64,000 nt of DNA from NCBI RefSeq assembly GCF_000615445.1, contig NZ_BALY01000002.1, positions 1 through 64,000 on the forward strand, given 5' to 3'. Positions 1 to 64,000 of this stretch are shown here, in pieces. The notes beneath the pieces were generated by a model, which saw nothing but the letters and a program-made list of their open reading frames with translations, was not told the origin of the DNA and did not search any database. Positions within the stretch are counted from its first letter, which is position 1, and every line of letters starts with the position of its first letter. The stretch is from Lactobacillus hamsteri DSM 5661 = JCM 6256. GTDB lineage: Bacteria > Bacillota > Bacilli > Lactobacillales > Lactobacillaceae. The translations under genes and the position numbers were made by a program.

Positions 1-2169
1 TTTTTTTGCTTTATCAGATTTCTTTGTAGTTAATTTATTATCCAACACATTTTTAGGAACTTGGGTAATTTCAGTTCTACGATTCTTTAGTTGTGGAGCA
101 TCTGTTTGATACAAGGATGAAGTAGATTTATGTTTTTGACTGTAAAGAGAAGTAGATCTTTTACCAAGTTGCTGTTCTAATTGGATCATTTGCTGATAAT
201 TGGTTAGATAATCAAATTGGTTCGGATTAGTAGGAACAAAGCCTACTGGAGTATAGAAGCGAAGCAAGTTATGGTTATTTAATAAATCTGAATATTTAAG
301 CGATTTTTTCGCTTTTTTGCTTAATTCAGCAATTTCTTTTTTCTCAATTGGCGTAAAATTGATTATTTGTTTACCATTTGCTCGATCATAAACTGTTCCT
401 TTAATTCCTTTTCCGCCTACGATAATGTATTTATCACTTACAATAGTTCCGTTTCTAAAGACCAGCCATTTTTTGTAGTTAGGTGAAAATAAGTCATTAC
501 CAAATTCTACATAATCTTTAGTATCAATTCCTAAAAGATGAAGCAAGGTTGGTAAAACATCGATTTCACCGGCAACTTCATGGTTTATACCGCCTGTTAA
601 ATTCGATGAATGAATCATAAATGGTACACGTTGCATTTGAACATTATTATAGGTGTTCCAGGTATCAGAGCTTTCACCAATAATTGGAGCCAAAGTTTCG
701 TTTTCTGAATTGCTTAATCCGTAGTGATCTCCATAAATTACGATCATTGTATTTTTATATAGACCTGCTTTTTTAAGATAAGTAAAGAATTCGCGTACGG
801 CCTGATCTAAATAATGTGCCGTTTCGAAATAATTATTGATAGTTGTATCCCGAGTATTGGTAGTTTTGAAGTTGGGATCTAAATCTTCGGCATCCATCGA
901 GAATGGAATATGGTTTGTAACTGTAATGAACTTAGCATAGAAAGGTTGTTGCATTTGTTCAAGATATTTTACGCTTTCTGAAAATAGAAGCTTATCTTTT
1001 AAACCGTAACCAATCTTATCTGTTCGAGCATTACTGAAGTAGTTTTGATCAAAGAAGTAATTATAGCCTAAATTTTTGTAAACGTCGTTTCGATTCCAAA
1101 AAGTACCCACATTACCATGGAAGACAGCGGAAGTGTAGCCATCTTGGCGTAAAATTTGTGGGGCTGCTTGGAAAGTATTTTCTGAACCTAATGAAGTAAA
1201 CAATGAACCATCAGAAATTCCGTATGTTCCAGTTTCGAGCATGGTTTCTGCGTCACTGGTTCTACCTAAGCCAACTTGATGATAAAAATTATCAAAGCTT
1301 ACAGTGTTTTTATTTTTATAAATAGAATTTAGAAATGGGGTAACTTCTTTTCCATTTACTTTTAGATTAATTAAAAATTGTTGGAAACTTTCAAGGTGAA
1401 TGATAATAACATTTTTTCCTTTTTCTTTTCCAAACATAGCTGAATTAGGCGCAGAATAATTCTTTTGCGTATAATTTAGAATTTTATTTAAATCTGAAGC
1501 ATTAGCATTTTTGGTAACTTGAACGCTCTGTGCACTTTTAATTCCGTCATATGCAGTGTATGTATCTAAACCTAAATATTTAACTACATAAGAACGATCA
1601 AAAGTGTTGCGAAGAAGGCGCGGTCTTGATGATTCTGCTAAGAACATGTTCAAGCCGAGCAAAAACATTCCAAAAGAGGTAATTGCAAAAGGCGTTGAAA
1701 GTCCATAAGATTTTTGGTCAATTTTTATCTTTTTTAAAATTAATAAAGCAATAATTATAATCAGGTCCAGCCAAATAAAAATATCAGTTGGATGAAGTAA
1801 GGAAACAGCACTTTTTCCAAGTCCCGGTGCTACTTTTCCTGTATTCATTATTGTTTTTATTGTTAAAAAATCTGAAAATTGGCGATAGTATAAAACATTT
1901 GCAAATAGTAAGACTGTGTTTAGAAAGTCCATCACCAGCATGCCAATATAAGATACGATAGGCTTAGGGAAATAAAAGCCTATACTTGTAAATAAAATTG
2001 CAGTTGGAAGAGGACTGAGCCACATAATTATGTGCTGGTAAGGGTCAGATAAGCCCAGGTTAAAATCACAATAAGCAACAAAAATGTATTTAATCCAAAA
2101 AAGCAATACCAGCAATGTTAAAAAGCCAGTGCGAGTTTGGATAAAATCAATGAGATTTCTCTTATTCAA
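1..2169 (-). CDS. ltaS: Lipoteichoic acid synthase LtaS (C-terminal end outside window)
   Basis: Membrane-anchored sulfatase-fold enzyme that polymerises glycerol phosphate from phosphatidylglycerol onto the glycolipid anchor of lipoteichoic acid. The minus-strand frame is open for 723 codons from a TTG at 2169 (AAGGAGG just upstream, at 2178-2184) to the window edge, so the last residues are missing. The N-terminal third is hydrophobic and holds several membrane helices. The extracellular domain shows GRTSDAE, whose Thr (about residue 304, codon 1258-1260) is the expected nucleophile, and YGDHYG (Asp481-His482) as metal ligands. These positions match the Staphylococcus aureus LtaS layout. 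The tail near the edge is Lys/Ser/Thr-rich and probably close to the end. It is divergently transcribed from the VanZ gene. Family assignment is firm; whether it is the LTA polymerase or an LTA primase-type paralogue cannot be told here. Confidence 0.9.
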   Translation of the reverse strand, partial: MNKRNLIDFIQTRTGFLTLLVLLFWIKYIFVAYCDFNLGLSDPYQHIIMWLSPLPTAILFTSIGFYFPKPIVSYIGMLVMDFLNTVLLFANVLYYRQFSDFLTIKTIMNTGKVAPGLGKSAVSLLHPTDIFIWLDLIIIIALLILKKIKIDQKSYGLSTPFAITSFGMFLLGLNMFLAESSRPRLLRNTFDRSYVVKYLGLDTYTAYDGIKSAQSVQVTKNANASDLNKILNYTQKNYSAPNSAMFGKEKGKNVIIIHLESFQQFLINLKVNGKEVTPFLNSIYKNKNTVSFDNFYHQVGLGRTSDAETMLETGTYGISDGSLFTSLGSENTFQAAPQILRQDGYTSAVFHGNVGTFWNRNDVYKNLGYNYFFDQNYFSNARTDKIGYGLKDKLLFSESVKYLEQMQQPFYAKFITVTNHIPFSMDAEDLDPNFKTTNTRDTTINNYFETAHYLDQAVREFFTYLKKAGLYKNTMIVIYGDHYGLSNSENETLAPIIGESSDTWNTYNNVQMQRVPFMIHSSNLTGGINHEVAGEIDVLPTLLHLLGIDTKDYVEFGNDLFSPNYKKWLVFRNGTIVSDKYIIVGGKGIKGTVYDRANGKQIINFTPIEKKEIAELSKKAKKSLKYSDLLNNHNLLRFYTPVGFVPTNPNQFDYLTNYQQMIQLEQQLGKRSTSLYSQKHKSTSSLYQTDAPQLKNRRTEITQVPKNVLDNKLTTKKSDKAKK

Positions 2170-2195
2170 AACGAAATCCTCCTTAATATAGATTA

Positions 2196-2224
2196 ATTTT
2201 ATATGTTCAAATGATTTTAGACAA
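2196..2224 (-). promoter_or_regulatory. Promoter of ltaS
   Basis: Read on the minus strand, TTGTCT (2224-2219) and TAAAAT (2201-2196) are separated by exactly 17 bases and lie just upstream of the ltaS Shine-Dalgarno. A fair vegetative sigma-A promoter by sequence; no experimental support. Confidence 0.5.
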
Positions 2225-2319
2225 TGTTATAAGCAGAGTTAGTTTTTTCTTAATATTTTATTGAATAAAAAATGGGTATAATTTAATGGAAAGATATAAT
2301 TAAAGGAATAAGTGCTAGC

Positions 2320-2934
2320 ATGCTTTTTTTAGGACCCTTATATAAATTATTAGCAGATCATTTAGCAATGAGAATTAATCACTTTGCTTTGATCAAATTA
2401 ACATTAATGGCAATTGATAAAACTATTTTATATTTTTTGATTTTTGCAATTTTAAGATTAATTTGGCTTTTAGCAGTTAGACATCGTCGCACGATTAAAT
2501 CTGAAATGAGTGTGTGGCTGCTGGCTTTTTATATTATCTTAATTCTGATGCTTACTACTTTTAGAAATACGTATTTTCCGTGGCAATTAAATTTCAATTT
2601 TCATCGTCCATTGAGTGATGTTAATTTGGTATTTATGAAGGAAACTTGGAAATTGCTTTATGCTCAAAGCAGAGTGGATTTTATCTATAATTGCTTTGGA
2701 AATATTCTTTGTTTCTTGCCACTGGGGTTTTTATCACCAATTGTTTTTTCAAAAAAGCAGACTTTTTGGAGAATTATTATTGGCGGGATGCTTTTTTCTA
2801 TGTTGATTGAAACTTTACAATTTTTATTAGGAACGGGCGTATCAGATATTGATGATGTATTTTTTAACACCATTGGTATGTTTATCGGATACTTATTGTA
2901 TCAACTAAGTAAGCGGATAAAAAATAAATTTTAA
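2320..2934 (+). CDS. VanZ-family membrane protein
   Basis: A 204-residue, very hydrophobic protein with about five predicted membrane segments. The C-terminal half carries the VanZ-like pattern: an acidic/aromatic stretch, then NCFGNILCFLPLGF, then ETLQFLLGTGVSDIDDV. VanZ-like proteins are widespread in Firmicutes; the founding member gives low-level teicoplanin resistance, but most chromosomal homologues have no assigned reaction. The ATG follows AAAGGA by several bases. It is divergent from ltaS and only 89 bases before pgi, so envelope-related work is possible but unproven. No terminator is visible after it. Confidence 0.75.
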   Translation: MLFLGPLYKLLADHLAMRINHFALIKLTLMAIDKTILYFLIFAILRLIWLLAVRHRRTIKSEMSVWLLAFYIILILMLTTFRNTYFPWQLNFNFHRPLSDVNLVFMKETWKLLYAQSRVDFIYNCFGNILCFLPLGFLSPIVFSKKQTFWRIIIGGMLFSMLIETLQFLLGTGVSDIDDVFFNTIGMFIGYLLYQLSKRIKNKF

Positions 2935-2943
2935 ATTTTGGAG

Positions 2944-2979
2944 TTGACACTGGTATTCAGCTGGTAAGATTGCTAAAAT
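2944..2979 (+). promoter_or_regulatory. Possible pgi promoter
   Basis: A perfect TTGACA (2944-2949) is followed by two candidate extended -10 elements, TGGTAAGAT (2962-2970, 15-base spacer) and TGCTAAAAT (2971-2979, 24-base spacer). Neither spacing is ideal, so which is used is uncertain. It sits 45-80 bases before the pgi start, right after the VanZ stop. Confidence 0.4.
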
Positions 2980-3023
2980 GGTTTTGTGAAATAAATAATT
3001 TTATTTAGTTAGGAAGCAGATTT

Positions 3024-4361
3024 ATGAGTTTAATTAATTTTGATAGTAGTAAATTAACTCCATTTGTTCATGAAAATGAATTAAGTGAAATGCAAGCTAT
3101 GGTAAATGCTGCAGATGCTGAACTTCGTGATGGCACTGGTGCAGGTAGCGATTTCCGTGGCTGGCTTGATTTGCCAGTTGATTACGACAAGGATGAATTT
3201 GCACGTATTAAAAAAGCTGCTAAGAAGATCCAAAGCGATTCAGAAGTTTTAGTATGTATTGGTATTGGTGGTTCTTACCTTGGCGCTCAAGCTGCAATTG
3301 AATTCTTGAACAGCAACTTCTACGGTAAGGAAAAGACTGATATGCCAACAGTTGTATTCTGTGGTAACTCACTTTCAGGTTCTTACCTTTACGACCTTAT
3401 TGAATGGGTTGGCGACAAGGACTTCAGCATTAACGTAATTTCTAAGTCAGGTACTACTACTGAACCTTCAGTAGCATTCAGAATCTTTAAGGATAAGTTA
3501 GTAAAGAAGTATGGTAAGGAAGAAGCTGCTAAGAGAATTTACGCAACTACTGACCGTGCTAAGGGTGCTTTGAAGACTGAAGCTGACGCAGAAGGTTACG
3601 AAGAATTCGTAGTTCCAGATGATATTGGTGGTCGTTACAGTGTTCTTACTGCTGTAGGTTTACTTCCAATCGCAGCTGCTGGTGCTGATATTGATGCTTT
3701 GATGAAGGGTGCTGCAGATGCTCGTGCAGAATACACTGATACTGATGTAAGCAAGAACTCACCATATCAATATGCTGCACTTCGCAACATTCTTTACCGT
3801 AAGGGTTACACTACTGAAATTGTTGAAAACTACGAACCAAACCTTAGAATGTTTGGTGAATGGTGCAAGCAATTAATGGGTGAATCAGAAGGTAAGGACC
3901 AAAAGGGTATTTGGCCATCAAGCGCTAACTTTACTACTGATTTACACTCACTTGGTCAATACATCCAAGAAGGTTTACGTAACTTATTCGAAACTGTTAT
4001 CCGTGTTGAAAACCCACGCCACGATGTTGAAATTCCAGGCGATGAAAAGAACTTGGATCAACTTAACTTCTTGGAAGGCAAGAGCTTGAACTACGTAAAC
4101 GATCGTGCTTACGAAGGTGTTGTTTTAGCTCACACTGATGGTGGTGTTCCTGTAATGACTGTTAACATTCCAGATCAAACTGAACACACTTTGGGTTACA
4201 TGATCTACTTCTTCGAATTAGCTATTGCTATTTCTGGTTACTTGAATGGTATTAACCCATTCAACCAACCAGGTGTTGAAGAATACAAGCGTAACATGTT
4301 TGGTCTTCTTAACAAGCCAGGTTACGAAGATTTACATGATGATTTAGCTAAACGTCTTTAA
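3024..4361 (+). CDS. pgi: Glucose-6-phosphate isomerase
   Basis: Cytoplasmic glycolytic enzyme interconverting glucose-6-phosphate and fructose-6-phosphate; also feeds sugar-nucleotide and cell-wall precursor synthesis. The 445-residue length is the usual bacterial short form. Visible family signatures are [16 protein letters not shown] near residue 80, [10 protein letters not shown] in the sugar-phosphate site, [14 protein letters not shown] around residue 200 and the C-terminal [14 protein letters not shown] block. Codon use is strongly biased to the AAC/AAG/TAC/TTC optimal set, as expected for a highly expressed gene. A strong terminator follows, so it appears monocistronic. Confidence 0.98.
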
Positions 4362-4386
4362 TTCGCGTATGCTCAGTTATCAAAGA

Positions 4387-4420
4387 AAGAGTAGAAACTA
4401 TTTTGGTTTCTACTCTTTTT
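4387..4420 (+). terminator. Rho-independent terminator of pgi
   Basis: A 10-bp perfect stem (GAGTAGAAAC / GTTTCTACTC) with a 7-base loop, followed by a T run, 27 bases after the pgi stop. Confidence 0.9.
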
Positions 4421-4930
4421 GTTTGAAATAGATTGGAGTTCTTATGCAATAGAAAATCAAGAATATTTTAGCTGTTCTATCCACGGCCTTTATATCTTTT
4501 GTTGGGATTTTAACGGAAACAAGTTTGAATGTTTCTTTTCTAACAATAATGAAACAGTTAAATGTTGGTTTGGATATCCTTCAGTGGACTACAACAGGCT
4601 ATTTATTAATGATAGCAATTATTATGATTTGTTCGTCGTATTTGAATGAACGATTTTCTGCTCGACAATTGTTTATTTGTGCTTGTTTGGGTTTTATGGT
4701 AGGTAGCTTGATAAGTGCTATAGCACCCACATTTTATATCTTATTAATTGGTCGTTTGATTTCAGCTTTAGGAGCTGGCTTAGCAACTCCATTGATGTTT
4801 AATTTGATTATTGAAATTTTACCTCGTAAAAAATGGGGATTGTATATGGGAATCGCGGGCCTGATAATTGCTATGGCACCTACATTGGGACCGGTTTTTG
4901 GTGGAGCAATTACTTATTATATGAACTACA

Positions 4931-4948
4931 CCGGCACTAAAGTGCCGG
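4931..4948. repeat. Right-end hairpin of the IS element
   Basis: A perfect 8-bp palindromic stem, CCGGCACT-AA-AGTGCCGG, immediately inside the junction with the MFS gene. In IS200/IS605 elements such a structure is recognised by TnpA and, with tnpB, also lies at the 3' end of the guide (omega/re) RNA. On the minus strand a guide would continue into the MFS sequence beyond 4925. Confidence 0.65.
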
Positions 4949-5015
4949 GTTTCTGGGAACACCAAGTAGTGTTTAGGATCTTATATTGATTGCTCAAATA
5001 CCTAACTCACAGAAC

Positions 5016-5986
5016 TTAGCTCTTTACCATGGCCAGTCCCTGACCAGTTGGCTTTGCTTTATGCAGAATATTAACTGCCGCGTTAATATCCCGGTCATGC
5101 CTAGCTTGACACTTAGGACAAGTCCATTCACGAATTTCTAATGGCTTGGCGCCACTGTTATAGCCGCATTCTGAACAAATTCTGGAGGTGTTTTTGGGAT
5201 CTACGGCAATTAGTATTTTACCGTACCATTTACATTTATATTCCAGCATTTGTCTGAACGTCCGCCATGAGGCATTGGCGATTGATTTGGCCAGGCAGTG
5301 ATTGTGTTGAAGATTCTTGGTTTTCAAATCTTCAATAACAATTACATCATACTGCTTGACCAAATGAGTTGTTAGCTTATGAAGATAATTCTTACGCTGA
5401 TTAGCCACTTTGGCTTGATATCTGGCTTTTAGCTTTTGGGCTTTTTGCCAGTTAGGCGATGCTTTTGAGGCTCAGACACTTCTGCCTGCAGAGACAGATA
5501 ATATTTGCCCGTTGGTTCAAGCACAACCGTATAACGCTTGATTTTAGCACCTTCCAAAAACCCTGTTTTACTGGTTTTAATATAACCCAACTTAGGGATC
5601 TTCAGGTATCGCTTGCCAGCAACTTTTATGATAGACTTGCCAGTATAAGACTTCTTCAAATACTTGCGCGAATGAAAGCGCGGCTTGCCAATTTTGCCGC
5701 TTTTATCTTGAAAGAAGTTTTTTCAAGACTGGGTTAGAAACTCATTAACTAGCTGCAGACTTGAAGAATCGCTGTTTTTCAAAAAGGGATATTCTTTCTT
5801 AAGCGGCTTAAGCAGGTAATTCAGTTTAAACTTGCCTAAAAAAGGCAAATCCTTATTATTCTGATAGCGCTCATTCATCATAGCCAGCATCTGGTTCCAG
5901 ACAAAACGATCATTGCCAAACATCTGCTCAAGCTGGTCTTGCTGGGTTTTGTTAGGATAGAGCCTTAACTTGATTCCCTTCAGCAC
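5016..5986 (-). pseudogene. tnpB: tnpB (RNA-guided endonuclease of the IS element), inactivated
   Basis: Three fragments of one TnpB. The N-terminal part starts at GTG 5986 (LKGIKLRLYPNKTQQ, the OrfB HTH domain) and stops at an in-frame TGA (5723-5725) where TnpB proteins normally have Trp in a WKNFF context. The same frame then continues (KIGKPRF..., to about 5429). It is then joined by an internal deletion/frameshift near 5450 to the C-terminal part, which has the RuvC-II Glu (VIVIEDL), the CSECG/CPKC zinc finger and the RuvC-III Asp (ARHDRDINAA). The block with the first RuvC Asp (the GIDLG region, very roughly 60-100 residues) is missing. The product could not cleave DNA even if read through. 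Confidence 0.88.
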
Positions 5987-6067
5987 ATTTGTTCCTTCCT
6001 TCTCGTAATATTGTATCAAACATATGTTCAAGAAAGGATGGGAACAAGCAAAAAAACTAAAGAAAAA

Positions 6068-6109
6068 GCCGGATTCATCACGGGATTGAAATCCCGTGTT
6101 TTCTCCGGC
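6068..6109. repeat. Left-end hairpin of the IS element
   Basis: A two-level palindrome: outer GCCGGA (6068-6073) with TCCGGC (6104-6109), and inner CACGGGAT (6079-6086) with ATCCCGTG (6091-6098) around a 4-base loop. It is the imperfect subterminal structure typical of the tnpB-upstream end of IS200/IS605 elements. Confidence 0.65.
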
Positions 6110-7091
6110 ATATAATCAATAAATTGGCGAGCAATCTTTTATACAGTAACTGTTTTTGCTCTTATTGTGTTTATTGCGGGTTTATTCGTAGTTGGAAAAT
6201 ATCATGATCAAAAGAAAAACGGTTTTGATTGGCTAAGTTTTATAGTTTTGGCTGGTGCTTTTACTTGCTTAATATTAGTCTTGAATCAAATAAGTCATGG
6301 TCTTAAAAATATTTATTTATGGGTATTTTTGATTTTATCAATCACGCTTTTATATATTTTTATTAAACTTTCCAAAAATTCAACAAAAAAGCTACTTAAT
6401 TTAGCGGTTTTTAAGCAAAGGGCATTTGTCTATGGAGCAATAGCGTACTTTTTACTTCAATTTATTAATATTGGAACAAGCTTTGTCTTGCCAAATTATG
6501 TCCAAATTGTAGGTCATCAAACATCTTTGGTAGGTGGTCTAATACTCTTACCCGGTAGTATCATTGCAGGAGTACTAAATCCATTATTTGGCAATATATA
6601 TGATCATGTAGGTGCTAAACTTCCATTATTTTTGGGTGGAACAACGTTAGCAATAAGTTGCGTATTATTTTGGCTATTTGGTTTACATTTAACTTCATTA
6701 TTAATTGTTATAGTCTATGGTTTCTTAATGTTGGGGCATAGAATGGCATTTAGCAATACAATGGCTGAATCATTAAACTGTCAGCCTCAATCGTTAAGAG
6801 TAGACGCAACAGCTGTATGTCAAACTAGTCAGCAATTGGCTGGATCAGTTGGTACAACAATTATGGCTTCAATTATTGCTGTTTGGCAAAGTAAAGGTGG
6901 GGCTTCATATGCACAATTAACCGCTCAAGGTAGTCAAGCTGCATTTGGTTTTACGAGCTTATTAAGCATAATCATTCTTATTTCTTATTGGCGAATGTTT
7001 AAATTAGAAAATAAGAAAAATAATTAATTTAATACTAGTACATTTCACTAAAAATATACTATAATAAAAGTGAATGTTTGAAATAGGTGAG

Positions 7092-7124
7092 AAAAAAGAC
7101 GACTGAACACCAGCCGTCTTTTTA
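7092..7124. terminator. Bidirectional terminator between the MFS remnant and the serine hydrolase gene
   Basis: AAAAAAGACGaCTG pairs with CAGcCGTCTTTTT around a short loop; T runs lie on both strands, so it can end transcription from both converging genes. Confidence 0.85.
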
Positions 7125-8138
7125 ATTTTGTTTTGAATTTTCTTCAATAAAGCTTTGAATAATTTTTTCACGTAAAGCCAAGAAGATTAGGTTATGTCCT
7201 GATGGATGTACGCGATTTGTAAGCATAATAAGCCCGCTTTGCTTTATTCGATCTAAGATAATCAAGGTTCCAGTGAATCCCGTATGAAGAATGATTGGAT
7301 AATTATACTTTGGATCAAAACGTAAGTCCCAGCCCCATGAACGTGGTTTAACATTGCTTGGATTTTTGTTATCGAATAATAAACTAACGGTATTTTGACT
7401 ATAAGGTAAAATATCTTTATCTAACCCTAAATAGCCTTTGCTAATTTTGATTAAATCATCTAAAGATGAAAATAATCCTGCGGAGCCACAATCACTTGTT
7501 AATTGTCGAGCTTTAGGGTCATGAGGCATGCCTTGTAAAACATCACCGTTAACAAGAGCGGTTGGAACGCACTCGCTAGGTTTGGGATAAAAGGTCGTAT
7601 GCTTGAGCCCCATAGGTTCAATAACTTCTTTCATCGCTTCTTCTTGTACAGGCCTTCCTAAGATGGTTTTGACTACTAAACCTAGCAAGATGAAATTTGT
7701 GTCTGCATAGCGCATTTTAGTGTTAAATTCATCGGTAACTGGTAAGTGAATAATTGCATCAAGAAGTTCATCGTGTCCTAATTTGTCGCGATTAGGGATC
7801 CAGCCTCGAATACCGCTAGTATGAGTAAGCAAATGAAACAGCCGAATTCGTTCGTCCTTAAACTCAGGAATAAATTTATGGAGTGGCTCGGTAAAGTTTA
7901 ACTTGCCTTGATCGTATAATTTTAACAAGACATTTTCTGTGGCAAGAACTTTAGTTAAACTGGCTAAATCATATTCTGCAAAGGGGCTAAGCTGAGTAAT
8001 TTGAGGATAAATGCTAGCGAAGCCAACTGTTGATGTGAAAACTTGTTTTCCTTTAATAAATGCGTAATTAACTCCTGGCACTACACGAGAAGTAACCATA
8101 GATTCAATTAAATTTTGAGTAGCTAAATAATCAATCAT
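7122..8138 (-). CDS. Serine hydrolase of the beta-lactamase/class C PBP family
   Basis: A single-domain protein of 338 residues with the beta-lactamase fold. SLTK (the SxxK motif with nucleophile Ser and Lys) lies near residue 60, a Tyr motif in RYADTNFILLG near residue 150, and HTGFTGT (the third, KTG-like, motif) near residue 287. No signal peptide or membrane anchor is visible, so it is probably cytoplasmic. Such proteins are usually D-peptidases or esterases; the true substrate is unknown. A start at 8138 (MIDYLATQ) is preferred because AAGGAT lies 6 bases upstream; an in-frame ATG at 8162 lacks a ribosome binding site. The gene is convergent with the MFS remnant and divergent from the tRNA pair. 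Confidence 0.85.
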   Translation of the reverse strand: MIDYLATQNLIESMVTSRVVPGVNYAFIKGKQVFTSTVGFASIYPQITQLSPFAEYDLASLTKVLATENVLLKLYDQGKLNFTEPLHKFIPEFKDERIRLFHLLTHTSGIRGWIPNRDKLGHDELLDAIIHLPVTDEFNTKMRYADTNFILLGLVVKTILGRPVQEEAMKEVIEPMGLKHTTFYPKPSECVPTALVNGDVLQGMPHDPKARQLTSDCGSAGLFSSLDDLIKISKGYLGLDKDILPYSQNTVSLLFDNKNPSNVKPRSWGWDLRFDPKYNYPIILHTGFTGTLIILDRIKQSGLIMLTNRVHPSGHNLIFLALREKIIQSFIEENSKQN

Positions 8139-8177
8139 AATATCATCCTTAATAAAATTCATTATAAAGAAAAGAAC

Positions 8178-8206
8178 TTGACAAGACCAGAAGAAACAAG
8201 CATAAT
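8178..8206 (+). promoter_or_regulatory. Promoter of the tRNA-Glu/tRNA-Gln pair
   Basis: TTGACA (8178-8183) and CATAAT (8201-8206) are spaced exactly 17 bases apart, with the tRNA 5' end 16 bases downstream. A strong stable-RNA promoter. Confidence 0.8.
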
Positions 8207-8221
8207 TATCACTGTTAAGTT

Positions 8222-8293
8222 TGCCCGTTGGTCAAATGGTTAAGACGCCACCCTCTCAAGGTGGAGTTACGAGTTCAATTCTCGTACGGGTGA
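8222..8293 (+). tRNA. tRNA-Glu (anticodon CTC)
   Basis: The cloverleaf folds by eye: a 7-bp acceptor with a U-G first pair, D-arm GTCAAATGGTTAAGAC, anticodon stem CCACC/GGTGG with loop CTCTCAA giving CUC at 34-36, and T-arm with GTTCAATTC. It matches Bacillus-type tRNA-Glu closely except for C34 and the first base. CCA is not encoded. It reads GAG codons, complementing a presumed UUC isoacceptor elsewhere. Confidence 0.9.
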
Positions 8294-8299
8294 TTTTAG

Positions 8300-8372
8300 T
8301 GGGATATAGCCAAATTGGTAAGGCACAGGTTTCTGGTTCCTGGATGTTTGGGTTCGAGCCCCAATATCCCAA
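8300..8372 (+). tRNA. tRNA-Gln (anticodon CTG)
   Basis: Acceptor TGGGATA/TATCCCA is perfectly paired, with discriminator A. The D-arm has TAGCCAAATTGGTAAGGCA; the anticodon loop TTCTGGT gives CUG, with a U-U mismatch closing the loop (positions 31-39). The T-stem TTGGG/CCCAA encloses TTCGAGC. CCA is not encoded. It lies 6 bases after tRNA-Glu and is surely co-transcribed with it. Confidence 0.9.
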
Positions 8373-8379
8373 TGATGAG

Positions 8380-8430
8380 AAAATGTCTTAATGCTGAAAG
8401 CTTCAAAAGCCCAGTATTAAGGCATTTTTA
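8380..8430 (+). terminator. Terminator of the tRNA transcript
   Basis: A long imperfect stem, AAAATGtCTTAATgCTG with CAGtATTAAGgCATTTTT, ending in a T run 8 bases after tRNA-Gln. Confidence 0.85.
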
Positions 8431-8482
8431 TTTTGCCTAAATAAAAAATGAAAAATAAATTTGATTTTATTGCAAAAAAATA

Positions 8483-8514
8483 TTGACAGCATCTTTTAAT
8501 CGTAATAGTATAAT
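8483..8514 (+). promoter_or_regulatory. Promoter of the methionine T-box operon
   Basis: Perfect TTGACA (8483-8488). The -10 is either TAGTAT (8506-8511, 17-base spacer) or the overlapping consensus TATAAT (8509-8514, 20-base spacer). Transcription would start near 8520, at the first base of the T-box leader. Confidence 0.7.
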
Positions 8515-8520
8515 TACAAC

Positions 8521-8812
8521 AAAATTAAAGAAAGCTTAGAAGAGATGAGTAATCATTCAAGATTTCTTCAGAGAGTCGTGTTAGGTGAAAGACGATGTTA
8601 TTAAGGATGATGAAGATGGTCTCGGAGCTGACTAAAGAGCAAGCCATTTGGTAAGCAATTTACGTTTAACGATCGTTACCTCGTTCGAGTATATCCCGTT
8701 GAAGGAGTACTTAGTAAGGACTTTGTTGTGAAGCAGAGTTGAATAAGGGTGGTAACACGTTTAATAGCGTCCCTAGAAAAGTAAATTATGCTTTTCTAGA
8801 GGCGCTTTTTTG
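8521..8812 (+). promoter_or_regulatory. T-box riboswitch, probably methionine-specific
   Basis: A tRNA-sensing leader of about 290 bases. The conserved T-box GGGTGGTAACACG lies at 8747-8759 and begins the antiterminator. The alternative terminator pairs CCTAGAAAAG with CTTTTCTAG and ends in a T run at about 8806-8811. Stem I is long, with the AGAGAG and GGTGAAAG elements near its 5' side; in its 3' part an ATG sits in the specifier position (AAGATGGTCTC). Uncharged tRNA-Met would allow read-through into the 40-residue gene, the methionine synthase and possibly luxS. The Met assignment rests on that triplet and on the genes controlled. Confidence 0.88.
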
Positions 8813-8841
8813 TTTACCAATTGGAAAGGAGGATTAATCAT

Positions 8842-8964
8842 ATGGGAAGAATTGAAAATAAACATTTGGCAATTAGCAAGATCGACTTTAAGACGGCCTT
8901 CAAACGAATGTGCATCTTAGCATGGTTAGTCCTCATTATTATTGGACTGTTAATTGTTAAATAA
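8842..8964 (+). CDS. Small single-pass membrane protein, 40 residues, unknown
   Basis: An ORF starting ATG 8842 after a near-perfect AAAGGAGG (8825-8832) placed 9 bases upstream. The first 23 residues are polar and basic (MGRIENKHLAISKIDFKTAF), followed by a hydrophobic stretch of about 17 residues (CILAWLVLIIIGLLIV) and a final Lys: a typical one-helix membrane protein with a cytoplasmic N-terminus. It lies between the Met T-box terminator and the methionine synthase, 41 bases before the latter, so it should be regulated by methionine supply. I do not recognise a family. The strong ribosome site and position argue that it is real. Confidence 0.65.
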   Translation: MGRIENKHLAISKIDFKTAFKRMCILAWLVLIIIGLLIVK

Positions 8965-9005
8965 AAAACGTAGTTTAAAATATTTTTGATTTTGGAGATA
9001 ATAAT

Positions 9006-10118
9006 ATGAAAAATTTACATTATGATATCGTCGGTAGTTTTTTACGACCAGTTCAATTAAAAGAAGCTAGAAGAGATTTTGCTGCAGGCAAGCTCTCACT
9101 TTATGAGTTGCGTGAAGTAGAAAATCAATGTATTGCGGAATTAGTTAAGAAAGAAATTGACCAGGGATTAAAAGTAGTAACTGATGGGGAATTTAGAAGA
9201 AGCTACTGGCACCTTGATACATTTTGGGGCTTTGATGGCATCTCCCATACTACACAAAAACAAGGTTATCTGTTCCATGATGAAGAAACACGTAACGATT
9301 CAGCACAAGTAAACGGTAAAATTCGTTTTGCAGGTGATCATCCAGATTTGGAGGCCTTCAAGTTTTTACGCAACTTGACTAAAGATGCTGACGTGGTAGC
9401 AAGACAAAGTATTCCTGCGCCGGCCCAATTTTATGCTGAACTTGTCAGAGGACCTGAAAACGTGGCTGCAGTGAAGAAGTACTATCCAAATGAAGCCGAT
9501 TTGTTTAAGGATGTTGAGCAAGCTTATCATGATTTGATTATTGCGCTTTACAAAGCAGGCTGTCGGGATCTTAAGATTGATGATTGTACTTGGGGTATGG
9601 TAGTTGACAATGATTTTTGGGCAACAATGGTTAAGCAAGGTTTCAATCGTGAAGATCTAGAACAAAAGTATCTTGAATTGAACAATAAAGCCTTGCAAGA
9701 TTTACCTCAGGATTTGCGCCTCTCAACCCATATTTGTCGTGGTAATTATCACTCAACTTGGGCAGCCAAAGGTGGCTATGCTCCGGTAGCAGACTATGTT
9801 TTCGCTAAAGAAAATGTCGATACCTTTTACCTAGAGTTCGATGATGAACGTTCTGGTGGTTTTGAACCATTAGCCAAGGTTCCGGCTGATAAAGAAGTAG
9901 TCTTAGGCCTAGTTACTAGTAAGAGACCCGATTTAGAAAAAGCGGCTGACCTGGAGCAGAAAGTAAAAAAGGCAAGTGAATATCATGATTTAGATCACCT
10001 AGCTTTAAGTACTCAATGTGGATTTGCCTCAACCGAAGAAGGTAATCAATTAAGCGAAGACCAAGAATGGGCAAAAATCAAGTTGGTTGAATCAACCGCT
10101 AATAGTATTTGGAAATAG
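9006..10118 (+). CDS. Methionine synthase-like protein (MetE C-terminal domain, YxjG/YxjH type)
   Basis: Cobalamin-independent methionine synthase family, 370 residues: a single catalytic barrel corresponding to the C-terminal half of MetE. It is likely to methylate homocysteine to methionine with a folate or other methyl donor. Expected zinc/homocysteine ligands are visible in order: His and Cys in STHICRGN (near residue 243), Glu in YLEFDDERSG and Cys in STQCGFAS (near residue 338). The N-terminus (HYDIVGSFLRP, then VTDGEFRRSYW) is typical of the Bacillus YxjG/YxjH pair. Placed behind a Met T-box and 38 bases before luxS, which produces homocysteine. The exact methyl donor is not evident. 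Confidence 0.85.
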   Translation: MKNLHYDIVGSFLRPVQLKEARRDFAAGKLSLYELREVENQCIAELVKKEIDQGLKVVTDGEFRRSYWHLDTFWGFDGISHTTQKQGYLFHDEETRNDSAQVNGKIRFAGDHPDLEAFKFLRNLTKDADVVARQSIPAPAQFYAELVRGPENVAAVKKYYPNEADLFKDVEQAYHDLIIALYKAGCRDLKIDDCTWGMVVDNDFWATMVKQGFNREDLEQKYLELNNKALQDLPQDLRLSTHICRGNYHSTWAAKGGYAPVADYVFAKENVDTFYLEFDDERSGGFEPLAKVPADKEVVLGLVTSKRPDLEKAADLEQKVKKASEYHDLDHLALSTQCGFASTEEGNQLSEDQEWAKIKLVESTANSIWK

Positions 10119-10156
10119 AATAGTTAAACATATTTTAAATAAAGGATAAATTCATT

Positions 10157-10633
10157 ATGGGAAAAGTTGAAAGTTTTACATTAGATCATACTAAAGTTAA
10201 GGCACCTTACGTTCGGTTAATTACAGTTGAACAAGGCAAGAAGGGCGATCAAATTTCTAACTTTGACTTGCGTTTAGTTCAACCAAATGAAAATGCTATT
10301 CCAACTGGTGGATTGCACACAGTTGAACACTTATTAGCAAGTTTGCTTCGTGATCGCATTGATGGTTATATTGACTGTTCACCATTTGGGTGTCGTACAG
10401 GCTTTCACCTTTTAGTTTGGGGAACGCCAAGTACAACAGAAGTTGCTAAGGCACTGAAGTCTAGTTTAGAAGAAATTAGAGATAATATTGAATGGAAAGA
10501 TGTACCCGGAACTACTATAAAGACTTGTGGTAATTATCGTGATCATTCACTCTTTTCTGCTAAGGAATGGTGCAAGAAGATTTTAAATGAAGGCGTTTCA
10601 GATGACCCATTCAATAGAAATGTCGTTGAATAA
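10157..10633 (+). CDS. luxS: S-ribosylhomocysteine lyase LuxS
   Basis: Metalloenzyme that splits S-ribosylhomocysteine into homocysteine and DPD, the precursor of AI-2. Length 158 residues is standard. The metal ligands His54 and His58 (HTVEH, with catalytic Glu57) and Cys124 (TCGNYRDHS) are present, as is the catalytic Cys79 in FGCRTGF. Together with mtnN at 61980 (upstream step) and the methionine synthase just before it, it closes the activated methyl cycle. It is probably transcribed from the same Met T-box promoter; no terminator lies between the two genes. Confidence 0.97.
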
Positions 10634-10649
10634 AAAAGATAATAAGTTA

Positions 10650-10922
10650 ATATTTTACGATCTTGAACAGCAGAGTAACTAAAGAGGATGTTGTACAGAG
10701 AGCTGACGTTGGGTGAAAGTCAGTCAACAGAGACTTAGTGAATATGGGCTGGAAATGGTCATAATTAGTGAGAGTTAGCTAATTACAAATTGGCAAGCGT
10801 TATCAATGCCGGCTATGTTAGTAGTTAGTGAGGTTTATTGCGTGAGCAATAGATAAAAAAGGGTGGTAACACGCAAGAAGCGTCCCTGGAAGTATAAATT
10901 TTACTTCTAGGGACGCTTTTTT
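10650..10922 (+). promoter_or_regulatory. Second T-box riboswitch, probably methionine-specific
   Basis: The conserved GGGTGGTAACACG lies at 10861-10873. A competing terminator pairs GCGTCCCTGGAAGTA with TACTTCTAGGGACGC and ends in Ts (10880-10922). Stem I carries AGAGAG, GGTGAAAG and a candidate ATG specifier in GAATATGGGC (10743-10745). It would control a methionine ABC transporter, but the gene behind it is now a metN remnant, so the riboswitch looks orphaned. No strong promoter is visible between luxS and the leader. Confidence 0.85.
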
Positions 10923-10941
10923 ATGGAAAGGATAGTTGAAG

Positions 10942-11091
10942 ATGGCAAGTATCAAACTAAAACATATTGAAGTTGATTTTCCTAAACATAAGATTAAGGC
11001 AGTTAATGATGTATCGTTAACGATCAAGCAGAAATTTGCCGGAACGAAAGTTGAAGTAAAAAGATCGGTTTCATATTTAAATGAAGACTAA
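10942..11091 (+). pseudogene. metN: metN remnant: both ends of a methionine ABC transporter ATPase with an in-frame internal deletion
   Basis: A 49-codon ORF with a good ribosome site (GGAAAGGAT). Residues 1-30 (MASIKLKHIEVDFPKHK, then AVNDVSLTI) match the start of MetN ATPases, which should continue into the Walker A loop. Instead the sequence jumps to GTKVEVKRSVSYLNED, which resembles the end of the MetN C-terminal NIL ligand-binding domain. The Walker A, signature and Walker B motifs are all absent, and no metI or metQ follows. It is translated in one frame, so a short peptide may be made, but it cannot be an ATPase. The C-terminal match is from memory of the family and less certain than the N-terminal one. 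Confidence 0.72.
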
Positions 11092-11122
11092 AAAAGATCT
11101 GGATTTTTCCAGATCTTTTTTA
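11088..11122. terminator. Bidirectional terminator between metN remnant and murT
   Basis: AAAAAAGATCTGGA and TCCAGATCTTTTTT form a perfect stem with As before and Ts after, overlapping the stop codons of both converging genes. Confidence 0.9.
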
Positions 11123-12472
11123 CATACCTGCCTTAATAATTTTCTTTTCAGCCATTGCCTTACGTAAAGCGAGCATTGCTGTATAAGTTGAAAGAATGTA
11201 AACTTTTTTAGTTGGCAGTTTCTTAATTTCTTCAATTAAACTATCATCATCAGGATTTGTAAGCATACTGCCAGGTTCAAAACCAGCAATTTCTAATCTA
11301 AAGCCCATATCGTGCCATCTTTGACCGCCGACAAGGGTCTTTTTAATTTTATCTCTGTTTAATCCTTCAAAGTCAGCATCCCAAATCCAAGAAGTATCAA
11401 TACCATCGGCATGGTTGGCATTAAGCAAAGTTACTAAAGAATAATCATCTTTTTCAGTATTTAACATATGTAAAACTTCGTCTAAACCAACAGGATTTTT
11501 AACTAAAATCAAATCAATCTCTTTGTCGGCATATTTGATCATTTCTTGACGACCAAAGATACGCTTATTTTCAGCAAAGGCCTGAGCGACTTCCTCATCA
11601 CTTAAGCCATATTCTCTGGCAACTGAATAAGCAGTTAATGCATTATAAATATTGTAAGTACCACCAATATTGATTGAGTAATCTTTTTTACCCATCTTAA
11701 ATTTAAGGCCATTTGGTGTTTGATCAATAATTTCGTTTACAGTGTACTTCAATTCAGGTCTGTGATAACCACAATTAGGGCAGAAGAAGTCCCCTAAGTT
11801 TGCATAGATTCTTTCGTGATAGTGTAAAATGTGATCACATTTAGGACAAAGAACGCCATCCGTGTTAACAGGAGCTTTGAAGTCATTTTCTACCTTATCA
11901 TTTGGCAATTTGAAACCATAAAATACTTTTTCGTTAGGTAATTCAACGGATGAAAAAATGCTTGCATCACCATTAGCGATAATTTTAGCATCAGGAGCCA
12001 ATTTTATTCCGTTAACAATCTTTTCATAGGTTGTGTAAATTTCACCGTAGCGATCCATTTGGTCACGGAAAATGTTAGTTAAAACAAAAGTCTTAGGATG
12101 AAGAAGCTGGGTAACCATTTTTACATTGGCTTCATCAACTTCCAAAACAGCAATTTTTCTTGTGCTGTGCTTATGCTTGTGAGCAAGAAATGCGGTAACA
12201 ATACCTTGTTGCATGTTAGAACCAGATGGATTAGTTAAAACGTCACCATACTTTTTTCTTAATGCTTCAACAATTAAGGCTGTTGTCATTGTCTTACCGT
12301 TAGTACCAGTAACAATGATTGTTTCGTATCCCTTAGCTAATGAATTCAACACTTCTGGATCAATCTTCATTGCAAGTTTGCCAGGAAAGCTTGTGCCACC
12401 TTTTAAAACATTATGCAAGAACCAATATGAAGATTTACCAGCAATTTTTGCTATGCCTGATTTTAGATTCAT
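11120..12472 (-). CDS. murT: Lipid II isoglutaminyl synthase, MurT subunit
   Basis: Mur-ligase-like subunit that, with the glutaminase GatD, amidates the alpha-carboxyl of D-Glu in lipid II peptide stems. The 450 residues hold a P-loop (VTGTNGKTMTT, about residue 54), a central Mur-ligase domain and an inserted Cys4 zinc ribbon (CPKC near residue 208 and CPNC near residue 229), which together distinguish MurT from MurE-type ligases. The C-terminal DUF1727 region is present. MurT is normally encoded directly before gatD, but here it is followed only by a terminator and the converging metN remnant. GatD must be elsewhere for the enzyme to work. Divergent from tdk. Confidence 0.93.
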   Translation of the reverse strand: MNLKSGIAKIAGKSSYWFLHNVLKGGTSFPGKLAMKIDPEVLNSLAKGYETIIVTGTNGKTMTTALIVEALRKKYGDVLTNPSGSNMQQGIVTAFLAHKHKHSTRKIAVLEVDEANVKMVTQLLHPKTFVLTNIFRDQMDRYGEIYTTYEKIVNGIKLAPDAKIIANGDASIFSSVELPNEKVFYGFKLPNDKVENDFKAPVNTDGVLCPKCDHILHYHERIYANLGDFFCPNCGYHRPELKYTVNEIIDQTPNGLKFKMGKKDYSINIGGTYNIYNALTAYSVAREYGLSDEEVAQAFAENKRIFGRQEMIKYADKEIDLILVKNPVGLDEVLHMLNTEKDDYSLVTLLNANHADGIDTSWIWDADFEGLNRDKIKKTLVGGQRWHDMGFRLEIAGFEPGSMLTNPDDDSLIEEIKKLPTKKVYILSTYTAMLALRKAMAEKKIIKAGM

Positions 12473-12614
12473 GTATAATCCCTCACTCTTAAAACTAATT
12501 TTTACTATAGCATATCGATGGATTTAAAACGAGGTTTTTACGTTTCTTTCAATGCATAAATTTGATTTTTAATCTATACTATATAATCGGATATTTGAAT
12601 AAAGGGGAGTCGCA

Positions 12615-13217
12615 ATGGCGCAGTTATTTTTCAGATATGGTGCAATGAGTAGTGGAAAGACTATTGAAATCCTTAAAGTGGCTCATAATTATGAAGCTCA
12701 AGGACGAAAAATTGCATTAATGACTAGTGGACTTGATAATCGAAGCGGAGTAGGAACAGTTGCTTCAAGAATTGGCTTGCATCGAAAAGCCATTCCAGTT
12801 GATGATCAGATGAATCTTTTTGATTATGTTGAAAAAAATAGTCAAAAAGATGTGGCTGATGGCGCTGGCAAGATTGCTTGTGTTTTAATTGATGAAGCAC
12901 AGTTTTTAAGAAAGCATCATGTTTTAGAATGCGCTAAAATTGTTGATGAGTTGAATATTCCGGTCATGGCCTTCGGCTTAAAAAATGATTTTCAAAATCA
13001 TTTATTTGAAGGCAGCGAGAATTTATTGATCTATGCTGATAAAATTGAAGAGATGAAAACAATTTGTCATTATTGTGGTCATAAAGCAACTATGAATTTG
13101 AGAATTAATAATGGACGTCCTGTTTATGAAGGCGAGCAAGTCCAAATTGGCGGAGACGAAAGTTATTACCCCGTTTGTCGTTTTCACTATTTCCATCCTG
13201 ATAAGAATAGAAAATAG
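12615..13217 (+). CDS. tdk: Thymidine kinase
   Basis: Type II thymidine kinase, phosphorylating thymidine to dTMP for salvage. The 200-residue protein has the P-loop GAMSSGKT at residues 9-16, a Walker B-like LIDEAQF, and C-terminal zinc ligands (CHYCGHKA and a later Cys-His pair near CRFHYFHP). AAAGGGGAG precedes the start. It heads a tight group with prfA, prmC and tsaC, an arrangement common in Firmicutes. Confidence 0.96.
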
Positions 13218-13243
13218 TTTTTAATAAAAAAGGAGTTATTTTT

Positions 13244-14331
13244 ATGGATAAAGTTATGGCGCAATTGGAAGGCCTTGTTGCTCACTACGAAGAACTTCAA
13301 GAAATGATGGCTGACCCAGAAGTTATTAATGATACTAAGCGCTACATGGAGATTTCAAAAGAAGAAGCCGATCTTCGTGAAGTGGTTCAAAAGTATAAGA
13401 AATATAAAGAAAATCAAAAAGAAATTAACGATAATAAAGAAATTATTTCTAGTGAATCTGATCCTGATATAGTCGAAATGGCTAAGGAAGAAAATAATGA
13501 ACTTGAAAAAGAACTTCCTGAACTTGAAGATCAAATTAAGATTTTGATGCTTCCAAAAGACCCTAACGATGATAAAGATATTATCATGGAAATTCGTGGT
13601 GCTGCCGGTGGTGATGAAGCTTCATTATTTGCTGGTGATTTGCTTAGAATGTATGAAAAGTATGCTGAACGTCAAGGTGGAATGTTTCAATGGTTGATTC
13701 AGAACCAACTGAAGTCGGCGGTTACAAGCGTGTGGCTATTATGATTACTGGTGATAAGGTTTACTCAAAACTTAAGTATGAAAATGGTGCCCACCGTGTT
13801 CAAAGAATCCCAGTAACTGAATCCCAAGGTCGTGTTCATACTTCAACTGCTACAGTTGCAGTTATGCCTGAATATGAACAAGTTGATATTGATATTGATC
13901 CTAAAGATATTCGTGTCGATGTTTATCGTTCAAGTGGTGCCGGTGGTCAGCACATTAACAAGACTTCCAGTGCGGTTCGTATGACTCACCTTCCAACAGG
14001 TATTGTAGTTGCAATGCAGGATCAACGTAGTCAACAACAAAACCGTGAAAAGGCTATGCAAATTTTGAAGTCACGTGTTTATGATTACTATGAAAGTCAA
14101 AACCGTGATAAATATGATGCTAAGCGTAAAAATGCTGTAGGTACTGGTGACCGTTCTGAAAGAATTAGAACTTACAACTATCCTCAAAACCGTGTTACTG
14201 ATCACCGTATTGGTTTAACTATTAACAAACTTGATCGTGTAATGAATGGTGAACTTGAAGAAATAATTGATGCACTTATTCTTTACAACCAAACTAAGCA
14301 ATTAGAGGAGTTAGCTGATCAAAATGCCTAA
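13244..14331 (+). CDS. prfA: Peptide chain release factor 1, with a single-base frameshift
   Basis: RF1 ends translation at UAA/UAG. The first 145 codons lie in one frame and end in an aberrant tail at 13744; from about 13678 the next frame carries the rest. Restoring one T in CAAGGTGG (13673-13680) gives QGW followed by NVSMVDSEP and an uninterrupted 362-residue RF1. The PVT stop-recognition tripeptide ([10 protein letters not shown]) and the GAGGQ peptidyl-hydrolysis motif are both in the second part. RF1 is essential, and programmed frameshifting is known for prfB, not prfA, so a sequence error is the likeliest explanation. It lies 26 bases after tdk and overlaps prmC by 8 bases. Confidence 0.93.
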
Positions 14332-15166
14332 AACTTTAAAAGAAATCCGAATTAAAGCGGGAGAAACTGCTGAAAATACTTTGCCAGAGGATATTGATTA
14401 TGTATTGTCAGAGCGTCTTAATCTAACTCCAAGCGAATTTGAATTGAAGCAAGATATGGTTTTGACAGATGATCAAGTTAAGCAAGCAAATAAAGACATT
14501 AAAAAGCTTGCTAAGGGTGTTTCTCCGCAATATATTCTTGGTTATGCATGGTTCCTTGGTTATAAAATTCAAGTCCAACGTGGCGTGTTAATTCCGCGTT
14601 TTGAAACAGAAGAATTAGTTGAATGGACTTTAAAGCATTTAAATGATGGTGACAGTATTCTTGATTTGGGAACAGGATCGGGATGTATTACTGTTGCTTT
14701 GGCTAAAGAAGCTGAAAAAATGGGCTTAAAGGATTTAAAGTTCACGGTTTCTGATATTACGGATACTGCTTTAAGAACGACAGAAGAAAATCTTTTAACA
14801 TACGATATCGATGCTTTAGTACGTAAAGCTAATTGTTTAATCGGTCTTGCTAAGTTCGATAAAATTATTTCTAATCCACCTTATATTAAAGAAAGCGAAA
14901 AAAAGGATATGGATCAAAATGTCCTTGATAATGAGCCTAAGGAAGCTTTATTTGGTGGGAAAGATGGTATTAGTTTTTATGAAAAATTTGCTAAGCAAGT
15001 TCGTGAACATTTAAATAGTCACGGAGAATTTTTCATGGAATTTGGATTTAGTGAAGAAGCTCAATTAAAAGAATTATTTGCTAAAGAATTACCTGATTTT
15101 GATATAGAATTTAAGAAAGATATGGCTGGTAAGCCACGTATGGTTCATGGAAGGTGGCAAAAATAA
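14324..15166 (+). CDS. prmC: Release factor glutamine methyltransferase
   Basis: SAM-dependent N5-methyltransferase that modifies the Gln of the GGQ motif in RF1 and RF2. The 280-residue protein has an N-terminal helical domain, SAM motif I ([16 protein letters not shown], near residue 110) and the diagnostic NPPY motif (ISNPPYIKE, near residue 186). It overlaps its substrate gene prfA by 8 bases and meets tsaC as TAATG, so it is translationally coupled on both sides. Confidence 0.96.
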
Positions 15167-16167
15167 TGGAAACAAAGATTTTTGCTAAAGATCAATTAGA
15201 TGATGCAGTTGATTTATTAGCAAAGGGTGAATTAGTTGCTTTTCCTACCGAAACTGTTTATGGATTAGGCGCAATTGCAACTAATGAAAAGTCAGTTAAA
15301 GGCGTATATGCAGCTAAAGGTCGTCCAAGTGATAATCCTTTGATTGTAACTGTTTCTGATGAAGAAATGATGCGTCGCTATGCGAAAGAAGTTCCAGAAA
15401 GAGCAGAAAAATTAATCAAATATTTTTGGCCAGGTCCATTGACAATTTTATTGTTCGTTAAGCCTGGTTCTCTTCCTGATGCAGTTACTGGTGGTCTTGA
15501 TACAGTTGCATTTCGTTGCCCAGATGATGAGCTTACTCATAATTTGATTTCAAAATTAGGTTATCCAATTGTTGGTCCATCGGCTAATACTTCAACTAAG
15601 CCTAGTCCAACTACTGCCCAACACGTTTACCATGATTTAAAGGGTAAAATTGCTGGAATTATTGATGGTGGTCCTACACGTGTTGGCCTTGAATCAACAA
15701 TTATTGATCTTTCTGTTAAAACTCCAATTGTTCTTCGTCCAGGTGAAATCACTCCTGAAGAACTTAGTGAAGTTTTAGGTGAAAAGGTATTAATTAATAC
15801 TGGTAAAGTATCAGATAAAGAAATTCCAAAGGCACCAGGAATGAAATATCGTCATTATGCGCCAAGTGCTCCTGTAGTAGTTGTTGATGACGTTAATGAT
15901 TTCTCTAAGGTTGATTTTAACGAAAATATTGGTGTAATGGCACTTAAGGATCAATTAGCTAAAATTGATTTGCCTGATGAAAATAAATTTAATTTGGGTA
16001 ATGATTTGGTTGATGCGGATCATAATTTATTTGGCGGGTTACGCTATTTTGACGATAAAGATAATATTAAACAAATTTATGTTCAAGGCTTTTATGATGG
16101 TGAAGAAAGCTTGGCATATATGAATCGTTTGAATAAAGCAGCTGCTGGACATCATTTTAATAAATAA
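15166..16167 (+). CDS. L-threonylcarbamoyladenylate synthase (Sua5/YwlC type)
   Basis: Makes threonylcarbamoyl-AMP from threonine, bicarbonate and ATP, the first step of t6A37 synthesis in ANN-decoding tRNAs. The YrdC domain occupies about residues 1-200 (GELVAFPTETVYGLGA, then KGRPSDNPL and GPSANTS), followed by the C-terminal Sua5 domain (MKYRHYAPSAP linker), so this is the long Sua5 form. ATG 15166 is chosen over an in-frame GTG at 15154 because GGAAGGTGG then sits at the right distance. A terminator follows. Confidence 0.93.
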   Translation: METKIFAKDQLDDAVDLLAKGELVAFPTETVYGLGAIATNEKSVKGVYAAKGRPSDNPLIVTVSDEEMMRRYAKEVPERAEKLIKYFWPGPLTILLFVKPGSLPDAVTGGLDTVAFRCPDDELTHNLISKLGYPIVGPSANTSTKPSPTTAQHVYHDLKGKIAGIIDGGPTRVGLESTIIDLSVKTPIVLRPGEITPEELSEVLGEKVLINTGKVSDKEIPKAPGMKYRHYAPSAPVVVVDDVNDFSKVDFNENIGVMALKDQLAKIDLPDENKFNLGNDLVDADHNLFGGLRYFDDKDNIKQIYVQGFYDGEESLAYMNRLNKAAAGHHFNK

Positions 16168-16172
16168 ATACA

Positions 16173-16204
16173 AGCAAAGGGCTTTAAACCCTTTGCTTTT
16201 TTGA
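16173..16204 (+). terminator. Terminator of the tdk-prfA-prmC-tsaC group
   Basis: GCAAAGGG and CCCTTTGC form a perfect 8-bp stem, followed by six Ts. Confidence 0.9.
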
Positions 16205-16254
16205 TAAAATAATGATGATGTTACTTTAATTAATATTTAGGAGGCTGTAGCAAT

Positions 16255-16884
16255 ATGGGAAAATTTGTAGTTTTAGATCACCCATTGATCCAACACAAGT
16301 TGACAATTATTCGTCGCAAAGAAACAGGTTCTAACGAATTTCGTAGAATTGTTGGCGAAATTGGTGGTTTAATGACCTATGAAATCACTAGAGATTTACC
16401 ACTTAAGGATGTTGAAATTGAAACTCCTGTTGGTAAAACTACCCAAAAGGAAATTGCCGGTAAGAAATTGACTATTGTGCCAATTTTACGTGCTGGTATG
16501 GGGATGCTTAATGGTGTTCTTGAAATGGTACCTTCTGCAAAAGTTGGTGTCATTGGTATGTACCGTGATGAAACGACTTTAAAGCCACACGAATACTTCT
16601 GCAAGATGCCAAAAGACGTTTCAGAACGTGAATGCTTAATTGTTGACCCAATGCTTGCAACTGGTGGTTCAGCTATTGACGCAATTAGCGCATTGAAGAA
16701 GCGTGGCGTTAAGGAAATTAAATTGGCTGTTTTAGTTGCAGCACCAGAAGGTGTCAAGGCAATTCAAGAAGCACATCCAGATGTTGATATCTATGCTGCT
16801 TCAGAAGATGAAAAGTTGCTTGATAATGGCTACATTTTCCCAGGATTGGGAGATGCTGGTGACAGATTATTTGGTACAAAATAA
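16255..16884 (+). CDS. upp: Uracil phosphoribosyltransferase
   Basis: Converts uracil and PRPP to UMP in pyrimidine salvage. Length 209 residues is standard. The PRPP-binding loop is visible as [15 protein letters not shown] near residue 129, and the uracil-binding end as [19 protein letters not shown] ribosome site precedes the ATG. It stands between tsaC and the atp operon, as in many Firmicutes. No strong terminator separates it from atpB, so some read-through is possible. Confidence 0.97.
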
Positions 16885-16939
16885 TTTTCCCTTTTCTGTA
16901 AGTTTAAATTAAAAAATAATCTTAAATGCGCTTACAATT

Positions 16940-16968
16940 TTCACAAAAAGTTTTTTTGGTGTTAAGAT
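16940..16968 (+). promoter_or_regulatory. Candidate promoter of the atp operon
   Basis: TTCACA (16940-16945) and TAAGAT (16963-16968) with an exact 17-base spacer, 51 bases before atpB. In related lactobacilli this operon is induced by acid; nothing in the sequence here shows how. Confidence 0.55.
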
Positions 16969-17018
16969 GATAAGCGTGTCGAGTTTTATTCAGCACAAAG
17001 AAGGGAGGTCACGAAGTA

Positions 17019-17732
17019 ATGGAGAAATCATTTGTTTTTGAGTTCTTGGGCTTAAAATTTGATCTTGTAGGGATCTTAGGCTCAACGCTAATGGCACTAG
17101 CAGTACTGTTCGTCTGCATTTGGCTTTCTAAGAAAGTTGAAATGAGACCAAATAAAAAACAAAATGTGATTGAGTATTTGCTTGATTTCACTAACGGAAT
17201 TGTTAAAGATAACGTTAGTGATCCAGATGCGCAAAAGCACCTTTCACTTTATGCATTTGTTCTATTTCTATTTATTTGGTTTATGAACCAATTAGGTATG
17301 TTCTTAGAAGTCAAAGTGGGTGACTGGATGGTTATTAAATCACCAACTGCAGATCCAGTAGCGACAATGTCGTTTGCAATGATGACCTTGCTTCTCTCAT
17401 TCACGTTTGGAGTGCAAAAATTTGGTGTGGGCGGTTATTTGAAGAATTATACTGCTCCAGTTGGCTTTTTACTTCCAATTAACATAATTGAAGAATTTAC
17501 CAACTTTTTAACCTTGTCTTTGCGTTTATACGGGAATATTTATGCTGGTGAAGTTTTGCTAACTTTATTGGGTGATCGTTTAGCTATGAGCGGCGGTCCT
17601 GTTACATTAGTATTAGCAGCTCCATTAGCCATGATTTGGCAAGGTTTCTCTGTCTTCATTGGCTCTATCCAGGCATATGTATTTGTAACTCTTTCAATGG
17701 TTTATATTGGAAAGAAAGTTACAAAAGAATAA
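17019..17732 (+). CDS. atpB: F1Fo ATP synthase subunit a
   Basis: Membrane stator subunit forming the two proton half-channels against the c ring. The 237-residue protein is strongly hydrophobic, with about five or six helices. The essential channel Arg is in SLRLYGNIYAGE, near residue 170. First gene of the standard atpBEFHAGDC order; GGGAGG lies upstream. In lactobacilli the complex chiefly hydrolyses ATP to expel protons and keep cytoplasmic pH. Confidence 0.97.
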   Translation: MEKSFVFEFLGLKFDLVGILGSTLMALAVLFVCIWLSKKVEMRPNKKQNVIEYLLDFTNGIVKDNVSDPDAQKHLSLYAFVLFLFIWFMNQLGMFLEVKVGDWMVIKSPTADPVATMSFAMMTLLLSFTFGVQKFGVGGYLKNYTAPVGFLLPINIIEEFTNFLTLSLRLYGNIYAGEVLLTLLGDRLAMSGGPVTLVLAAPLAMIWQGFSVFIGSIQAYVFVTLSMVYIGKKVTKE

Positions 17733-17975
<243 letters not shown>

Positions 17976-18027
17976 TTTTTAGTTTTAATATCGAGAATTA
18001 GGATAGAGAAAGAGAGAAGGGCAGTAA

Positions 18028-18533
18028 ATGACTTTAGAAACATTATTTGCAGCCTCACATATATACCTAGGTAATACTATTTGGTATCTTATTGTTTTTG
18101 CCATCTTATTGCTTTTAGTTAAGCATTATGCCTGGGGCCCTGTCTCAGAAATGATGGAAAAACGGCGGCAAAAAGTTATTGAAGACTTGGATTCTGCAGC
18201 TAGTGATCGTAAAAAGGCTGAAGTTTTAGTCAATGAACGTGAAGCAGCTTTGAAGGATTCAAGAAAAGAAGCAACCAAAATTCTCTCTGACGCAAAAACT
18301 AATGCGCAAAAAGCAAGCGACGAAATCGTAGCGAATGCAAATAATGATGCTGTATCCATTCGTAAAAAGGCTGAAGCTGATGCTAAGCAAGCTAAGGCTG
18401 ATGCTTTGAATGATGCACGTGGACAAGTTGCAGACATTTCTGTAGCCATTGCTGAAAAAGTAATTGCTAAGAATTTATCTGCTGAAGACCAAAAAGATTT
18501 AGTCGACCAATTTATTAAGGGGCTGAATGATTA

Positions 18534-18534
<1 letters not shown>
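18028..18534 (+). CDS. atpF: F1Fo ATP synthase subunit b
   Basis: Peripheral-stalk subunit: an N-terminal membrane helix (about residues 13-32, [15 protein letters not shown]) followed by a long charged coiled coil rich in Ala, Lys and Glu. Length 168 residues is typical. Overlaps atpH by a single base (TAATG), implying translational coupling. Confidence 0.95.
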
Positions 18535-20608
<2,074 letters not shown>

Positions 20609-20618
20609 GAGGTAGATT

Positions 20619-23046
<2,428 letters not shown>

Positions 23047-23057
23047 GGTGATGTCAG

Positions 23058-23495
23058 ATGGCAGATCCAGAAAAACTTTTTAGAGTTAATGTTGTAACTC
23101 CCGACGGATTGATTTATTCACACCGTAGTAGCATTATTGACATGAGAGCAGTTGATGGTCAACGTGCTATCATGTATAATCACACTCCTATTTTAACGCC
23201 ACTTTCAATTGGTGATGTTAAAGTAAAACGTAGTCGTGAGATGTCAAATAAAGTAGACCATATTGCTGTTAACGGTGGTTATATCGAATTCTCAAATAAT
23301 ACTGCAACAGTTATTGCGGATAGTGCTGAACGTGCTAGAAACATTGATGTTTCTCGTGCTGAAGCTGCTAAGAAGCGTGCTGAGCAGCATATGAAGGAAG
23401 CTCGTGAAAAGCATGATACTCGTTCATTTGAAAGAGCTGAAATTGCTTTGAAGCGTGCTACTAACAGAATCAGTGTTTACAATTCACGTAAGTAA
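23058..23495 (+). CDS. atpC: F1Fo ATP synthase subunit epsilon
   Basis: Inhibitory and coupling subunit on the rotor foot. The 145-residue protein has an N-terminal beta-sandwich ([16 protein letters not shown]) and a C-terminal helical hairpin rich in Arg, Lys and Ala. Last gene of the operon; a terminator follows directly. Confidence 0.96.
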
Positions 23496-23508
23496 TACAT
23501 TGAATAAG

Positions 23509-23545
23509 AAAGCGGATGCGGATATTAGCATCCGCTTTTCTTTTG
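23509..23545 (+). terminator. Terminator of the atp operon
   Basis: AAGCGGATGC and GCATCCGCTT form a perfect 10-bp stem with an 8-base loop, then a T-rich tail. Confidence 0.92.
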
Positions 23546-23565
23546 ATTTTTAGAAAGAATGTTTA

Positions 23566-23766
23566 ATGGTCCAAATAGGTATACATGCAGTAATTAGTAT
23601 AATTATTTATTTGATTTGCATAGCATTATCTTTTCAAGTAATGAAGGCTATTCAAGTTGAAAAAATTATTCGTAAAGGAAAAACTTTCGAGGCACAAATT
23701 TTTCTTCTTTTTGCAGCAATCGGACTTGGATATTTAGTTGGAAGTTTTTTTTATAAGTTTTATTGA
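23566..23766 (+). CDS. DUF1146 small membrane protein (YwzB-like)
   Basis: A 66-residue protein with two hydrophobic helices (residues 5-25 and 44-62) joined by a basic loop. Matches the DUF1146/YwzB pattern, including the VEKIIRKG segment. Genes of this family commonly lie between atpC and mreB/mbl or murA in Firmicutes, as here. No biochemical role is known. Confidence 0.75.
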   Translation: MVQIGIHAVISIIIYLICIALSFQVMKAIQVEKIIRKGKTFEAQIFLLFAAIGLGYLVGSFFYKFY

Positions 23767-23879
23767 TGCTTCTTTGCAACTTAGCAATTTCTTTTAAAGA
23801 ATGGTTAAAACAGTGATAGAAGAGGAATACTCTATCTTTTTATGGTAAAATGAAGCATGAATAATTATGGAGGGTTATC

Positions 23880-24869
23880 GTGGCAAGAGATATAGGAATT
23901 GATTTAGGGACAGCAAATGTGCTTATCAATGTCTCTGGAAAAGGTATTGTGTTAAATGAGCCTTCTGTTGTTGCTGTAAATACTAATACTAATAAAGTTG
24001 TTGCAGTAGGTTCAGAAGCTTATGAAATGGTTGGTAGAACCCCTGGCAATATTCGTGTTATTCGCCCATTAAAGAATGGGGTTATTGCCGATTTTGATGT
24101 TACTGAAGAAATGTTGTCATATTTTATTGAAAAATTAAATGTTAAGGGATTTATGTCTAAACCTAACATTTTAATTTGTGCACCTACTGGTGTTACATCA
24201 ATCGAACAAAAGGCAATAATTCAGGCTGCAGAAAAATCTGGTGGTGGAAATGTATATCTTGATTTTGAACCTAAAGTAGCTGCTGTAGGGGCTGGATTAG
24301 ATATTTTTAAACCACAAGGTAATATGGTAATCGATATTGGTGGTGGAACTACTGATATTGCGGTTTTATCAATGGGTGAAATTGTTACTTCACGTTCTTT
24401 ACGTTATGCTGGTGACAAGATGAACCAAGCTGTTATTGCTTATATTAAAAATAAGCATAATTTATTAATTGGCTCTCGTACTGCTGAAGAAATTAAAATT
24501 GAAATTGGTAGTGCTTTTGAACCGGATAAGGACGCTTCAATTACAGTTAGAGGACGAGATGTAGTCGATGGATTGCCAAAGCAGACAACTGTTACTGCAC
24601 CTGAAATTTATGAAGCTTTACAAGATGGATTGATGTCAATTGTAGCAACTACTAAGGAAGTTTTGGAGACTACTCCTCCTGAGCTTTCAGCTGATATTAT
24701 TGATCGCGGTATCATGCTTACTGGTGGTGGTGCACTTTTAAAGAATTTTGATAAGTTAATTTCATATTACTTACAAGTACCAGTATTAACAGCTGATCAT
24801 CCATTAGAAGCAGTTGCATTGGGAACAGGTACATTGCTTAAAAATATTGAAAAGCACCAACGTCATTAA
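23880..24869 (+). CDS. mbl: MreB-like actin homologue (Mbl type)
   Basis: Cytoskeletal ATPase that guides lateral-wall synthesis. The 329 residues show the actin-fold phosphate-1 motif ([12 protein letters not shown]), phosphate-2 ([15 protein letters not shown]) and the adenosine motif ([13 protein letters not shown]). GTG start after GGAGGG. A second paralogue with its own mreCD lies at 41166. It is close to rodA, DUF2969 and yidD, a typical lactobacillar elongation-machinery neighbourhood. Naming as mbl rather than a second mreB is by position. Confidence 0.9.
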
Positions 24870-24886
24870 AAAGTGAGGGTTTCACT

Positions 24887-25180
24887 TTGCGTAAAATTAT
24901 GATTTTCATAGTGCGAATTTATCAAGAATTGATATCGCCACTATTTCCACCAAGTTGTCGATATTATCCAACTTGTTCAAGCTATATGATTGATGCGTTG
25001 AAAAAGCATGGCCCAATTTTAGGTTTGATAATGGGAATATTTCGAATATTGAGATGCAATCCCTTTGTTCGAGGGGGAGTTGATCCAGTTCCGGATAAAT
25101 TTACAATTTTTAGGAATCCACATCCTGAAAAGTATGAAGATCCAATAATAGCAAAAAAGTTTCATCCAGAGAATAAGTAG
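24887..25180 (+). CDS. yidD: YidD membrane-protein insertion efficiency factor
   Basis: A 97-residue protein of the YidD/DUF37 family, an inner-face peripheral membrane protein that assists YidC-type insertion. Diagnostic features are [20 protein letters not shown] with its paired Cys near residues 24 and 30, [10 protein letters not shown], and [17 protein letters not shown] start at 24887 with GTGAGGG upstream. Follows mbl by 17 bases. Confidence 0.92.
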
Positions 25181-25188
25181 GAGAAATT

Positions 25189-25416
25189 ATGTCAAAAAAA
25201 ATGGAAAACATCGATGTTGAAGTAAATGAGCTTAAAGGTAAGAGTATTCCAACTTGGGAAGTAATCATTCCTAATAAAAAATCAATTGGTTTGATTGAAA
25301 AGGTGGATGGTCGTTACCGTGCTACTACAACTAAAACAAGTAATGTTTTATTTGCCAAAAGCTTAGAAAGCAGTATCAATGACTTACTTTCATACTTCGC
25401 ATTACATGAAAAATAG
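25189..25416 (+). CDS. DUF2969 family protein
   Basis: A 75-residue soluble protein with no membrane segment; the family is confined to Lactobacillales and has no known function. It is sandwiched between yidD (8 bases upstream) and rodA, so it is probably co-transcribed with the elongation genes. Confidence 0.72.
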   Translation: MSKKMENIDVEVNELKGKSIPTWEVIIPNKKSIGLIEKVDGRYRATTTKTSNVLFAKSLESSINDLLSYFALHEK

Positions 25417-25438
25417 TATTTAATTAAGTAGTGGTTTA

Positions 25439-26631
25439 ATGGCAAAAGTAGAAAATAAAACAAGTTTAATTGATCGAATTGCTTGGAATGTTGTTATTCC
25501 AGTAGTTTTGTTGGCCTTGATTGGCTTTATTCAATTTATGTCGCTGCTGTTAATGATCCTAGCCACATGGGTACACCAACTAAAGCTGTTTTAATGCAAG
25601 CAATTTGGTATTTGATTTCTATTGGGATAGTTGTATTTGTAATGCAATTTGATGCCGATCAGTTATTCAAGTTGGCCCCATATGTATATGCATTAGGTAT
25701 CATTTTATTGATAGCCGTATTGTTTTTGTATAACAGAAGTGTTTATGTAGATACAGGGGCAAAAAGTTGGTTTAAATTAGGTCCATTAACATTTCAGCCA
25801 TCTGAAATTATGAAGCCAGCGTTTATTTTAATGTTGGCAAGGGTTGTTCACGATCATAATCAGGTTTATGAGCATACGCTCCATAATGATTGGTTGTTGA
25901 TTGGAAAAATAATTGGATGGTTATTACCCGTTGCTGTTCTTTTAAAATTACAGAATGACTTTGGTACTATGTTAGTTTTCTTCGCTATTGTTGGAGGCGT
26001 AATTTTAGTATCAGGAATAAGTTGGAAAATTATTATACCCGCGTTTATAGTGGTAGCAATTATAGCAACAAGTGTAATTTTAATGGTTGTTACTACACAG
26101 GGACGACAATTTTTAAGTCATTTCTTCAAGGCATATCAATTTGCTCGTATTGACTCATGGTTAAGTCCATCAACAAGTACGGATAGTAGTGCATACCAGT
26201 TATGGCAAAGTATGCAGGCGATTGGTTCAGGACAGATATTTGGAAATGGTTTTGGAAAAATCAGTGTTTATGTACCTGTTCGTGGTTCCGATATGGTATA
26301 TTCTGTTATTGGTGAAACCTTTGGATTTGTTGGTAGTGTTGGAGTAATTTTAATTTACTTATATTTGATTATTCAAATGGTGAAAATTACTTTTGATACT
26401 AGAAATGCATTTTACTCATATATTTCTACAGGTGTAATTATGATGATTTTATTCCACGTGTTTGAAAATATTGGTATGAGTATTGATTTGTTGCCATTAA
26501 CAGGTATCCCGTTACCTTTTATTTCTCAAGGTGGTTCAGCTTTGATTGGAAATATGATTGGTATAGGTATGGTCTTGTCAATGAAGTTTCATAATCGAGA
26601 TTATATGTTCAGTACAGCTGGCGATTTCTAA
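25439..26631 (+). CDS. rodA: RodA (SEDS glycosyltransferase), with a single-base frameshift
   Basis: SEDS-family lipid II polymerase for cell elongation, an integral membrane protein with about ten helices. The true start is ATG 25439 (MAKVENKTSLIDRIAWN, first helix VVIPVVLLALIG). The frame is lost at 25523-25525 and resumes one frame away as LYSIYVAAVNDP. Adding one base gives a continuous 397-residue RodA. Family motifs follow: DTGAKSWFKLGPLTFQPSE, the GNGFGK region, and PLPFISQGGSAL near the C-terminus. The lesion lies in the first helix of a gene that is usually essential in rods, so a sequence error is likely. Confidence 0.9.
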
Positions 26632-26638
26632 ATAAAAT

Positions 26639-26679
26639 AAAAAGGATTCAAGTTGATAAAAAACTTGAATCCTTTTTAT
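26639..26679. terminator. Bidirectional terminator between rodA and usp
   Basis: AAAAAGGATTCAAGTT and AACTTGAATCCTTTTT form a 16-bp perfect stem with a 7-base loop, symmetric enough for both strands. Confidence 0.92.
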
Positions 26680-26694
26680 TTTATTATATGAAGT

Positions 26695-27162
26695 TTATTC
26701 AGCGGATAAAGCATCCTCTACTTCTTTAGTACGACATACAATTACGTCACAATTTGCAGTTCTAGTAACGTATTCAGTTACACTACCAATAAGTAGACGT
26801 TCAACGGCATTTAAGCCCGTAGCACCAACGACAATTAAATCAATGTTATGCTTAGATGGAAAATCATGAGCAATAATTGTCTTAGGTGAACCAAATTCAA
26901 TAGAGTAGTGAACTTCAGAAATACCTGCTTTTTTAGCTCTGTCAGAGTATTCTTCCATTCGTTTTTTAGCATCGCTAGAAACTTGTTCAACCATAGCAGA
27001 ATCAAAACTTGAAACATTTTGGAATGAACGAGTATCAATAACGTGCAAAATATCTAAACTTGCATGATTACGTTTTGCAATTGCGGCTGCCTTACTGAAA
27101 GCTAAATCAGCTTCTTTTGAACCATCAACTGAAACTTGAATATGTTGGTATTGTGAAAGCAT
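26695..27162 (-). CDS. usp: Universal stress protein (UspA family)
   Basis: A 155-residue single-domain Usp with the ATP-binding signature GATGLNAVERLLIGSVTE (G-x2-G-x9-GS pattern) near residue 116 and the N-terminal VSVDGS. GAGGTG precedes the ATG. It is the distal gene of the two-gene unit that follows the Lacto-usp RNA. Role is inferred: stress survival through nucleotide binding; no direct reaction is known. Confidence 0.92.
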   Translation of the reverse strand: MLSQYQHIQVSVDGSKEADLAFSKAAAIAKRNHASLDILHVIDTRSFQNVSSFDSAMVEQVSSDAKKRMEEYSDRAKKAGISEVHYSIEFGSPKTIIAHDFPSKHNIDLIVVGATGLNAVERLLIGSVTEYVTRTANCDVIVCRTKEVEDALSAE

Positions 27163-27219
27163 AATATAAGCACCTCTTCCTACTTTCTAAGATTATTTTA
27201 CCAAAAAACTGTCTCTACG

Positions 27220-27501
27220 TTATTCATTCTTTTGATTAATTAATAAGCTAAAAATTAGAATGGTTAAAGACCCTAAAATCAAAGTGATTAGATTTAAGTA
27301 TTTATTAGTAAAGAATAAAATTATAATTCCAATTACACTTTCAATGATGAGGGCAATTGATGTCCATTTTAAAATAGTAGCTAGACGTGGGTCTCCACCA
27401 ACGTCGTAGATTAAAAATGTTCCACCACGTCGATGCCATAAATACCATGCTGTTAAAATCATTACAATAATGAAAATTGACATTACTATTTTAATAACCA
27501 T
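27220..27501 (-). CDS. Small three-helix membrane protein of the usp unit, unknown
   Basis: 93 residues with three hydrophobic helices (about 3-20, 46-63 and 69-88) and a polar loop GGTFLIYDVGGDPR between the first two. Preceded by AGGGAG. It is the uncharacterised gene consistently found between the Lacto-usp RNA and usp in lactobacilli. I do not recognise a functional family. Confidence 0.65.
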   Translation of the reverse strand: MVIKIVMSIFIIVMILTAWYLWHRRGGTFLIYDVGGDPRLATILKWTSIALIIESVIGIIILFFTNKYLNLITLILGSLTILIFSLLINQKNE

Positions 27502-27516
27502 TCAATAATCTCCCTA

Positions 27517-27546
27517 TAAAAAAAGAGCGGTCAACACGACCGTTCC
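27517..27546 (-). terminator. Terminator of the Lacto-usp RNA
   Basis: On the minus strand AACGGTC and TGACCGCT pair with a small loop and are followed by seven Ts, separating the RNA from the downstream membrane-protein gene. Confidence 0.85.
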
Positions 27547-27753
27547 TTTAAATTCAAAATAAAAATCTGAGTTGACTGAACATAGCATAATGACGCTTGT
27601 TGAACCCGCAATGTTCAATATTTGAGTTAGTATCGCAGCGAATATGGATCCTGAGCATGTCAGTATTCCGATTCGGTAGTTATTTACTAACTCCCACGTC
27701 TTATAGTTTGATCGGTCAACTTTATACATTTAAGCTTGTCGATCAACTCAGAT
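27517..27753 (-). ncRNA. Lacto-usp RNA, candidate 6S RNA
   Basis: A free-standing structured RNA on the minus strand between rarA and the usp unit. Its ends pair perfectly over 11 bp (27743-27753 with 27565-27575, reading ATCTGAGTTGA). A second 9-bp helix pairs GAGTTAGTA with TACTAACTC inside, followed by a nested apical hairpin (GAATA...TATTC around CTGA...TCAG). This long interrupted hairpin with internal bubbles is the 6S architecture. It has its own promoter (27759-27790), and a terminator at its 3' end. Position before an unknown gene plus usp matches the published Lacto-usp motif, proposed to be the 6S RNA of these species; 6S genes also neighbour rarA in Bacillus. Confidence 0.82.
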
Positions 27754-27758
27754 CACAT

Positions 27759-27790
27759 ATTATATTACGTGATCTATAGAAAAATGTCAA
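27759..27790 (-). promoter_or_regulatory. Promoter of the Lacto-usp RNA
   Basis: Minus-strand TTGACA (27790-27785), 17-base spacer, TAATAT (27767-27762), overlapping a consensus TATAAT (27764-27759). The predicted start falls at the 5' base of the closing stem. Confidence 0.75.
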
Positions 27791-27810
27791 GCATATTGAA
27801 AGAGGTTACA

Positions 27811-29127
27811 TCATTTGTTTATAGGCTTTTTCATAAGTCTTTCTGCTTGCATTTTTCGCAAAATTTGATATTGATTTTTTAGCCCTTTTTCAATTTTAGA
27901 ATTGCCTTTTGGATTAAAATATTGAGCACCGATTAAATTATCGGGCAAATATTGTTGAGCGACCCAATCTCCAGAAAAATCATGTGGATATACATAATTA
28001 GTGCCATGGCCTAGTTTTTTAGCGCCTTTGTAATGTGCATCTTTGAGATTATCTGGAATTGAATCAATATTTTTATTTTCAACGTCTGAAATAGCAGCAT
28101 CAATAGCTGACATTGCGCTGTTGCTTTTGGGCGATAAGCATAGTTCAATCACGGCGTTAGCTAAAGGAATTCTGGCTTCTGGAAATCCTAAAGTCTGTGC
28201 TGCTTGAATAGCAATGAAAGCATGTTGTGCAGCAGCAGGATTGGCTAAGCCGATATCTTCATAGGCAATTACAGTTAATCTTCGACAAATCGAAATAAGA
28301 TCGCCTGATTCTACCAAACGAGCTAAATAATGTAATGCAGCATCCGTGTCTGAACCACGAATTGATTTTTGAAAAGCTGAGATTAGATCATAGTGTCCAT
28401 CACCATTAGCATCGAAATTTTGGCTTTTTATCTGAATAGAATCCGCCATTTCTTTTTGAGTAATAGTAAATGAACCATCATCTTTACCGGCTTCTTTTAA
28501 TTCTTGTTTTGTCGAACGAACGGCAAGCTCTAGACCGTTAAGCGTTGCTCGTAAATCTCCATTGCCTTTTTCAAGTAATAAACTTTTTGCGGCAGGAGAT
28601 AAAGATGCATTGTATTTGCCTAGGCCATTATTTTTATCACTTAGAGCACGATCAATTGCTTTACCTGCATCATCAATTGATAAAGGTTTTAATTCAAAGA
28701 TTTGACATCTTGATCGAATAGCAGGGGAGATAGAAATATAAGGATTTTCAGTAGTAGCGCCTATTAAAATGATTTGTCCAGATTCAAGCAGAGGTAAAAG
28801 GAAGTCCTGCTTAGTTTTATCTAAACGATGAATTTCATCTAAAAGCAAAATAACAGTACCACTCATTTTGCCTTCTTCGGCTACTTGTTGTAATTGTTTC
28901 TTACTATCTGTAGCAGCGTTTAATTTTCGAAAAGCGTATTTTGTAGAACCGGCAATGGCACTTGCAATACTTGTTTTCCCAATTCCGGGAGGACCATATA
29001 GAATCATGGATGAAAGAAGTTTGGCTTCAACCATTCTGCGAATGATTTTACCAGGTCCAATAAGATGTTGTTGGCCTACAACTTCATCAAGATTTTTAGG
29101 TCGCATGCGGTAAGCTAAGGGTTTCAT
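27811..29127 (-). CDS. rarA: Replication-associated recombination protein A (RarA/MgsA)
   Basis: AAA+ ATPase of the clamp-loader class acting at stalled replication forks. The 438 residues hold Walker A (YGPPGIGKTS, near residue 47), Walker B with DEIH (LLLDEIHRLD), sensor 1 (GATTENPY) and the C-terminal tetramerisation region (HFSGDWV-like block near the end). It overlaps yueI at the stop/start (TAATG), so the two are translationally coupled. Convergent with nothing; the RNA gene follows directly. Confidence 0.96.
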   Translation of the reverse strand: MKPLAYRMRPKNLDEVVGQQHLIGPGKIIRRMVEAKLLSSMILYGPPGIGKTSIASAIAGSTKYAFRKLNAATDSKKQLQQVAEEGKMSGTVILLLDEIHRLDKTKQDFLLPLLESGQIILIGATTENPYISISPAIRSRCQIFELKPLSIDDAGKAIDRALSDKNNGLGKYNASLSPAAKSLLLEKGNGDLRATLNGLELAVRSTKQELKEAGKDDGSFTITQKEMADSIQIKSQNFDANGDGHYDLISAFQKSIRGSDTDAALHYLARLVESGDLISICRRLTVIAYEDIGLANPAAAQHAFIAIQAAQTLGFPEARIPLANAVIELCLSPKSNSAMSAIDAAISDVENKNIDSIPDNLKDAHYKGAKKLGHGTNYVYPHDFSGDWVAQQYLPDNLIGAQYFNPKGNSKIEKGLKNQYQILRKMQAERLMKKPINK

Positions 29128-29597
29128 TAATGATCTCCATGGAAAAGTCTATGCCAAAAACTGCCTTTCTTTTCTTTAGATATATTCAATTCTTCTTTAG
29201 GCATTTCTGGCGCATATACTTGGCCAATCTCAATACGCATTTTATTAATAGCATCTTTCGCTACAACAAGAACAGCAGTATCCTCGGGACCAGTTTTAGC
29301 AGTTTCGTTGTTTACTAAAGTAAAATTAATTTGTTTTTGACTGCACAAACTTTCCACTTTGCCTAAGAAACTGTTGTCTTCAATGTTGCCATTAATTAAA
29401 ACAGTGTAACCTTTGTAATCATCAATATGTTGTAAAAACAATGAGGTCAATTGTGGATCTTTAACCTCATTGTTGTTCATTCTAACTAGAACTCGTTCAC
29501 GTAAAGAACCTAAAAATTTTCTTCGTTCATCTGGTTTAGTTTGGGGAGTAATTCCCTGAGCTGCTTGTTCAACTCTTTTACTTAAGTCTTCTGTCAT
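29127..29597 (-). CDS. YueI-like protein (DUF1694)
   Basis: A 156-residue soluble protein of the DUF1694/YueI family (RKFLGSLRERVLVRM, then NGNIEDNSFLGKVE and a CSQKQINFTLV region). ATG 29597 is chosen because GAGGTG sits 5 bases upstream; a longer in-frame ORF to 29699 would run back through the rpsD terminator. No function is established. Coupled to rarA. Confidence 0.78.
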   Translation of the reverse strand: MTEDLSKRVEQAAQGITPQTKPDERRKFLGSLRERVLVRMNNNEVKDPQLTSLFLQHIDDYKGYTVLINGNIEDNSFLGKVESLCSQKQINFTLVNNETAKTGPEDTAVLVVAKDAINKMRIEIGQVYAPEMPKEELNISKEKKGSFWHRLFHGDH

Positions 29598-29625
29598 TTT
29601 TTCACCTCTGCATAAATTATAGCAA

Positions 29626-29658
29626 GAAAAAAACCTTTCCCATAGGGGAAAGGTTTTT
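29626..29658 (-). terminator. Terminator of rpsD
   Basis: Minus-strand AACCTTTCCCC and GGGAAAGGTT stem followed by seven Ts. Confidence 0.9.
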
Positions 29659-29677
29659 GAGGAATGTAATCCAAGTA

Positions 29678-30289
29678 TTAAAGTAACTTGTTGTACCATT
29701 CAACAACAAGAGCTTCGTTAACGTTAGGATCCATTTCGTCACGTTCTGGTAAACGAACAAGGCTACCTTCCATCTTGTTATCATCGAAAGTAACGTATGA
29801 TGGACGAGCAGTAACTGCTTCAAGAGCATCCTTAACTTGTTGCAAGTTCTTTGACTTTTCCTTCAAGCCAATAGTTTGACCAACTTTAACTTCGTATGAA
29901 GGAATATCAACACGCTTGCCATCAACAGTGATGTGACCGTGGTTTACCAATTGTCTTGCTTGTTCTCTAGTAGTAGCTAAACCAAGACGGTAAACGATGT
30001 TGTCCAAACGACGTTCAAGTAAAATCATGAAGTTAGTACCGTGTTCGCCTTCACGAATCTTACCGGCACGAGTAAACATGGTTCTAAATTGACGTTCGTT
30101 CAAACCGTACATCCAACGTAACTTTTGCTTTTCGTGCAATTGTTCACCGTATTCTGACAAACGGCCACGGTTGTTAGGACCGTGTTGACCTGGAGCGTAG
30201 TTACGACGTGCGATTTCCTTACCAGTACCTGAAAGCGAGATACCTAATCTTCTAGAACGTTTCCAACTTGGACCTGTATATCTTGACAT
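29678..30289 (-). CDS. rpsD: 30S ribosomal protein S4
   Basis: Primary 16S rRNA-binding protein of the small subunit and a translational autoregulator. The 203 residues start [16 protein letters not shown], and the S4 RNA-binding domain ([26 protein letters not shown]) is near residue 93. Lacks the zinc-binding Cys of some S4 paralogues. A GGAGG site precedes the ATG. Monocistronic with a leader and terminator. Confidence 0.98.
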
Positions 30290-30465
30290 AAAAATCCTCC
30301 AATAAAATCTTATAATAATTTTTGGAGTAAAATATTACAAATAAGTTCAACATTCGTGCATCTTAATTTTCATTTTCACCCGTTGCAGCGTGGGCTACTC
30401 GTTCACTCAAAAGCGTATTAAGATGTTGACGTTCTTGTCACTTATAGCTGCAAATATTTTACACG
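30290..30465 (-). promoter_or_regulatory. Structured leader of rpsD, probable S4 autoregulatory element
   Basis: A leader of about 175 bases, far longer than needed. It contains a perfect 9-bp helix between 30417-30425 and 30359-30367 (CATCTTAAT/ATTAAGATG on the minus strand). That helix is extended outward by GTCAA/TTGAA-type pairing (AACGTCAACATC with GATGCACGAATGTTGAAC), and it encloses a conserved-looking GAGTGAACGAGTAGCCCACG segment. S4 of Firmicutes represses its own synthesis by binding such a leader; the equivalence is inferred from position and pairing. Confidence 0.65.
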
Positions 30466-30471
30466 AACACT

Positions 30472-30500
30472 ATTATATAAAGTGGTTAAGAATAAATCAA
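30472..30500 (-). promoter_or_regulatory. Promoter of rpsD
   Basis: Minus-strand TTGATT (30500-30495), exactly 17 bases, TATAAT (30477-30472). Confidence 0.8.
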
Positions 30501-30537
30501 GAAAAAGGAAGCTTTTATCCCGCTTTTTTCAATCGTT

Positions 30538-30546
30538 TGGTATAAT
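30538..30546 (+). promoter_or_regulatory. Extended -10 promoter of ezrA
   Basis: TGGTATAAT, a perfect TGnTATAAT element 26 bases before the ezrA ATG. No good -35 is visible at the matching distance, which is common for extended -10 promoters. Confidence 0.6.
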
Positions 30547-30571
30547 TATGTTAGTTTTGGAGGATTAAATA

Positions 30572-32287
30572 ATGTCATCAGTTCAAACTATAATTGTTAT
30601 CGCAATCATTATTTTAATTATCCTTATCATCGCATTTATGTTGATTTCGAATCGACGACAACTTCGTGAGATTGAAGCGATTGATGATACAATGGATAAG
30701 ATTGAAAAAATGCATCTTGAGCAAGATATTGCGCGACTAGATAAAATGGATTTAGCAGGCGAAAGCTTAACAACTTTAAATACGTGGCGCAAATCATATC
30801 AAGAAGCAATGACCCAAAAAATTCCAGAAGTTCAGCATTTAATTGATGAAGCTGCAGAAAAGAATACGTCCTATCATATTTTTAAGGCTAGAAAAAATAT
30901 CAAGAAGGCGCAAGAAATAATTAAGCCAACTTTAGAAGATGCTAAAAATACTAAGGATGTGTTTACTGATCTTCTTGAGTCAAATCGTGAGAATCAAATT
31001 CAGTATGATGCTTTAATTAAGTCTTATCGTGCTACAAGAAAAATGATCTTAGCGGATTCTTTTGATTATGGCTCAGCACTTGATCAAATTGAAAATGAAC
31101 TGACGGCAATGGAAAGTGATTTTGATGAAGCTAAAAACTTGTCTTCACAAGGTGATCATGTTGAGGCTAAGCGTGTTCTTACAAAGATAAAAATGGACTT
31201 AACGTCTTTAAAGGAACAATTACCTAAGATAAAAGAAGCACAGCATCAACTAGATACGGTATTTCAAGATCAACTTCGTGAATTATCGGCTGCATATAAA
31301 GAAATGATTTCAAAGAAATTTTATTTTGCAGATGCTGATATTTTAGGACAAATCAAAAAGATTCACGATAAAATTGAAAAAGCTCGAGGTTTATTAGCAG
31401 ATTTAAAAGTTGATAAATTAGGCGAAAGCAATAAAGAAATTGCTAAGGATATTGATGATTTATACAATGTTTTAGCTAAGGAATATAAAGCACGTCCATT
31501 TGTCGAAAAAAACCAAAGTAAGATGTTGGCTTTGATTTCGCATCAGCAAATTGCTTCAAAAAAATTAGTTGAAAAATTACGTCATATTGATGAAAGCTAT
31601 GAATTGACACACGGTGAATTGGCAGAAAGCCGTAAGCTTGAACAAGAAGTTAATGACATGAATCGTCAATATACAGTTGACACCCAAAACATTGCAGACG
31701 GCAAGGGTGTTTATTCAGAAATTCAAGATTCATGGCTAGCTATGCTTGATCGAATTCGTCAAATTGATGATGAGCAAAAAACAATGGCTGAAGATGTGGA
31801 TGGATTGTATGATTCTGAAAATGTTGCCAATGATTCAATTAAGCAATTTAAGCAGGAAGTATCACTGGTTTACCGTCGCTTGCAACGTCGCAAATTGCCG
31901 GGTGACCCTGAAAGCTTTGTTCAAATGTATACTTTAGTTGTTAATGAAATTGGTCATGTTAGTGAGGAATTGAGTAGAGTTCGCATTAATATGGAAAAAA
32001 TTTCCGATGAACTAATTCAAATTTCTGATGATGTAGAACGGCTTAAACGTGAGGCAGATGATATTATAAATTCTGCTAATTTAGTTGAATTAACAGTTCA
32101 ATATTCAAATAGATATGCAGAAAAAGAAGCAATTAAAAAAGCCCAAGAAAAGGCAACAAGGCTATATCAGTATGATTATAATTACAAAGAAGCTTTGGAT
32201 GTGATTGCAACTGCTATTGAAAAAGTTGAACCTGGTTCATATCAAAGAATTGAAAATTCATATTACTCTGAGAAGAATAACAAATAA
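30572..32287 (+). CDS. ezrA: Septation ring formation regulator EzrA
   Basis: Membrane-anchored, spectrin-like protein that modulates FtsZ assembly and prevents extra polar rings. The 571 residues have one N-terminal helix (about 4-26, nearly all Ile/Leu/Val/Ala) followed by an almost wholly helical, Lys/Glu-rich cytoplasmic coiled coil. GTLxxR-type homology is seen in the RRLQRRKLPGDPESF region. Length matches the family (560-575). GGAGG ribosome site; monocistronic with its own terminator, next to nifS-thiI as in Bacillus. Confidence 0.94.
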   Translation: MSSVQTIIVIAIIILIILIIAFMLISNRRQLREIEAIDDTMDKIEKMHLEQDIARLDKMDLAGESLTTLNTWRKSYQEAMTQKIPEVQHLIDEAAEKNTSYHIFKARKNIKKAQEIIKPTLEDAKNTKDVFTDLLESNRENQIQYDALIKSYRATRKMILADSFDYGSALDQIENELTAMESDFDEAKNLSSQGDHVEAKRVLTKIKMDLTSLKEQLPKIKEAQHQLDTVFQDQLRELSAAYKEMISKKFYFADADILGQIKKIHDKIEKARGLLADLKVDKLGESNKEIAKDIDDLYNVLAKEYKARPFVEKNQSKMLALISHQQIASKKLVEKLRHIDESYELTHGELAESRKLEQEVNDMNRQYTVDTQNIADGKGVYSEIQDSWLAMLDRIRQIDDEQKTMAEDVDGLYDSENVANDSIKQFKQEVSLVYRRLQRRKLPGDPESFVQMYTLVVNEIGHVSEELSRVRINMEKISDELIQISDDVERLKREADDIINSANLVELTVQYSNRYAEKEAIKKAQEKATRLYQYDYNYKEALDVIATAIEKVEPGSYQRIENSYYSEKNNK

Positions 32288-32328
32288 TTGAAGCTTGGTA
32301 ATAATTAGGTTACAATTTATAAGTATTT

Positions 32329-32357
32329 AACGGTCAATTTAATTGACCGTTTTTTTA
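32329..32357 (+). terminator. Terminator of ezrA
   Basis: ACGGTCAA and TTGACCGT form a perfect stem, followed by seven Ts. Confidence 0.9.
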
Positions 32358-32371
32358 GAGGAGTAGTTATT

Positions 32372-33532
32372 GTGATTTATTTTGATAATAGTGCAACAAC
32401 CAAGATTGATCCAGGCGTTTTGGCTACATATGATAAAGTGGCAACAAACATTTGGGGCAATCCATCTAGTTTACACAAGATGGGGGATCGCTCTCATCAA
32501 TTGCTTGAAGCTTCTCGTAAGCAGATTGCAGATTTGTTAGGAACAAAGCCACATGAAATTTTCTTTACTTCAGGTGGTACTGAGTCGAATAACACGGCAA
32601 TTAAAGGAACAGCAATTCAAAAGCGCGAATTTGGCAAGCATATTATTACGTCAAGTGTTGAACATGCATCTGTTGCTAATGCTTTTAATAGTTTGGAAAA
32701 TTTAGGTTATCGCGTAACGCGTCTTCCTGTTGATAAGGAAGGTCGCGTAAGCGTTAATGACTTAAGAAACGCAATTGATTCAGATACGACTCTTGTTTCA
32801 ATTATGGGTGTTAACAACGAGATCGGAACAATTCAGCCAATTGAAGAAATTAGTGATTTGCTTGAAAATTACCCAACGATTCAATTTCATGTTGATGATG
32901 TTCAAGCATTGGGTAAAAATATTTGGGATAAGGTATTTACACCAAGAGTGGATTTAATGAGCTTATCTGCGCATAAATTCCATGCTCCACGTGGCATTGG
33001 TGTTTTATATAAAAAAGAAGGCAAGATGTTAAGTCCACTTCATGATGGTGGTGGACAAGAAAAAGGCTTGCGTTCAGGAACTGAAAATTTACCTGCTATT
33101 GCTGGTATGGCTAAGGCTATTCGTTTATTATTAGATGATGAAGCTGAAAAAGCTAATCGTGAAGAAGCAATTAAAGCCAAGATTGTTAATCATATTAAAG
33201 ATAAACCTGGCATTGATATTTTTTCACCACTTAGTGAAGGCTTTGCACCACATATTCTTTGTTTTGCATTAGAGGGTATTCGTGGTGAAACTTTAGTTCA
33301 TACTTTAGAAGATCAAGATATTTATGTTTCAACTACTTCTGCGTGTGCTTCTAAGACTGCTGATGAAGCAAGTACGTTAGTATCAATGCGTGTTGAAGAT
33401 AAGATAGCAACAAGTGCTATTCGTTTAAGCTTCGATGAAAGCAATACTATGGAAGAAGCTGATCAATTTATCAAGGTCTTTGACAAGATTTATGATCACT
33501 TTGCTAAAATTAATCACTTAGGAGAAAATTAA
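32372..33532 (+). CDS. Cysteine desulfurase (NifS/NifZ type)
   Basis: PLP enzyme that takes sulfur from cysteine as a persulfide. The 386 residues show the PLP Lys in [10 protein letters not shown] (near residue 203), the PLP-phosphate region [14 protein letters not shown], and the active Cys in STTSACASK (near residue 325). GTG start behind AGAGGAG. It overlaps thiI by one base (TAATG); this coupling marks it as the dedicated sulfur donor for 4-thiouridine synthesis, as for Bacillus NifZ. Confidence 0.93.
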
Positions 33533-34752
33533 TGGTTAAATATACTGAAGTTATGATTCGCTATGGTGAATTATCAACTAAGGGAAAAAACCGTAAAGAT
33601 TTTATTGGCCGTTTGGCTGGTAATGTTACGCGTGTTTTAAATGACTTCCCTGAAATTGAAATTCATCCGCGACATGATAGAATGCACATTGTTTTAAATG
33701 ATGCACCTTTTGAAGAAATTGATAAGCGCTTGAAAAAAGTTTTTGGTATTCAAACTTATTCACCTGCTATTAAAGTTCCAAAAACTTTAGAAGATATTGA
33801 AAAAACTTCTTTAGAACTTATGCAAGCTACCTTTAAGGATGGCATGACTTTTAAAGTTAATACTAAGCGTAGTGACCACCAATTCGAATATGATACTAAT
33901 CAGATTAATAATATGGTTGGTGACTACTTATTCGACCGTATGGACAACTTAAAGGCGGAAATGAAGCATCCAGATTTGGTACTTAGAATTGAAGTTCGTC
34001 AAGATGCTGTTTACATTTCTAACCAATTGCTCCATGGTATTGGCGGCATGCCCGTAGGTACTGCTGGTAAGGCTGTAATGATGCTTTCAGGTGGAATTGA
34101 TTCACCTGTAGCTTCATACCTTGCAATGAAGCGTGGGGTAGAAATTGAAATGGTTCACTTCTTTAGTCCTCCTTATACTACTGAAAAAGCTTTAGCTAAG
34201 GCTAAGGAATTAACAGGAATTTTAGCTAATTTCTGTGGCAAAATTAATTTCATTGCTGTTCCATTTGCGGAAATTCAAGAAACTATCAAAGAAAAGATTC
34301 CTGAAGGATATTTGATGACTGTTCAACGTCGTTTTATGCTTCAATTAGCTGATCGTATTCGTGAGCAACGTGGCGGTTTGGCAATTTTCAATGGTGAATC
34401 TGTTGGTCAGGTAGCTTCTCAAACTTTGGAATCTATGGTTGCAATTAATGATGTAACTACAACTCCAGTTATTCGTCCTGTTGCTACAATGGATAAGACA
34501 GAAATTATTGAACGTGCAGAAGAAATTGGTACTTTTGATCTTTCAATTCAACCATTTGAAGATTGTTGTACTATTTTTGCTCCACCACGTCCTAAGACTA
34601 AGCCAAAGTTAGATAAAGCTCGTGAATACGAAGATCGTCTTGATGCAGAAGGCTTAATTGAAAGAGCTATGGCAGGAATTAATATTACGCCAATTTATCC
34701 AAACCAAACTTTCTTGGATGATAAGGCTCAAGAAGATGCTGATTTATTATAA
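33532..34752 (+). CDS. thiI: tRNA 4-thiouridine synthase ThiI
   Basis: Adenylates and sulfurates U8 of tRNA. The 406 residues contain an N-terminal ferredoxin-like/THUMP region (about 1-165) and the PP-loop domain with [11 protein letters not shown] near residue 184. There is no C-terminal rhodanese domain, as usual in Firmicutes; a Cys pair in [10 protein letters not shown] may take part in sulfur transfer. Coupled to the cysteine desulfurase and followed by a terminator. Confidence 0.95.
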
Positions 34753-34759
34753 AAAATCA

Positions 34760-34795
34760 AAAAACGCTAGAAGAGAAATCTTCTGGCGCTTTTTT
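34760..34795 (+). terminator. Terminator of the nifS-thiI unit
   Basis: ACGCtAGAAGA and TCTTCTgGCGCT pair around GAAA, with As before and a T run after. Confidence 0.88.
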
Positions 34796-34837
34796 GCATG
34801 ATATACTTATTTTTAATGAAGAAAGATAGGTTAAAAA

Positions 34838-35548
34838 ATGCGAATTGATAAATATTTGGCTAATATGAATGTTGGCTCACGGAAAGAAGTTCATAAATTA
34901 ATAAAAGATGGTGTAGTAACAATTAATGGTAAAGTTGTAAAAACACCAAAAGAAAAAGTAACAGAAAAAGATCAGATTATGGTGGGAGATCAAGAAGTAA
35001 CGTATCAAAAATACCATTATTTTTTGATGAATAAGCCTAAAGGTGTTTTGTCGGCAACTGAAGATCGAAGTCAGCAAACAGTAATTTCTTTGTTACAAAA
35101 TAAAGATAAGTATAAAGGAATTGTTCCTGTAGGTAGACTTGATAAAGATACAACAGGCCTTTTGCTGCTTACAAATGATGGACAGCTTAATCATGAACTT
35201 TTGGCTCCTAATAAACACGTAAATAAAATTTACCGTGCCGATATTGCGGGTATTGCTAATGAAGATACTATAAAGCAGTTTGCAAAGGGGATGACCCTTG
35301 GTGACGGAACTAAGTTAAAACCAGCTGAACTAAAAATTTTGTCTCAAGATGTAGAGAATGATACTTCAAAAATTGAGATAAAAATTAGCGAAGGAAAGTA
35401 TCATCAAATTAAGCGTATGTTTGGTGCGGTAGGGATGAAGGTTGTTGAACTTGAAAGAATTGTAATGGGAAATTTAAGTCTTCCTGCCGATTTAAAACGT
35501 GGCCAATATAAAGAACTAAGTTTAAATGAAATTGAGAAGATAAAATAA
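34838..35548 (+). CDS. RsuA-family pseudouridine synthase (16S rRNA type)
   Basis: Isomerises a uridine in rRNA, probably 16S U516. The 236 residues have an N-terminal S4 RNA-binding domain (MRIDKYLANMNVGSRKEV) and the catalytic Asp in VGRLDKDTTGLLLLTNDG, near residue 105. Overall layout and size match RsuA/YtzG rather than RluB, but the exact site is not provable from sequence. Confidence 0.9.
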   Translation: MRIDKYLANMNVGSRKEVHKLIKDGVVTINGKVVKTPKEKVTEKDQIMVGDQEVTYQKYHYFLMNKPKGVLSATEDRSQQTVISLLQNKDKYKGIVPVGRLDKDTTGLLLLTNDGQLNHELLAPNKHVNKIYRADIAGIANEDTIKQFAKGMTLGDGTKLKPAELKILSQDVENDTSKIEIKISEGKYHQIKRMFGAVGMKVVELERIVMGNLSLPADLKRGQYKELSLNEIEKIK

Positions 35549-35574
35549 TTAAACTTTTTTCCTAAAACATTTCA

Positions 35575-35816
35575 TGCTATAATCAAAATCAACAGCAATG
35601 ATCAAGAGGTATCGACTTTATTAACAGAGAAAAGCCAGACAGCTGAGAGGCCGAAAGTTGATTTGTAGCTTGATTAGCTGATTAACTGAAATAAAGTAGG
35701 TTAATCCGGACACTTCAGCGCCGTTATCGCTTATAAGAGAAGTATTTATATACTTAACGTAGGTGGTACCGCGGTTTAGTAAATCGTCCTAGACAATTTT
35801 GTCTAGGACTTTTTTA
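35575..35816 (+). promoter_or_regulatory. T-box riboswitch for valS (Val) with its promoter
   Basis: An extended -10 (TGCTATAAT, 35575-35583) starts a leader of about 230 bases. The T-box AGGTGGTACCGCGG lies at 35761-35774, and the terminator GTCCTAGAC/GTCTAGGAC with Ts at 35786-35815. Stem I has a GTA triplet at 35696-35698 (AAAGTAGG), a valine codon, in specifier position. Uncharged tRNA-Val should raise valS expression. Confidence 0.92.
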
Positions 35817-35832
35817 TTGGAGGAATTATTTA

Positions 35833-38472
35833 ATGACAGATTTAGCACCTAAATACAACCCTAATGAGGTTGAAAAAGGCAGATATCAAAAATGGCTTGA
35901 TGAAGATTTATTTAAGCCATCTGGTGATAAAAAAGCTCACCCATTTTCAATTGTTATCCCACCACCAAATGTCACTGGTAAGCTTCACTTAGGTCATGCT
36001 TGGGATACAGCAATTCAAGATACTTTAATTCGTTTAAAGCGTATGCAAGGTTATGACACTCTTTACCTTCCAGGTATGGACCACGCTGGTATTGCAACTC
36101 AAGCCAAGGTTGAAGCTCGTCTTCGTGAAGAAGGTAAGGATCGTCACCAATTAGGACGTGAAAAGTTCTTAAAGCAAGTTTGGGACTGGAAAGATGAATA
36201 CGCAAGCATCATTAAAGGCCAATGGGCTAAGATGGGTCTTTCTCTTGATTATTCACGTGAAAGATTTACTCTTGATAAAGGTCTTTCAAAGGCTGTAAAG
36301 AAAGTCTTCGTACAACTTTATAATGAAGGTCTTATTTACCGTGGTGAATACATTATTAACTGGGATCCTAAGCTTGAAACTGCTCTTAGTGATATCGAAG
36401 TAATTCACAAAGACGATAAGGGTGCTTTTTACCACATTAAGTATCCATTTGCAGATGGTTCTGGCTTTGTAGAAATTGCAACTACTCGTCCAGAAACAAT
36501 GTTTGGTGATACTGCAGTTGCTGTTGCACCTGGCGATGAAAGATATAAGGATATTGTTGGTAAAGAATTAGTCTTGCCATTAGTTGGTCGTCATATTCCA
36601 ATTATTGAAGATCAACATGTTGATCCAGAATTCGGTACAGGACTTGTTAAGATTACCCCTGCTCACGATCCTAATGACTTCCAAGTAGGTAACCGTCATA
36701 ACTTGAAGAGAATCAATGTTATGAATGATGACGGAACTATGAACGAAGAATGTGGCAAATATGCCGGTATGGATCGTTTTGAATGTCGTGATGAATTGGT
36801 TAAGGATCTTAAGAGTGAAGGCTATTTAATTAAGATTGAACCAATCGTTCACTCAGTAGGTCACTCAGAACGTTCAGGCGTTCAAGTTGAACCTCGACTT
36901 TCTAAGCAATGGTTCGTTAAGATGAAGCCACTTGCTGATAAAGTTCTTGAAAATCAAAAGACTGATGGTAAGGTTAACTTTGTTCCAGAAAGATTTGAAG
37001 GTACTTTAAATCACTGGATGGAAGATGTTCATGATTGGTGTATTTCACGTCAATTATGGTGGGGCCACCGTATTCCAGCTTGGTACAATAAAGAAACTGG
37101 TGAAACTTACGTAGGCGAAGAAGCACCAAAGGATATTGAAAACTGGGAACAAGATCCAGATGTTCTTGATACTTGGTTCTCAAGTGCTTTATGGCCATTT
37201 TCAACTCTTGGCTGGCCAGATGCTAATTCAGAAGACTTTAAGCGTTACTTCCCAACTAATGCATTAGTAACTGGTTACGATATTATTTTCTTCTGGGTAT
37301 CTAGAATGATTTTCCAAAGTTTGCACTTTACTAAGGAACGTCCATTTAAGGATGTTGTTTTGCATGGTTTGATGCGTGATCCAGAGGGCCGTAAGATGTC
37401 TAAATCACTTGGTAACGGTGTTGACCCAATGGACGTTGTTAATAAGTATGGTGCTGATGCTCTTAGATGGTTCCTTCTTAACGGTACAGCTCCTGGTCAA
37501 GATACTCGTTATGATCCAAAGAAGCTTTCTGCTGCTTGGAACTTTATTAACAAGATTTGGAATGCTTCTCGTTTCGTAATTATGAATTTGCCAGAAGATG
37601 CCAAGCCTGCTCATATGCCAGATACTACCAAGTTTGATTTAGCAGATAGTTGGATTTTCGATCGTTTGAACCATGTTGTTGGTGAAGTTAACCGTTTATT
37701 TGATGAATACAAATTTGGTGAAGCTGGTCGTGAACTTTACAACTTTATTTGGAATGACTTCTGTGATTGGTACATTGAAATTTCTAAGGTTGCTTTAAAC
37801 GGTGATGATGAAGAATTAAAGGCAAGAAAGCAAGAAAACTTAGTTTGGATTCTTGATCAAATTTTGCGTTTGATGCACCCAATTATGCCATTTGTAACTG
37901 AAAAGTTATGGCTTTCAATGCCTCATGAAGGTAAGTCAATTATGGTTGCTAAGTATCCAGTAACTCATAAAGAATTTGAAAATAAGCAAGCAGATGAAGA
38001 TATGGCATTCTTAATTGAAGTTATTAAAGCTGTACGTAATATTCGTATGGAAGTTAATGCTCCAATGTCATCACAAATTGATATTATGATTCAATTAGAT
38101 GATGAAAAGAACAAGCATATCTTGAATGATAATGCTGATTACGTAGAAAACTTCTTGCATCCAAAGAAGCTTGAAGTTGCTTCAGATATCGAAGCTCCTA
38201 AACTTGCTAAGACTGCGGTTGTTCCGGGTGCTCAAGTCTTTGTTCCACTTACTGAATTAGTCAATGTTGATGACGAATTGAAGAAGATGGAAAAAGAAGA
38301 AAAACGTCTTGAAGGTGAAGTTGAACGCGCAACTAAGAAACTTTCTAACCAAGGCTTTGTTGCTCATGCTCCTGAAGCAGTTATTAACAAAGAAAAGGAA
38401 AAGAAAGCAGATTACGAAAGCCAACTTGCAGGTGTTCGTGAAAGAATTCAAGAATTGAAGGAAAGTAAGTAG
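35833..38472 (+). CDS. valS: Valyl-tRNA synthetase
   Basis: Class Ia synthetase of 879 residues. The HIGH-type motif is [15 protein letters not shown] near residue 42, the KMSKS motif is [11 protein letters not shown] near residue 520, and the C-terminal coiled-coil arm (about 815-879) is specific to ValRS. The editing domain with [15 protein letters not shown] is intact. The stop is one base before the folC GTG. Confidence 0.98.
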
Positions 38473-38473
38473 C

Positions 38474-39733
38474 GTGAAGTTTAAAGATGCTGAAGATGTA
38501 ATCGATCACATCTATTCCTTGCCTAATTTACATCCTAAAAATGATCTTTCTTATATTAAGAGAGTTTTGGATGTTTTAGATAATCCGCAGAATAAAGTAA
38601 AGACTATTCATGTAACAGGCACTAATGGAAAAGGCTCTACTACTTATTATTTAAGCAATTTACTCAAAAAGGCTGGTCAAAAGACTGGCCTTTTCGTGTC
38701 ACCGTACATTAATAAATTTAATGAACGAATACAATTAAATGGTAATAATATACCTGATAATGATTTAGTTACCGTTGCTAATGAAGTAGAGAATGCAATT
38801 ATAAAGCTTCGTCTTTCTGATCCGAATTTTTCATTAGTTACATTTGAATATGAAACTGTCATGGCTTTTCTTTATTTTGCTAAGCAAAAATGTGATTATG
38901 CAGTAATTGAAGTGGGTATTGGTGGAGAACATGATAAGACTAATGTAATTACGCCGGAAGTAAGTGTAATTACTACAATTGGTTTGGATCATGAAAAAAT
39001 TATTGGTCCTACAATTCAAGATATTGCTAAAGAAAAAAGTGGCATTATCAAACATAATCGTCCGGTTGTTTTGGGCAATATTCCTGATAAGGTATTATCA
39101 ATTCTCGAAAAAAAATCGGGTAAAGAGCAGTCGAAAGTCTATTTATTAAATAGAGATTATCAAGTAACAGATGAACAGCAGATTGAATATCGTTATTTTG
39201 ATAAAGAAATTCTTTTTGATAAAAGACCACAAGTTGAGAGCTATGATATTGCAATTGCTTTAACAGCATTTTATCTTTTAAAAGTTGATTTATCGGATAA
39301 AAAAATTCAGCAAGCTATTAATGCAACACAAATTCCAGGACGTTATCAATTAGTTCAGAAGCATCCGGATATTGTTTTAGATGGTGCACATAATATTCAG
39401 GCAATGAAAAACTTACTTGAGTTTGTTCATAAGCAAAATAAAATTTTAGGTGGAAAAGTTAAAGTTCTAATTACGATGATGAAAGATAAAGATTTAGATC
39501 AAGTCTTTTCTTTATTTAATGAGAGTGATCAAATTACTTTGACAACTATTCCATATCCTCGAGCTGCTAAATTGGCTGATTTTCCGATAGAAGTACGTGA
39601 AAAGTATAATTATGCGGAAGATTATCAAGTGGCATATAAAAATTTGAAAAATGATTTAAATGTTAACGATATTTTATTAGTAACGGGATCATTTTATTTA
39701 GTTGGTGCAATTTTGAATATGGAGGAACATTAA
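38474..39733 (+). CDS. folC: Folylpolyglutamate synthase / dihydrofolate synthase
   Basis: Adds glutamate to dihydropteroate or folates. The 419 residues have the P-loop VTGTNGKGSTT near residue 46, the Mur-ligase-like centre (EVGIGGEHDKTNV) and the C-terminal glutamate-ligase domain. Almost abuts valS (GTG start) and overlaps the HAD gene by one base. Whether the dihydrofolate synthase activity is retained cannot be told. Confidence 0.94.
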   Translation: MKFKDAEDVIDHIYSLPNLHPKNDLSYIKRVLDVLDNPQNKVKTIHVTGTNGKGSTTYYLSNLLKKAGQKTGLFVSPYINKFNERIQLNGNNIPDNDLVTVANEVENAIIKLRLSDPNFSLVTFEYETVMAFLYFAKQKCDYAVIEVGIGGEHDKTNVITPEVSVITTIGLDHEKIIGPTIQDIAKEKSGIIKHNRPVVLGNIPDKVLSILEKKSGKEQSKVYLLNRDYQVTDEQQIEYRYFDKEILFDKRPQVESYDIAIALTAFYLLKVDLSDKKIQQAINATQIPGRYQLVQKHPDIVLDGAHNIQAMKNLLEFVHKQNKILGGKVKVLITMMKDKDLDQVFSLFNESDQITLTTIPYPRAAKLADFPIEVREKYNYAEDYQVAYKNLKNDLNVNDILLVTGSFYLVGAILNMEEH

Positions 39734-40410
39734 TGAAAGTTCAAGGTATTCAAGAAGATATTCAAGGAGTTTTATTTGATCTGGATGGTTTGCTTGTCAA
39801 TTCTGAAAAGCTTTATTGGGATGCAAACATTCAAGCGGCAGAAGAAGAAAAACTTGGTACGCCTAAAGATTCTTATTTAAAACTTACTGGTGCAACAGTT
39901 AAAGAAATGCAGGATTTTTATAATAAGTATTTTAAGACAGATGAAGACCGTGATCAGTTTATTAAGAGGACAGATGACCTTGTATGGGAATGGACTGATC
40001 AAGGTAAATTGAAGTTGCAACCAGGTGTTCAAGCAGCCTTAGATAAATTTCAGGATTTAGGACTACATATGGCAATTGCTTCAAGTAATTATGAAAACGT
40101 TGTTGAACATGCAATGTGGACAACGGGGATTCGAAATTATTTTGATTTTCATTTGAGCTATTTAGATGTTCAAAAAGGGAAGATTAAAGCAAAGCCAGCA
40201 CCAGATATATATTTAGCTGCTGCTAAAAAAATAAATATTCCTAAAGAAAATTTGTTAGTGTTTGAAGATTCTTCAACAGGTGTTCAGGCAGCAAAAAATG
40301 CGGGGATTAAAGTAGTTATGATTCCAGATCTTATTGCCCCTACACCTAAGGATAAAGAAAATGCTACAATGATCTGTGAAAGTTTTTTTGAATTTCTCAA
40401 AAAAATTTAG
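39733..40410 (+). CDS. HAD-superfamily phosphatase (beta-phosphoglucomutase-like)
   Basis: A 225-residue HAD hydrolase, subfamily IA. Motif I is GVLFDLDGLLVNSE with both Asp, motif II a Ser-type IASSN, motif III the Lys in KAKPAPDIY, and motif IV LLVFEDSSTGVQA. The substrate is not evident; such proteins are often sugar-phosphate phosphatases. Coupled to folC. Confidence 0.9.
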   Translation: MKVQGIQEDIQGVLFDLDGLLVNSEKLYWDANIQAAEEEKLGTPKDSYLKLTGATVKEMQDFYNKYFKTDEDRDQFIKRTDDLVWEWTDQGKLKLQPGVQAALDKFQDLGLHMAIASSNYENVVEHAMWTTGIRNYFDFHLSYLDVQKGKIKAKPAPDIYLAAAKKINIPKENLLVFEDSSTGVQAAKNAGIKVVMIPDLIAPTPKDKENATMICESFFEFLKKI

Positions 40411-40447
40411 CCCTTTTTTGCGTACTTAATAATGAGGGGGTTTTTCA

Positions 40448-41071
40448 ATGAAATTTTATAAATCACATCATTATGAAGTACATACAGATATGGAATTGTT
40501 AATTCAACTTTTTGACCAATTAGAGGACAATGGTGTTCATCAATTTTTTGAACTAAAGAATAAGTTAAGAGAATTAAAGATCAATTCTTTTGAGGATTTG
40601 CTAACATATGCATCAGGTCCAAATAGTGTTGATGAAATGGCAATAACTATTGAAGAATTAGTTGATAGAATTAGATTATCGGAATCAAAAAGGGATGCTA
40701 TCTTAACTTCAAGTAAAGAAGTTGGAAGCTATTTATCAGATAAATTAATAGGCCGTAAACAAGAAGAATTTTGGGCTCTTTATCTTGATAATGGTAATAA
40801 AATTATTGCGGAAAAAAAGATTTCTCAAGGTACACTAGACAGATCAATTGCTCATCCACGTGATATCTTTAGATGGGCAGTTGTATATAATTGTTCGGCA
40901 ATTATTGTTGCGCATAATCATCCAAGTGGGAAATTAATTCCTTCACATAGTGATTTTAAAATGACTAAGCAGTTGCAAGAAGCTGCTAATATGATGAAAA
41001 TTGATTTTTTAGATCATTTTATTGTAGGAAAAGGTCATTATTTAAGCATGAAGGAAAATGAATTGTTTTAA
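40448..41071 (+). CDS. radC: RadC family protein (JAB domain)
   Basis: A 207-residue protein with the JAB/MPN metal motif AHNHPSGKLIPSHSDF (HxH-x10-D), preceded by a helix-hairpin-helix-like N-terminal half. Despite the name, its link to DNA repair is unproven; it is often encoded next to mreB, as here. The upstream folC-HAD group may be co-transcribed with it. Confidence 0.9.
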   Translation: MKFYKSHHYEVHTDMELLIQLFDQLEDNGVHQFFELKNKLRELKINSFEDLLTYASGPNSVDEMAITIEELVDRIRLSESKRDAILTSSKEVGSYLSDKLIGRKQEEFWALYLDNGNKIIAEKKISQGTLDRSIAHPRDIFRWAVVYNCSAIIVAHNHPSGKLIPSHSDFKMTKQLQEAANMMKIDFLDHFIVGKGHYLSMKENELF

Positions 41072-41114
41072 ATTCTTTAAAATTTTCGCGAAAATCTGTT
41101 TTATTGCTAGTTTA

Positions 41115-41123
41115 TGCTATAAT
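41115..41123 (+). promoter_or_regulatory. Extended -10 promoter of mreB
   Basis: TGCTATAAT, perfect extended -10, 43 bases before the mreB GTG; no clear -35. Confidence 0.6.
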
Positions 41124-41165
41124 TATTCAAGATTTAAAGACCGCAACAATTAAGGAGAGATTTTC

Positions 41166-42170
41166 GTGTTTGGATTAGGTTCAAAAAATATTGGTATTGA
41201 TTTAGGTACTGCCAACACACTTGTATACATGGAAGGTAAAGGAATTGTTTTAAGAGAACCTTCCGTTGTAGCTAAGAATACTCAAAGTGGTGAAGTTATC
41301 GCTGTGGGTTCAGAAGCTAAGGAAATGATCGGTAGAACTCCAGGTTCTATCCGTGCTATCCGTCCTATGAAAGATGGTGTAATTGCAGATTACGATACAA
41401 CTGCAGCTATGCTTAAGTACTTTATGGAAAAAACAGTTGGTAATTCTAAGCCATCAGTAATGATTTGTGTACCATCAGGCGTTACTGAAGTTGAAAAGCG
41501 TGCCGTTATTGATGCAGCGCGTGTTGCTGGTGCTCGTGAAGCATTTGTTATTGAAGAACCATTTGCTGCAGCTATTGGTGCAGGTCTTCCAGTAATGGAC
41601 CCAACAGGTTCAATGGTTGTTGATATTGGTGGCGGTACTACTGATGTTGCTACTATTTCATTGGGTGGTATTGTATCATCAACTTCAATTCGTCAAGCTG
41701 GCGACAAATTCAACATTGGCATCATTAATTATGTTCACTCAAAATTCAATTTATTAATTGGTGAAAGAACTGCCGAAGATGTTAAGATTCAAATCGGTTC
41801 AGCTTCAGTAGAAAAAGCAAAAGAAATTGAATCAATGAATATTCGTGGTCGTGACTTGGTAACTGGTTTACCAAAATCAGTTGATATTGAAGCTGAAGAT
41901 GTTGCTAAGGCTATTCAAGATGTAGTACAAGATATCATTGTGGCTATTAAGGAAACTTTGGAACAAACTTCACCAGAAATTGCTGCTGATGTAATTGATC
42001 ATGGTATCGTTTTAACCGGTGGTGGAGCTCTTCTTAAGAACTTACCAGCAGTTATTTCTGAAGCTACTAAAGTACCAGTGTTTATTGCTCAAGATCCACT
42101 TGATTGTGTAGCAATTGGTACTGGCGAGTCACTTAAGAATATCGAAGTAATGCGTAGAAGTCGTAATTAA
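41166..42170 (+). CDS. mreB: Rod-shape-determining protein MreB
   Basis: Actin homologue of 334 residues that positions the elongasome. Motifs are [29 protein letters not shown] and [16 protein letters not shown] start after AAGGAGAG. Its link to mreC and mreD marks it as MreB proper, whereas the paralogue at 23880 has no mreCD. A terminator-like hairpin lies between it and mreC. Confidence 0.97.
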
Positions 42171-42176
42171 TTAATC

Positions 42177-42199
42177 AAACCGGCTAAAGCCGGTTTTTC
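42177..42199 (+). terminator. Terminator-like hairpin between mreB and mreC
   Basis: AACCGGCT-AA-AGCCGGTT followed by TTTTC: an 8-bp stem with a strong GC core. It may attenuate mreCD relative to mreB; only 18 bases separate it from mreC, and I see no separate promoter there. Confidence 0.75.
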
Positions 42200-42216
42200 T
42201 ATAGGATAAATTTCGT

Positions 42217-43068
42217 ATGAAGAAATTTCTACAAAATAAAAAATTATTAACTACATTTATTGTTATATTTCTTATTTTAGTAATACTAGGTGGCAGTGTT
42301 AATTTACGAAACAAGCGTAATACGCCATTATTAGTTCAAAGTTTTGGCAATGATGTTGTTGCTGTGGGTTCAAGAATCGTTGATATTCCAGTAGGTTGGA
42401 TTTCTGGCGGTTTAAATAATGTTAATGATATTTTAAATACCCAAACTGAAAATAACCATTTAAAAAGTCAGGTAACAAATTTAGGACAAACTAAGGCAAG
42501 AAATCAGGCTCTTGAAGCTGAAAATAAACAATTGCGATCAGCATTAAAATTAAAGGACACTCTAACAGGGTATGATCTAATTAATGCATCAGTTATTTCT
42601 AGATCATCAGATACTTGGTCAGATTTATTAGTAATTAATAAAGGCTCTTCAGCGGGAGTTCAAAAGAATCAAGCTGTTATGTGTGGTGGAGGAGTTATTG
42701 GCCGTATTATTGAGGTGAATGCTGCTTCATCTAAGGTTGAATTGATTACTACGACTGATAAATCAGCCAATAGATTCGCAGTTCAAGCAACAGCTTCAAA
42801 TGGTAAAAGTGTTCACGGAATTATTACTGTAAATTCTGATAATAATTTAGCATTTACGCAAGTTGTTGATAGTAGAAAATTAAAACAAGGTACTAAAGTA
42901 TATACAAGCGGAATGGGCGGTAATTCACCAAAAGGATTATTAGTGGGAACAGTTTCTAAAACTACCCGTGATTCCTTTGGTTTATCAGATTTAATTAAAA
43001 TAAATCCTGCCGGAGAAATTAATGATCCGTCTGTTGTCACTGTCATTAAGAGAAAGGTGGCAAATTAA
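42217..43068 (+). CDS. mreC: Rod-shape-determining protein MreC
   Basis: Bitopic elongasome protein of 283 residues: an N-terminal helix (about 9-26), a coiled-coil stretch (60-105) and a beta-rich extracellular domain containing GSSAGVQKNQAVMCGGGVIGRI. Overlaps mreD by one base. Confidence 0.94.
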   Translation: MKKFLQNKKLLTTFIVIFLILVILGGSVNLRNKRNTPLLVQSFGNDVVAVGSRIVDIPVGWISGGLNNVNDILNTQTENNHLKSQVTNLGQTKARNQALEAENKQLRSALKLKDTLTGYDLINASVISRSSDTWSDLLVINKGSSAGVQKNQAVMCGGGVIGRIIEVNAASSKVELITTTDKSANRFAVQATASNGKSVHGIITVNSDNNLAFTQVVDSRKLKQGTKVYTSGMGGNSPKGLLVGTVSKTTRDSFGLSDLIKINPAGEINDPSVVTVIKRKVAN

Positions 43069-43604
43069 TGCGCGTTTTTCGCAAATGGGTACTTGCCATA
43101 GCATTATTTGTAGCCTTAATTCTTGATGGTACATTGGCATTTTATTTGCATCAGTTTATGAATATAGGAGCATACGGTGCATCAACTTGGATTTTGCCTA
43201 TAGGTATTATGTTAATAGGTTTATTTGATGATACTAATCCTAATGAAATTTGGCTTGCGCTTGGTGCAGGAATAGTAGCTGATATTTCTACTTTAGGAAT
43301 TATCGGTGTTTATACTGTGTTCTTTCCAGTGTCCTGTTGGGCATGTCAAAGGGTAGCAAGGTTTCTGCCAGAAATATTTTGGTCAAGGTTAATTGTTGTA
43401 ATTATTGGCGTGACTATATTAGATATTTATTCGTGGGCTATTCTGACTATGGTCGGCATTATTTCCGTCTCGATTAAGATAATGTTAATTAGTCTTGCGG
43501 TAAATGCATGTTGGACAATTATTTTCTTTTCGATTACTTATTGGATATGGGGTAATTTGGCAGAAAACTATCCATTTTTGATTGATTTAAGAGCTTATAG
43601 ATAA
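43068..43604 (+). CDS. mreD: Rod-shape-determining protein MreD
   Basis: A 178-residue integral membrane protein with about five helices, positioned as the last mre gene and coupled to mreC (TAATG). Sequence identity in this family is low; the call rests on hydropathy, size and position. Includes the typical FDDTNPNEIWLALGAGIVADI segment. Confidence 0.9.
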   Translation: MRVFRKWVLAIALFVALILDGTLAFYLHQFMNIGAYGASTWILPIGIMLIGLFDDTNPNEIWLALGAGIVADISTLGIIGVYTVFFPVSCWACQRVARFLPEIFWSRLIVVIIGVTILDIYSWAILTMVGIISVSIKIMLISLAVNACWTIIFFSITYWIWGNLAENYPFLIDLRAYR

Positions 43605-43643
43605 AAAAGAAAGCTTTAGGAAATTCCTAAAGCTTTTCTTTTT
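43603..43643. terminator. Bidirectional terminator between mreD and the DUF4044 gene
   Basis: AAGCTTTAGG and CCTAAAGCTT form a perfect 10-bp stem, flanked by A and T runs, so it can serve both converging units. Confidence 0.9.
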
Positions 43644-43651
43644 TATTTGTT

Positions 43652-43786
43652 TTAGAACCAGCCAGCAGCAGCCATTGATTGAACAGCTCCAGCTACAACA
43701 GCGGCTAAAGTTATAACGGCCATTAACCAAGCCATAACAATAGTTAATTTTTGAAAACCTGATTTTTTCTTTCTTTTACGTGCCAT
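43652..43786 (-). CDS. Small DUF4044-type membrane protein
   Basis: 44 codons from ATG 43786 with GGAGG 7 bases upstream (minus strand). A very basic start (MARKRKKKSGFQKL) is followed by one hydrophobic helix (IVMAWLMAVITLAAVVAGAV) and a short Ala/Trp tail. This matches the DUF4044 pattern of short Lactobacillales proteins encoded near mre/mraZ. Function unknown. Confidence 0.75.
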   Translation of the reverse strand: MARKRKKKSGFQKLTIVMAWLMAVITLAAVVAGAVQSMAAAGWF

Positions 43787-43878
43787 GGGATACCTCCTAC
43801 TGAATAAATATTTTATTCTTATTAATAGTTTTTTTCAATTGAAGAAAAGGGTAGAATAAAAAAGTAGGAGGAACAACA

Positions 43879-44208
43879 ATGCTTTTTATTTTTTTGCTTC
43901 CCGTTATTGGTTTGATTTTAGATTTAATGATTAATAAATTCTTTCCTAAGGCAGTATTTCATGGATATGATGTGTTGCCATTCTTCTTTTTGCCCGTGTG
44001 CAATATGATAACAGATCGTCAAGATAATCCTTCTTTTTTACCATATGGATTACTGTTTTTCTTTATTTTGGTAATAATTATTACTGTTGAATCTGCTGTA
44101 CGAAATAAAAATATCTCTTTGGGTAAAACAATTCATAAAATTTGGAAATATTTAGCTGTTTGTTCAATGATGTGGTATGTAGGTTTAGTTTGTTTAATGA
44201 TTGCGTGA
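43879..44208 (+). CDS. DUF3397 membrane protein
   Basis: 109 residues, four hydrophobic helices, consistent with the DUF3397 family that is usually encoded directly before mraZ in lactobacilli. Good AGGAGG site 8 bases upstream. A terminator separates it from mraZ. Role unknown. Confidence 0.75.
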   Translation: MLFIFLLPVIGLILDLMINKFFPKAVFHGYDVLPFFFLPVCNMITDRQDNPSFLPYGLLFFFILVIIITVESAVRNKNISLGKTIHKIWKYLAVCSMMWYVGLVCLMIA

Positions 44209-44230
44209 AAGCTCATTTTCAGAACGTATG

Positions 44231-44266
44231 ATCCTTTTGGCCGTAAGGCTGAGAGGATTTTTTATT
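44231..44266 (+). terminator. Terminator of the DUF3397 gene
   Basis: ATCCTTTTGGCC and GGCTGAGAGGAT pair over 12 bp with several G-U pairs around GTAA, then TTTTTTATTTTTT. Confidence 0.8.
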
Positions 44267-44320
44267 TTTTACTGTTGAAAATACTAAAAATTAATAAAAA
44301 AATGTTTTTTTTCTTCCATG

Positions 44321-44350
44321 TTGTGGTAGGAAGTGGTGAATTGTGGTAAA
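44321..44350 (+). promoter_or_regulatory. Triple GTGGTR repeat before mraZ, probable MraZ operator
   Basis: Three direct repeats (TTGTGGTAGG, AAGTGGTGAA, TTGTGGTAAA) with GTGGTA/G cores at 44323, 44333 and 44343, spaced exactly 10 bp, that is one helical turn. MraZ proteins of other bacteria bind G-rich repeats before their own gene; position and phasing suggest autoregulation of the division cluster. Only 26 bases separate it from mraZ, so it probably overlaps the promoter (TGGTAAATT at 44344-44352 may be an extended -10). Confidence 0.75.
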
Positions 44351-44375
44351 TTATTCAATGGAAGGGGGCTAGACC

Positions 44376-44807
44376 ATGTTCATGGGTGAATATCACCACA
44401 ATTTGGACAGTAAAGGTCGCTTGATTATACCGGCTAAGCTGAGAAATCAGATTGGTGAAAAAATGGTATTCACTAGAGGAATGGAAGGCTGCATTTTCGG
44501 TTACACAATGGAAACGTGGCACGAAATTGAGGCCAAGTTAGCGAAACTTCCGTTGACTAAGAGAAACGTGCGTAGTTTTATGCGCTTGTTTTACTCTGGT
44601 GCGATGGAAAGCGAGTTCGACAAGCAAGGGCGTGTTAATCTGACCACGACATTAAAAAAGCATGCCGAGCTTACAAAAGAATGTGTTATCGTAGGTGTTT
44701 CTAACCGAATTGAAATTTGGTCACAAGAACGTTGGGATAACTTCACTAATGAAGCTAACCAAAGCTATGATGATATCGCAGAGAATTTGGACGACATTGA
44801 ACTATAA
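44376..44807 (+). CDS. mraZ: Transcriptional regulator MraZ
   Basis: AbrB-like DNA-binding protein with two SpoVT/AbrB-type repeats (MGEYHHNLDSKGRLIIPAKLR and MESEFDKQGRVNLTTTLK), 143 residues. Controls the dcw cluster it heads. Start ATG 44376 behind AAGGGGG. The upstream triple repeat is its likely target. Confidence 0.96.
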   Translation: MFMGEYHHNLDSKGRLIIPAKLRNQIGEKMVFTRGMEGCIFGYTMETWHEIEAKLAKLPLTKRNVRSFMRLFYSGAMESEFDKQGRVNLTTTLKKHAELTKECVIVGVSNRIEIWSQERWDNFTNEANQSYDDIAENLDDIEL

Positions 44808-44811
44808 AAAT

Positions 44812-45759
44812 ATGAAATTCAAACACACCAGTGTACTCTTACACGAAACTATAAATAATTTAGAACCTAAAAATGATGGTCTTTATGTAGATGCTACTTT
44901 TGGCGGTGGCGGACATGCTAAGTATTTGCTTAGTAAAATTGACTCAGGTACATTGATAGGTTTTGACCAAGATGAATATGCAATAAAGGCAGCGAAGTTA
45001 AACTTCGCTGATTTATTACGAGACGATAGCAATCCAAAGCTAAAACTGGTACATGACAACTTTAGCCATTTGGAAAGAGATCTGGTTGAGCTGGGCTATA
45101 CAGATGGTATAGATGGAATATATTACGACTTGGGTGTTTCGTCTCCTCAATTTGATCAAGCGGATCGTGGCTTTTCTTATCGCTACAATGCACGACTTGA
45201 TATGAGAATGGATCAAAGTCAAGATCTTGATGCTTATGAATTAGTTAATACTAGCAGTCAAAAAGAACTTGCAAATATTTTGTATAAATATGGCGATGAA
45301 AAGTTTTCTCGTCAGATTGCTCGCAGAATTGTTGAAAGACGTAGGGAAAAACCGATTGAAACTACATTTGAATTAGTTGATATTATAAAAGATGCAATCC
45401 CTGCTTATGCACGAAGGACTGGTGGACATCCTGCAAAGAAGAGCTTTCAAGCTTTGCGGGTTGCCGTTAATCATGAACTTGATGTTCTTCAAGCATCTCT
45501 TGAAGAAGCAATCAAAGTGCTTCGACCGGGTGGCCGAATTAGTGTGATTACGTTCCAGTCAGATGAAGACAAAATCGTTAAAAAGATTTTTAAAAAATAT
45601 TCTGAAGTAGAAGTTCCTAGAGGAATGCCAATGATTCCAGAAGGATTAAAACCTACGCTTAGATTGGTAAATCGTAAGCCAATTACGGCTTCTGCTTCAG
45701 AGCTGGAAAACAACAACCGCTCACACAGTGCAAAATTAAGGGTTGCAGAGAAGATTTAA
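44812..45759 (+). CDS. rsmH: 16S rRNA m4C1402 methyltransferase RsmH
   Basis: SAM-dependent N4-methyltransferase of 315 residues (motif VDATFGGGGHAKYLL near residue 23, later GIYYDLGVSSPQFD and SFQALRVAVNHEL). ATG 44812 (MKFKHTSVLLHETI) is the family start; longer in-frame versions would overlap mraZ. It begins 4 bases after the mraZ stop. Confidence 0.96.
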   Translation: MKFKHTSVLLHETINNLEPKNDGLYVDATFGGGGHAKYLLSKIDSGTLIGFDQDEYAIKAAKLNFADLLRDDSNPKLKLVHDNFSHLERDLVELGYTDGIDGIYYDLGVSSPQFDQADRGFSYRYNARLDMRMDQSQDLDAYELVNTSSQKELANILYKYGDEKFSRQIARRIVERRREKPIETTFELVDIIKDAIPAYARRTGGHPAKKSFQALRVAVNHELDVLQASLEEAIKVLRPGGRISVITFQSDEDKIVKKIFKKYSEVEVPRGMPMIPEGLKPTLRLVNRKPITASASELENNNRSHSAKLRVAEKI

Positions 45760-45772
45760 AGAGGAAAATGGT

Positions 45773-46135
45773 ATGGCTGATAGTTCTGCAAGAAGAATAG
45801 AATTTGAACCCAACAAACAAGTTGAAGTTGGAAGAAAGCGGCGAATTGCGCCCAATCCACGTCAAGTCCGTTGGACCGGATTAGAAAGAACTTTAGTTAT
45901 TCTTGGAAGTATTATTACTCTTGGTATGATGACTTTCTTGGTTTCTTCTAGTATTTCTGCAACATCAGCACAACATCAGCTTTCAAACGTTCAACAAGAA
46001 ATTACTAAGATAGAAAACAGCAATATCGATTTGCGTCAACAAATCGGTGAGCTTTCTTCTAGTGCTCGTTTGAATAAAATTGCTCGTGCTAAAGGTCTAA
46101 CGTTAATTGAAAAAAACATTAGGACAATTCGCTAA
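45773..46135 (+). CDS. ftsL: Cell division protein FtsL
   Basis: A 120-residue bitopic protein: a basic cytoplasmic tail, one helix (about 44-63) and an extracellular leucine-zipper-like coiled coil. ATG 45773 is preferred over the upstream in-frame start at 45743 because GAGGAAAATGGT is the ribosome region. FtsL is poorly conserved; assignment relies on position between rsmH and the division PBP. One-base overlap with the PBP gene. Confidence 0.9.
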   Translation: MADSSARRIEFEPNKQVEVGRKRRIAPNPRQVRWTGLERTLVILGSIITLGMMTFLVSSSISATSAQHQLSNVQQEITKIENSNIDLRQQIGELSSSARLNKIARAKGLTLIEKNIRTIR

Positions 46136-48303
46136 TGAAAAAGAAAAATAGCAATTTAAAATTACAAAAATCCAAAGCCCACGGCTACCGCTTTACGGTG
46201 GGGAGATTTCTCCAGCTAGCCGTGGCTTTGGTTTTTCTTGTATTTATGGGTAGATTTTTATATATAGGGATTTCAAAAACAGTTGCTGGTCAAGATTTAT
46301 CTAAAAGAACTGAGCAATTGTATCATCGAAATCAAGTTTTAAAAGCAACTCGTGGCAGTATTTATGATCGAAATGGCTTAGCCATTGCAGAAGATTCGCA
46401 TTTATATACTGTTTATGCAATTCTTGATAAATCATCTATAAATTATAAAAACAAGCCGGAGTATGTAGTAAATAAGGATAAAACGGCCAGAGATCTTGCA
46501 AAGGTCTTGCCTTTATCTGAAGAGAAAATTTTAAAATATTTATCCCCAAAGCAGAAAGTATTCCAAGTTCAATTTGGCAGCGCTGGTAGTGGATTAACTA
46601 AAGATCAAAAAAATAAGATTGATGCCATGAAGTTGCCAGGGATTAAATTTATTGAAACACCGTCAAGACTTTATCCTAATGGAGTGTTTGCTTCTCATAC
46701 TGTAGGATTAGCACAACCGATATACAATAAAAAGACAGGTTCTCCAAATTTAGTAGGAACAATGGGATTGGAAGCATGGTTTAATGATACTTTGTCTGGA
46801 AAAGACGGATATCGTATTTCTGCAGTCGATGCATCGGAAAACCAGCTTCCAAATAAATCTCAAACTTATAAACCGGTTGAAAACGGCAACAACCTTTATT
46901 TAACTTTAGATTCGCAACTGCAAAGCTTTTTAGAAGAGCGATTAACGGATGTTCAAGAAAAATATGATCCTGTTAGTTTAACGGCTGTCGTTGAAGATAT
47001 GAAAACTGGTAAAATTTTAGCTGCTTCTCAACGGCCTACTTTTAATCCGCAAACTAAAAAAGGCTTAACAAAATCATATCGTGACATTTTAGTTCAGGAT
47101 ACATATGAACCTGGGTCAGTCTTTAAGATATTAACTCTTGCTGCGGCTATTAATAGTGGCAGTTACAATCCGAATGCCTACTATAACTCTGGAGCAGTAA
47201 CTGTAGGAGGAGCTACCATTCATGACTGGCAAACCTCTGGCTGGGGAAGCATTCCATTTTCACAAGCGTTTCCACGTTCAAGTAATACTGGATTTGTTCA
47301 TATTGAACAACAGATGGGCTCGAAAACTTGGCATAAATATTTAAATCGCTTTAGAATTGGTAAGAAAACGGACGTAACTTTGCCTGGAGAACAACCTGGT
47401 CTCATTTCCTTTAAGACATCAACAGATCAAGCAGTTACTAGTTTTGGTCAAGGCGTAAATGTCAATGTAATGCAGATGATGCAAGCATTTAGTTCTTTAG
47501 GTAATAATGGCCAGATGGTTAAACCACAATTTGTTGATAAGATTACTAATTCTGATGATAAAGTTGTGAAAGGCTATCAAGTTAAGAAAGTTGGAAAGCC
47601 TGTTTATAATAAAAAGACTCGTAAACTTTTAGTTGAAAATATGAAGCGAGTTTTAAATAAGCAAGTCGGAACAGGTTATTCTTATCATATGAATGGAAAA
47701 AGCATAGCTGTTAAAACAGGTACGGCCCAAATAGCCAATCCAAAAGGTGGAGGCTATTTGAAAGGCGATAGCAACTATATTTTCTCAGTAGTTGGAATTA
47801 CCCCAACTAATAATCCTCGATATTGTTTGTACTTAACAATGAAACAACCTCGTCGAATGACAATTCCGGCAGAAAAAATTCTTAGTTCTATCTTTAAGCC
47901 GGTTATGAATAGAATAATTATCATGTCAAAGAATGATCGTGCTTCTTCTACTAATATTGTTAAAGTACCTAACCTTAAGAATTCTAGTTTGTCCAAGGCA
48001 AAGAATAAGGCTAAAGGATTAGGTCTTAACTTCTATAGATTAGGTACAGGAAGTAAGGTTATTGAACAGGGAATTAAAGCCGGAGAGAAGATAGAATCTG
48101 GAGACAGAATCTTTGTTTTGACTTCTGGTCAAATTAAATGCCCTGATATGACAGGTTGGACCATTGAGGATTTGCATCAATTTGCTAGTTTGTCAGGAGC
48201 TCAAATTAATATTGTGGGTAATGGCACAGTTAAAAAGCAGGATGTAAAACCTGGTACTATTATTAAAGCGGGTAAAAAAATAAAAATTAGTTTAAAGGAG
48301 TAA
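46135..48303 (+). CDS. pbpB: Division transpeptidase, PBP2x type (FtsI)
   Basis: Septal class B penicillin-binding protein, 722 residues: an N-terminal membrane anchor (about 27-46), a pedestal domain and the transpeptidase with SVFK ([10 protein letters not shown], near residue 330), SSN ([11 protein letters not shown]) and KTGTAQ. The C-terminus carries two PASTA repeats (from about residue 600: [12 protein letters not shown]..., then [14 protein letters not shown]), the PBP2x pattern. The gene directly precedes mraY. Confidence 0.96.
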
Positions 48304-48307
48304 TGAC

Positions 48308-49267
48308 ATGCTTATAAGCATTATTGCATTAGTTAGTTCGTTGGTGTTAACAGCGATATTTATACCGTGGTTAATTATTTTTATGAGATCTCATCATGAA
48401 GGACAAGAAATTCGTGACGAAGGACCTAAATGGCATCAGAAAAAATCTGGAACGCCAACAATGGGCGGAACAATTTTTGTTTTGGCCGCTGTAATTTCCA
48501 CGCTATGGGTTTCTATTTGGCAGGGACAATTAAATAAAACTATCTGGATTTTGATTATTTCATTATTAGGATATGGAATTATCGGCTTTTTAGATGACGG
48601 AATTAAATTGTACTTTAAACGTAATTTAGGATTACGTGCATGGCAAAAATTACTATTACAAATTATTATTGCAGCCCTTATTGTTTGGATTGCAGCTACA
48701 GATCACTTCCAATTTGGCTTATATATTCCATTTGCTGGAATTGTTAATAGTGCAATATTATTTATTATATTCATTATTTTCTGGTTAGTTGGCTTTTCAA
48801 ATGCAGTTAACCTTTCAGATGGACTTGATGGCTTAGCAACAGGTTTATCAATTGTTGCTTATGGAACATATGCATATATTGCATTTAAGCAAAAGAATTT
48901 AAGTATTTTAATCTTTTGTATGAGTGTGATCGGTGGATTGATTGCATTCTTAATTTATAACCATAAGCCTGCTAAAATATTTATGGGGGATGCAGGATCA
49001 TTAGCATTAGGTGGTGGTCTTGCCGTAGTAAGTATTTTCTTAAACAGACCATGGTCCTTGCTTTTAGTTGGTATTGTCTTTGTTTGTGAAACTGCAAGTG
49101 TAATTTTACAAGTGATTTCATTCCAAACTACTGGTAAGAGAATTTTTAAGATGACTCCTATTCACCACCATTTTGAAATGTTAGGTTGGTCTGAATGGAA
49201 AGTTGATATTGTATTTTGGATCGTTGGTTTGATTGGAAGTATTATATATTTAGTAATTTGGGGTTAA
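48308..49267 (+). CDS. mraY: Phospho-MurNAc-pentapeptide translocase MraY
   Basis: Makes lipid I on the inner membrane face. The 319-residue protein has about ten helices; catalytic signatures are [40 protein letters not shown] and the HHHFE cluster [11 protein letters not shown]. Four-base gap after the PBP gene. Confidence 0.97.
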
Positions 49268-49282
49268 AAAGAGTACAGAACA

Positions 49283-50662
49283 ATGAAAAAAATTGATACT
49301 TATAAAGATAAAAATGTATTAGTTTTGGGTCTTGGTAAAAGTGGTTTTGCAGTGAGTGAATTACTGCTTACGCTTGGTGCAAAGTTAACTTTGAACGATA
49401 AGGCTGATTTGGACAGTAATGAAAAGGCGAATGAATTAAAAGAAAAGGGTGTTCGTGTAATTGGCGGACATCATCCAATTGATTTACTTGAAAAAGAACA
49501 TTTTGATTATTTAGTTAAAAATCCAGGTATTCCATATGAAAATCCAATGGTTGCAAAGGCTAAAGAATTAAATATTCCAATTATTACTGAACCTGAAATT
49601 GCTTTAAGCTGTAGTGATGCACCATATGTTTGTGTTACTGGTTCAAACGGTAAGACAACTACAGTAATGCTTACACAACAAATCTTAGATCATCATCTTC
49701 AAAAATCTGGTCATCATGCTTATGCAGTTGGTAATATTGGTGTTCCAATTTCTGAAGTTGTACCTAAGGCAACTAAGGATGATATTTTAGTTGTTGAAAT
49801 TTCCAGTTTCCAATTATTAGGTGTAACTGATATCAATCCTAAAGTGGCTGCAATTGTTGATATTTACAACAATGTTCACCTTGATTATCACAAGACTTTT
49901 GAGAATTATATCAATGCAAAACTTAATGTGACTAGATTCCAAGATGAAAATGATTACTTTATTGCAAACTATGATCAAAAAGATATTTTAGCTAAGGAAA
50001 AGGCTCTTACTAAGGCTAAAATTCAAACATTTTCAGAGACTGATTCAACTGCCGATTACTTTATTGGCGATGAATATCTTGAAAGCAAAAACGAAAAAAT
50101 TATGAAGATTGATGATATTAAGCTTCCAGGTATTCATAATTTACAAAATAGTTTAGTTGCTATTGCTATTTCTAAGATAATGGGTGCAGAAAATGATGAT
50201 ATTCAAGCAGTTTTAAGTACTTTTGCAGGTGCTAAGCACCGTTTACAATATGTAATGACTCTAGATGATAGAAAGATTTACAACGATTCTAAGTCAACCA
50301 ATATTGAAGCAGCAACTGTCGCTATTCCATCATTTAAACAACCAGAAGTATTAATTGCTGGTGGGTTAGATCGTGGATTTACATTCGATGATTTAGTACC
50401 ATTATTTAAGAAACATGTTAAAGCAATTGTTTTATATGGTGAAAGTAAGTATCTTTTGGCTGATAGTGCGAGAAAAGCAGGTATTAAAGATATTGTAATT
50501 GAAAATACTTTGCAAGAAGCAGTTCCAAAGGCTTATGAATTAACCGAGCCTGGTGATGTATTGTTATTTTCACCAGCATGTGCTTCATGGGATCAATTTA
50601 GAACTTTTGAAGAACGTGGCGACTATTTTGTGAAATTTGTTAAGGAATTGAAGACTAAATAA
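49283..50662 (+). CDS. murD: UDP-MurNAc-L-Ala--D-Glu ligase MurD
   Basis: Cytoplasmic Mur ligase adding D-Glu. The 459 residues have an N-terminal Rossmann UDP-binding domain (VLVLGLGKSGFAVSELL), the ATP P-loop VTGSNGKTTTVML near residue 116 and the C-terminal domain with LFSPACASWDQF. Two bases before murG. Confidence 0.97.
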   Translation: MKKIDTYKDKNVLVLGLGKSGFAVSELLLTLGAKLTLNDKADLDSNEKANELKEKGVRVIGGHHPIDLLEKEHFDYLVKNPGIPYENPMVAKAKELNIPIITEPEIALSCSDAPYVCVTGSNGKTTTVMLTQQILDHHLQKSGHHAYAVGNIGVPISEVVPKATKDDILVVEISSFQLLGVTDINPKVAAIVDIYNNVHLDYHKTFENYINAKLNVTRFQDENDYFIANYDQKDILAKEKALTKAKIQTFSETDSTADYFIGDEYLESKNEKIMKIDDIKLPGIHNLQNSLVAIAISKIMGAENDDIQAVLSTFAGAKHRLQYVMTLDDRKIYNDSKSTNIEAATVAIPSFKQPEVLIAGGLDRGFTFDDLVPLFKKHVKAIVLYGESKYLLADSARKAGIKDIVIENTLQEAVPKAYELTEPGDVLLFSPACASWDQFRTFEERGDYFVKFVKELKTK

Positions 50663-50663
50663 A

Positions 50664-51770
50664 ATGAAAGTTATTTTTACAGGTGGCGGTACTGGTGGTC
50701 ATATTTATCCAATTATGGCTATTATTGAACGATTAAAGGAACGTGGCATCAGTACCAATGATGAAATTTTGTTTGTTGGTACGCAAAAAGGTTTGGAATC
50801 CAAAATTGTTCCGGCTGCAGGCGTTAATTTTGAAACTATTAAAATTCAAGGTTTTAATCGTAAACATCCTTTAAAGAACTTTGAAACAATTAATTTGTTC
50901 TTTAAGGCTACTAAGCGTGCTCGTGAAATTCTTGAAGATTTTAAACCAGATCTTGTTTTTGGAACGGGTGGTTACGTAAGTGGCGCAATGGTTTATGAAG
51001 CTTCTAGAATGCATATTCCAACTATGATTCATGAATCAAATTCTGTTGTAGGATTAGCTAATAAATTCTTGGGTCACTATGTTGATAAAATTTGTTACAC
51101 TTTTGATGATGCTGCTAAGCAATTTTCAGAAAAGAAAAAGTTGGTAAAGACGGGTAACCCTCGTTCTCAACAAGTCTTAGGTTTAAATATTGAACCACTT
51201 GATTTAAAAGAAAAGTTTGGCTTTAATCCAGAAATTCCAACTGTTCTTGTCTTTGGGGGTTCTCGTGGTGCTTTAGCTATTAACCGCGTGATGCTTAAAT
51301 CATTGATGGATTTAAAGAAAAAACCATATCAAATTATTTGGGCAACAGGAACATATTATTTCGAAGCAGTACAAAAGAAATTAGAAAACATTGATTTTGG
51401 TGAAAATATTAAGGTATTACCATATATTAAAAATATGCCTGCTCTTTTGCCAGAAATGACATGTGTTGTTTCAAGATCAGGAGCAACAAGTATTGCTGAA
51501 TTTACGGCTCTGGGTGTTCCAGCAATTTTAATTCCTAGTCCAAATGTTACGCATAATCATCAAATGAAAAATGCAATGGATTTGGAAAAGGCCGGTGCTG
51601 CATTGGTACTTCCAGAAGATGATTTAAATCCAAATAATTTTGTTTCTTCAATTGATCATATTTTATTAGATCAAAAATATGCTAATGAAATGAAGAAAGC
51701 ATCTAAAGCTTTAGGTGTTCCTGATGCCTCCGATCAAATTATTAAGGTTATGCAAGAAATAAGTAAGTAG
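50664..51770 (+). CDS. murG: Lipid II synthase MurG
   Basis: Membrane-associated GT-B glycosyltransferase adding GlcNAc to lipid I. The 368 residues show FTGGGTGGHIYPIMA at the start, HESNSVVGLANKFL near residue 123 and the donor site VVSRSGATSIAEFTALG. Tight spacing to both neighbours. Confidence 0.97.
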   Translation: MKVIFTGGGTGGHIYPIMAIIERLKERGISTNDEILFVGTQKGLESKIVPAAGVNFETIKIQGFNRKHPLKNFETINLFFKATKRAREILEDFKPDLVFGTGGYVSGAMVYEASRMHIPTMIHESNSVVGLANKFLGHYVDKICYTFDDAAKQFSEKKKLVKTGNPRSQQVLGLNIEPLDLKEKFGFNPEIPTVLVFGGSRGALAINRVMLKSLMDLKKKPYQIIWATGTYYFEAVQKKLENIDFGENIKVLPYIKNMPALLPEMTCVVSRSGATSIAEFTALGVPAILIPSPNVTHNHQMKNAMDLEKAGAALVLPEDDLNPNNFVSSIDHILLDQKYANEMKKASKALGVPDASDQIIKVMQEISK

Positions 51771-51786
51771 AAAGTAGGTGAGGCAG

Positions 51787-52638
51787 TTGCCAAGAAAAAA
51801 TATTACAAAAATTGATCCAAGAAAGGAACTATCCCCTTATTTGAATCATCAAACTACTCAAAATAAAGGTAGAAAAAGATCAACTAAGGTATCTGCCTCG
51901 CTTTCTGGATTAAAATCTGAAAGACGCAAGTCATTAGCTAAACGTTTAGGAATTATTTTGGGTATATCTATTGTTGCAATCCTAATGTTTGGATACTATG
52001 TTTCTCCATTAGCAAATGTAAGTAGTGTCCAGGTAGAAGGAGCATCAGATTTACCGGCTAAAGAAGTGATTTCTACTTCTGGTATAGAAACTTGCGATAA
52101 GGTTTTTGATTATTTATTTAATAAGAAAAAGCTAAGTTCTAAATTATCACAAAAATATCCTGAAATTAAAAGTGTAGATGTTGAAGTAAAGCACTTAAAC
52201 CATTTGATTTTAAATGTTGACGAATATCCGACGATTGGGTATATCAAAGATGGAAATAACTATCGTAAAATTTTAACTGATGGTGCTATTGGAAGCCGTG
52301 CATTGCCTTGGGCAAAGGTAAATCAAGAAAAGCCGGTGTTTGTTGGTTATAATCATAAGATTTCGTTAAAGGATAATCTAAAATTATTTAATAGTTTTCC
52401 TAAAGATTTTCGTGAAAAAGTTAAATTATTGAGCGGAAGCGGAACTCGAAAAACACAAATTATTTTGGTTATGAAAGATGGAAATGTGGTAATTGGAAAT
52501 ATAGCTACATTGAAAGATAAGATCAAGTACTATGATGCCATTAAATCTAAAGCTGGCAAAAATAGTTTGATCGATTTAGAAGTAGGAGCTTTTAGTAGAC
52601 CACTTACTTCAAATGAAAAGAAGGCATATGGAATATAG
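51787..52638 (+). CDS. divIB: Cell division protein DivIB/FtsQ
   Basis: Bitopic septum protein of 283 residues: a basic cytoplasmic tail, one helix (about 56-73), then the POTRA domain (VSSVQVEGASDLPAKEV) and FtsQ beta domain. TTG 51787 is preferred because AGGTGAGG lies just upstream; the GTG at 51778 overlaps that site. Usual place between murG and ftsA. Confidence 0.93.
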   Translation: MPRKNITKIDPRKELSPYLNHQTTQNKGRKRSTKVSASLSGLKSERRKSLAKRLGIILGISIVAILMFGYYVSPLANVSSVQVEGASDLPAKEVISTSGIETCDKVFDYLFNKKKLSSKLSQKYPEIKSVDVEVKHLNHLILNVDEYPTIGYIKDGNNYRKILTDGAIGSRALPWAKVNQEKPVFVGYNHKISLKDNLKLFNSFPKDFREKVKLLSGSGTRKTQIILVMKDGNVVIGNIATLKDKIKYYDAIKSKAGKNSLIDLEVGAFSRPLTSNEKKAYGI

Positions 52639-52703
52639 TAGCTGTTTTATGTGCACTTTTATGTTAAAATTTCTTGAAGGCAGTTATTAATGGGGGCTTA
52701 ATT

Positions 52704-54067
52704 TTGGATAATTCAAAACTATTAGTAGGTCTTGATATAGGTACTACTAGTATAAAAGCAGTTGTTGCCGATTCAGGTAAAGTGATTGGCGCTGTATCAA
52801 CACCTAACGCTGGTATGAGACATGGTAAAATAGTAGATATTGATCAAACTGCGGCTGCAATCAGCAAAGCTTTAAAAGAAGTAGCTGAGAAAACTAATTC
52901 TAATATTTATAGAGTAGTTACCGGTATTCCAGTAGGAATGTTACAGTTAGAAAGTGCTACTGGCTTAACTAGTGTAGCCGATAATGGTCAAGAAGTTGGA
53001 AACAACGATGTTAAGAGGGTTTTACAAGCAGCTATTAAATCTGCAGTTAAAGATGGTAGAGATCCAATTGCTTTTTTACCAAGTCGATTTTTAATCGATG
53101 GAAAAACAGATGTAGATGATCCTCGTAAGATGATTGCACATTCGTTAGCTGTGAGAGGCATTCTTTTGACAGCTCCTACTGGTGCTTTGCATAATATTAA
53201 GAAGGCTATAGAGAGAGCAGGTTACAAGAATAATTTCTTTGTACCTACACCACTTGCAATTGCTAGTGTTGCGCTTGATGAAGGAGAAAGAACTTTTGGT
53301 TCTATCATTCTTGATCTCGGCGGTGGAACTACGACAGCTACTGTTATCCATGAAGGTCAAATTAAATATGCAAATATTGATCTTGAAGGTGGAAGTGACA
53401 TTAGTAATGATATTTCAGTAGTTTTGAGTACTTCTAAAAAAGATGCCAATCAAATCAAGCTTGATTATGGTTTTGCAGATCCAAGTTTAGCTTCCGAGAA
53501 TGATAAGTTTGCCGTAAATAGCGTAGGTACGAATGGTCAAAAAATGATCGATGAAGTTTACCTAAGCGAAATCATCAATGCTAGATTGATGCAAATTCTT
53601 AATAGAATTGGTAAGGGGTTAGCTAAGAATAAGGCTTTGAAATTGCCTGGTGGTGTAATAATCACTGGTGGTAGCAGTTTGCTTCAAGGAATTGATAGTT
53701 TAGTTGCAAATACTTTAGGAATTAAGGCAAGAATATATCAGCCGATCAAATGGGGATACGTAATCCGGTTTATGCAGCGGCTTATGGTATTGTAAATTAT
53801 TCATATAAAATGTCAGATATTGACTATATTGTGAATAGTGCAATTTATGGTGATGAAGTGGTAGCTAAAAAGGTACAACCTGAACCAGTAAATCATGAAA
53901 ATACCAAGAATTTAAAAAGAACTATCAGTTCTCGTGAAACTGAGTCAAAAGAAGCATATAATAGTAATAAGCTAACAGGAGAAGAAACAGCTCCTGAAAA
54001 AGAAAGAGAAAATAATCAAAGTAGAACTGGAAGTTTAAAAAACTTCTTCAAAAAGTTCTTCGACTAA
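52704..54067 (+). CDS. ftsA: Cell division protein FtsA, with a single-base frameshift
   Basis: Actin-like membrane tether for FtsZ. The start is TTG 52704 (DNSKLLVGLDIGTTSIKAVV) behind GGGGG. The frame is good up to GIKARIYQP and is lost at 53744; one frame over it continues as DQMGIRNPVYAAAYGIV, the normal FtsA sequence. Restoring one G in CCGATCAAATGG gives a 454-residue protein whose C-terminal amphipathic membrane-targeting helix is KNFFKKFF. The phosphate-2 loop LDLGGGTTTATV is intact. FtsA loss would be severe here, so a sequence error is likely. Confidence 0.92.
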
Positions 54068-54083
54068 AGGTAGGTTAAATTAG

Positions 54084-55457
54084 ATGGATTTTACATTCGA
54101 TTCAGATGACAATAAAAATGCTGTCATTAAGGTAATCGGTGTTGGTGGTGCCGGCGGTAATGCGGTTAATCGAATGATCGATGACGGTGTGCAAGGCGTT
54201 TCATTTATTGCTGCTAACACTGATGTTCAAGCTTTAAATAGCAATAAGGCAGAAGACAAGATTCAACTTGGACCTAAGTTGACAAGAGGTTTGGGTGCAG
54301 GTTCTCATCCTGAAGTTGGACAAAAAGCTGCCGAGGAAAGTGAACAAACTATTGAGGATGCACTTAAAGGTGCAGATATGATTTTTATCACTGCCGGTAT
54401 GGGTGGCGGTACTGGTACTGGTGCTGCTCCGGTTGTTGCTAAAATAGCTCGAGAAACTGGTGCTCTTACCGTGGGTGTTGTTACTCGTCCATTCAGTTTT
54501 GAAGGTCCTAAGAGATCAAGAAACGCAGCAGAAGGTATTACACAATTAAAGCAATATGTTGATACTTTAGTTATTATTGCTAATAACCGTCTACTTGAAA
54601 TGGTAGATAAAAAGACTCCAATGATGGATGCCTTTAAAGAAGCTGATAATGTTTTGAAACAAGGTGTTCAAGGTATTTCAGATTTGATAACTTCAACTGA
54701 CTACGTTAACTTAGACTTTGCTGATGTTAAAACTGTTATGGAAAACCAAGGTGCAGCTTTAATGGGTATTGGTCGTGCTAGTGGTGAAAATAGAACTGTT
54801 GAAGCTACTAAGTTGGCTATTTCTTCACCTCTTTTAGAAGTATCTATTGATGGTGCTAAGCAAGTGCTTCTTAACATTACTGGTGGTCCAGATTTGACAT
54901 TATTTGAAGCTCAAGATGCTTCAGAAATCGTTTCTAAGGCTGCAGGGGATGATGTAAATATTATCTTTGGTACATCAATCAATCCTAACTTGGGCGATGA
55001 AGTTGTTGTTACTGTGATTGCCACAGGTATTGATTCTGCTGCTGAGGAAGCTGCATCAAAACAACTTCCTGGTCGCAGTCACCAAATTAAGTCTCAACCT
55101 AAGAAGGAAACTACTGCTTCAAACGAAAATAATGCTACAGTGCCACCTAAGCAATCACAAATTGGTCAAACAGTTCAACCAAATCAAACTGTTAAACCAG
55201 CTGAAAGTCAATCTGCAGTTAAGCCTGCACAAAAGCACGATACAATGGTTGACCCTACTAGTGTTTGGGGATTGAACGATACTAACCAAAATACTAGAAG
55301 ACCTAATCCAACTGAACCAGATGAAAATCGTGATACTAGTTTTGAATCATTTAGTAATGACGAACAGAATAGTATTTCCCAAATTGAAACTAGTGCTCAA
55401 GATGATGATGACGATAATAATGATATTCCGTTCTTTAAACATCGTAGCGAGGACTAA
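54084..55457 (+). CDS. ftsZ: Cell division protein FtsZ
   Basis: Tubulin-like GTPase of the Z ring, 457 residues. The globular part (1-320) has [11 protein letters not shown], the GTP-binding [11 protein letters not shown] near residue 108 and the T7 synergy loop [11 protein letters not shown]. It is followed by a long disordered linker (about 120 residues, rich in Gln, Asn, Pro and Asp) and the C-terminal peptide [11 protein letters not shown] that binds FtsA/SepF. The linker is longer than in Bacillus. Located 16 bases after ftsA. Confidence 0.98.
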
Positions 55458-55473
55458 TTAGGAGGAAGATAAT

Positions 55474-55917
55474 ATGGCTTTTGATAAATTAGGTAGATTC
55501 TTCGGTATCTCAGATGATGATGATACAGTTGATGATGAAAGTTATGTTGAAGATCGTCAAGAAGACACTGAAGAAGAACAAATACCTTTAAATAATTTCA
55601 ATCGCGATAATGTTGTCTCCATTAAATCCGGCATGAGTTCTACTAAGAGTCAAATAGTTCTTTATGAGCCAAGAGTTTATTCAGATGCGAAAGATGTGGC
55701 ACAAAATCTTTTGCAAAATAAAGCTGTAGTAATTAACTTTGGTCGTATGGAAGACAGTTCAGCTAGAAGAATTGTGGACTTTATTACTGGTACTGTTTAT
55801 GCTTTAAATGGTGAAATTCAACGTATTGGTGACAAAATTTTCTTAGCAACTCCACCTAAGTTTGTTACTGATGGAAAAATCAGCGAATTAATTGATAAGA
55901 AGGATAATATAGGTTAA
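55474..55917 (+). CDS. sepF: Cell division protein SepF
   Basis: Membrane-binding FtsZ partner that shapes the septum. The 147 residues have an N-terminal amphipathic segment (MAFDKLGRFFGI), an acidic linker, then the DUF552 core (VVINFGRMEDSSARRIVDFITG). Coupled to the ylmG gene by one-base overlap; AGGAGG upstream. Confidence 0.95.
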   Translation: MAFDKLGRFFGISDDDDTVDDESYVEDRQEDTEEEQIPLNNFNRDNVVSIKSGMSSTKSQIVLYEPRVYSDAKDVAQNLLQNKAVVINFGRMEDSSARRIVDFITGTVYALNGEIQRIGDKIFLATPPKFVTDGKISELIDKKDNIG

Positions 55918-56213
55918 TGGCAATTTATTATATTTTATCTGTAATCTCATGGATTATATGGTTGTATTGTCTTCTTATTGTAATTAGTGCAATTATGAGT
56001 TGGTTGCCCATGTTAGCCAATTCTGTAGTTGGACAATTTTTGAATAAGATTGTAAATCCTTATTTAAGTTTGTTTAGAAAAGGTCCATTGGAAAAACTTG
56101 CATATAGTACAGGGATTGATATTTCACCTGTAATTGGGATCTTTATTCTGTATTTTATTCAAGATTATGCCTTACAATGGATAGCAAATATTTTATATAA
56201 ATTGGTGGGATAA
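55917..56213 (+). CDS. ylmG: YggT-family membrane protein YlmG
   Basis: 98 residues, two main helices with the family motif SWLPMLANSVVGQFLNKIVNPYL in shorter form (NPYLSLFR). Usually found between sepF and ylmH; implicated in membrane or nucleoid organisation but without a defined reaction. One-base overlaps on both sides. Confidence 0.9.
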   Translation: MAIYYILSVISWIIWLYCLLIVISAIMSWLPMLANSVVGQFLNKIVNPYLSLFRKGPLEKLAYSTGIDISPVIGIFILYFIQDYALQWIANILYKLVG

Positions 56214-57016
56214 TGGAGAAAAGACAAGCTAGTAGCTTTTATCCACATTTTAGCCAAGAAGAAAGACCAACTATTGATAAATTAGTTGGTCTTTTTAATA
56301 ATCTTGTTTTTAAGCATCAAAATATTTTAACTGATTTTCTAGACCCAGGTGAAAGAGATATTTTGAAAACTATTGTTGGAAATGATGCTTTTATTCAAGA
56401 ATTTGGTGGATACAAAAATGCTGAAAAAAAGCGAGTATATTTAAGTGAAGAATGGGTTAATTTAACTCCAAAGGATTATCAGGTGACCGCGTTTAATATC
56501 GAATATCCAACAAAATTCACCCAATTAAATCATAGTTCAATTCTAGGTGCTTTGGCTAATTCGGGAATTGAAATGGATACTTTTGGTGACATAATTACCG
56601 ATGGTGAAGGAGAATGGCAATTTTTCGGCAAATCAGAATTAACCTCTTTTTTTACTGAACAAATTGATAGAATTGGTAAAACGCAAGTAAAAGTTAGACC
56701 GATCTTATTTAAAAATATTCTTGAGCCTCAAGATGATTCGGAGGAAAGAACAGAAATAGTTGCCTCTTTGCGAATTGATGCTGTATTGGCTAGAGTCAGC
56801 AAACAAAGCAGAGGACAAGTCCAAAAATCTATTGAAGCTAAAGAGGTCAAATTAAATTGGCATGATGTCCAAAATTCGAATATAATGGTAGAAGCAAATG
56901 ATGTTTTGAGTCTACGACATTTTGGAAGATTGCAGATAGAAGACATCGTGTCAACAAGAAAAGGTAAATACAGGGTGGTGTTGAGAATTTGGCAGACAAA
57001 AAAGAAACACAAGTAG
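56213..57016 (+). CDS. ylmH: RNA-binding protein YlmH (S4 domain)
   Basis: 267 residues; the C-terminal S4 domain (about 190-245: LRIDAVLARVSKQSRGQVQ, then DVLSLRHFGR) binds RNA. Work on Bacillus links YlmH to rescue of stalled ribosomes and 50S-tRNA complexes. It overlaps divIVA by 28 bases. Confidence 0.9.
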   Translation: MEKRQASSFYPHFSQEERPTIDKLVGLFNNLVFKHQNILTDFLDPGERDILKTIVGNDAFIQEFGGYKNAEKKRVYLSEEWVNLTPKDYQVTAFNIEYPTKFTQLNHSSILGALANSGIEMDTFGDIITDGEGEWQFFGKSELTSFFTEQIDRIGKTQVKVRPILFKNILEPQDDSEERTEIVASLRIDAVLARVSKQSRGQVQKSIEAKEVKLNWHDVQNSNIMVEANDVLSLRHFGRLQIEDIVSTRKGKYRVVLRIWQTKKKHK

Positions 57017-57855
57017 GTCAATTGACACCGATGGATATTCATAATAAAGAGTTTAAACATCGGGGTCGCAATGGATATGATCGTTATGAAGTTGATAGTT
57101 TTCTAGATCAAATTGTTGATGATTACGGTGATAGCTTAGATCAGGTTGTAGATTTAAAGAATCAAATTGCATCTTTAAATCAAAAGATTGATAATCTTCA
57201 ATCGCGTGTTGATGAATATGATAAAAAAGAAGAAGAAGTAAATCAGATTCTAGTTTCAGCACAAAAGTCAGCTAATCGAATGATTGCGGATGCAAAAAAA
57301 CAAGCTGAAAGGACAGTTTCTGAAGCTAAGAAACAAGCACAAACAGATACTGATTATCAACGCCAACAACAAGAAGTACTATCAGATGATTATAAACGTT
57401 TGAAAAAGGAAGTTGGTGAATTTCGTCAACATATTCAGGAAATGCTTCAAAAGCAAATTGATAGTTTGAATGATAGCGAATGGCAACATTCACTGGATGA
57501 GTACTTCCATACAGAACGTTTTTATCCAGGAAATGGTGCCGAACCGCTACCAATTTCTGATTCACAGGAAGATGAATTTGCACGTGAAGAAAAGATAGCT
57601 GAAGAAGATGAGAATTCAGATGATATAGGCGAGTGGGTTGAAGTAGATGATGATATCGATGATGAAGATATTGACAGCGATGACCCAGATGAAGTAGACT
57701 CTAATGAAGAGTCTGAGGATGATGAGGGTGAAAATCCTCAACCAATGACCGGAGATAGTCCAAGTCATCAAACAATGAACATCAGTGATGAACCGAAGAG
57801 ACGTAGTTCAGATGTAAATATTGTTTTCCCAGATGATTACAAAGATCATAATTAA
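56989..57855 (+). CDS. divIVA: Cell division initiation protein DivIVA
   Basis: Curvature-sensing coiled-coil scaffold. The N-terminal domain has LTPMDIHNKEFKHRGRNGYD and EVDSFLDQIVDDYG; coiled coils span about 35-160. The last 100 residues are very acidic (Asp/Glu runs), an extended tail beyond the Bacillus form. TTG 56989 is used, with AGGGTGGTG upstream and inside ylmH. No terminator precedes the ileS leader. Confidence 0.94.
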   Translation: MADKKETQVGQLTPMDIHNKEFKHRGRNGYDRYEVDSFLDQIVDDYGDSLDQVVDLKNQIASLNQKIDNLQSRVDEYDKKEEEVNQILVSAQKSANRMIADAKKQAERTVSEAKKQAQTDTDYQRQQQEVLSDDYKRLKKEVGEFRQHIQEMLQKQIDSLNDSEWQHSLDEYFHTERFYPGNGAEPLPISDSQEDEFAREEKIAEEDENSDDIGEWVEVDDDIDDEDIDSDDPDEVDSNEESEDDEGENPQPMTGDSPSHQTMNISDEPKRRSSDVNIVFPDDYKDHN

Positions 57856-57879
57856 ATAGACTGACAGTAAAATTTGAAA

Positions 57880-58048
57880 GCATTACAGCGAGCTAACGTT
57901 GGTGGAAGGTTAGCATAAGAGCCGGATAATTGATCAGCTGCCGATGGGTCTATGCGTTTTATTGTACGTTACACAATAATAAGTGGAGCAGTAGCTCAAT
58001 TTAGGTGGTACCACGGTTAACCTCGTCCTAATTAGGGACGAGGTTTTT
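57880..58048 (+). promoter_or_regulatory. T-box riboswitch for ileS (Ile), compact form
   Basis: T-box AGGTGGTACCACGG at 58003-58016; terminator CCTCGTCC/GGGACGAGG with five Ts at 58021-58047. Stem I is short: a GCTAAC/GTTAGC hairpin (57891-57914) with the specifier loop on its 3' side containing ATT and ATC (AATTGATCAGC), both isoleucine codons. Only about 120 bases lie before the T-box, clearly fewer than in the other three leaders here. Possible -10 TAAAAT at 57868-57873. Confidence 0.88.
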
Positions 58049-58067
58049 CGTTTAGAAAGGATTTTTT

Positions 58068-60847
58068 ATGAGAATCAAAGATACTCTTAATTTAGGAAAA
58101 ACTAAATTTAAGATGCGCGGTAACCTTCCAGTTCGTGAAGGCGAATGGCAAAAACAATGGCGTGAAAATAAATTATATGAACAAAGATTAAAGCTTAACG
58201 AAGGTAAACCTCGTTTTGACTTACACGATGGCCCTCCATTTGCAAATGGTAATATCCACATGGGTCATGCTTTGAACCACATTTCTAAAGATATTATTGT
58301 TCGTTACAAGAACATGAATGGTTATTACGCACCTTACGTTCCTGGTTGGGATACTCATGGCTTGCCTGTTGAACAGCAATTAGCTAAAAAGGGTATTGAT
58401 CGTAAGACGATGGATCGTGCTAAGTACCGTGAACTTTGTCGTCAATACGCTGAAGAACAAGTTCAAAAACAAATGACTGACTTCAAGCGTTTAGGCATCA
58501 TGGCAGATTGGGACCATCCATACATTACCTTGCAACCTGAATTTGAAGCCGAAGAAATTCGTATCTTCGGTGAAATGTTCAAGAAAGGTTACATTTACAA
58601 GGGTAAGAAACCTGTTTACTGGTCATGGTCAAGTGAATCCACTTTGGCAGAAGCCGAAGTTGAATATAAAGATGTTGAAGCAAATTCAATCTTTGTTGCT
58701 TTCCCTGTCAAGGATGGCAAGGGAATTATTGATCCAGAAAATACTTACTTTGTAATTTGGACAACTACTCCTTGGACTATTCCAGCTAATGAAGCTATTT
58801 GTGTAAATCCTAAATTTGATTACTCAGTAGTTAAAGTTGGAGACAAGAATTATGTTATTGCTTCTGGTTTGCTTGATAGAGTCGCTGAACAAATCGGTTG
58901 GGAAGATTATGAAGTAATTAAGACTATCAAGGGTGCAGATATGGAATACATGACTGCTAAGCACCCACTTTACGATAAAGAAAGTCTTGTTATCGAAGGC
59001 TTCCATGTAACTTTAGATGATGGTACTGGTTTGGTTCATACTGCACCTGGTTTTGGTGAAGACGACTTTAATGTTGGTCAAAAGTATAATTTACCAATCT
59101 TTAGTCCAGTTGATGCTCAAGGTAAGTATACTGATGAAGTTCCTGAACTTGCAGGTATGTTCTACCAAGATGTTGATAAATTGATGGTTGAAAAACTTAA
59201 AGATTCAGGTGCTCTTCTTAAGCTTAAGGTATTTACTCACTCATACCCACACGATTGGCGTACTAAGAAGCCAGTTATCTTTAGAGCTACTACACAATGG
59301 TTTACCTCAATTGCACCATTTAGAGACCAAATTTTGGATCAAATCGAAAAGGCTAGCTTCATCCCTTCATGGGGTAAAACTCGTCTTTACAATATGATTA
59401 AAGATCGTGGTGATTGGGTAATTTCACGTCAACGTGCTTGGGGTGTTCCACTTCCAATTTTCTACGCTGAAGATGGTACACCAATCGTTACTCCAGAAAC
59501 GATCGAACATGTTGCGCAAATTTTTGAAAAAGAAGGCTCAAATGCTTGGTTTAAGCACACAGCTAAAGAATTACTTCCAGAAGGCTTTACTTCTGAACAC
59601 TCACCACATGGTGAATTTAAGAAGGAAACTGATATTCTTGATGTTTGGTTTGACTCAGGTACATCATGGGCTGGCGTTATGAGAAAGCGTGGTTTGGGCT
59701 TCCCAGCAGATCTTTATCTTGAGGGTTCAGATCAATACCGTGGTTGGTTTAATTCAAGTTTAATTACTTCTGTCGCAGCCACTGGTTTGGCACCATACAA
59801 ACAAGTTCTTTCACAAGGATTTGTTTTGGATGACAAGGGTCATAAGATGTCTAAGTCACTTGGAAATGTTATTTCTCCAAATGATGTTATCAAGAAGATG
59901 GGTGCAGAAATTATTCGTCTTTGGGTAGCACAAGCTGATACTTCATCTGACGTTGCTGTATCATACGATATCTTAAGTCAATGTGCAGAAAGCTACCGTA
60001 AGATTAGAAATACTTTCCGTTACATGCTTGCTAACACTAGTGACTTTGATCCTAAGGAAAATCGTGTTGCTTATGCTGATCTTCGTTCAGTGGATCAATA
60101 CATGGAAGTTAAGCTTAATGATTTAATTAAAGACTGCTTGGAAGCATATGATAAGTATGACTTCTCAACTGTCTTTAAGAAGGTATTTAACTTCATTTCA
60201 AACGATCTTTCATCATTCTACTTAGACTTTGCTAAGGATGTTCTTTACATCGAAGCTGAAGATAGTCATGCTCGTCGTTCAATGCAAACTGTAATTTACG
60301 ATGCTGCAGTTAAATTGGCTAAGGTTTTGACTCCAATTTTGCCACACACAATGGAAGAAATTTGGGGCTTCCTCAAGGAAGATGGCGAATACATTCAACT
60401 TTCTGAAATGCCTGAAGTTGAAACTTATGATAATCATGATGAATTAATTGAAAACTGGCATAAGTTCATGAGCTTCGTGATGATGTTTTGAAGGCTTTAG
60501 AAGAAGCTAGAAATAACAAGTTGATTGGTAAGTCATTTGAAGCTGCTGTAACTATTTATCCTGATAAAGAAACTAAGGCAATGCTTGATAAATTAGATGC
60601 AAACGTAAGAGAAATCTTAATTGTTTCAGATTTGACTATTTCTGATGGTGAAGCACCTGCAGATGCTGAAAAATTGTTTAACGCATCTATTGTAGTTAAG
60701 AAGGCTGAAGGAGAAGTTTGTCCACGTTGTCGTATGATCAGCAAGGATGTTGGTTCAGATCCAAAACTTCCAATGCTTTGTGCCCGTTGTGCAAAAATAG
60801 TTGAAGAAAATTATCCTGAAGCTGTTCAAGAAGGATTTGAAAAGTAA
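58068..60847 (+). CDS. ileS: Isoleucyl-tRNA synthetase, with a single-base frameshift
   Basis: Class Ia synthetase. The HIGH motif is [18 protein letters not shown] near residue 56, and KMSKS is [10 protein letters not shown] near residue 594. The frame ends in an aberrant SFVMMF at 60491; from 60476 the next frame continues with [13 protein letters not shown] to 60847. One added base near 60474-60476 gives a 926-residue IleRS, the family length, with the C-terminal zinc finger (CPRC and CARC) intact. The missing part would abolish the zinc domain, so in vivo inactivation is improbable and a sequence error likely. Confidence 0.94.
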
Positions 60848-61068
60848 TGCGTTTAGGAAAAGTAAAGCAGTTTGACGAAGGCAGTAGTTATGGATTTGTT
60901 GAAGACGATTTAAACCATAAATCTTATTTTGTCTTCTATACTGCAATTAAAGAAGAAGGATATAAGCGCTTAGAAGTAGGCCAAAAGGTAAAATATCAAT
61001 TAGCTCAGGGCAAAAATGGTTTGCAATGCGTTAATGTATACTTGGCTGATTCAAAAGACAAGGATTAA
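60847..61068 (+). CDS. Cold-shock-domain protein
   Basis: 73 residues; a diverged cold-shock fold with GKVKQFDEGSSYGFVEDD (RNP1-like; the usual GFI is GFV here) and a C-terminal strand region. Shorter in RNP2 matches than CspA, so its nucleic-acid role is inferred. It overlaps ileS by one base (TAATG) and precedes the NUDIX gene by one base. Confidence 0.75.
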   Translation: MRLGKVKQFDEGSSYGFVEDDLNHKSYFVFYTAIKEEGYKRLEVGQKVKYQLAQGKNGLQCVNVYLADSKDKD

Positions 61069-61069
61069 T

Positions 61070-61642
61070 ATGGATTTAAAAGAAACCGAAATTTCTTCAC
61101 AGCCAATATTTAAAGGCAGAATTGTTGATCTTTCAGTTAGAACGATTGAACTTCCCAATGGAGAAACTGCTACGCGTGAAGTAGTTAAACATCAGCCTGC
61201 TTCTGCAGTTATTGCAATTAATGATAAAAAGCAAATGCTTTTGGTTAAGCAATGGCGTGAGGCAATTAAGCAATTAACATTAGAAGTTCCAGCTGGTTTG
61301 GTTGATTCAACCGATGCTAGTCCATTAGATGCGATGAAGCGTGAATTAAATGAAGAAGGCGGCTATCGCGCGGAATATTGGGAAAAGGTTACTGAATTTT
61401 ATACTTCACCTGGTTTTGCAGATGAAAAAATTCATTTGTTTTATTGTGATACCTTAACTAAACTAGAGGATAAACGGTCACTTGATGAAGATGAATTTTT
61501 GATTGCAAGCTGGTATGGTTTAGATGATCTTAAGAAATTAATTTCCGAAGGGAAAATTGTAGATTTAAAAACTATTTTTGCAATTACTTTTTGGGAAAAT
61601 ATGTTGCTTAATGGTAAGCAAGTGAAGGAAAACGATGACTGA
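61070..61642 (+). CDS. NUDIX hydrolase, ADP-ribose pyrophosphatase type
   Basis: 190 residues. The Nudix box is AGLVDSTDASPLDAMKRE followed by LNEEGGY, near residue 90; an extra residue displaces the first Glu of the box, but the REL-EE core is present. An upstream KQWREAI segment is typical of ADP-ribose pyrophosphatases. Substrate is inferred from family. Overlaps the next gene by 8 bases. Confidence 0.88.
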   Translation: MDLKETEISSQPIFKGRIVDLSVRTIELPNGETATREVVKHQPASAVIAINDKKQMLLVKQWREAIKQLTLEVPAGLVDSTDASPLDAMKRELNEEGGYRAEYWEKVTEFYTSPGFADEKIHLFYCDTLTKLEDKRSLDEDEFLIASWYGLDDLKKLISEGKIVDLKTIFAITFWENMLLNGKQVKENDD

Positions 61643-61961
61643 AAAGCGATCTGATTATCGTAAAAAGCAAAATCAGAGAAAGCCAAAAAACTTTTTTCAA
61701 AAAATGAAGGCAGCTTTTGATGATAGCGATATTGATCAAGAGGATGTGGATGTCAATCCAGATTTTCAGCGTGATCCGTCAGAAAGAAGACCTCTTGATG
61801 GTAATGGTATTGAAGATATTAATCAGAATATTGAAAATATAAAAAATATTAATGCCACAAGTGAAGATAAGAGATTGCGCCTGAAAAAAAGATTGAATAG
61901 TGCTATTCTGATAGTGTTCGTTTTAATAATATTAGTGCTATTAGCACTGTTTCATTTATAA
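61635..61961 (+). CDS. Unknown C-tail-anchored membrane protein
   Basis: 108 residues: a basic N-terminus (residues 1-25), an acidic central region with IDQEDVDVNPDF and Asn/Ile-rich GIEDINQNIENIKNIN, then Lys/Arg residues and one C-terminal helix (about 89-107). The topology suggests a cytoplasmic domain held by a C-terminal anchor. No family recognised. Translationally coupled to the NUDIX gene and 18 bases before mtnN. Confidence 0.6.
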   Translation: MTEKRSDYRKKQNQRKPKNFFQKMKAAFDDSDIDQEDVDVNPDFQRDPSERRPLDGNGIEDINQNIENIKNINATSEDKRLRLKKRLNSAILIVFVLIILVLLALFHL

Positions 61962-61979
61962 TATGAATTGAGGAAGAAA

Positions 61980-62675
61980 ATGAAGATTGCGATTATTGTT
62001 CCAATGGAAATTGAAGCAGAATATTACCGCAAGAATTTTCACTCAGAAGATAAGGAAATGTTCGGATCAACTGTATTCGAACATTTTTCCGTTAATGGTA
62101 ATGATATTTACCTTGGTTTGAGTGGAATTGGTAAAGTTCAAGCTGCAATGAATTTAGCAAGTTTATTGAGTAATGTGGATATAGACATGATCTTTATGAC
62201 TGGATCTGCGGGTTCAATGAATGAAGATGTACATAAAGAAGATTTAGTATTTCCAAGTGAATTTGCGTACCATGATGCGCATAATACTATGGCAGGTGAC
62301 TATGTTGAAGGACAAATTCCTCAAGAACCTGCAAGATTTAAGTTAGATTCACCTCAACGTACTGCATTTGGCGAATATTTAAAATCTCGAGGTATTGAGT
62401 ATAAGGAAGGCCTAGTTGTAACTGGAGATTCATTTATTGCTTCTGATGCTCAAAAAGATGCAATTAGAAAGAATTTCTCAGATGCCTTAGGCGTCGAAAT
62501 GGAAGGTGCAGCTTTTGCACAAGTTGCTTACCATTTTAATAAGCCATTGATTGCTATGCGTGCAATTTCTGATAATGGTGATGAAGATGCTAATGAAGAC
62601 TTTGATGCTTTTGTTAAAAAAGTAGGAGCTAAGGCAGCTAAGTTAATTTGTGATTATGTTGAAAATTTAAATTAA
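61980..62675 (+). CDS. mtnN: 5'-methylthioadenosine/S-adenosylhomocysteine nucleosidase
   Basis: Cleaves SAH and MTA to adenine plus ribosyl products; its SRH product is the LuxS substrate. The 231 residues show MKIAIIVPMEIEAE, GLSGIGKVQAAMN, and the C-terminal VEMEGAAFAQVAY and RAISDNGDEDA with catalytic Glu and Asp. ATG 61980 is chosen since GAGGAAG sits 5 bases upstream; the TTG at 61968 is inside that site. Confidence 0.96.
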   Translation: MKIAIIVPMEIEAEYYRKNFHSEDKEMFGSTVFEHFSVNGNDIYLGLSGIGKVQAAMNLASLLSNVDIDMIFMTGSAGSMNEDVHKEDLVFPSEFAYHDAHNTMAGDYVEGQIPQEPARFKLDSPQRTAFGEYLKSRGIEYKEGLVVTGDSFIASDAQKDAIRKNFSDALGVEMEGAAFAQVAYHFNKPLIAMRAISDNGDEDANEDFDAFVKKVGAKAAKLICDYVENLN

Positions 62676-62753
62676 TCCTATTTGTGAGCATTTAAGTATA
62701 AATAGTTGCTTTTAAAAAGAAAGTAACTTATTATTAATAAGCGAGGAAAAACT

Positions 62754-63095
62754 ATGGCAAATAAAGTTGTGATTAATGGTGATAATCGTAAATTTACGTT
62801 GAGTCCTGATATTAAGCTTTATGCTTTAATTGATGCAGGTTTTACTAAAACAGCTAAAGGCAACTATAATTATGAACATCCTTTATATAATGACTCACCT
62901 TATAATGCTCCAACTAAGCTTAAGATGACTATTAATAAAGAATTGTCTCATTTAACAATGGTTGTTACTGATCGCAATGGTTTGCAAAAGGTTAATATTT
63001 TTAAGAACAAGCAATTAGCGCCAACTGTTGAACTTTTAAATTACATTTTAAAAGATCTTGAAGAGCGTAAAATTATTGTTCCAGTAAAGGATTGA
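62754..63095 (+). CDS. DUF1831 family protein
   Basis: 113 residues, soluble, of the DUF1831 family found in Lactobacillales directly upstream of mnmA and often near a cysteine desulfurase. Function unknown; the setting suggests a link to tRNA 2-thiolation or Fe-S handling. Ends 4 bases before mnmA. Confidence 0.72.
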   Translation: MANKVVINGDNRKFTLSPDIKLYALIDAGFTKTAKGNYNYEHPLYNDSPYNAPTKLKMTINKELSHLTMVVTDRNGLQKVNIFKNKQLAPTVELLNYILKDLEERKIIVPVKD

Positions 63096-63099
63096 TTGA

Positions 63100-64000
<901 letters not shown>

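Follow-up and report, generated by a model that had tools for sequence, protein, structure and literature searches.

Chen and Yanofsky reportedly described, in 2003 and 2004, how the rtpA (anti-TRAP) operon of Bacillus subtilis combines a T-box with a leader peptide behind it, rtpLP, which is said to sense the same uncharged tRNA. The rtpLP reading frame has about 10 codons and contains three tandem Trp codons. In translation attenuators of the erm and cat type, a leader ORF is accompanied by segments masking a ribosome site. In lactobacilli, a yxjH-luxS operon under a Met T-box is already known, according to the main text of a previous study (PMC6004538), where yxjH of L. paracasei was higher in methionine-deficient than in cysteine-deficient medium (log2 1.3) and luxS did not change significantly. 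Masking of a ribosome site is also described for Fst RNA I, whose Shine-Dalgarno sequence is sequestered in an intramolecular stem-loop (PMC8309996).

Here, we analysed a small ORF that lies between a Met T-box and the methionine synthase gene metE in a stretch of 64,000 nucleotides of Lactobacillus hamsteri, referred to below as the window. An earlier note on this DNA had described the ORF as a 40-residue membrane protein of no named family, with a strong ribosome site and a one-helix topology.

Organization of the metE-luxS locus

The following features, all on the plus strand, make up the locus:

8483..8511, +: promoter-like sequence TTGACA-17-TAGTAT, found in a consensus scan ahead of the T-box
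8528..8777, +: Met T-box leader (Rfam RF00230, 90.0 bits, E 1.3e-19)
8616-8618, +: specifier AUG of the T-box (GAAG-AUG-G), from the covariance alignment
8767..8811, +: terminator hairpin of the T-box with its T run, read in the sequence
8825..8832, +: ribosome site of the small ORF, AAAGGAGG, as found in the sequence
8842..8964, +: small ORF, ATG to TAA, 40 codons (ORF call), with one predicted C-terminal membrane helix
9006..10118, +: B12-independent methionine synthase (metE; YxjH/PRK06520 type), matched by PF01717 and NCBIfam NF005085, both over cut-off
10157..10633, +: luxS (PF02664, E 1.7e-52)

The match to RF00230 spans the full model and lies 3 bits below the gathering score of 93. We nevertheless judge the Met T-box at 8528-8777 to be real on the sequence evidence, and the specifier motif GAA-N-ATGG was present in all 24 leaders with a T-box core among 29 homologous loci. 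The terminator was not listed by a simple hairpin scan, whose loop limit is 8. The consensus scan of 8380-9200 returned four promoter-like sites, with 3.2 expected in shuffled sequences; the site at 8483-8511 is likely the promoter of the T-box, as judged from its 10/12 match and its position before the T-box. The ribosome site AAAGGAGG ends 9 nt before the ATG, and base-shuffling the gap 8813-9005 20,000 times never yielded AGGAGG-N4..10-ATG with 40 open codons. Thus, both the strong ribosome site and the location between a Met T-box and a methionine synthase that had been claimed for the ORF held up.

Conservation and predicted product of the small ORF

The most hydrophobic 17-residue stretch of the product comprised residues 23-39, with a Kyte-Doolittle mean of 3.22 (hydropathy was calculated for four of the seven helix-class ORFs and two of the nine short ORFs introduced below, the TTG start of G070 being entered as M). 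AlphaFold2, run with a 7-row alignment, gave a single helix from residue 3 to 39 with a mean pLDDT of 77.1 and a pTM of 0.37, in keeping with the one-helix topology proposed earlier. No Pfam family was over cut-off, DUF624 being the only match (14.7 bits, cut-off 24.2), and none in NCBIfam, where the sole listed match was YohP (PRK14762; E 5, 7.2 bits, cut-off 58). The ORF thus indeed belongs to no named family in these two collections. A literature search found no description of it, an absence that does not prove it to be unpublished.

Clear helix-type homologues were found in 7 of 75 genomes of the genus, that of the window included (E 9.7e-22 to 7.6e-5). Altogether, 23 genomes matched at E<=1, of which the seven with E<=7.6e-5 were counted and the other 16 (E 0.0133-0.84) were left out; among these weak extra matches, frames were displayed for L008, L009, L012 and L024. 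Since a single protein was too short a query for finding relatives, the 7-row alignment (A1) was used instead. In genome contigs, it returned four named relatives (L. xujianguonis, L. kefiranofaciens, L. gallinarum and an uncultured Lactobacillus); in viral contigs, it returned no relatives. Beyond the genus, searches of 397 genomes of the family (E<=0.01) and 395 of the order (E<=0.001) gave only weak partial matches, in G184, G283, G401 and G139. As a possible relative, L061 of G184 was judged from its sequence to be a chance match. All seven homologues adjoin metE and luxS in the order T-box core, ORF, metE, luxS.

Ten residues are invariant in the seven ORFs: M1, R22, M23, C24, W28, I32, I33, G35, L36 and V39. 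Residues of the helix exchange among I, V, L and F, and W, G-L and V are retained. dN was smaller than dS in 18 of the 21 pairs of this class, that is, in all pairs for which an estimate was obtained, some with saturated dS. In a randomised-mutation test that covered 7 of the 21 possible pairs, amino-acid changes were too few in five (P 0.0004-0.017); the window and L. xujianguonis, for example, differed by 14 amino-acid changes where 21.7 were expected (P 0.0004). No constraint on amino acids was detected for G068 and L. kefiranofaciens (P 0.87) or for G060 and L. gallinarum (P 0.45, with only four changes). The last nine codons, which lie outside the RNA pairing described below, were constrained at P<=0.05 in four of the seven pairs, and pooling of window-L. 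xujianguonis with G010-L. gallinarum gave 5 changes in this part versus 8.3 expected (P 0.02). The reading frame, whose lack of conservation the earlier note had named as grounds for rejection, is conserved. The small ORF is a conserved gene under purifying selection.

Helix-less versions of the ORF

Of 38 metE matches, 30 were examined at the locus level (eight came without locus DNA), and a partial gene, L057, was dropped, which left 29 loci. A T-box core was present in 24 of them. In 16 loci, the core lay 223-258 nt before metE and the gap contained an ORF with its own ribosome site; luxS followed metE in all 16. In the other eight core-bearing loci, the core was 87-150 nt before metE and no ORF of at least 20 codons was found between the two. 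The 16 ORF loci derive from about six lineages and comprise the seven of the helix class and nine with helix-less, mostly shorter ORFs (30-43 codons). Five of the latter (class 2: G071, G069, G020, G014 and G033) encode a peptide resembling MKNKCIVFNERVFNRMCYLNMIPFVSGSSKNI, and four (class 3: G070, G059, G023 and G022) have a TTG start and the motif VF[NY]R[MI]C. The best 17-residue hydropathy was 0.76 and 0.82 in the two of the nine for which it was calculated. All nine keep the ribosome site, an invariant CGA codon, the R-M/I-C motif containing it and a downstream segment B; the last three are described below.

Selection at the protein level was not detectable in the short ORFs, with none of six pairs at P<=0.05. 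From the ribosome site to metE, the leaders of classes 2 and 3 were 71-78% identical in three pairs, versus 43% and 38% identity at fourfold sites of metE in two pairs. Because leader identity is well above that of the fourfold sites, the helix-less leaders are probably under constraint. Gapped alignment inflates leader identity, as is evident from G071 and L. gallinarum, which still reach 54% over an alignment with 54 gap columns.

When luxS of 23 loci was placed in a tree, all 16 ORF-bearing loci fell on one side of a branch with support of 100/98, together with a single ORF-less member, G004; the six loci on the other side are all ORF-less. One gain and one loss would be enough to explain this distribution. 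The G004 locus (L034) has the order T-box, metE, luxS within the ORF-bearing luxS group, and is a natural loss of the ORF. The metE genes form two deep clades, with that of L. kefiranofaciens in the second, and the leaders of L. kefiranofaciens and G010 share 77% identity. As the comparison of L. kefiranofaciens with G068 and G010 shows, metE was exchanged beneath the same T-box, leader and luxS, pointing to gene replacement in place.

A predicted hairpin that can mask the ORF's own ribosome site

Two segments of the window are complementary to each other:

8829..8841, +: segment A, GAGGATTAATCAT, which forms 13 pairs with segment B
8922..8934, +: segment B, ATGGTTAGTCCTC, inside the ORF, which can mask the ORF's own ribosome site

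In the window, the 13 pairs are consecutive (8829-8841 with 8922-8934). The A:B pairing is possible in all 16 ORF loci, with a longest run of 8 (G033) to 14 pairs (G060 and L. gallinarum), and segment B follows the invariant CGA codon by 18-22 nt throughout. When RNAduplex was free to choose the partner of A anywhere from base 25 of the ORF to metE, it chose B in 15 of 16 loci, the exception being G069. The spacer before the ATG varies between lineages, and B varies along with it. Compared with dinucleotide shuffles of the target, A:B was better at P<=0.05 in 12 of 16 loci; the four that failed were G060, L. gallinarum, G069 and G033. The weakest duplexes of the short classes were those of G069 and G033. 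In G033 (L056), metE carries an internal TGA, the hairpin is weakened and the short ORF has lost 1 nt; the TGA in metE fits relaxed selection in this genome.

The 16 loci gave 14 distinct rows (two pairs are identical), in which 84.6% of the cells were paired. Covariation was 0.439; the shuffles gave 0.287, none of 500 being as high, and slid registers gave 0.253 at most. The register of A had been placed by complementarity, which favours the helix. Double-sided changes were seen at 7 of 13 pairs versus 5.1 in shuffles (28 of 500 as high), and further pair types numbered 18 versus 15.7 (44 of 500 as high). Independent of the hand-set register was a swap test with 7 of the 16 loci, six of which, one per lineage, entered the permutations. 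With their own partners, the six summed to -105.0 kcal/mol versus a mean of -79.0, and only 6 of 720 pairings were as low; the own partner was the single best in only four of seven rows, A of L. xujianguonis, for example, pairing better with the B of the window.

Controls with the protein held fixed gave mixed results. The energy of the duplex gave P values of 0.009-0.35 in codon shuffles and 0.005-0.19 on resampling. Pairing at B itself gave P 0.003 in the window, 0.047 in L. gallinarum, 0.050 in G060 and 0.066 in G068, and 0.17, 0.25 and 0.27 in G010, L. kefiranofaciens and L. xujianguonis, respectively.

In folds of a transcript ending just past B, the mean probability of the A:B core was 0.78-1.00 in all 16 loci. 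In the full transcript, it was at least 0.5 in 10 loci and lower in six, the window being at 0.08. For the window, the folds predict A:B in a transcript that stops at the end of the ORF and its disappearance after the metE start has been transcribed. Since the core probability is high just past B and low in some full transcripts, the predicted hairpin is most readily understood as a feature of the transcript during its synthesis. The feature common to all 16 loci is, as read from their sequences, an RNA hairpin that can mask the ORF's own start. Neither this pairing of ribosome site and codons nor the existence of helix-less versions had been recognized in the earlier note.

A conserved CGA-ATG-TGC motif upstream of segment B

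Upstream of segment B, the ORF contains the following motif:

8905..8913, +: CGA-ATG-TGC (Arg-Met-Cys, R-M-C), with CGA invariant in 16 of 16 loci

Codon usage was determined from 43 long ORFs of the window, from metE genes and from the loci of four relatives (49-115 Arg codons each). CGA is a rare codon, accounting for 9.6% of the Arg codons in the long window ORFs and for 4-20% in the relatives' loci. In the metE genes of the seven helix species, eight Arg sites are invariant, and not one of them uses a single codon throughout; of 128 invariant residues, Met and Trp not counted, 10 do so in all seven. The CGA codon precedes the Trp codon of B by 18 nt in the helix class; in classes 2 and 3, it precedes the anchor of B by 19 or 22 nt. 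A distance of 18-22 nt is about that from the decoding site of a ribosome to its front edge, and because the distance from CGA to B matches it, the arrangement suggests a ribosome pause at CGA-AUG-UGC.

Each of the seven helix ORFs has one internal Met codon. The nine short ORFs have two in six cases, three in G069 and one in G023 and G022, and the Met codons are never adjacent. The lone internal Met codon of the helix ORFs would make a weak sensor of methionine.

Predicted effects on the metE ribosome site

To what extent ribosomes on the leader could open the ribosome site of metE was calculated from folds, and the outcome differed between the classes. In class 3, opening the metE site cost 8.3-11.6 kcal/mol. 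Covering the leader up to R-M-C lowered this to 5.0-6.9 kcal/mol, and a ribosome at the ORF stop lowered it to 2.8-5.3 kcal/mol; a single ribosome at R-M-C left it at 8.3-11.5 versus 8.3-11.6 kcal/mol. In class 2, a ribosome at R-M-C gave the same or a higher cost in all five loci, and other ribosome states altered it little, G014 excepted. In the helix class, a ribosome at R-M-C lowered the cost by 0.8-2.6 kcal/mol in five of seven loci: in L. gallinarum from 6.1 to 4.1, in G060 from 6.5 to 3.9, and by 0.8-1.8 kcal/mol in G068, G010 and L. kefiranofaciens. The window and L. xujianguonis showed no change with a ribosome at this position; in L. xujianguonis, covering the leader or placing a ribosome at the stop lowered the cost from 5.6 to about 3.2 kcal/mol. 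A large predicted effect is confined to class 3 with the leader covered or a ribosome at the ORF stop, and control of metE translation by the leader is no more than a possibility.

Only two of the 16 loci, L. gallinarum and G060, had a pairing between the metE site and the ORF that was better than in shuffles (P 0.02 and 0.03, respectively); in both, UCUCCUUGUA, which lies between R-M-C and segment B, is able to pair with that site. On the same shuffle test, the idea that the metE site pairs with the ORF in one way throughout the helix class was dropped. We also considered and dropped pairing of the R-M-C codons with the metE start, which was likely in G020 and G033 and had a probability of <=0.18 in the other 12 of 14 folded loci.

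Other features of the window

A second Met T-box lies in the region 10654-11091 (RF00230, 95.7 bits, above gathering). The short ORF behind it begins with about 28 residues (MASIKLKHIEVDFPKHKIKAVNDVSLTI) that resemble the start of a MetN-type ABC ATPase and then break off; no Pfam match was found for it at 0.01. Together, this T-box and ORF may be what remains of a lost methionine transporter operon. At 13244-14331, release factor 1 is encoded in two overlapping frames, the first with PCRF and the second with the end of PCRF and the RF-1 domain. Because the frameshift falls in an essential gene, it is perhaps a sequencing or assembly error. On the minus strand, 5016-6031 contains broken pieces of an IS605-type OrfB/TnpB, two of which have HTH_OrfB_IS605 and Cas12f1-like TNB domains. 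Directly beside this broken element, the match of an MFS transporter ORF (6167-7027) to the MFS_1 profile, which has 347 positions, is limited to positions 158-347, so that the ORF seems to be without its first half. A Lacto-usp RNA (RF01710, 96.2 bits) was found at 27624-27713 on the minus strand.

Discussion

We tentatively favor, with a confidence that falls a little short of even, the reading that the small ORF is a translated leader with a self-masking start which provides a second, translational checkpoint behind the Met T-box, and that its product is in addition a selected single-helix membrane peptide in some species, L. hamsteri among them. A cis-acting role of the RNA or leader as at least part of the function is proposed because of the hairpin and the helix-less versions. 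How such a checkpoint might operate can be outlined as follows. When methionine is short, the T-box would let RNA polymerase pass, and a ribosome would load onto the ORF before segment B is transcribed. With Met-tRNA scarce, this ribosome would slow down at CGA-AUG-UGC with its front edge against B; B would then be blocked, A would remain open and more ribosomes could fill the leader. With plentiful Met-tRNA, the ribosome would continue, B would fold onto A and the ORF would be closed. In class 3, ribosomes covering the leader up to R-M-C, or one at the ORF stop, would also free the metE ribosome site, as the folds suggest, but a single ribosome at R-M-C would not. The complete two-step version, in which the T-box decides on transcription while ribosomes at CGA-AUG-UGC hold the self-masking ORF open and thereby control whether the metE-luxS message is translated or survives, the ORF being bifunctional with a membrane peptide in some lactobacilli and a helix-less RNA/ribosome switch in others, is in our view unlikely to hold as a whole.

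The ORF could also be nothing but a gene for a small membrane protein, in which case only the 40-residue product would matter, made along with metE and luxS under methionine shortage, and the hairpin would merely limit its yield. Purifying selection across the ORF in five of seven pairs argues for this, as do the constraint on the last nine codons outside B in four of seven pairs and the retention of W, G-L and V in the helix. However, 9 of the 16 loci have a helix-less ORF that retains the ribosome site, CGA and B, and the leaders of the short ORFs are more conserved than the fourfold sites of metE although selection on their peptides is undetectable (0 of 6 pairs), so that we consider this explanation somewhat unlikely. 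The opposite extreme would be a pure leader peptide, whose product has no job and whose translation controls metE, the helix being a leftover or a by-product of the pairing codons. Here the helix-less classes speak in favor, as does the exchange of metE behind a retained leader (L. kefiranofaciens has a metE of the other clade and a leader 77% identical to that of G010), but selection on the helix-class protein extends beyond B and the folds of this class show no consistent effect on the metE site, which makes it improbable. The earlier note had further proposed that the protein modulates a transporter or senses the membrane. Nothing pointed in this direction: the ORF lies between T-box and metE-luxS in 16 of 16 loci and lacks the helix in nine of them. 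For the membrane peptide, a minor regulatory role in the membrane would be our guess. An arrest peptide of the MifM type that senses membrane insertion was discarded by reasoning, since the C-terminal helix cannot exit the ribosome before termination.

Two further explanations carry little weight. Its size, single helix and maskable ribosome site would suit a type I toxin-like membrane peptide whose ribosome site is hidden in the mRNA, as in Fst RNA I, yet a simple scan of 8380-9200 found no promoter-like site on the minus strand, no Pfam toxin family was matched, the ORF resides within a biosynthetic operon in all 16 loci and masking occurs without a helix in nine; we regard this as extremely unlikely. 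A chance frame with chance complementarity would account for the weak A:B tests of several single genomes, but no such ORF arose in 20,000 shuffles, frame and position are conserved and the pairs covary. Chance is already refuted as regards the ORF, and as an explanation of the whole it is very unlikely.

If the favored reading of a self-masking leader behind the T-box is true, the locus would add another natural example of a leader ORF placed behind a T-box, the two possibly responding to a single amino acid. Selection would here act on the product of the leader ORF in some species, while others could do without it. The locus would also offer a view of a leader ORF and a small membrane protein interconverting. 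It also calls for caution, since the conservation of small ORFs called as proteins may partly reflect RNA pairing.

Among known one-helix proteins, YohP (PRK14762) shares the single membrane helix, but the small ORF is not a member of this family (7.2 bits against a cut-off of 58). With Fst-type toxin mRNAs (PMC8309996), it shares a short one-helix peptide and a ribosome site masked in the mRNA; unlike them, it is embedded in an operon, lacks homology to them and shows, in a sequence scan, no sign of an antisense RNA. The lactobacillar yxjH-luxS operon has the same T-box and the same gene order, whereas the main text of that study mentions no ORF between T-box and gene (PMC6004538). Like the erm/cat-type attenuators, the leaders described here combine a leader ORF with masking segments, and those of classes 2 and 3 have segments for a possible alternative pairing; the site masked in all 16 loci, however, belongs to the leader itself and not to the downstream gene. 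Among known arrangements, that of rtpLP comes nearest, with a T-box, a small ORF with its own ribosome site and the regulated gene, in which both layers could read one tRNA. In contrast to rtpLP, the ORFs have 30-43 codons, those of the helix class contain a single internal Met codon, and a ribosome-site hairpin lies inside the ORF; in seven genomes, the product also has a membrane helix. Because a run of sensor codons is missing, we do not assign the L. hamsteri ORF to the rtpLP type.
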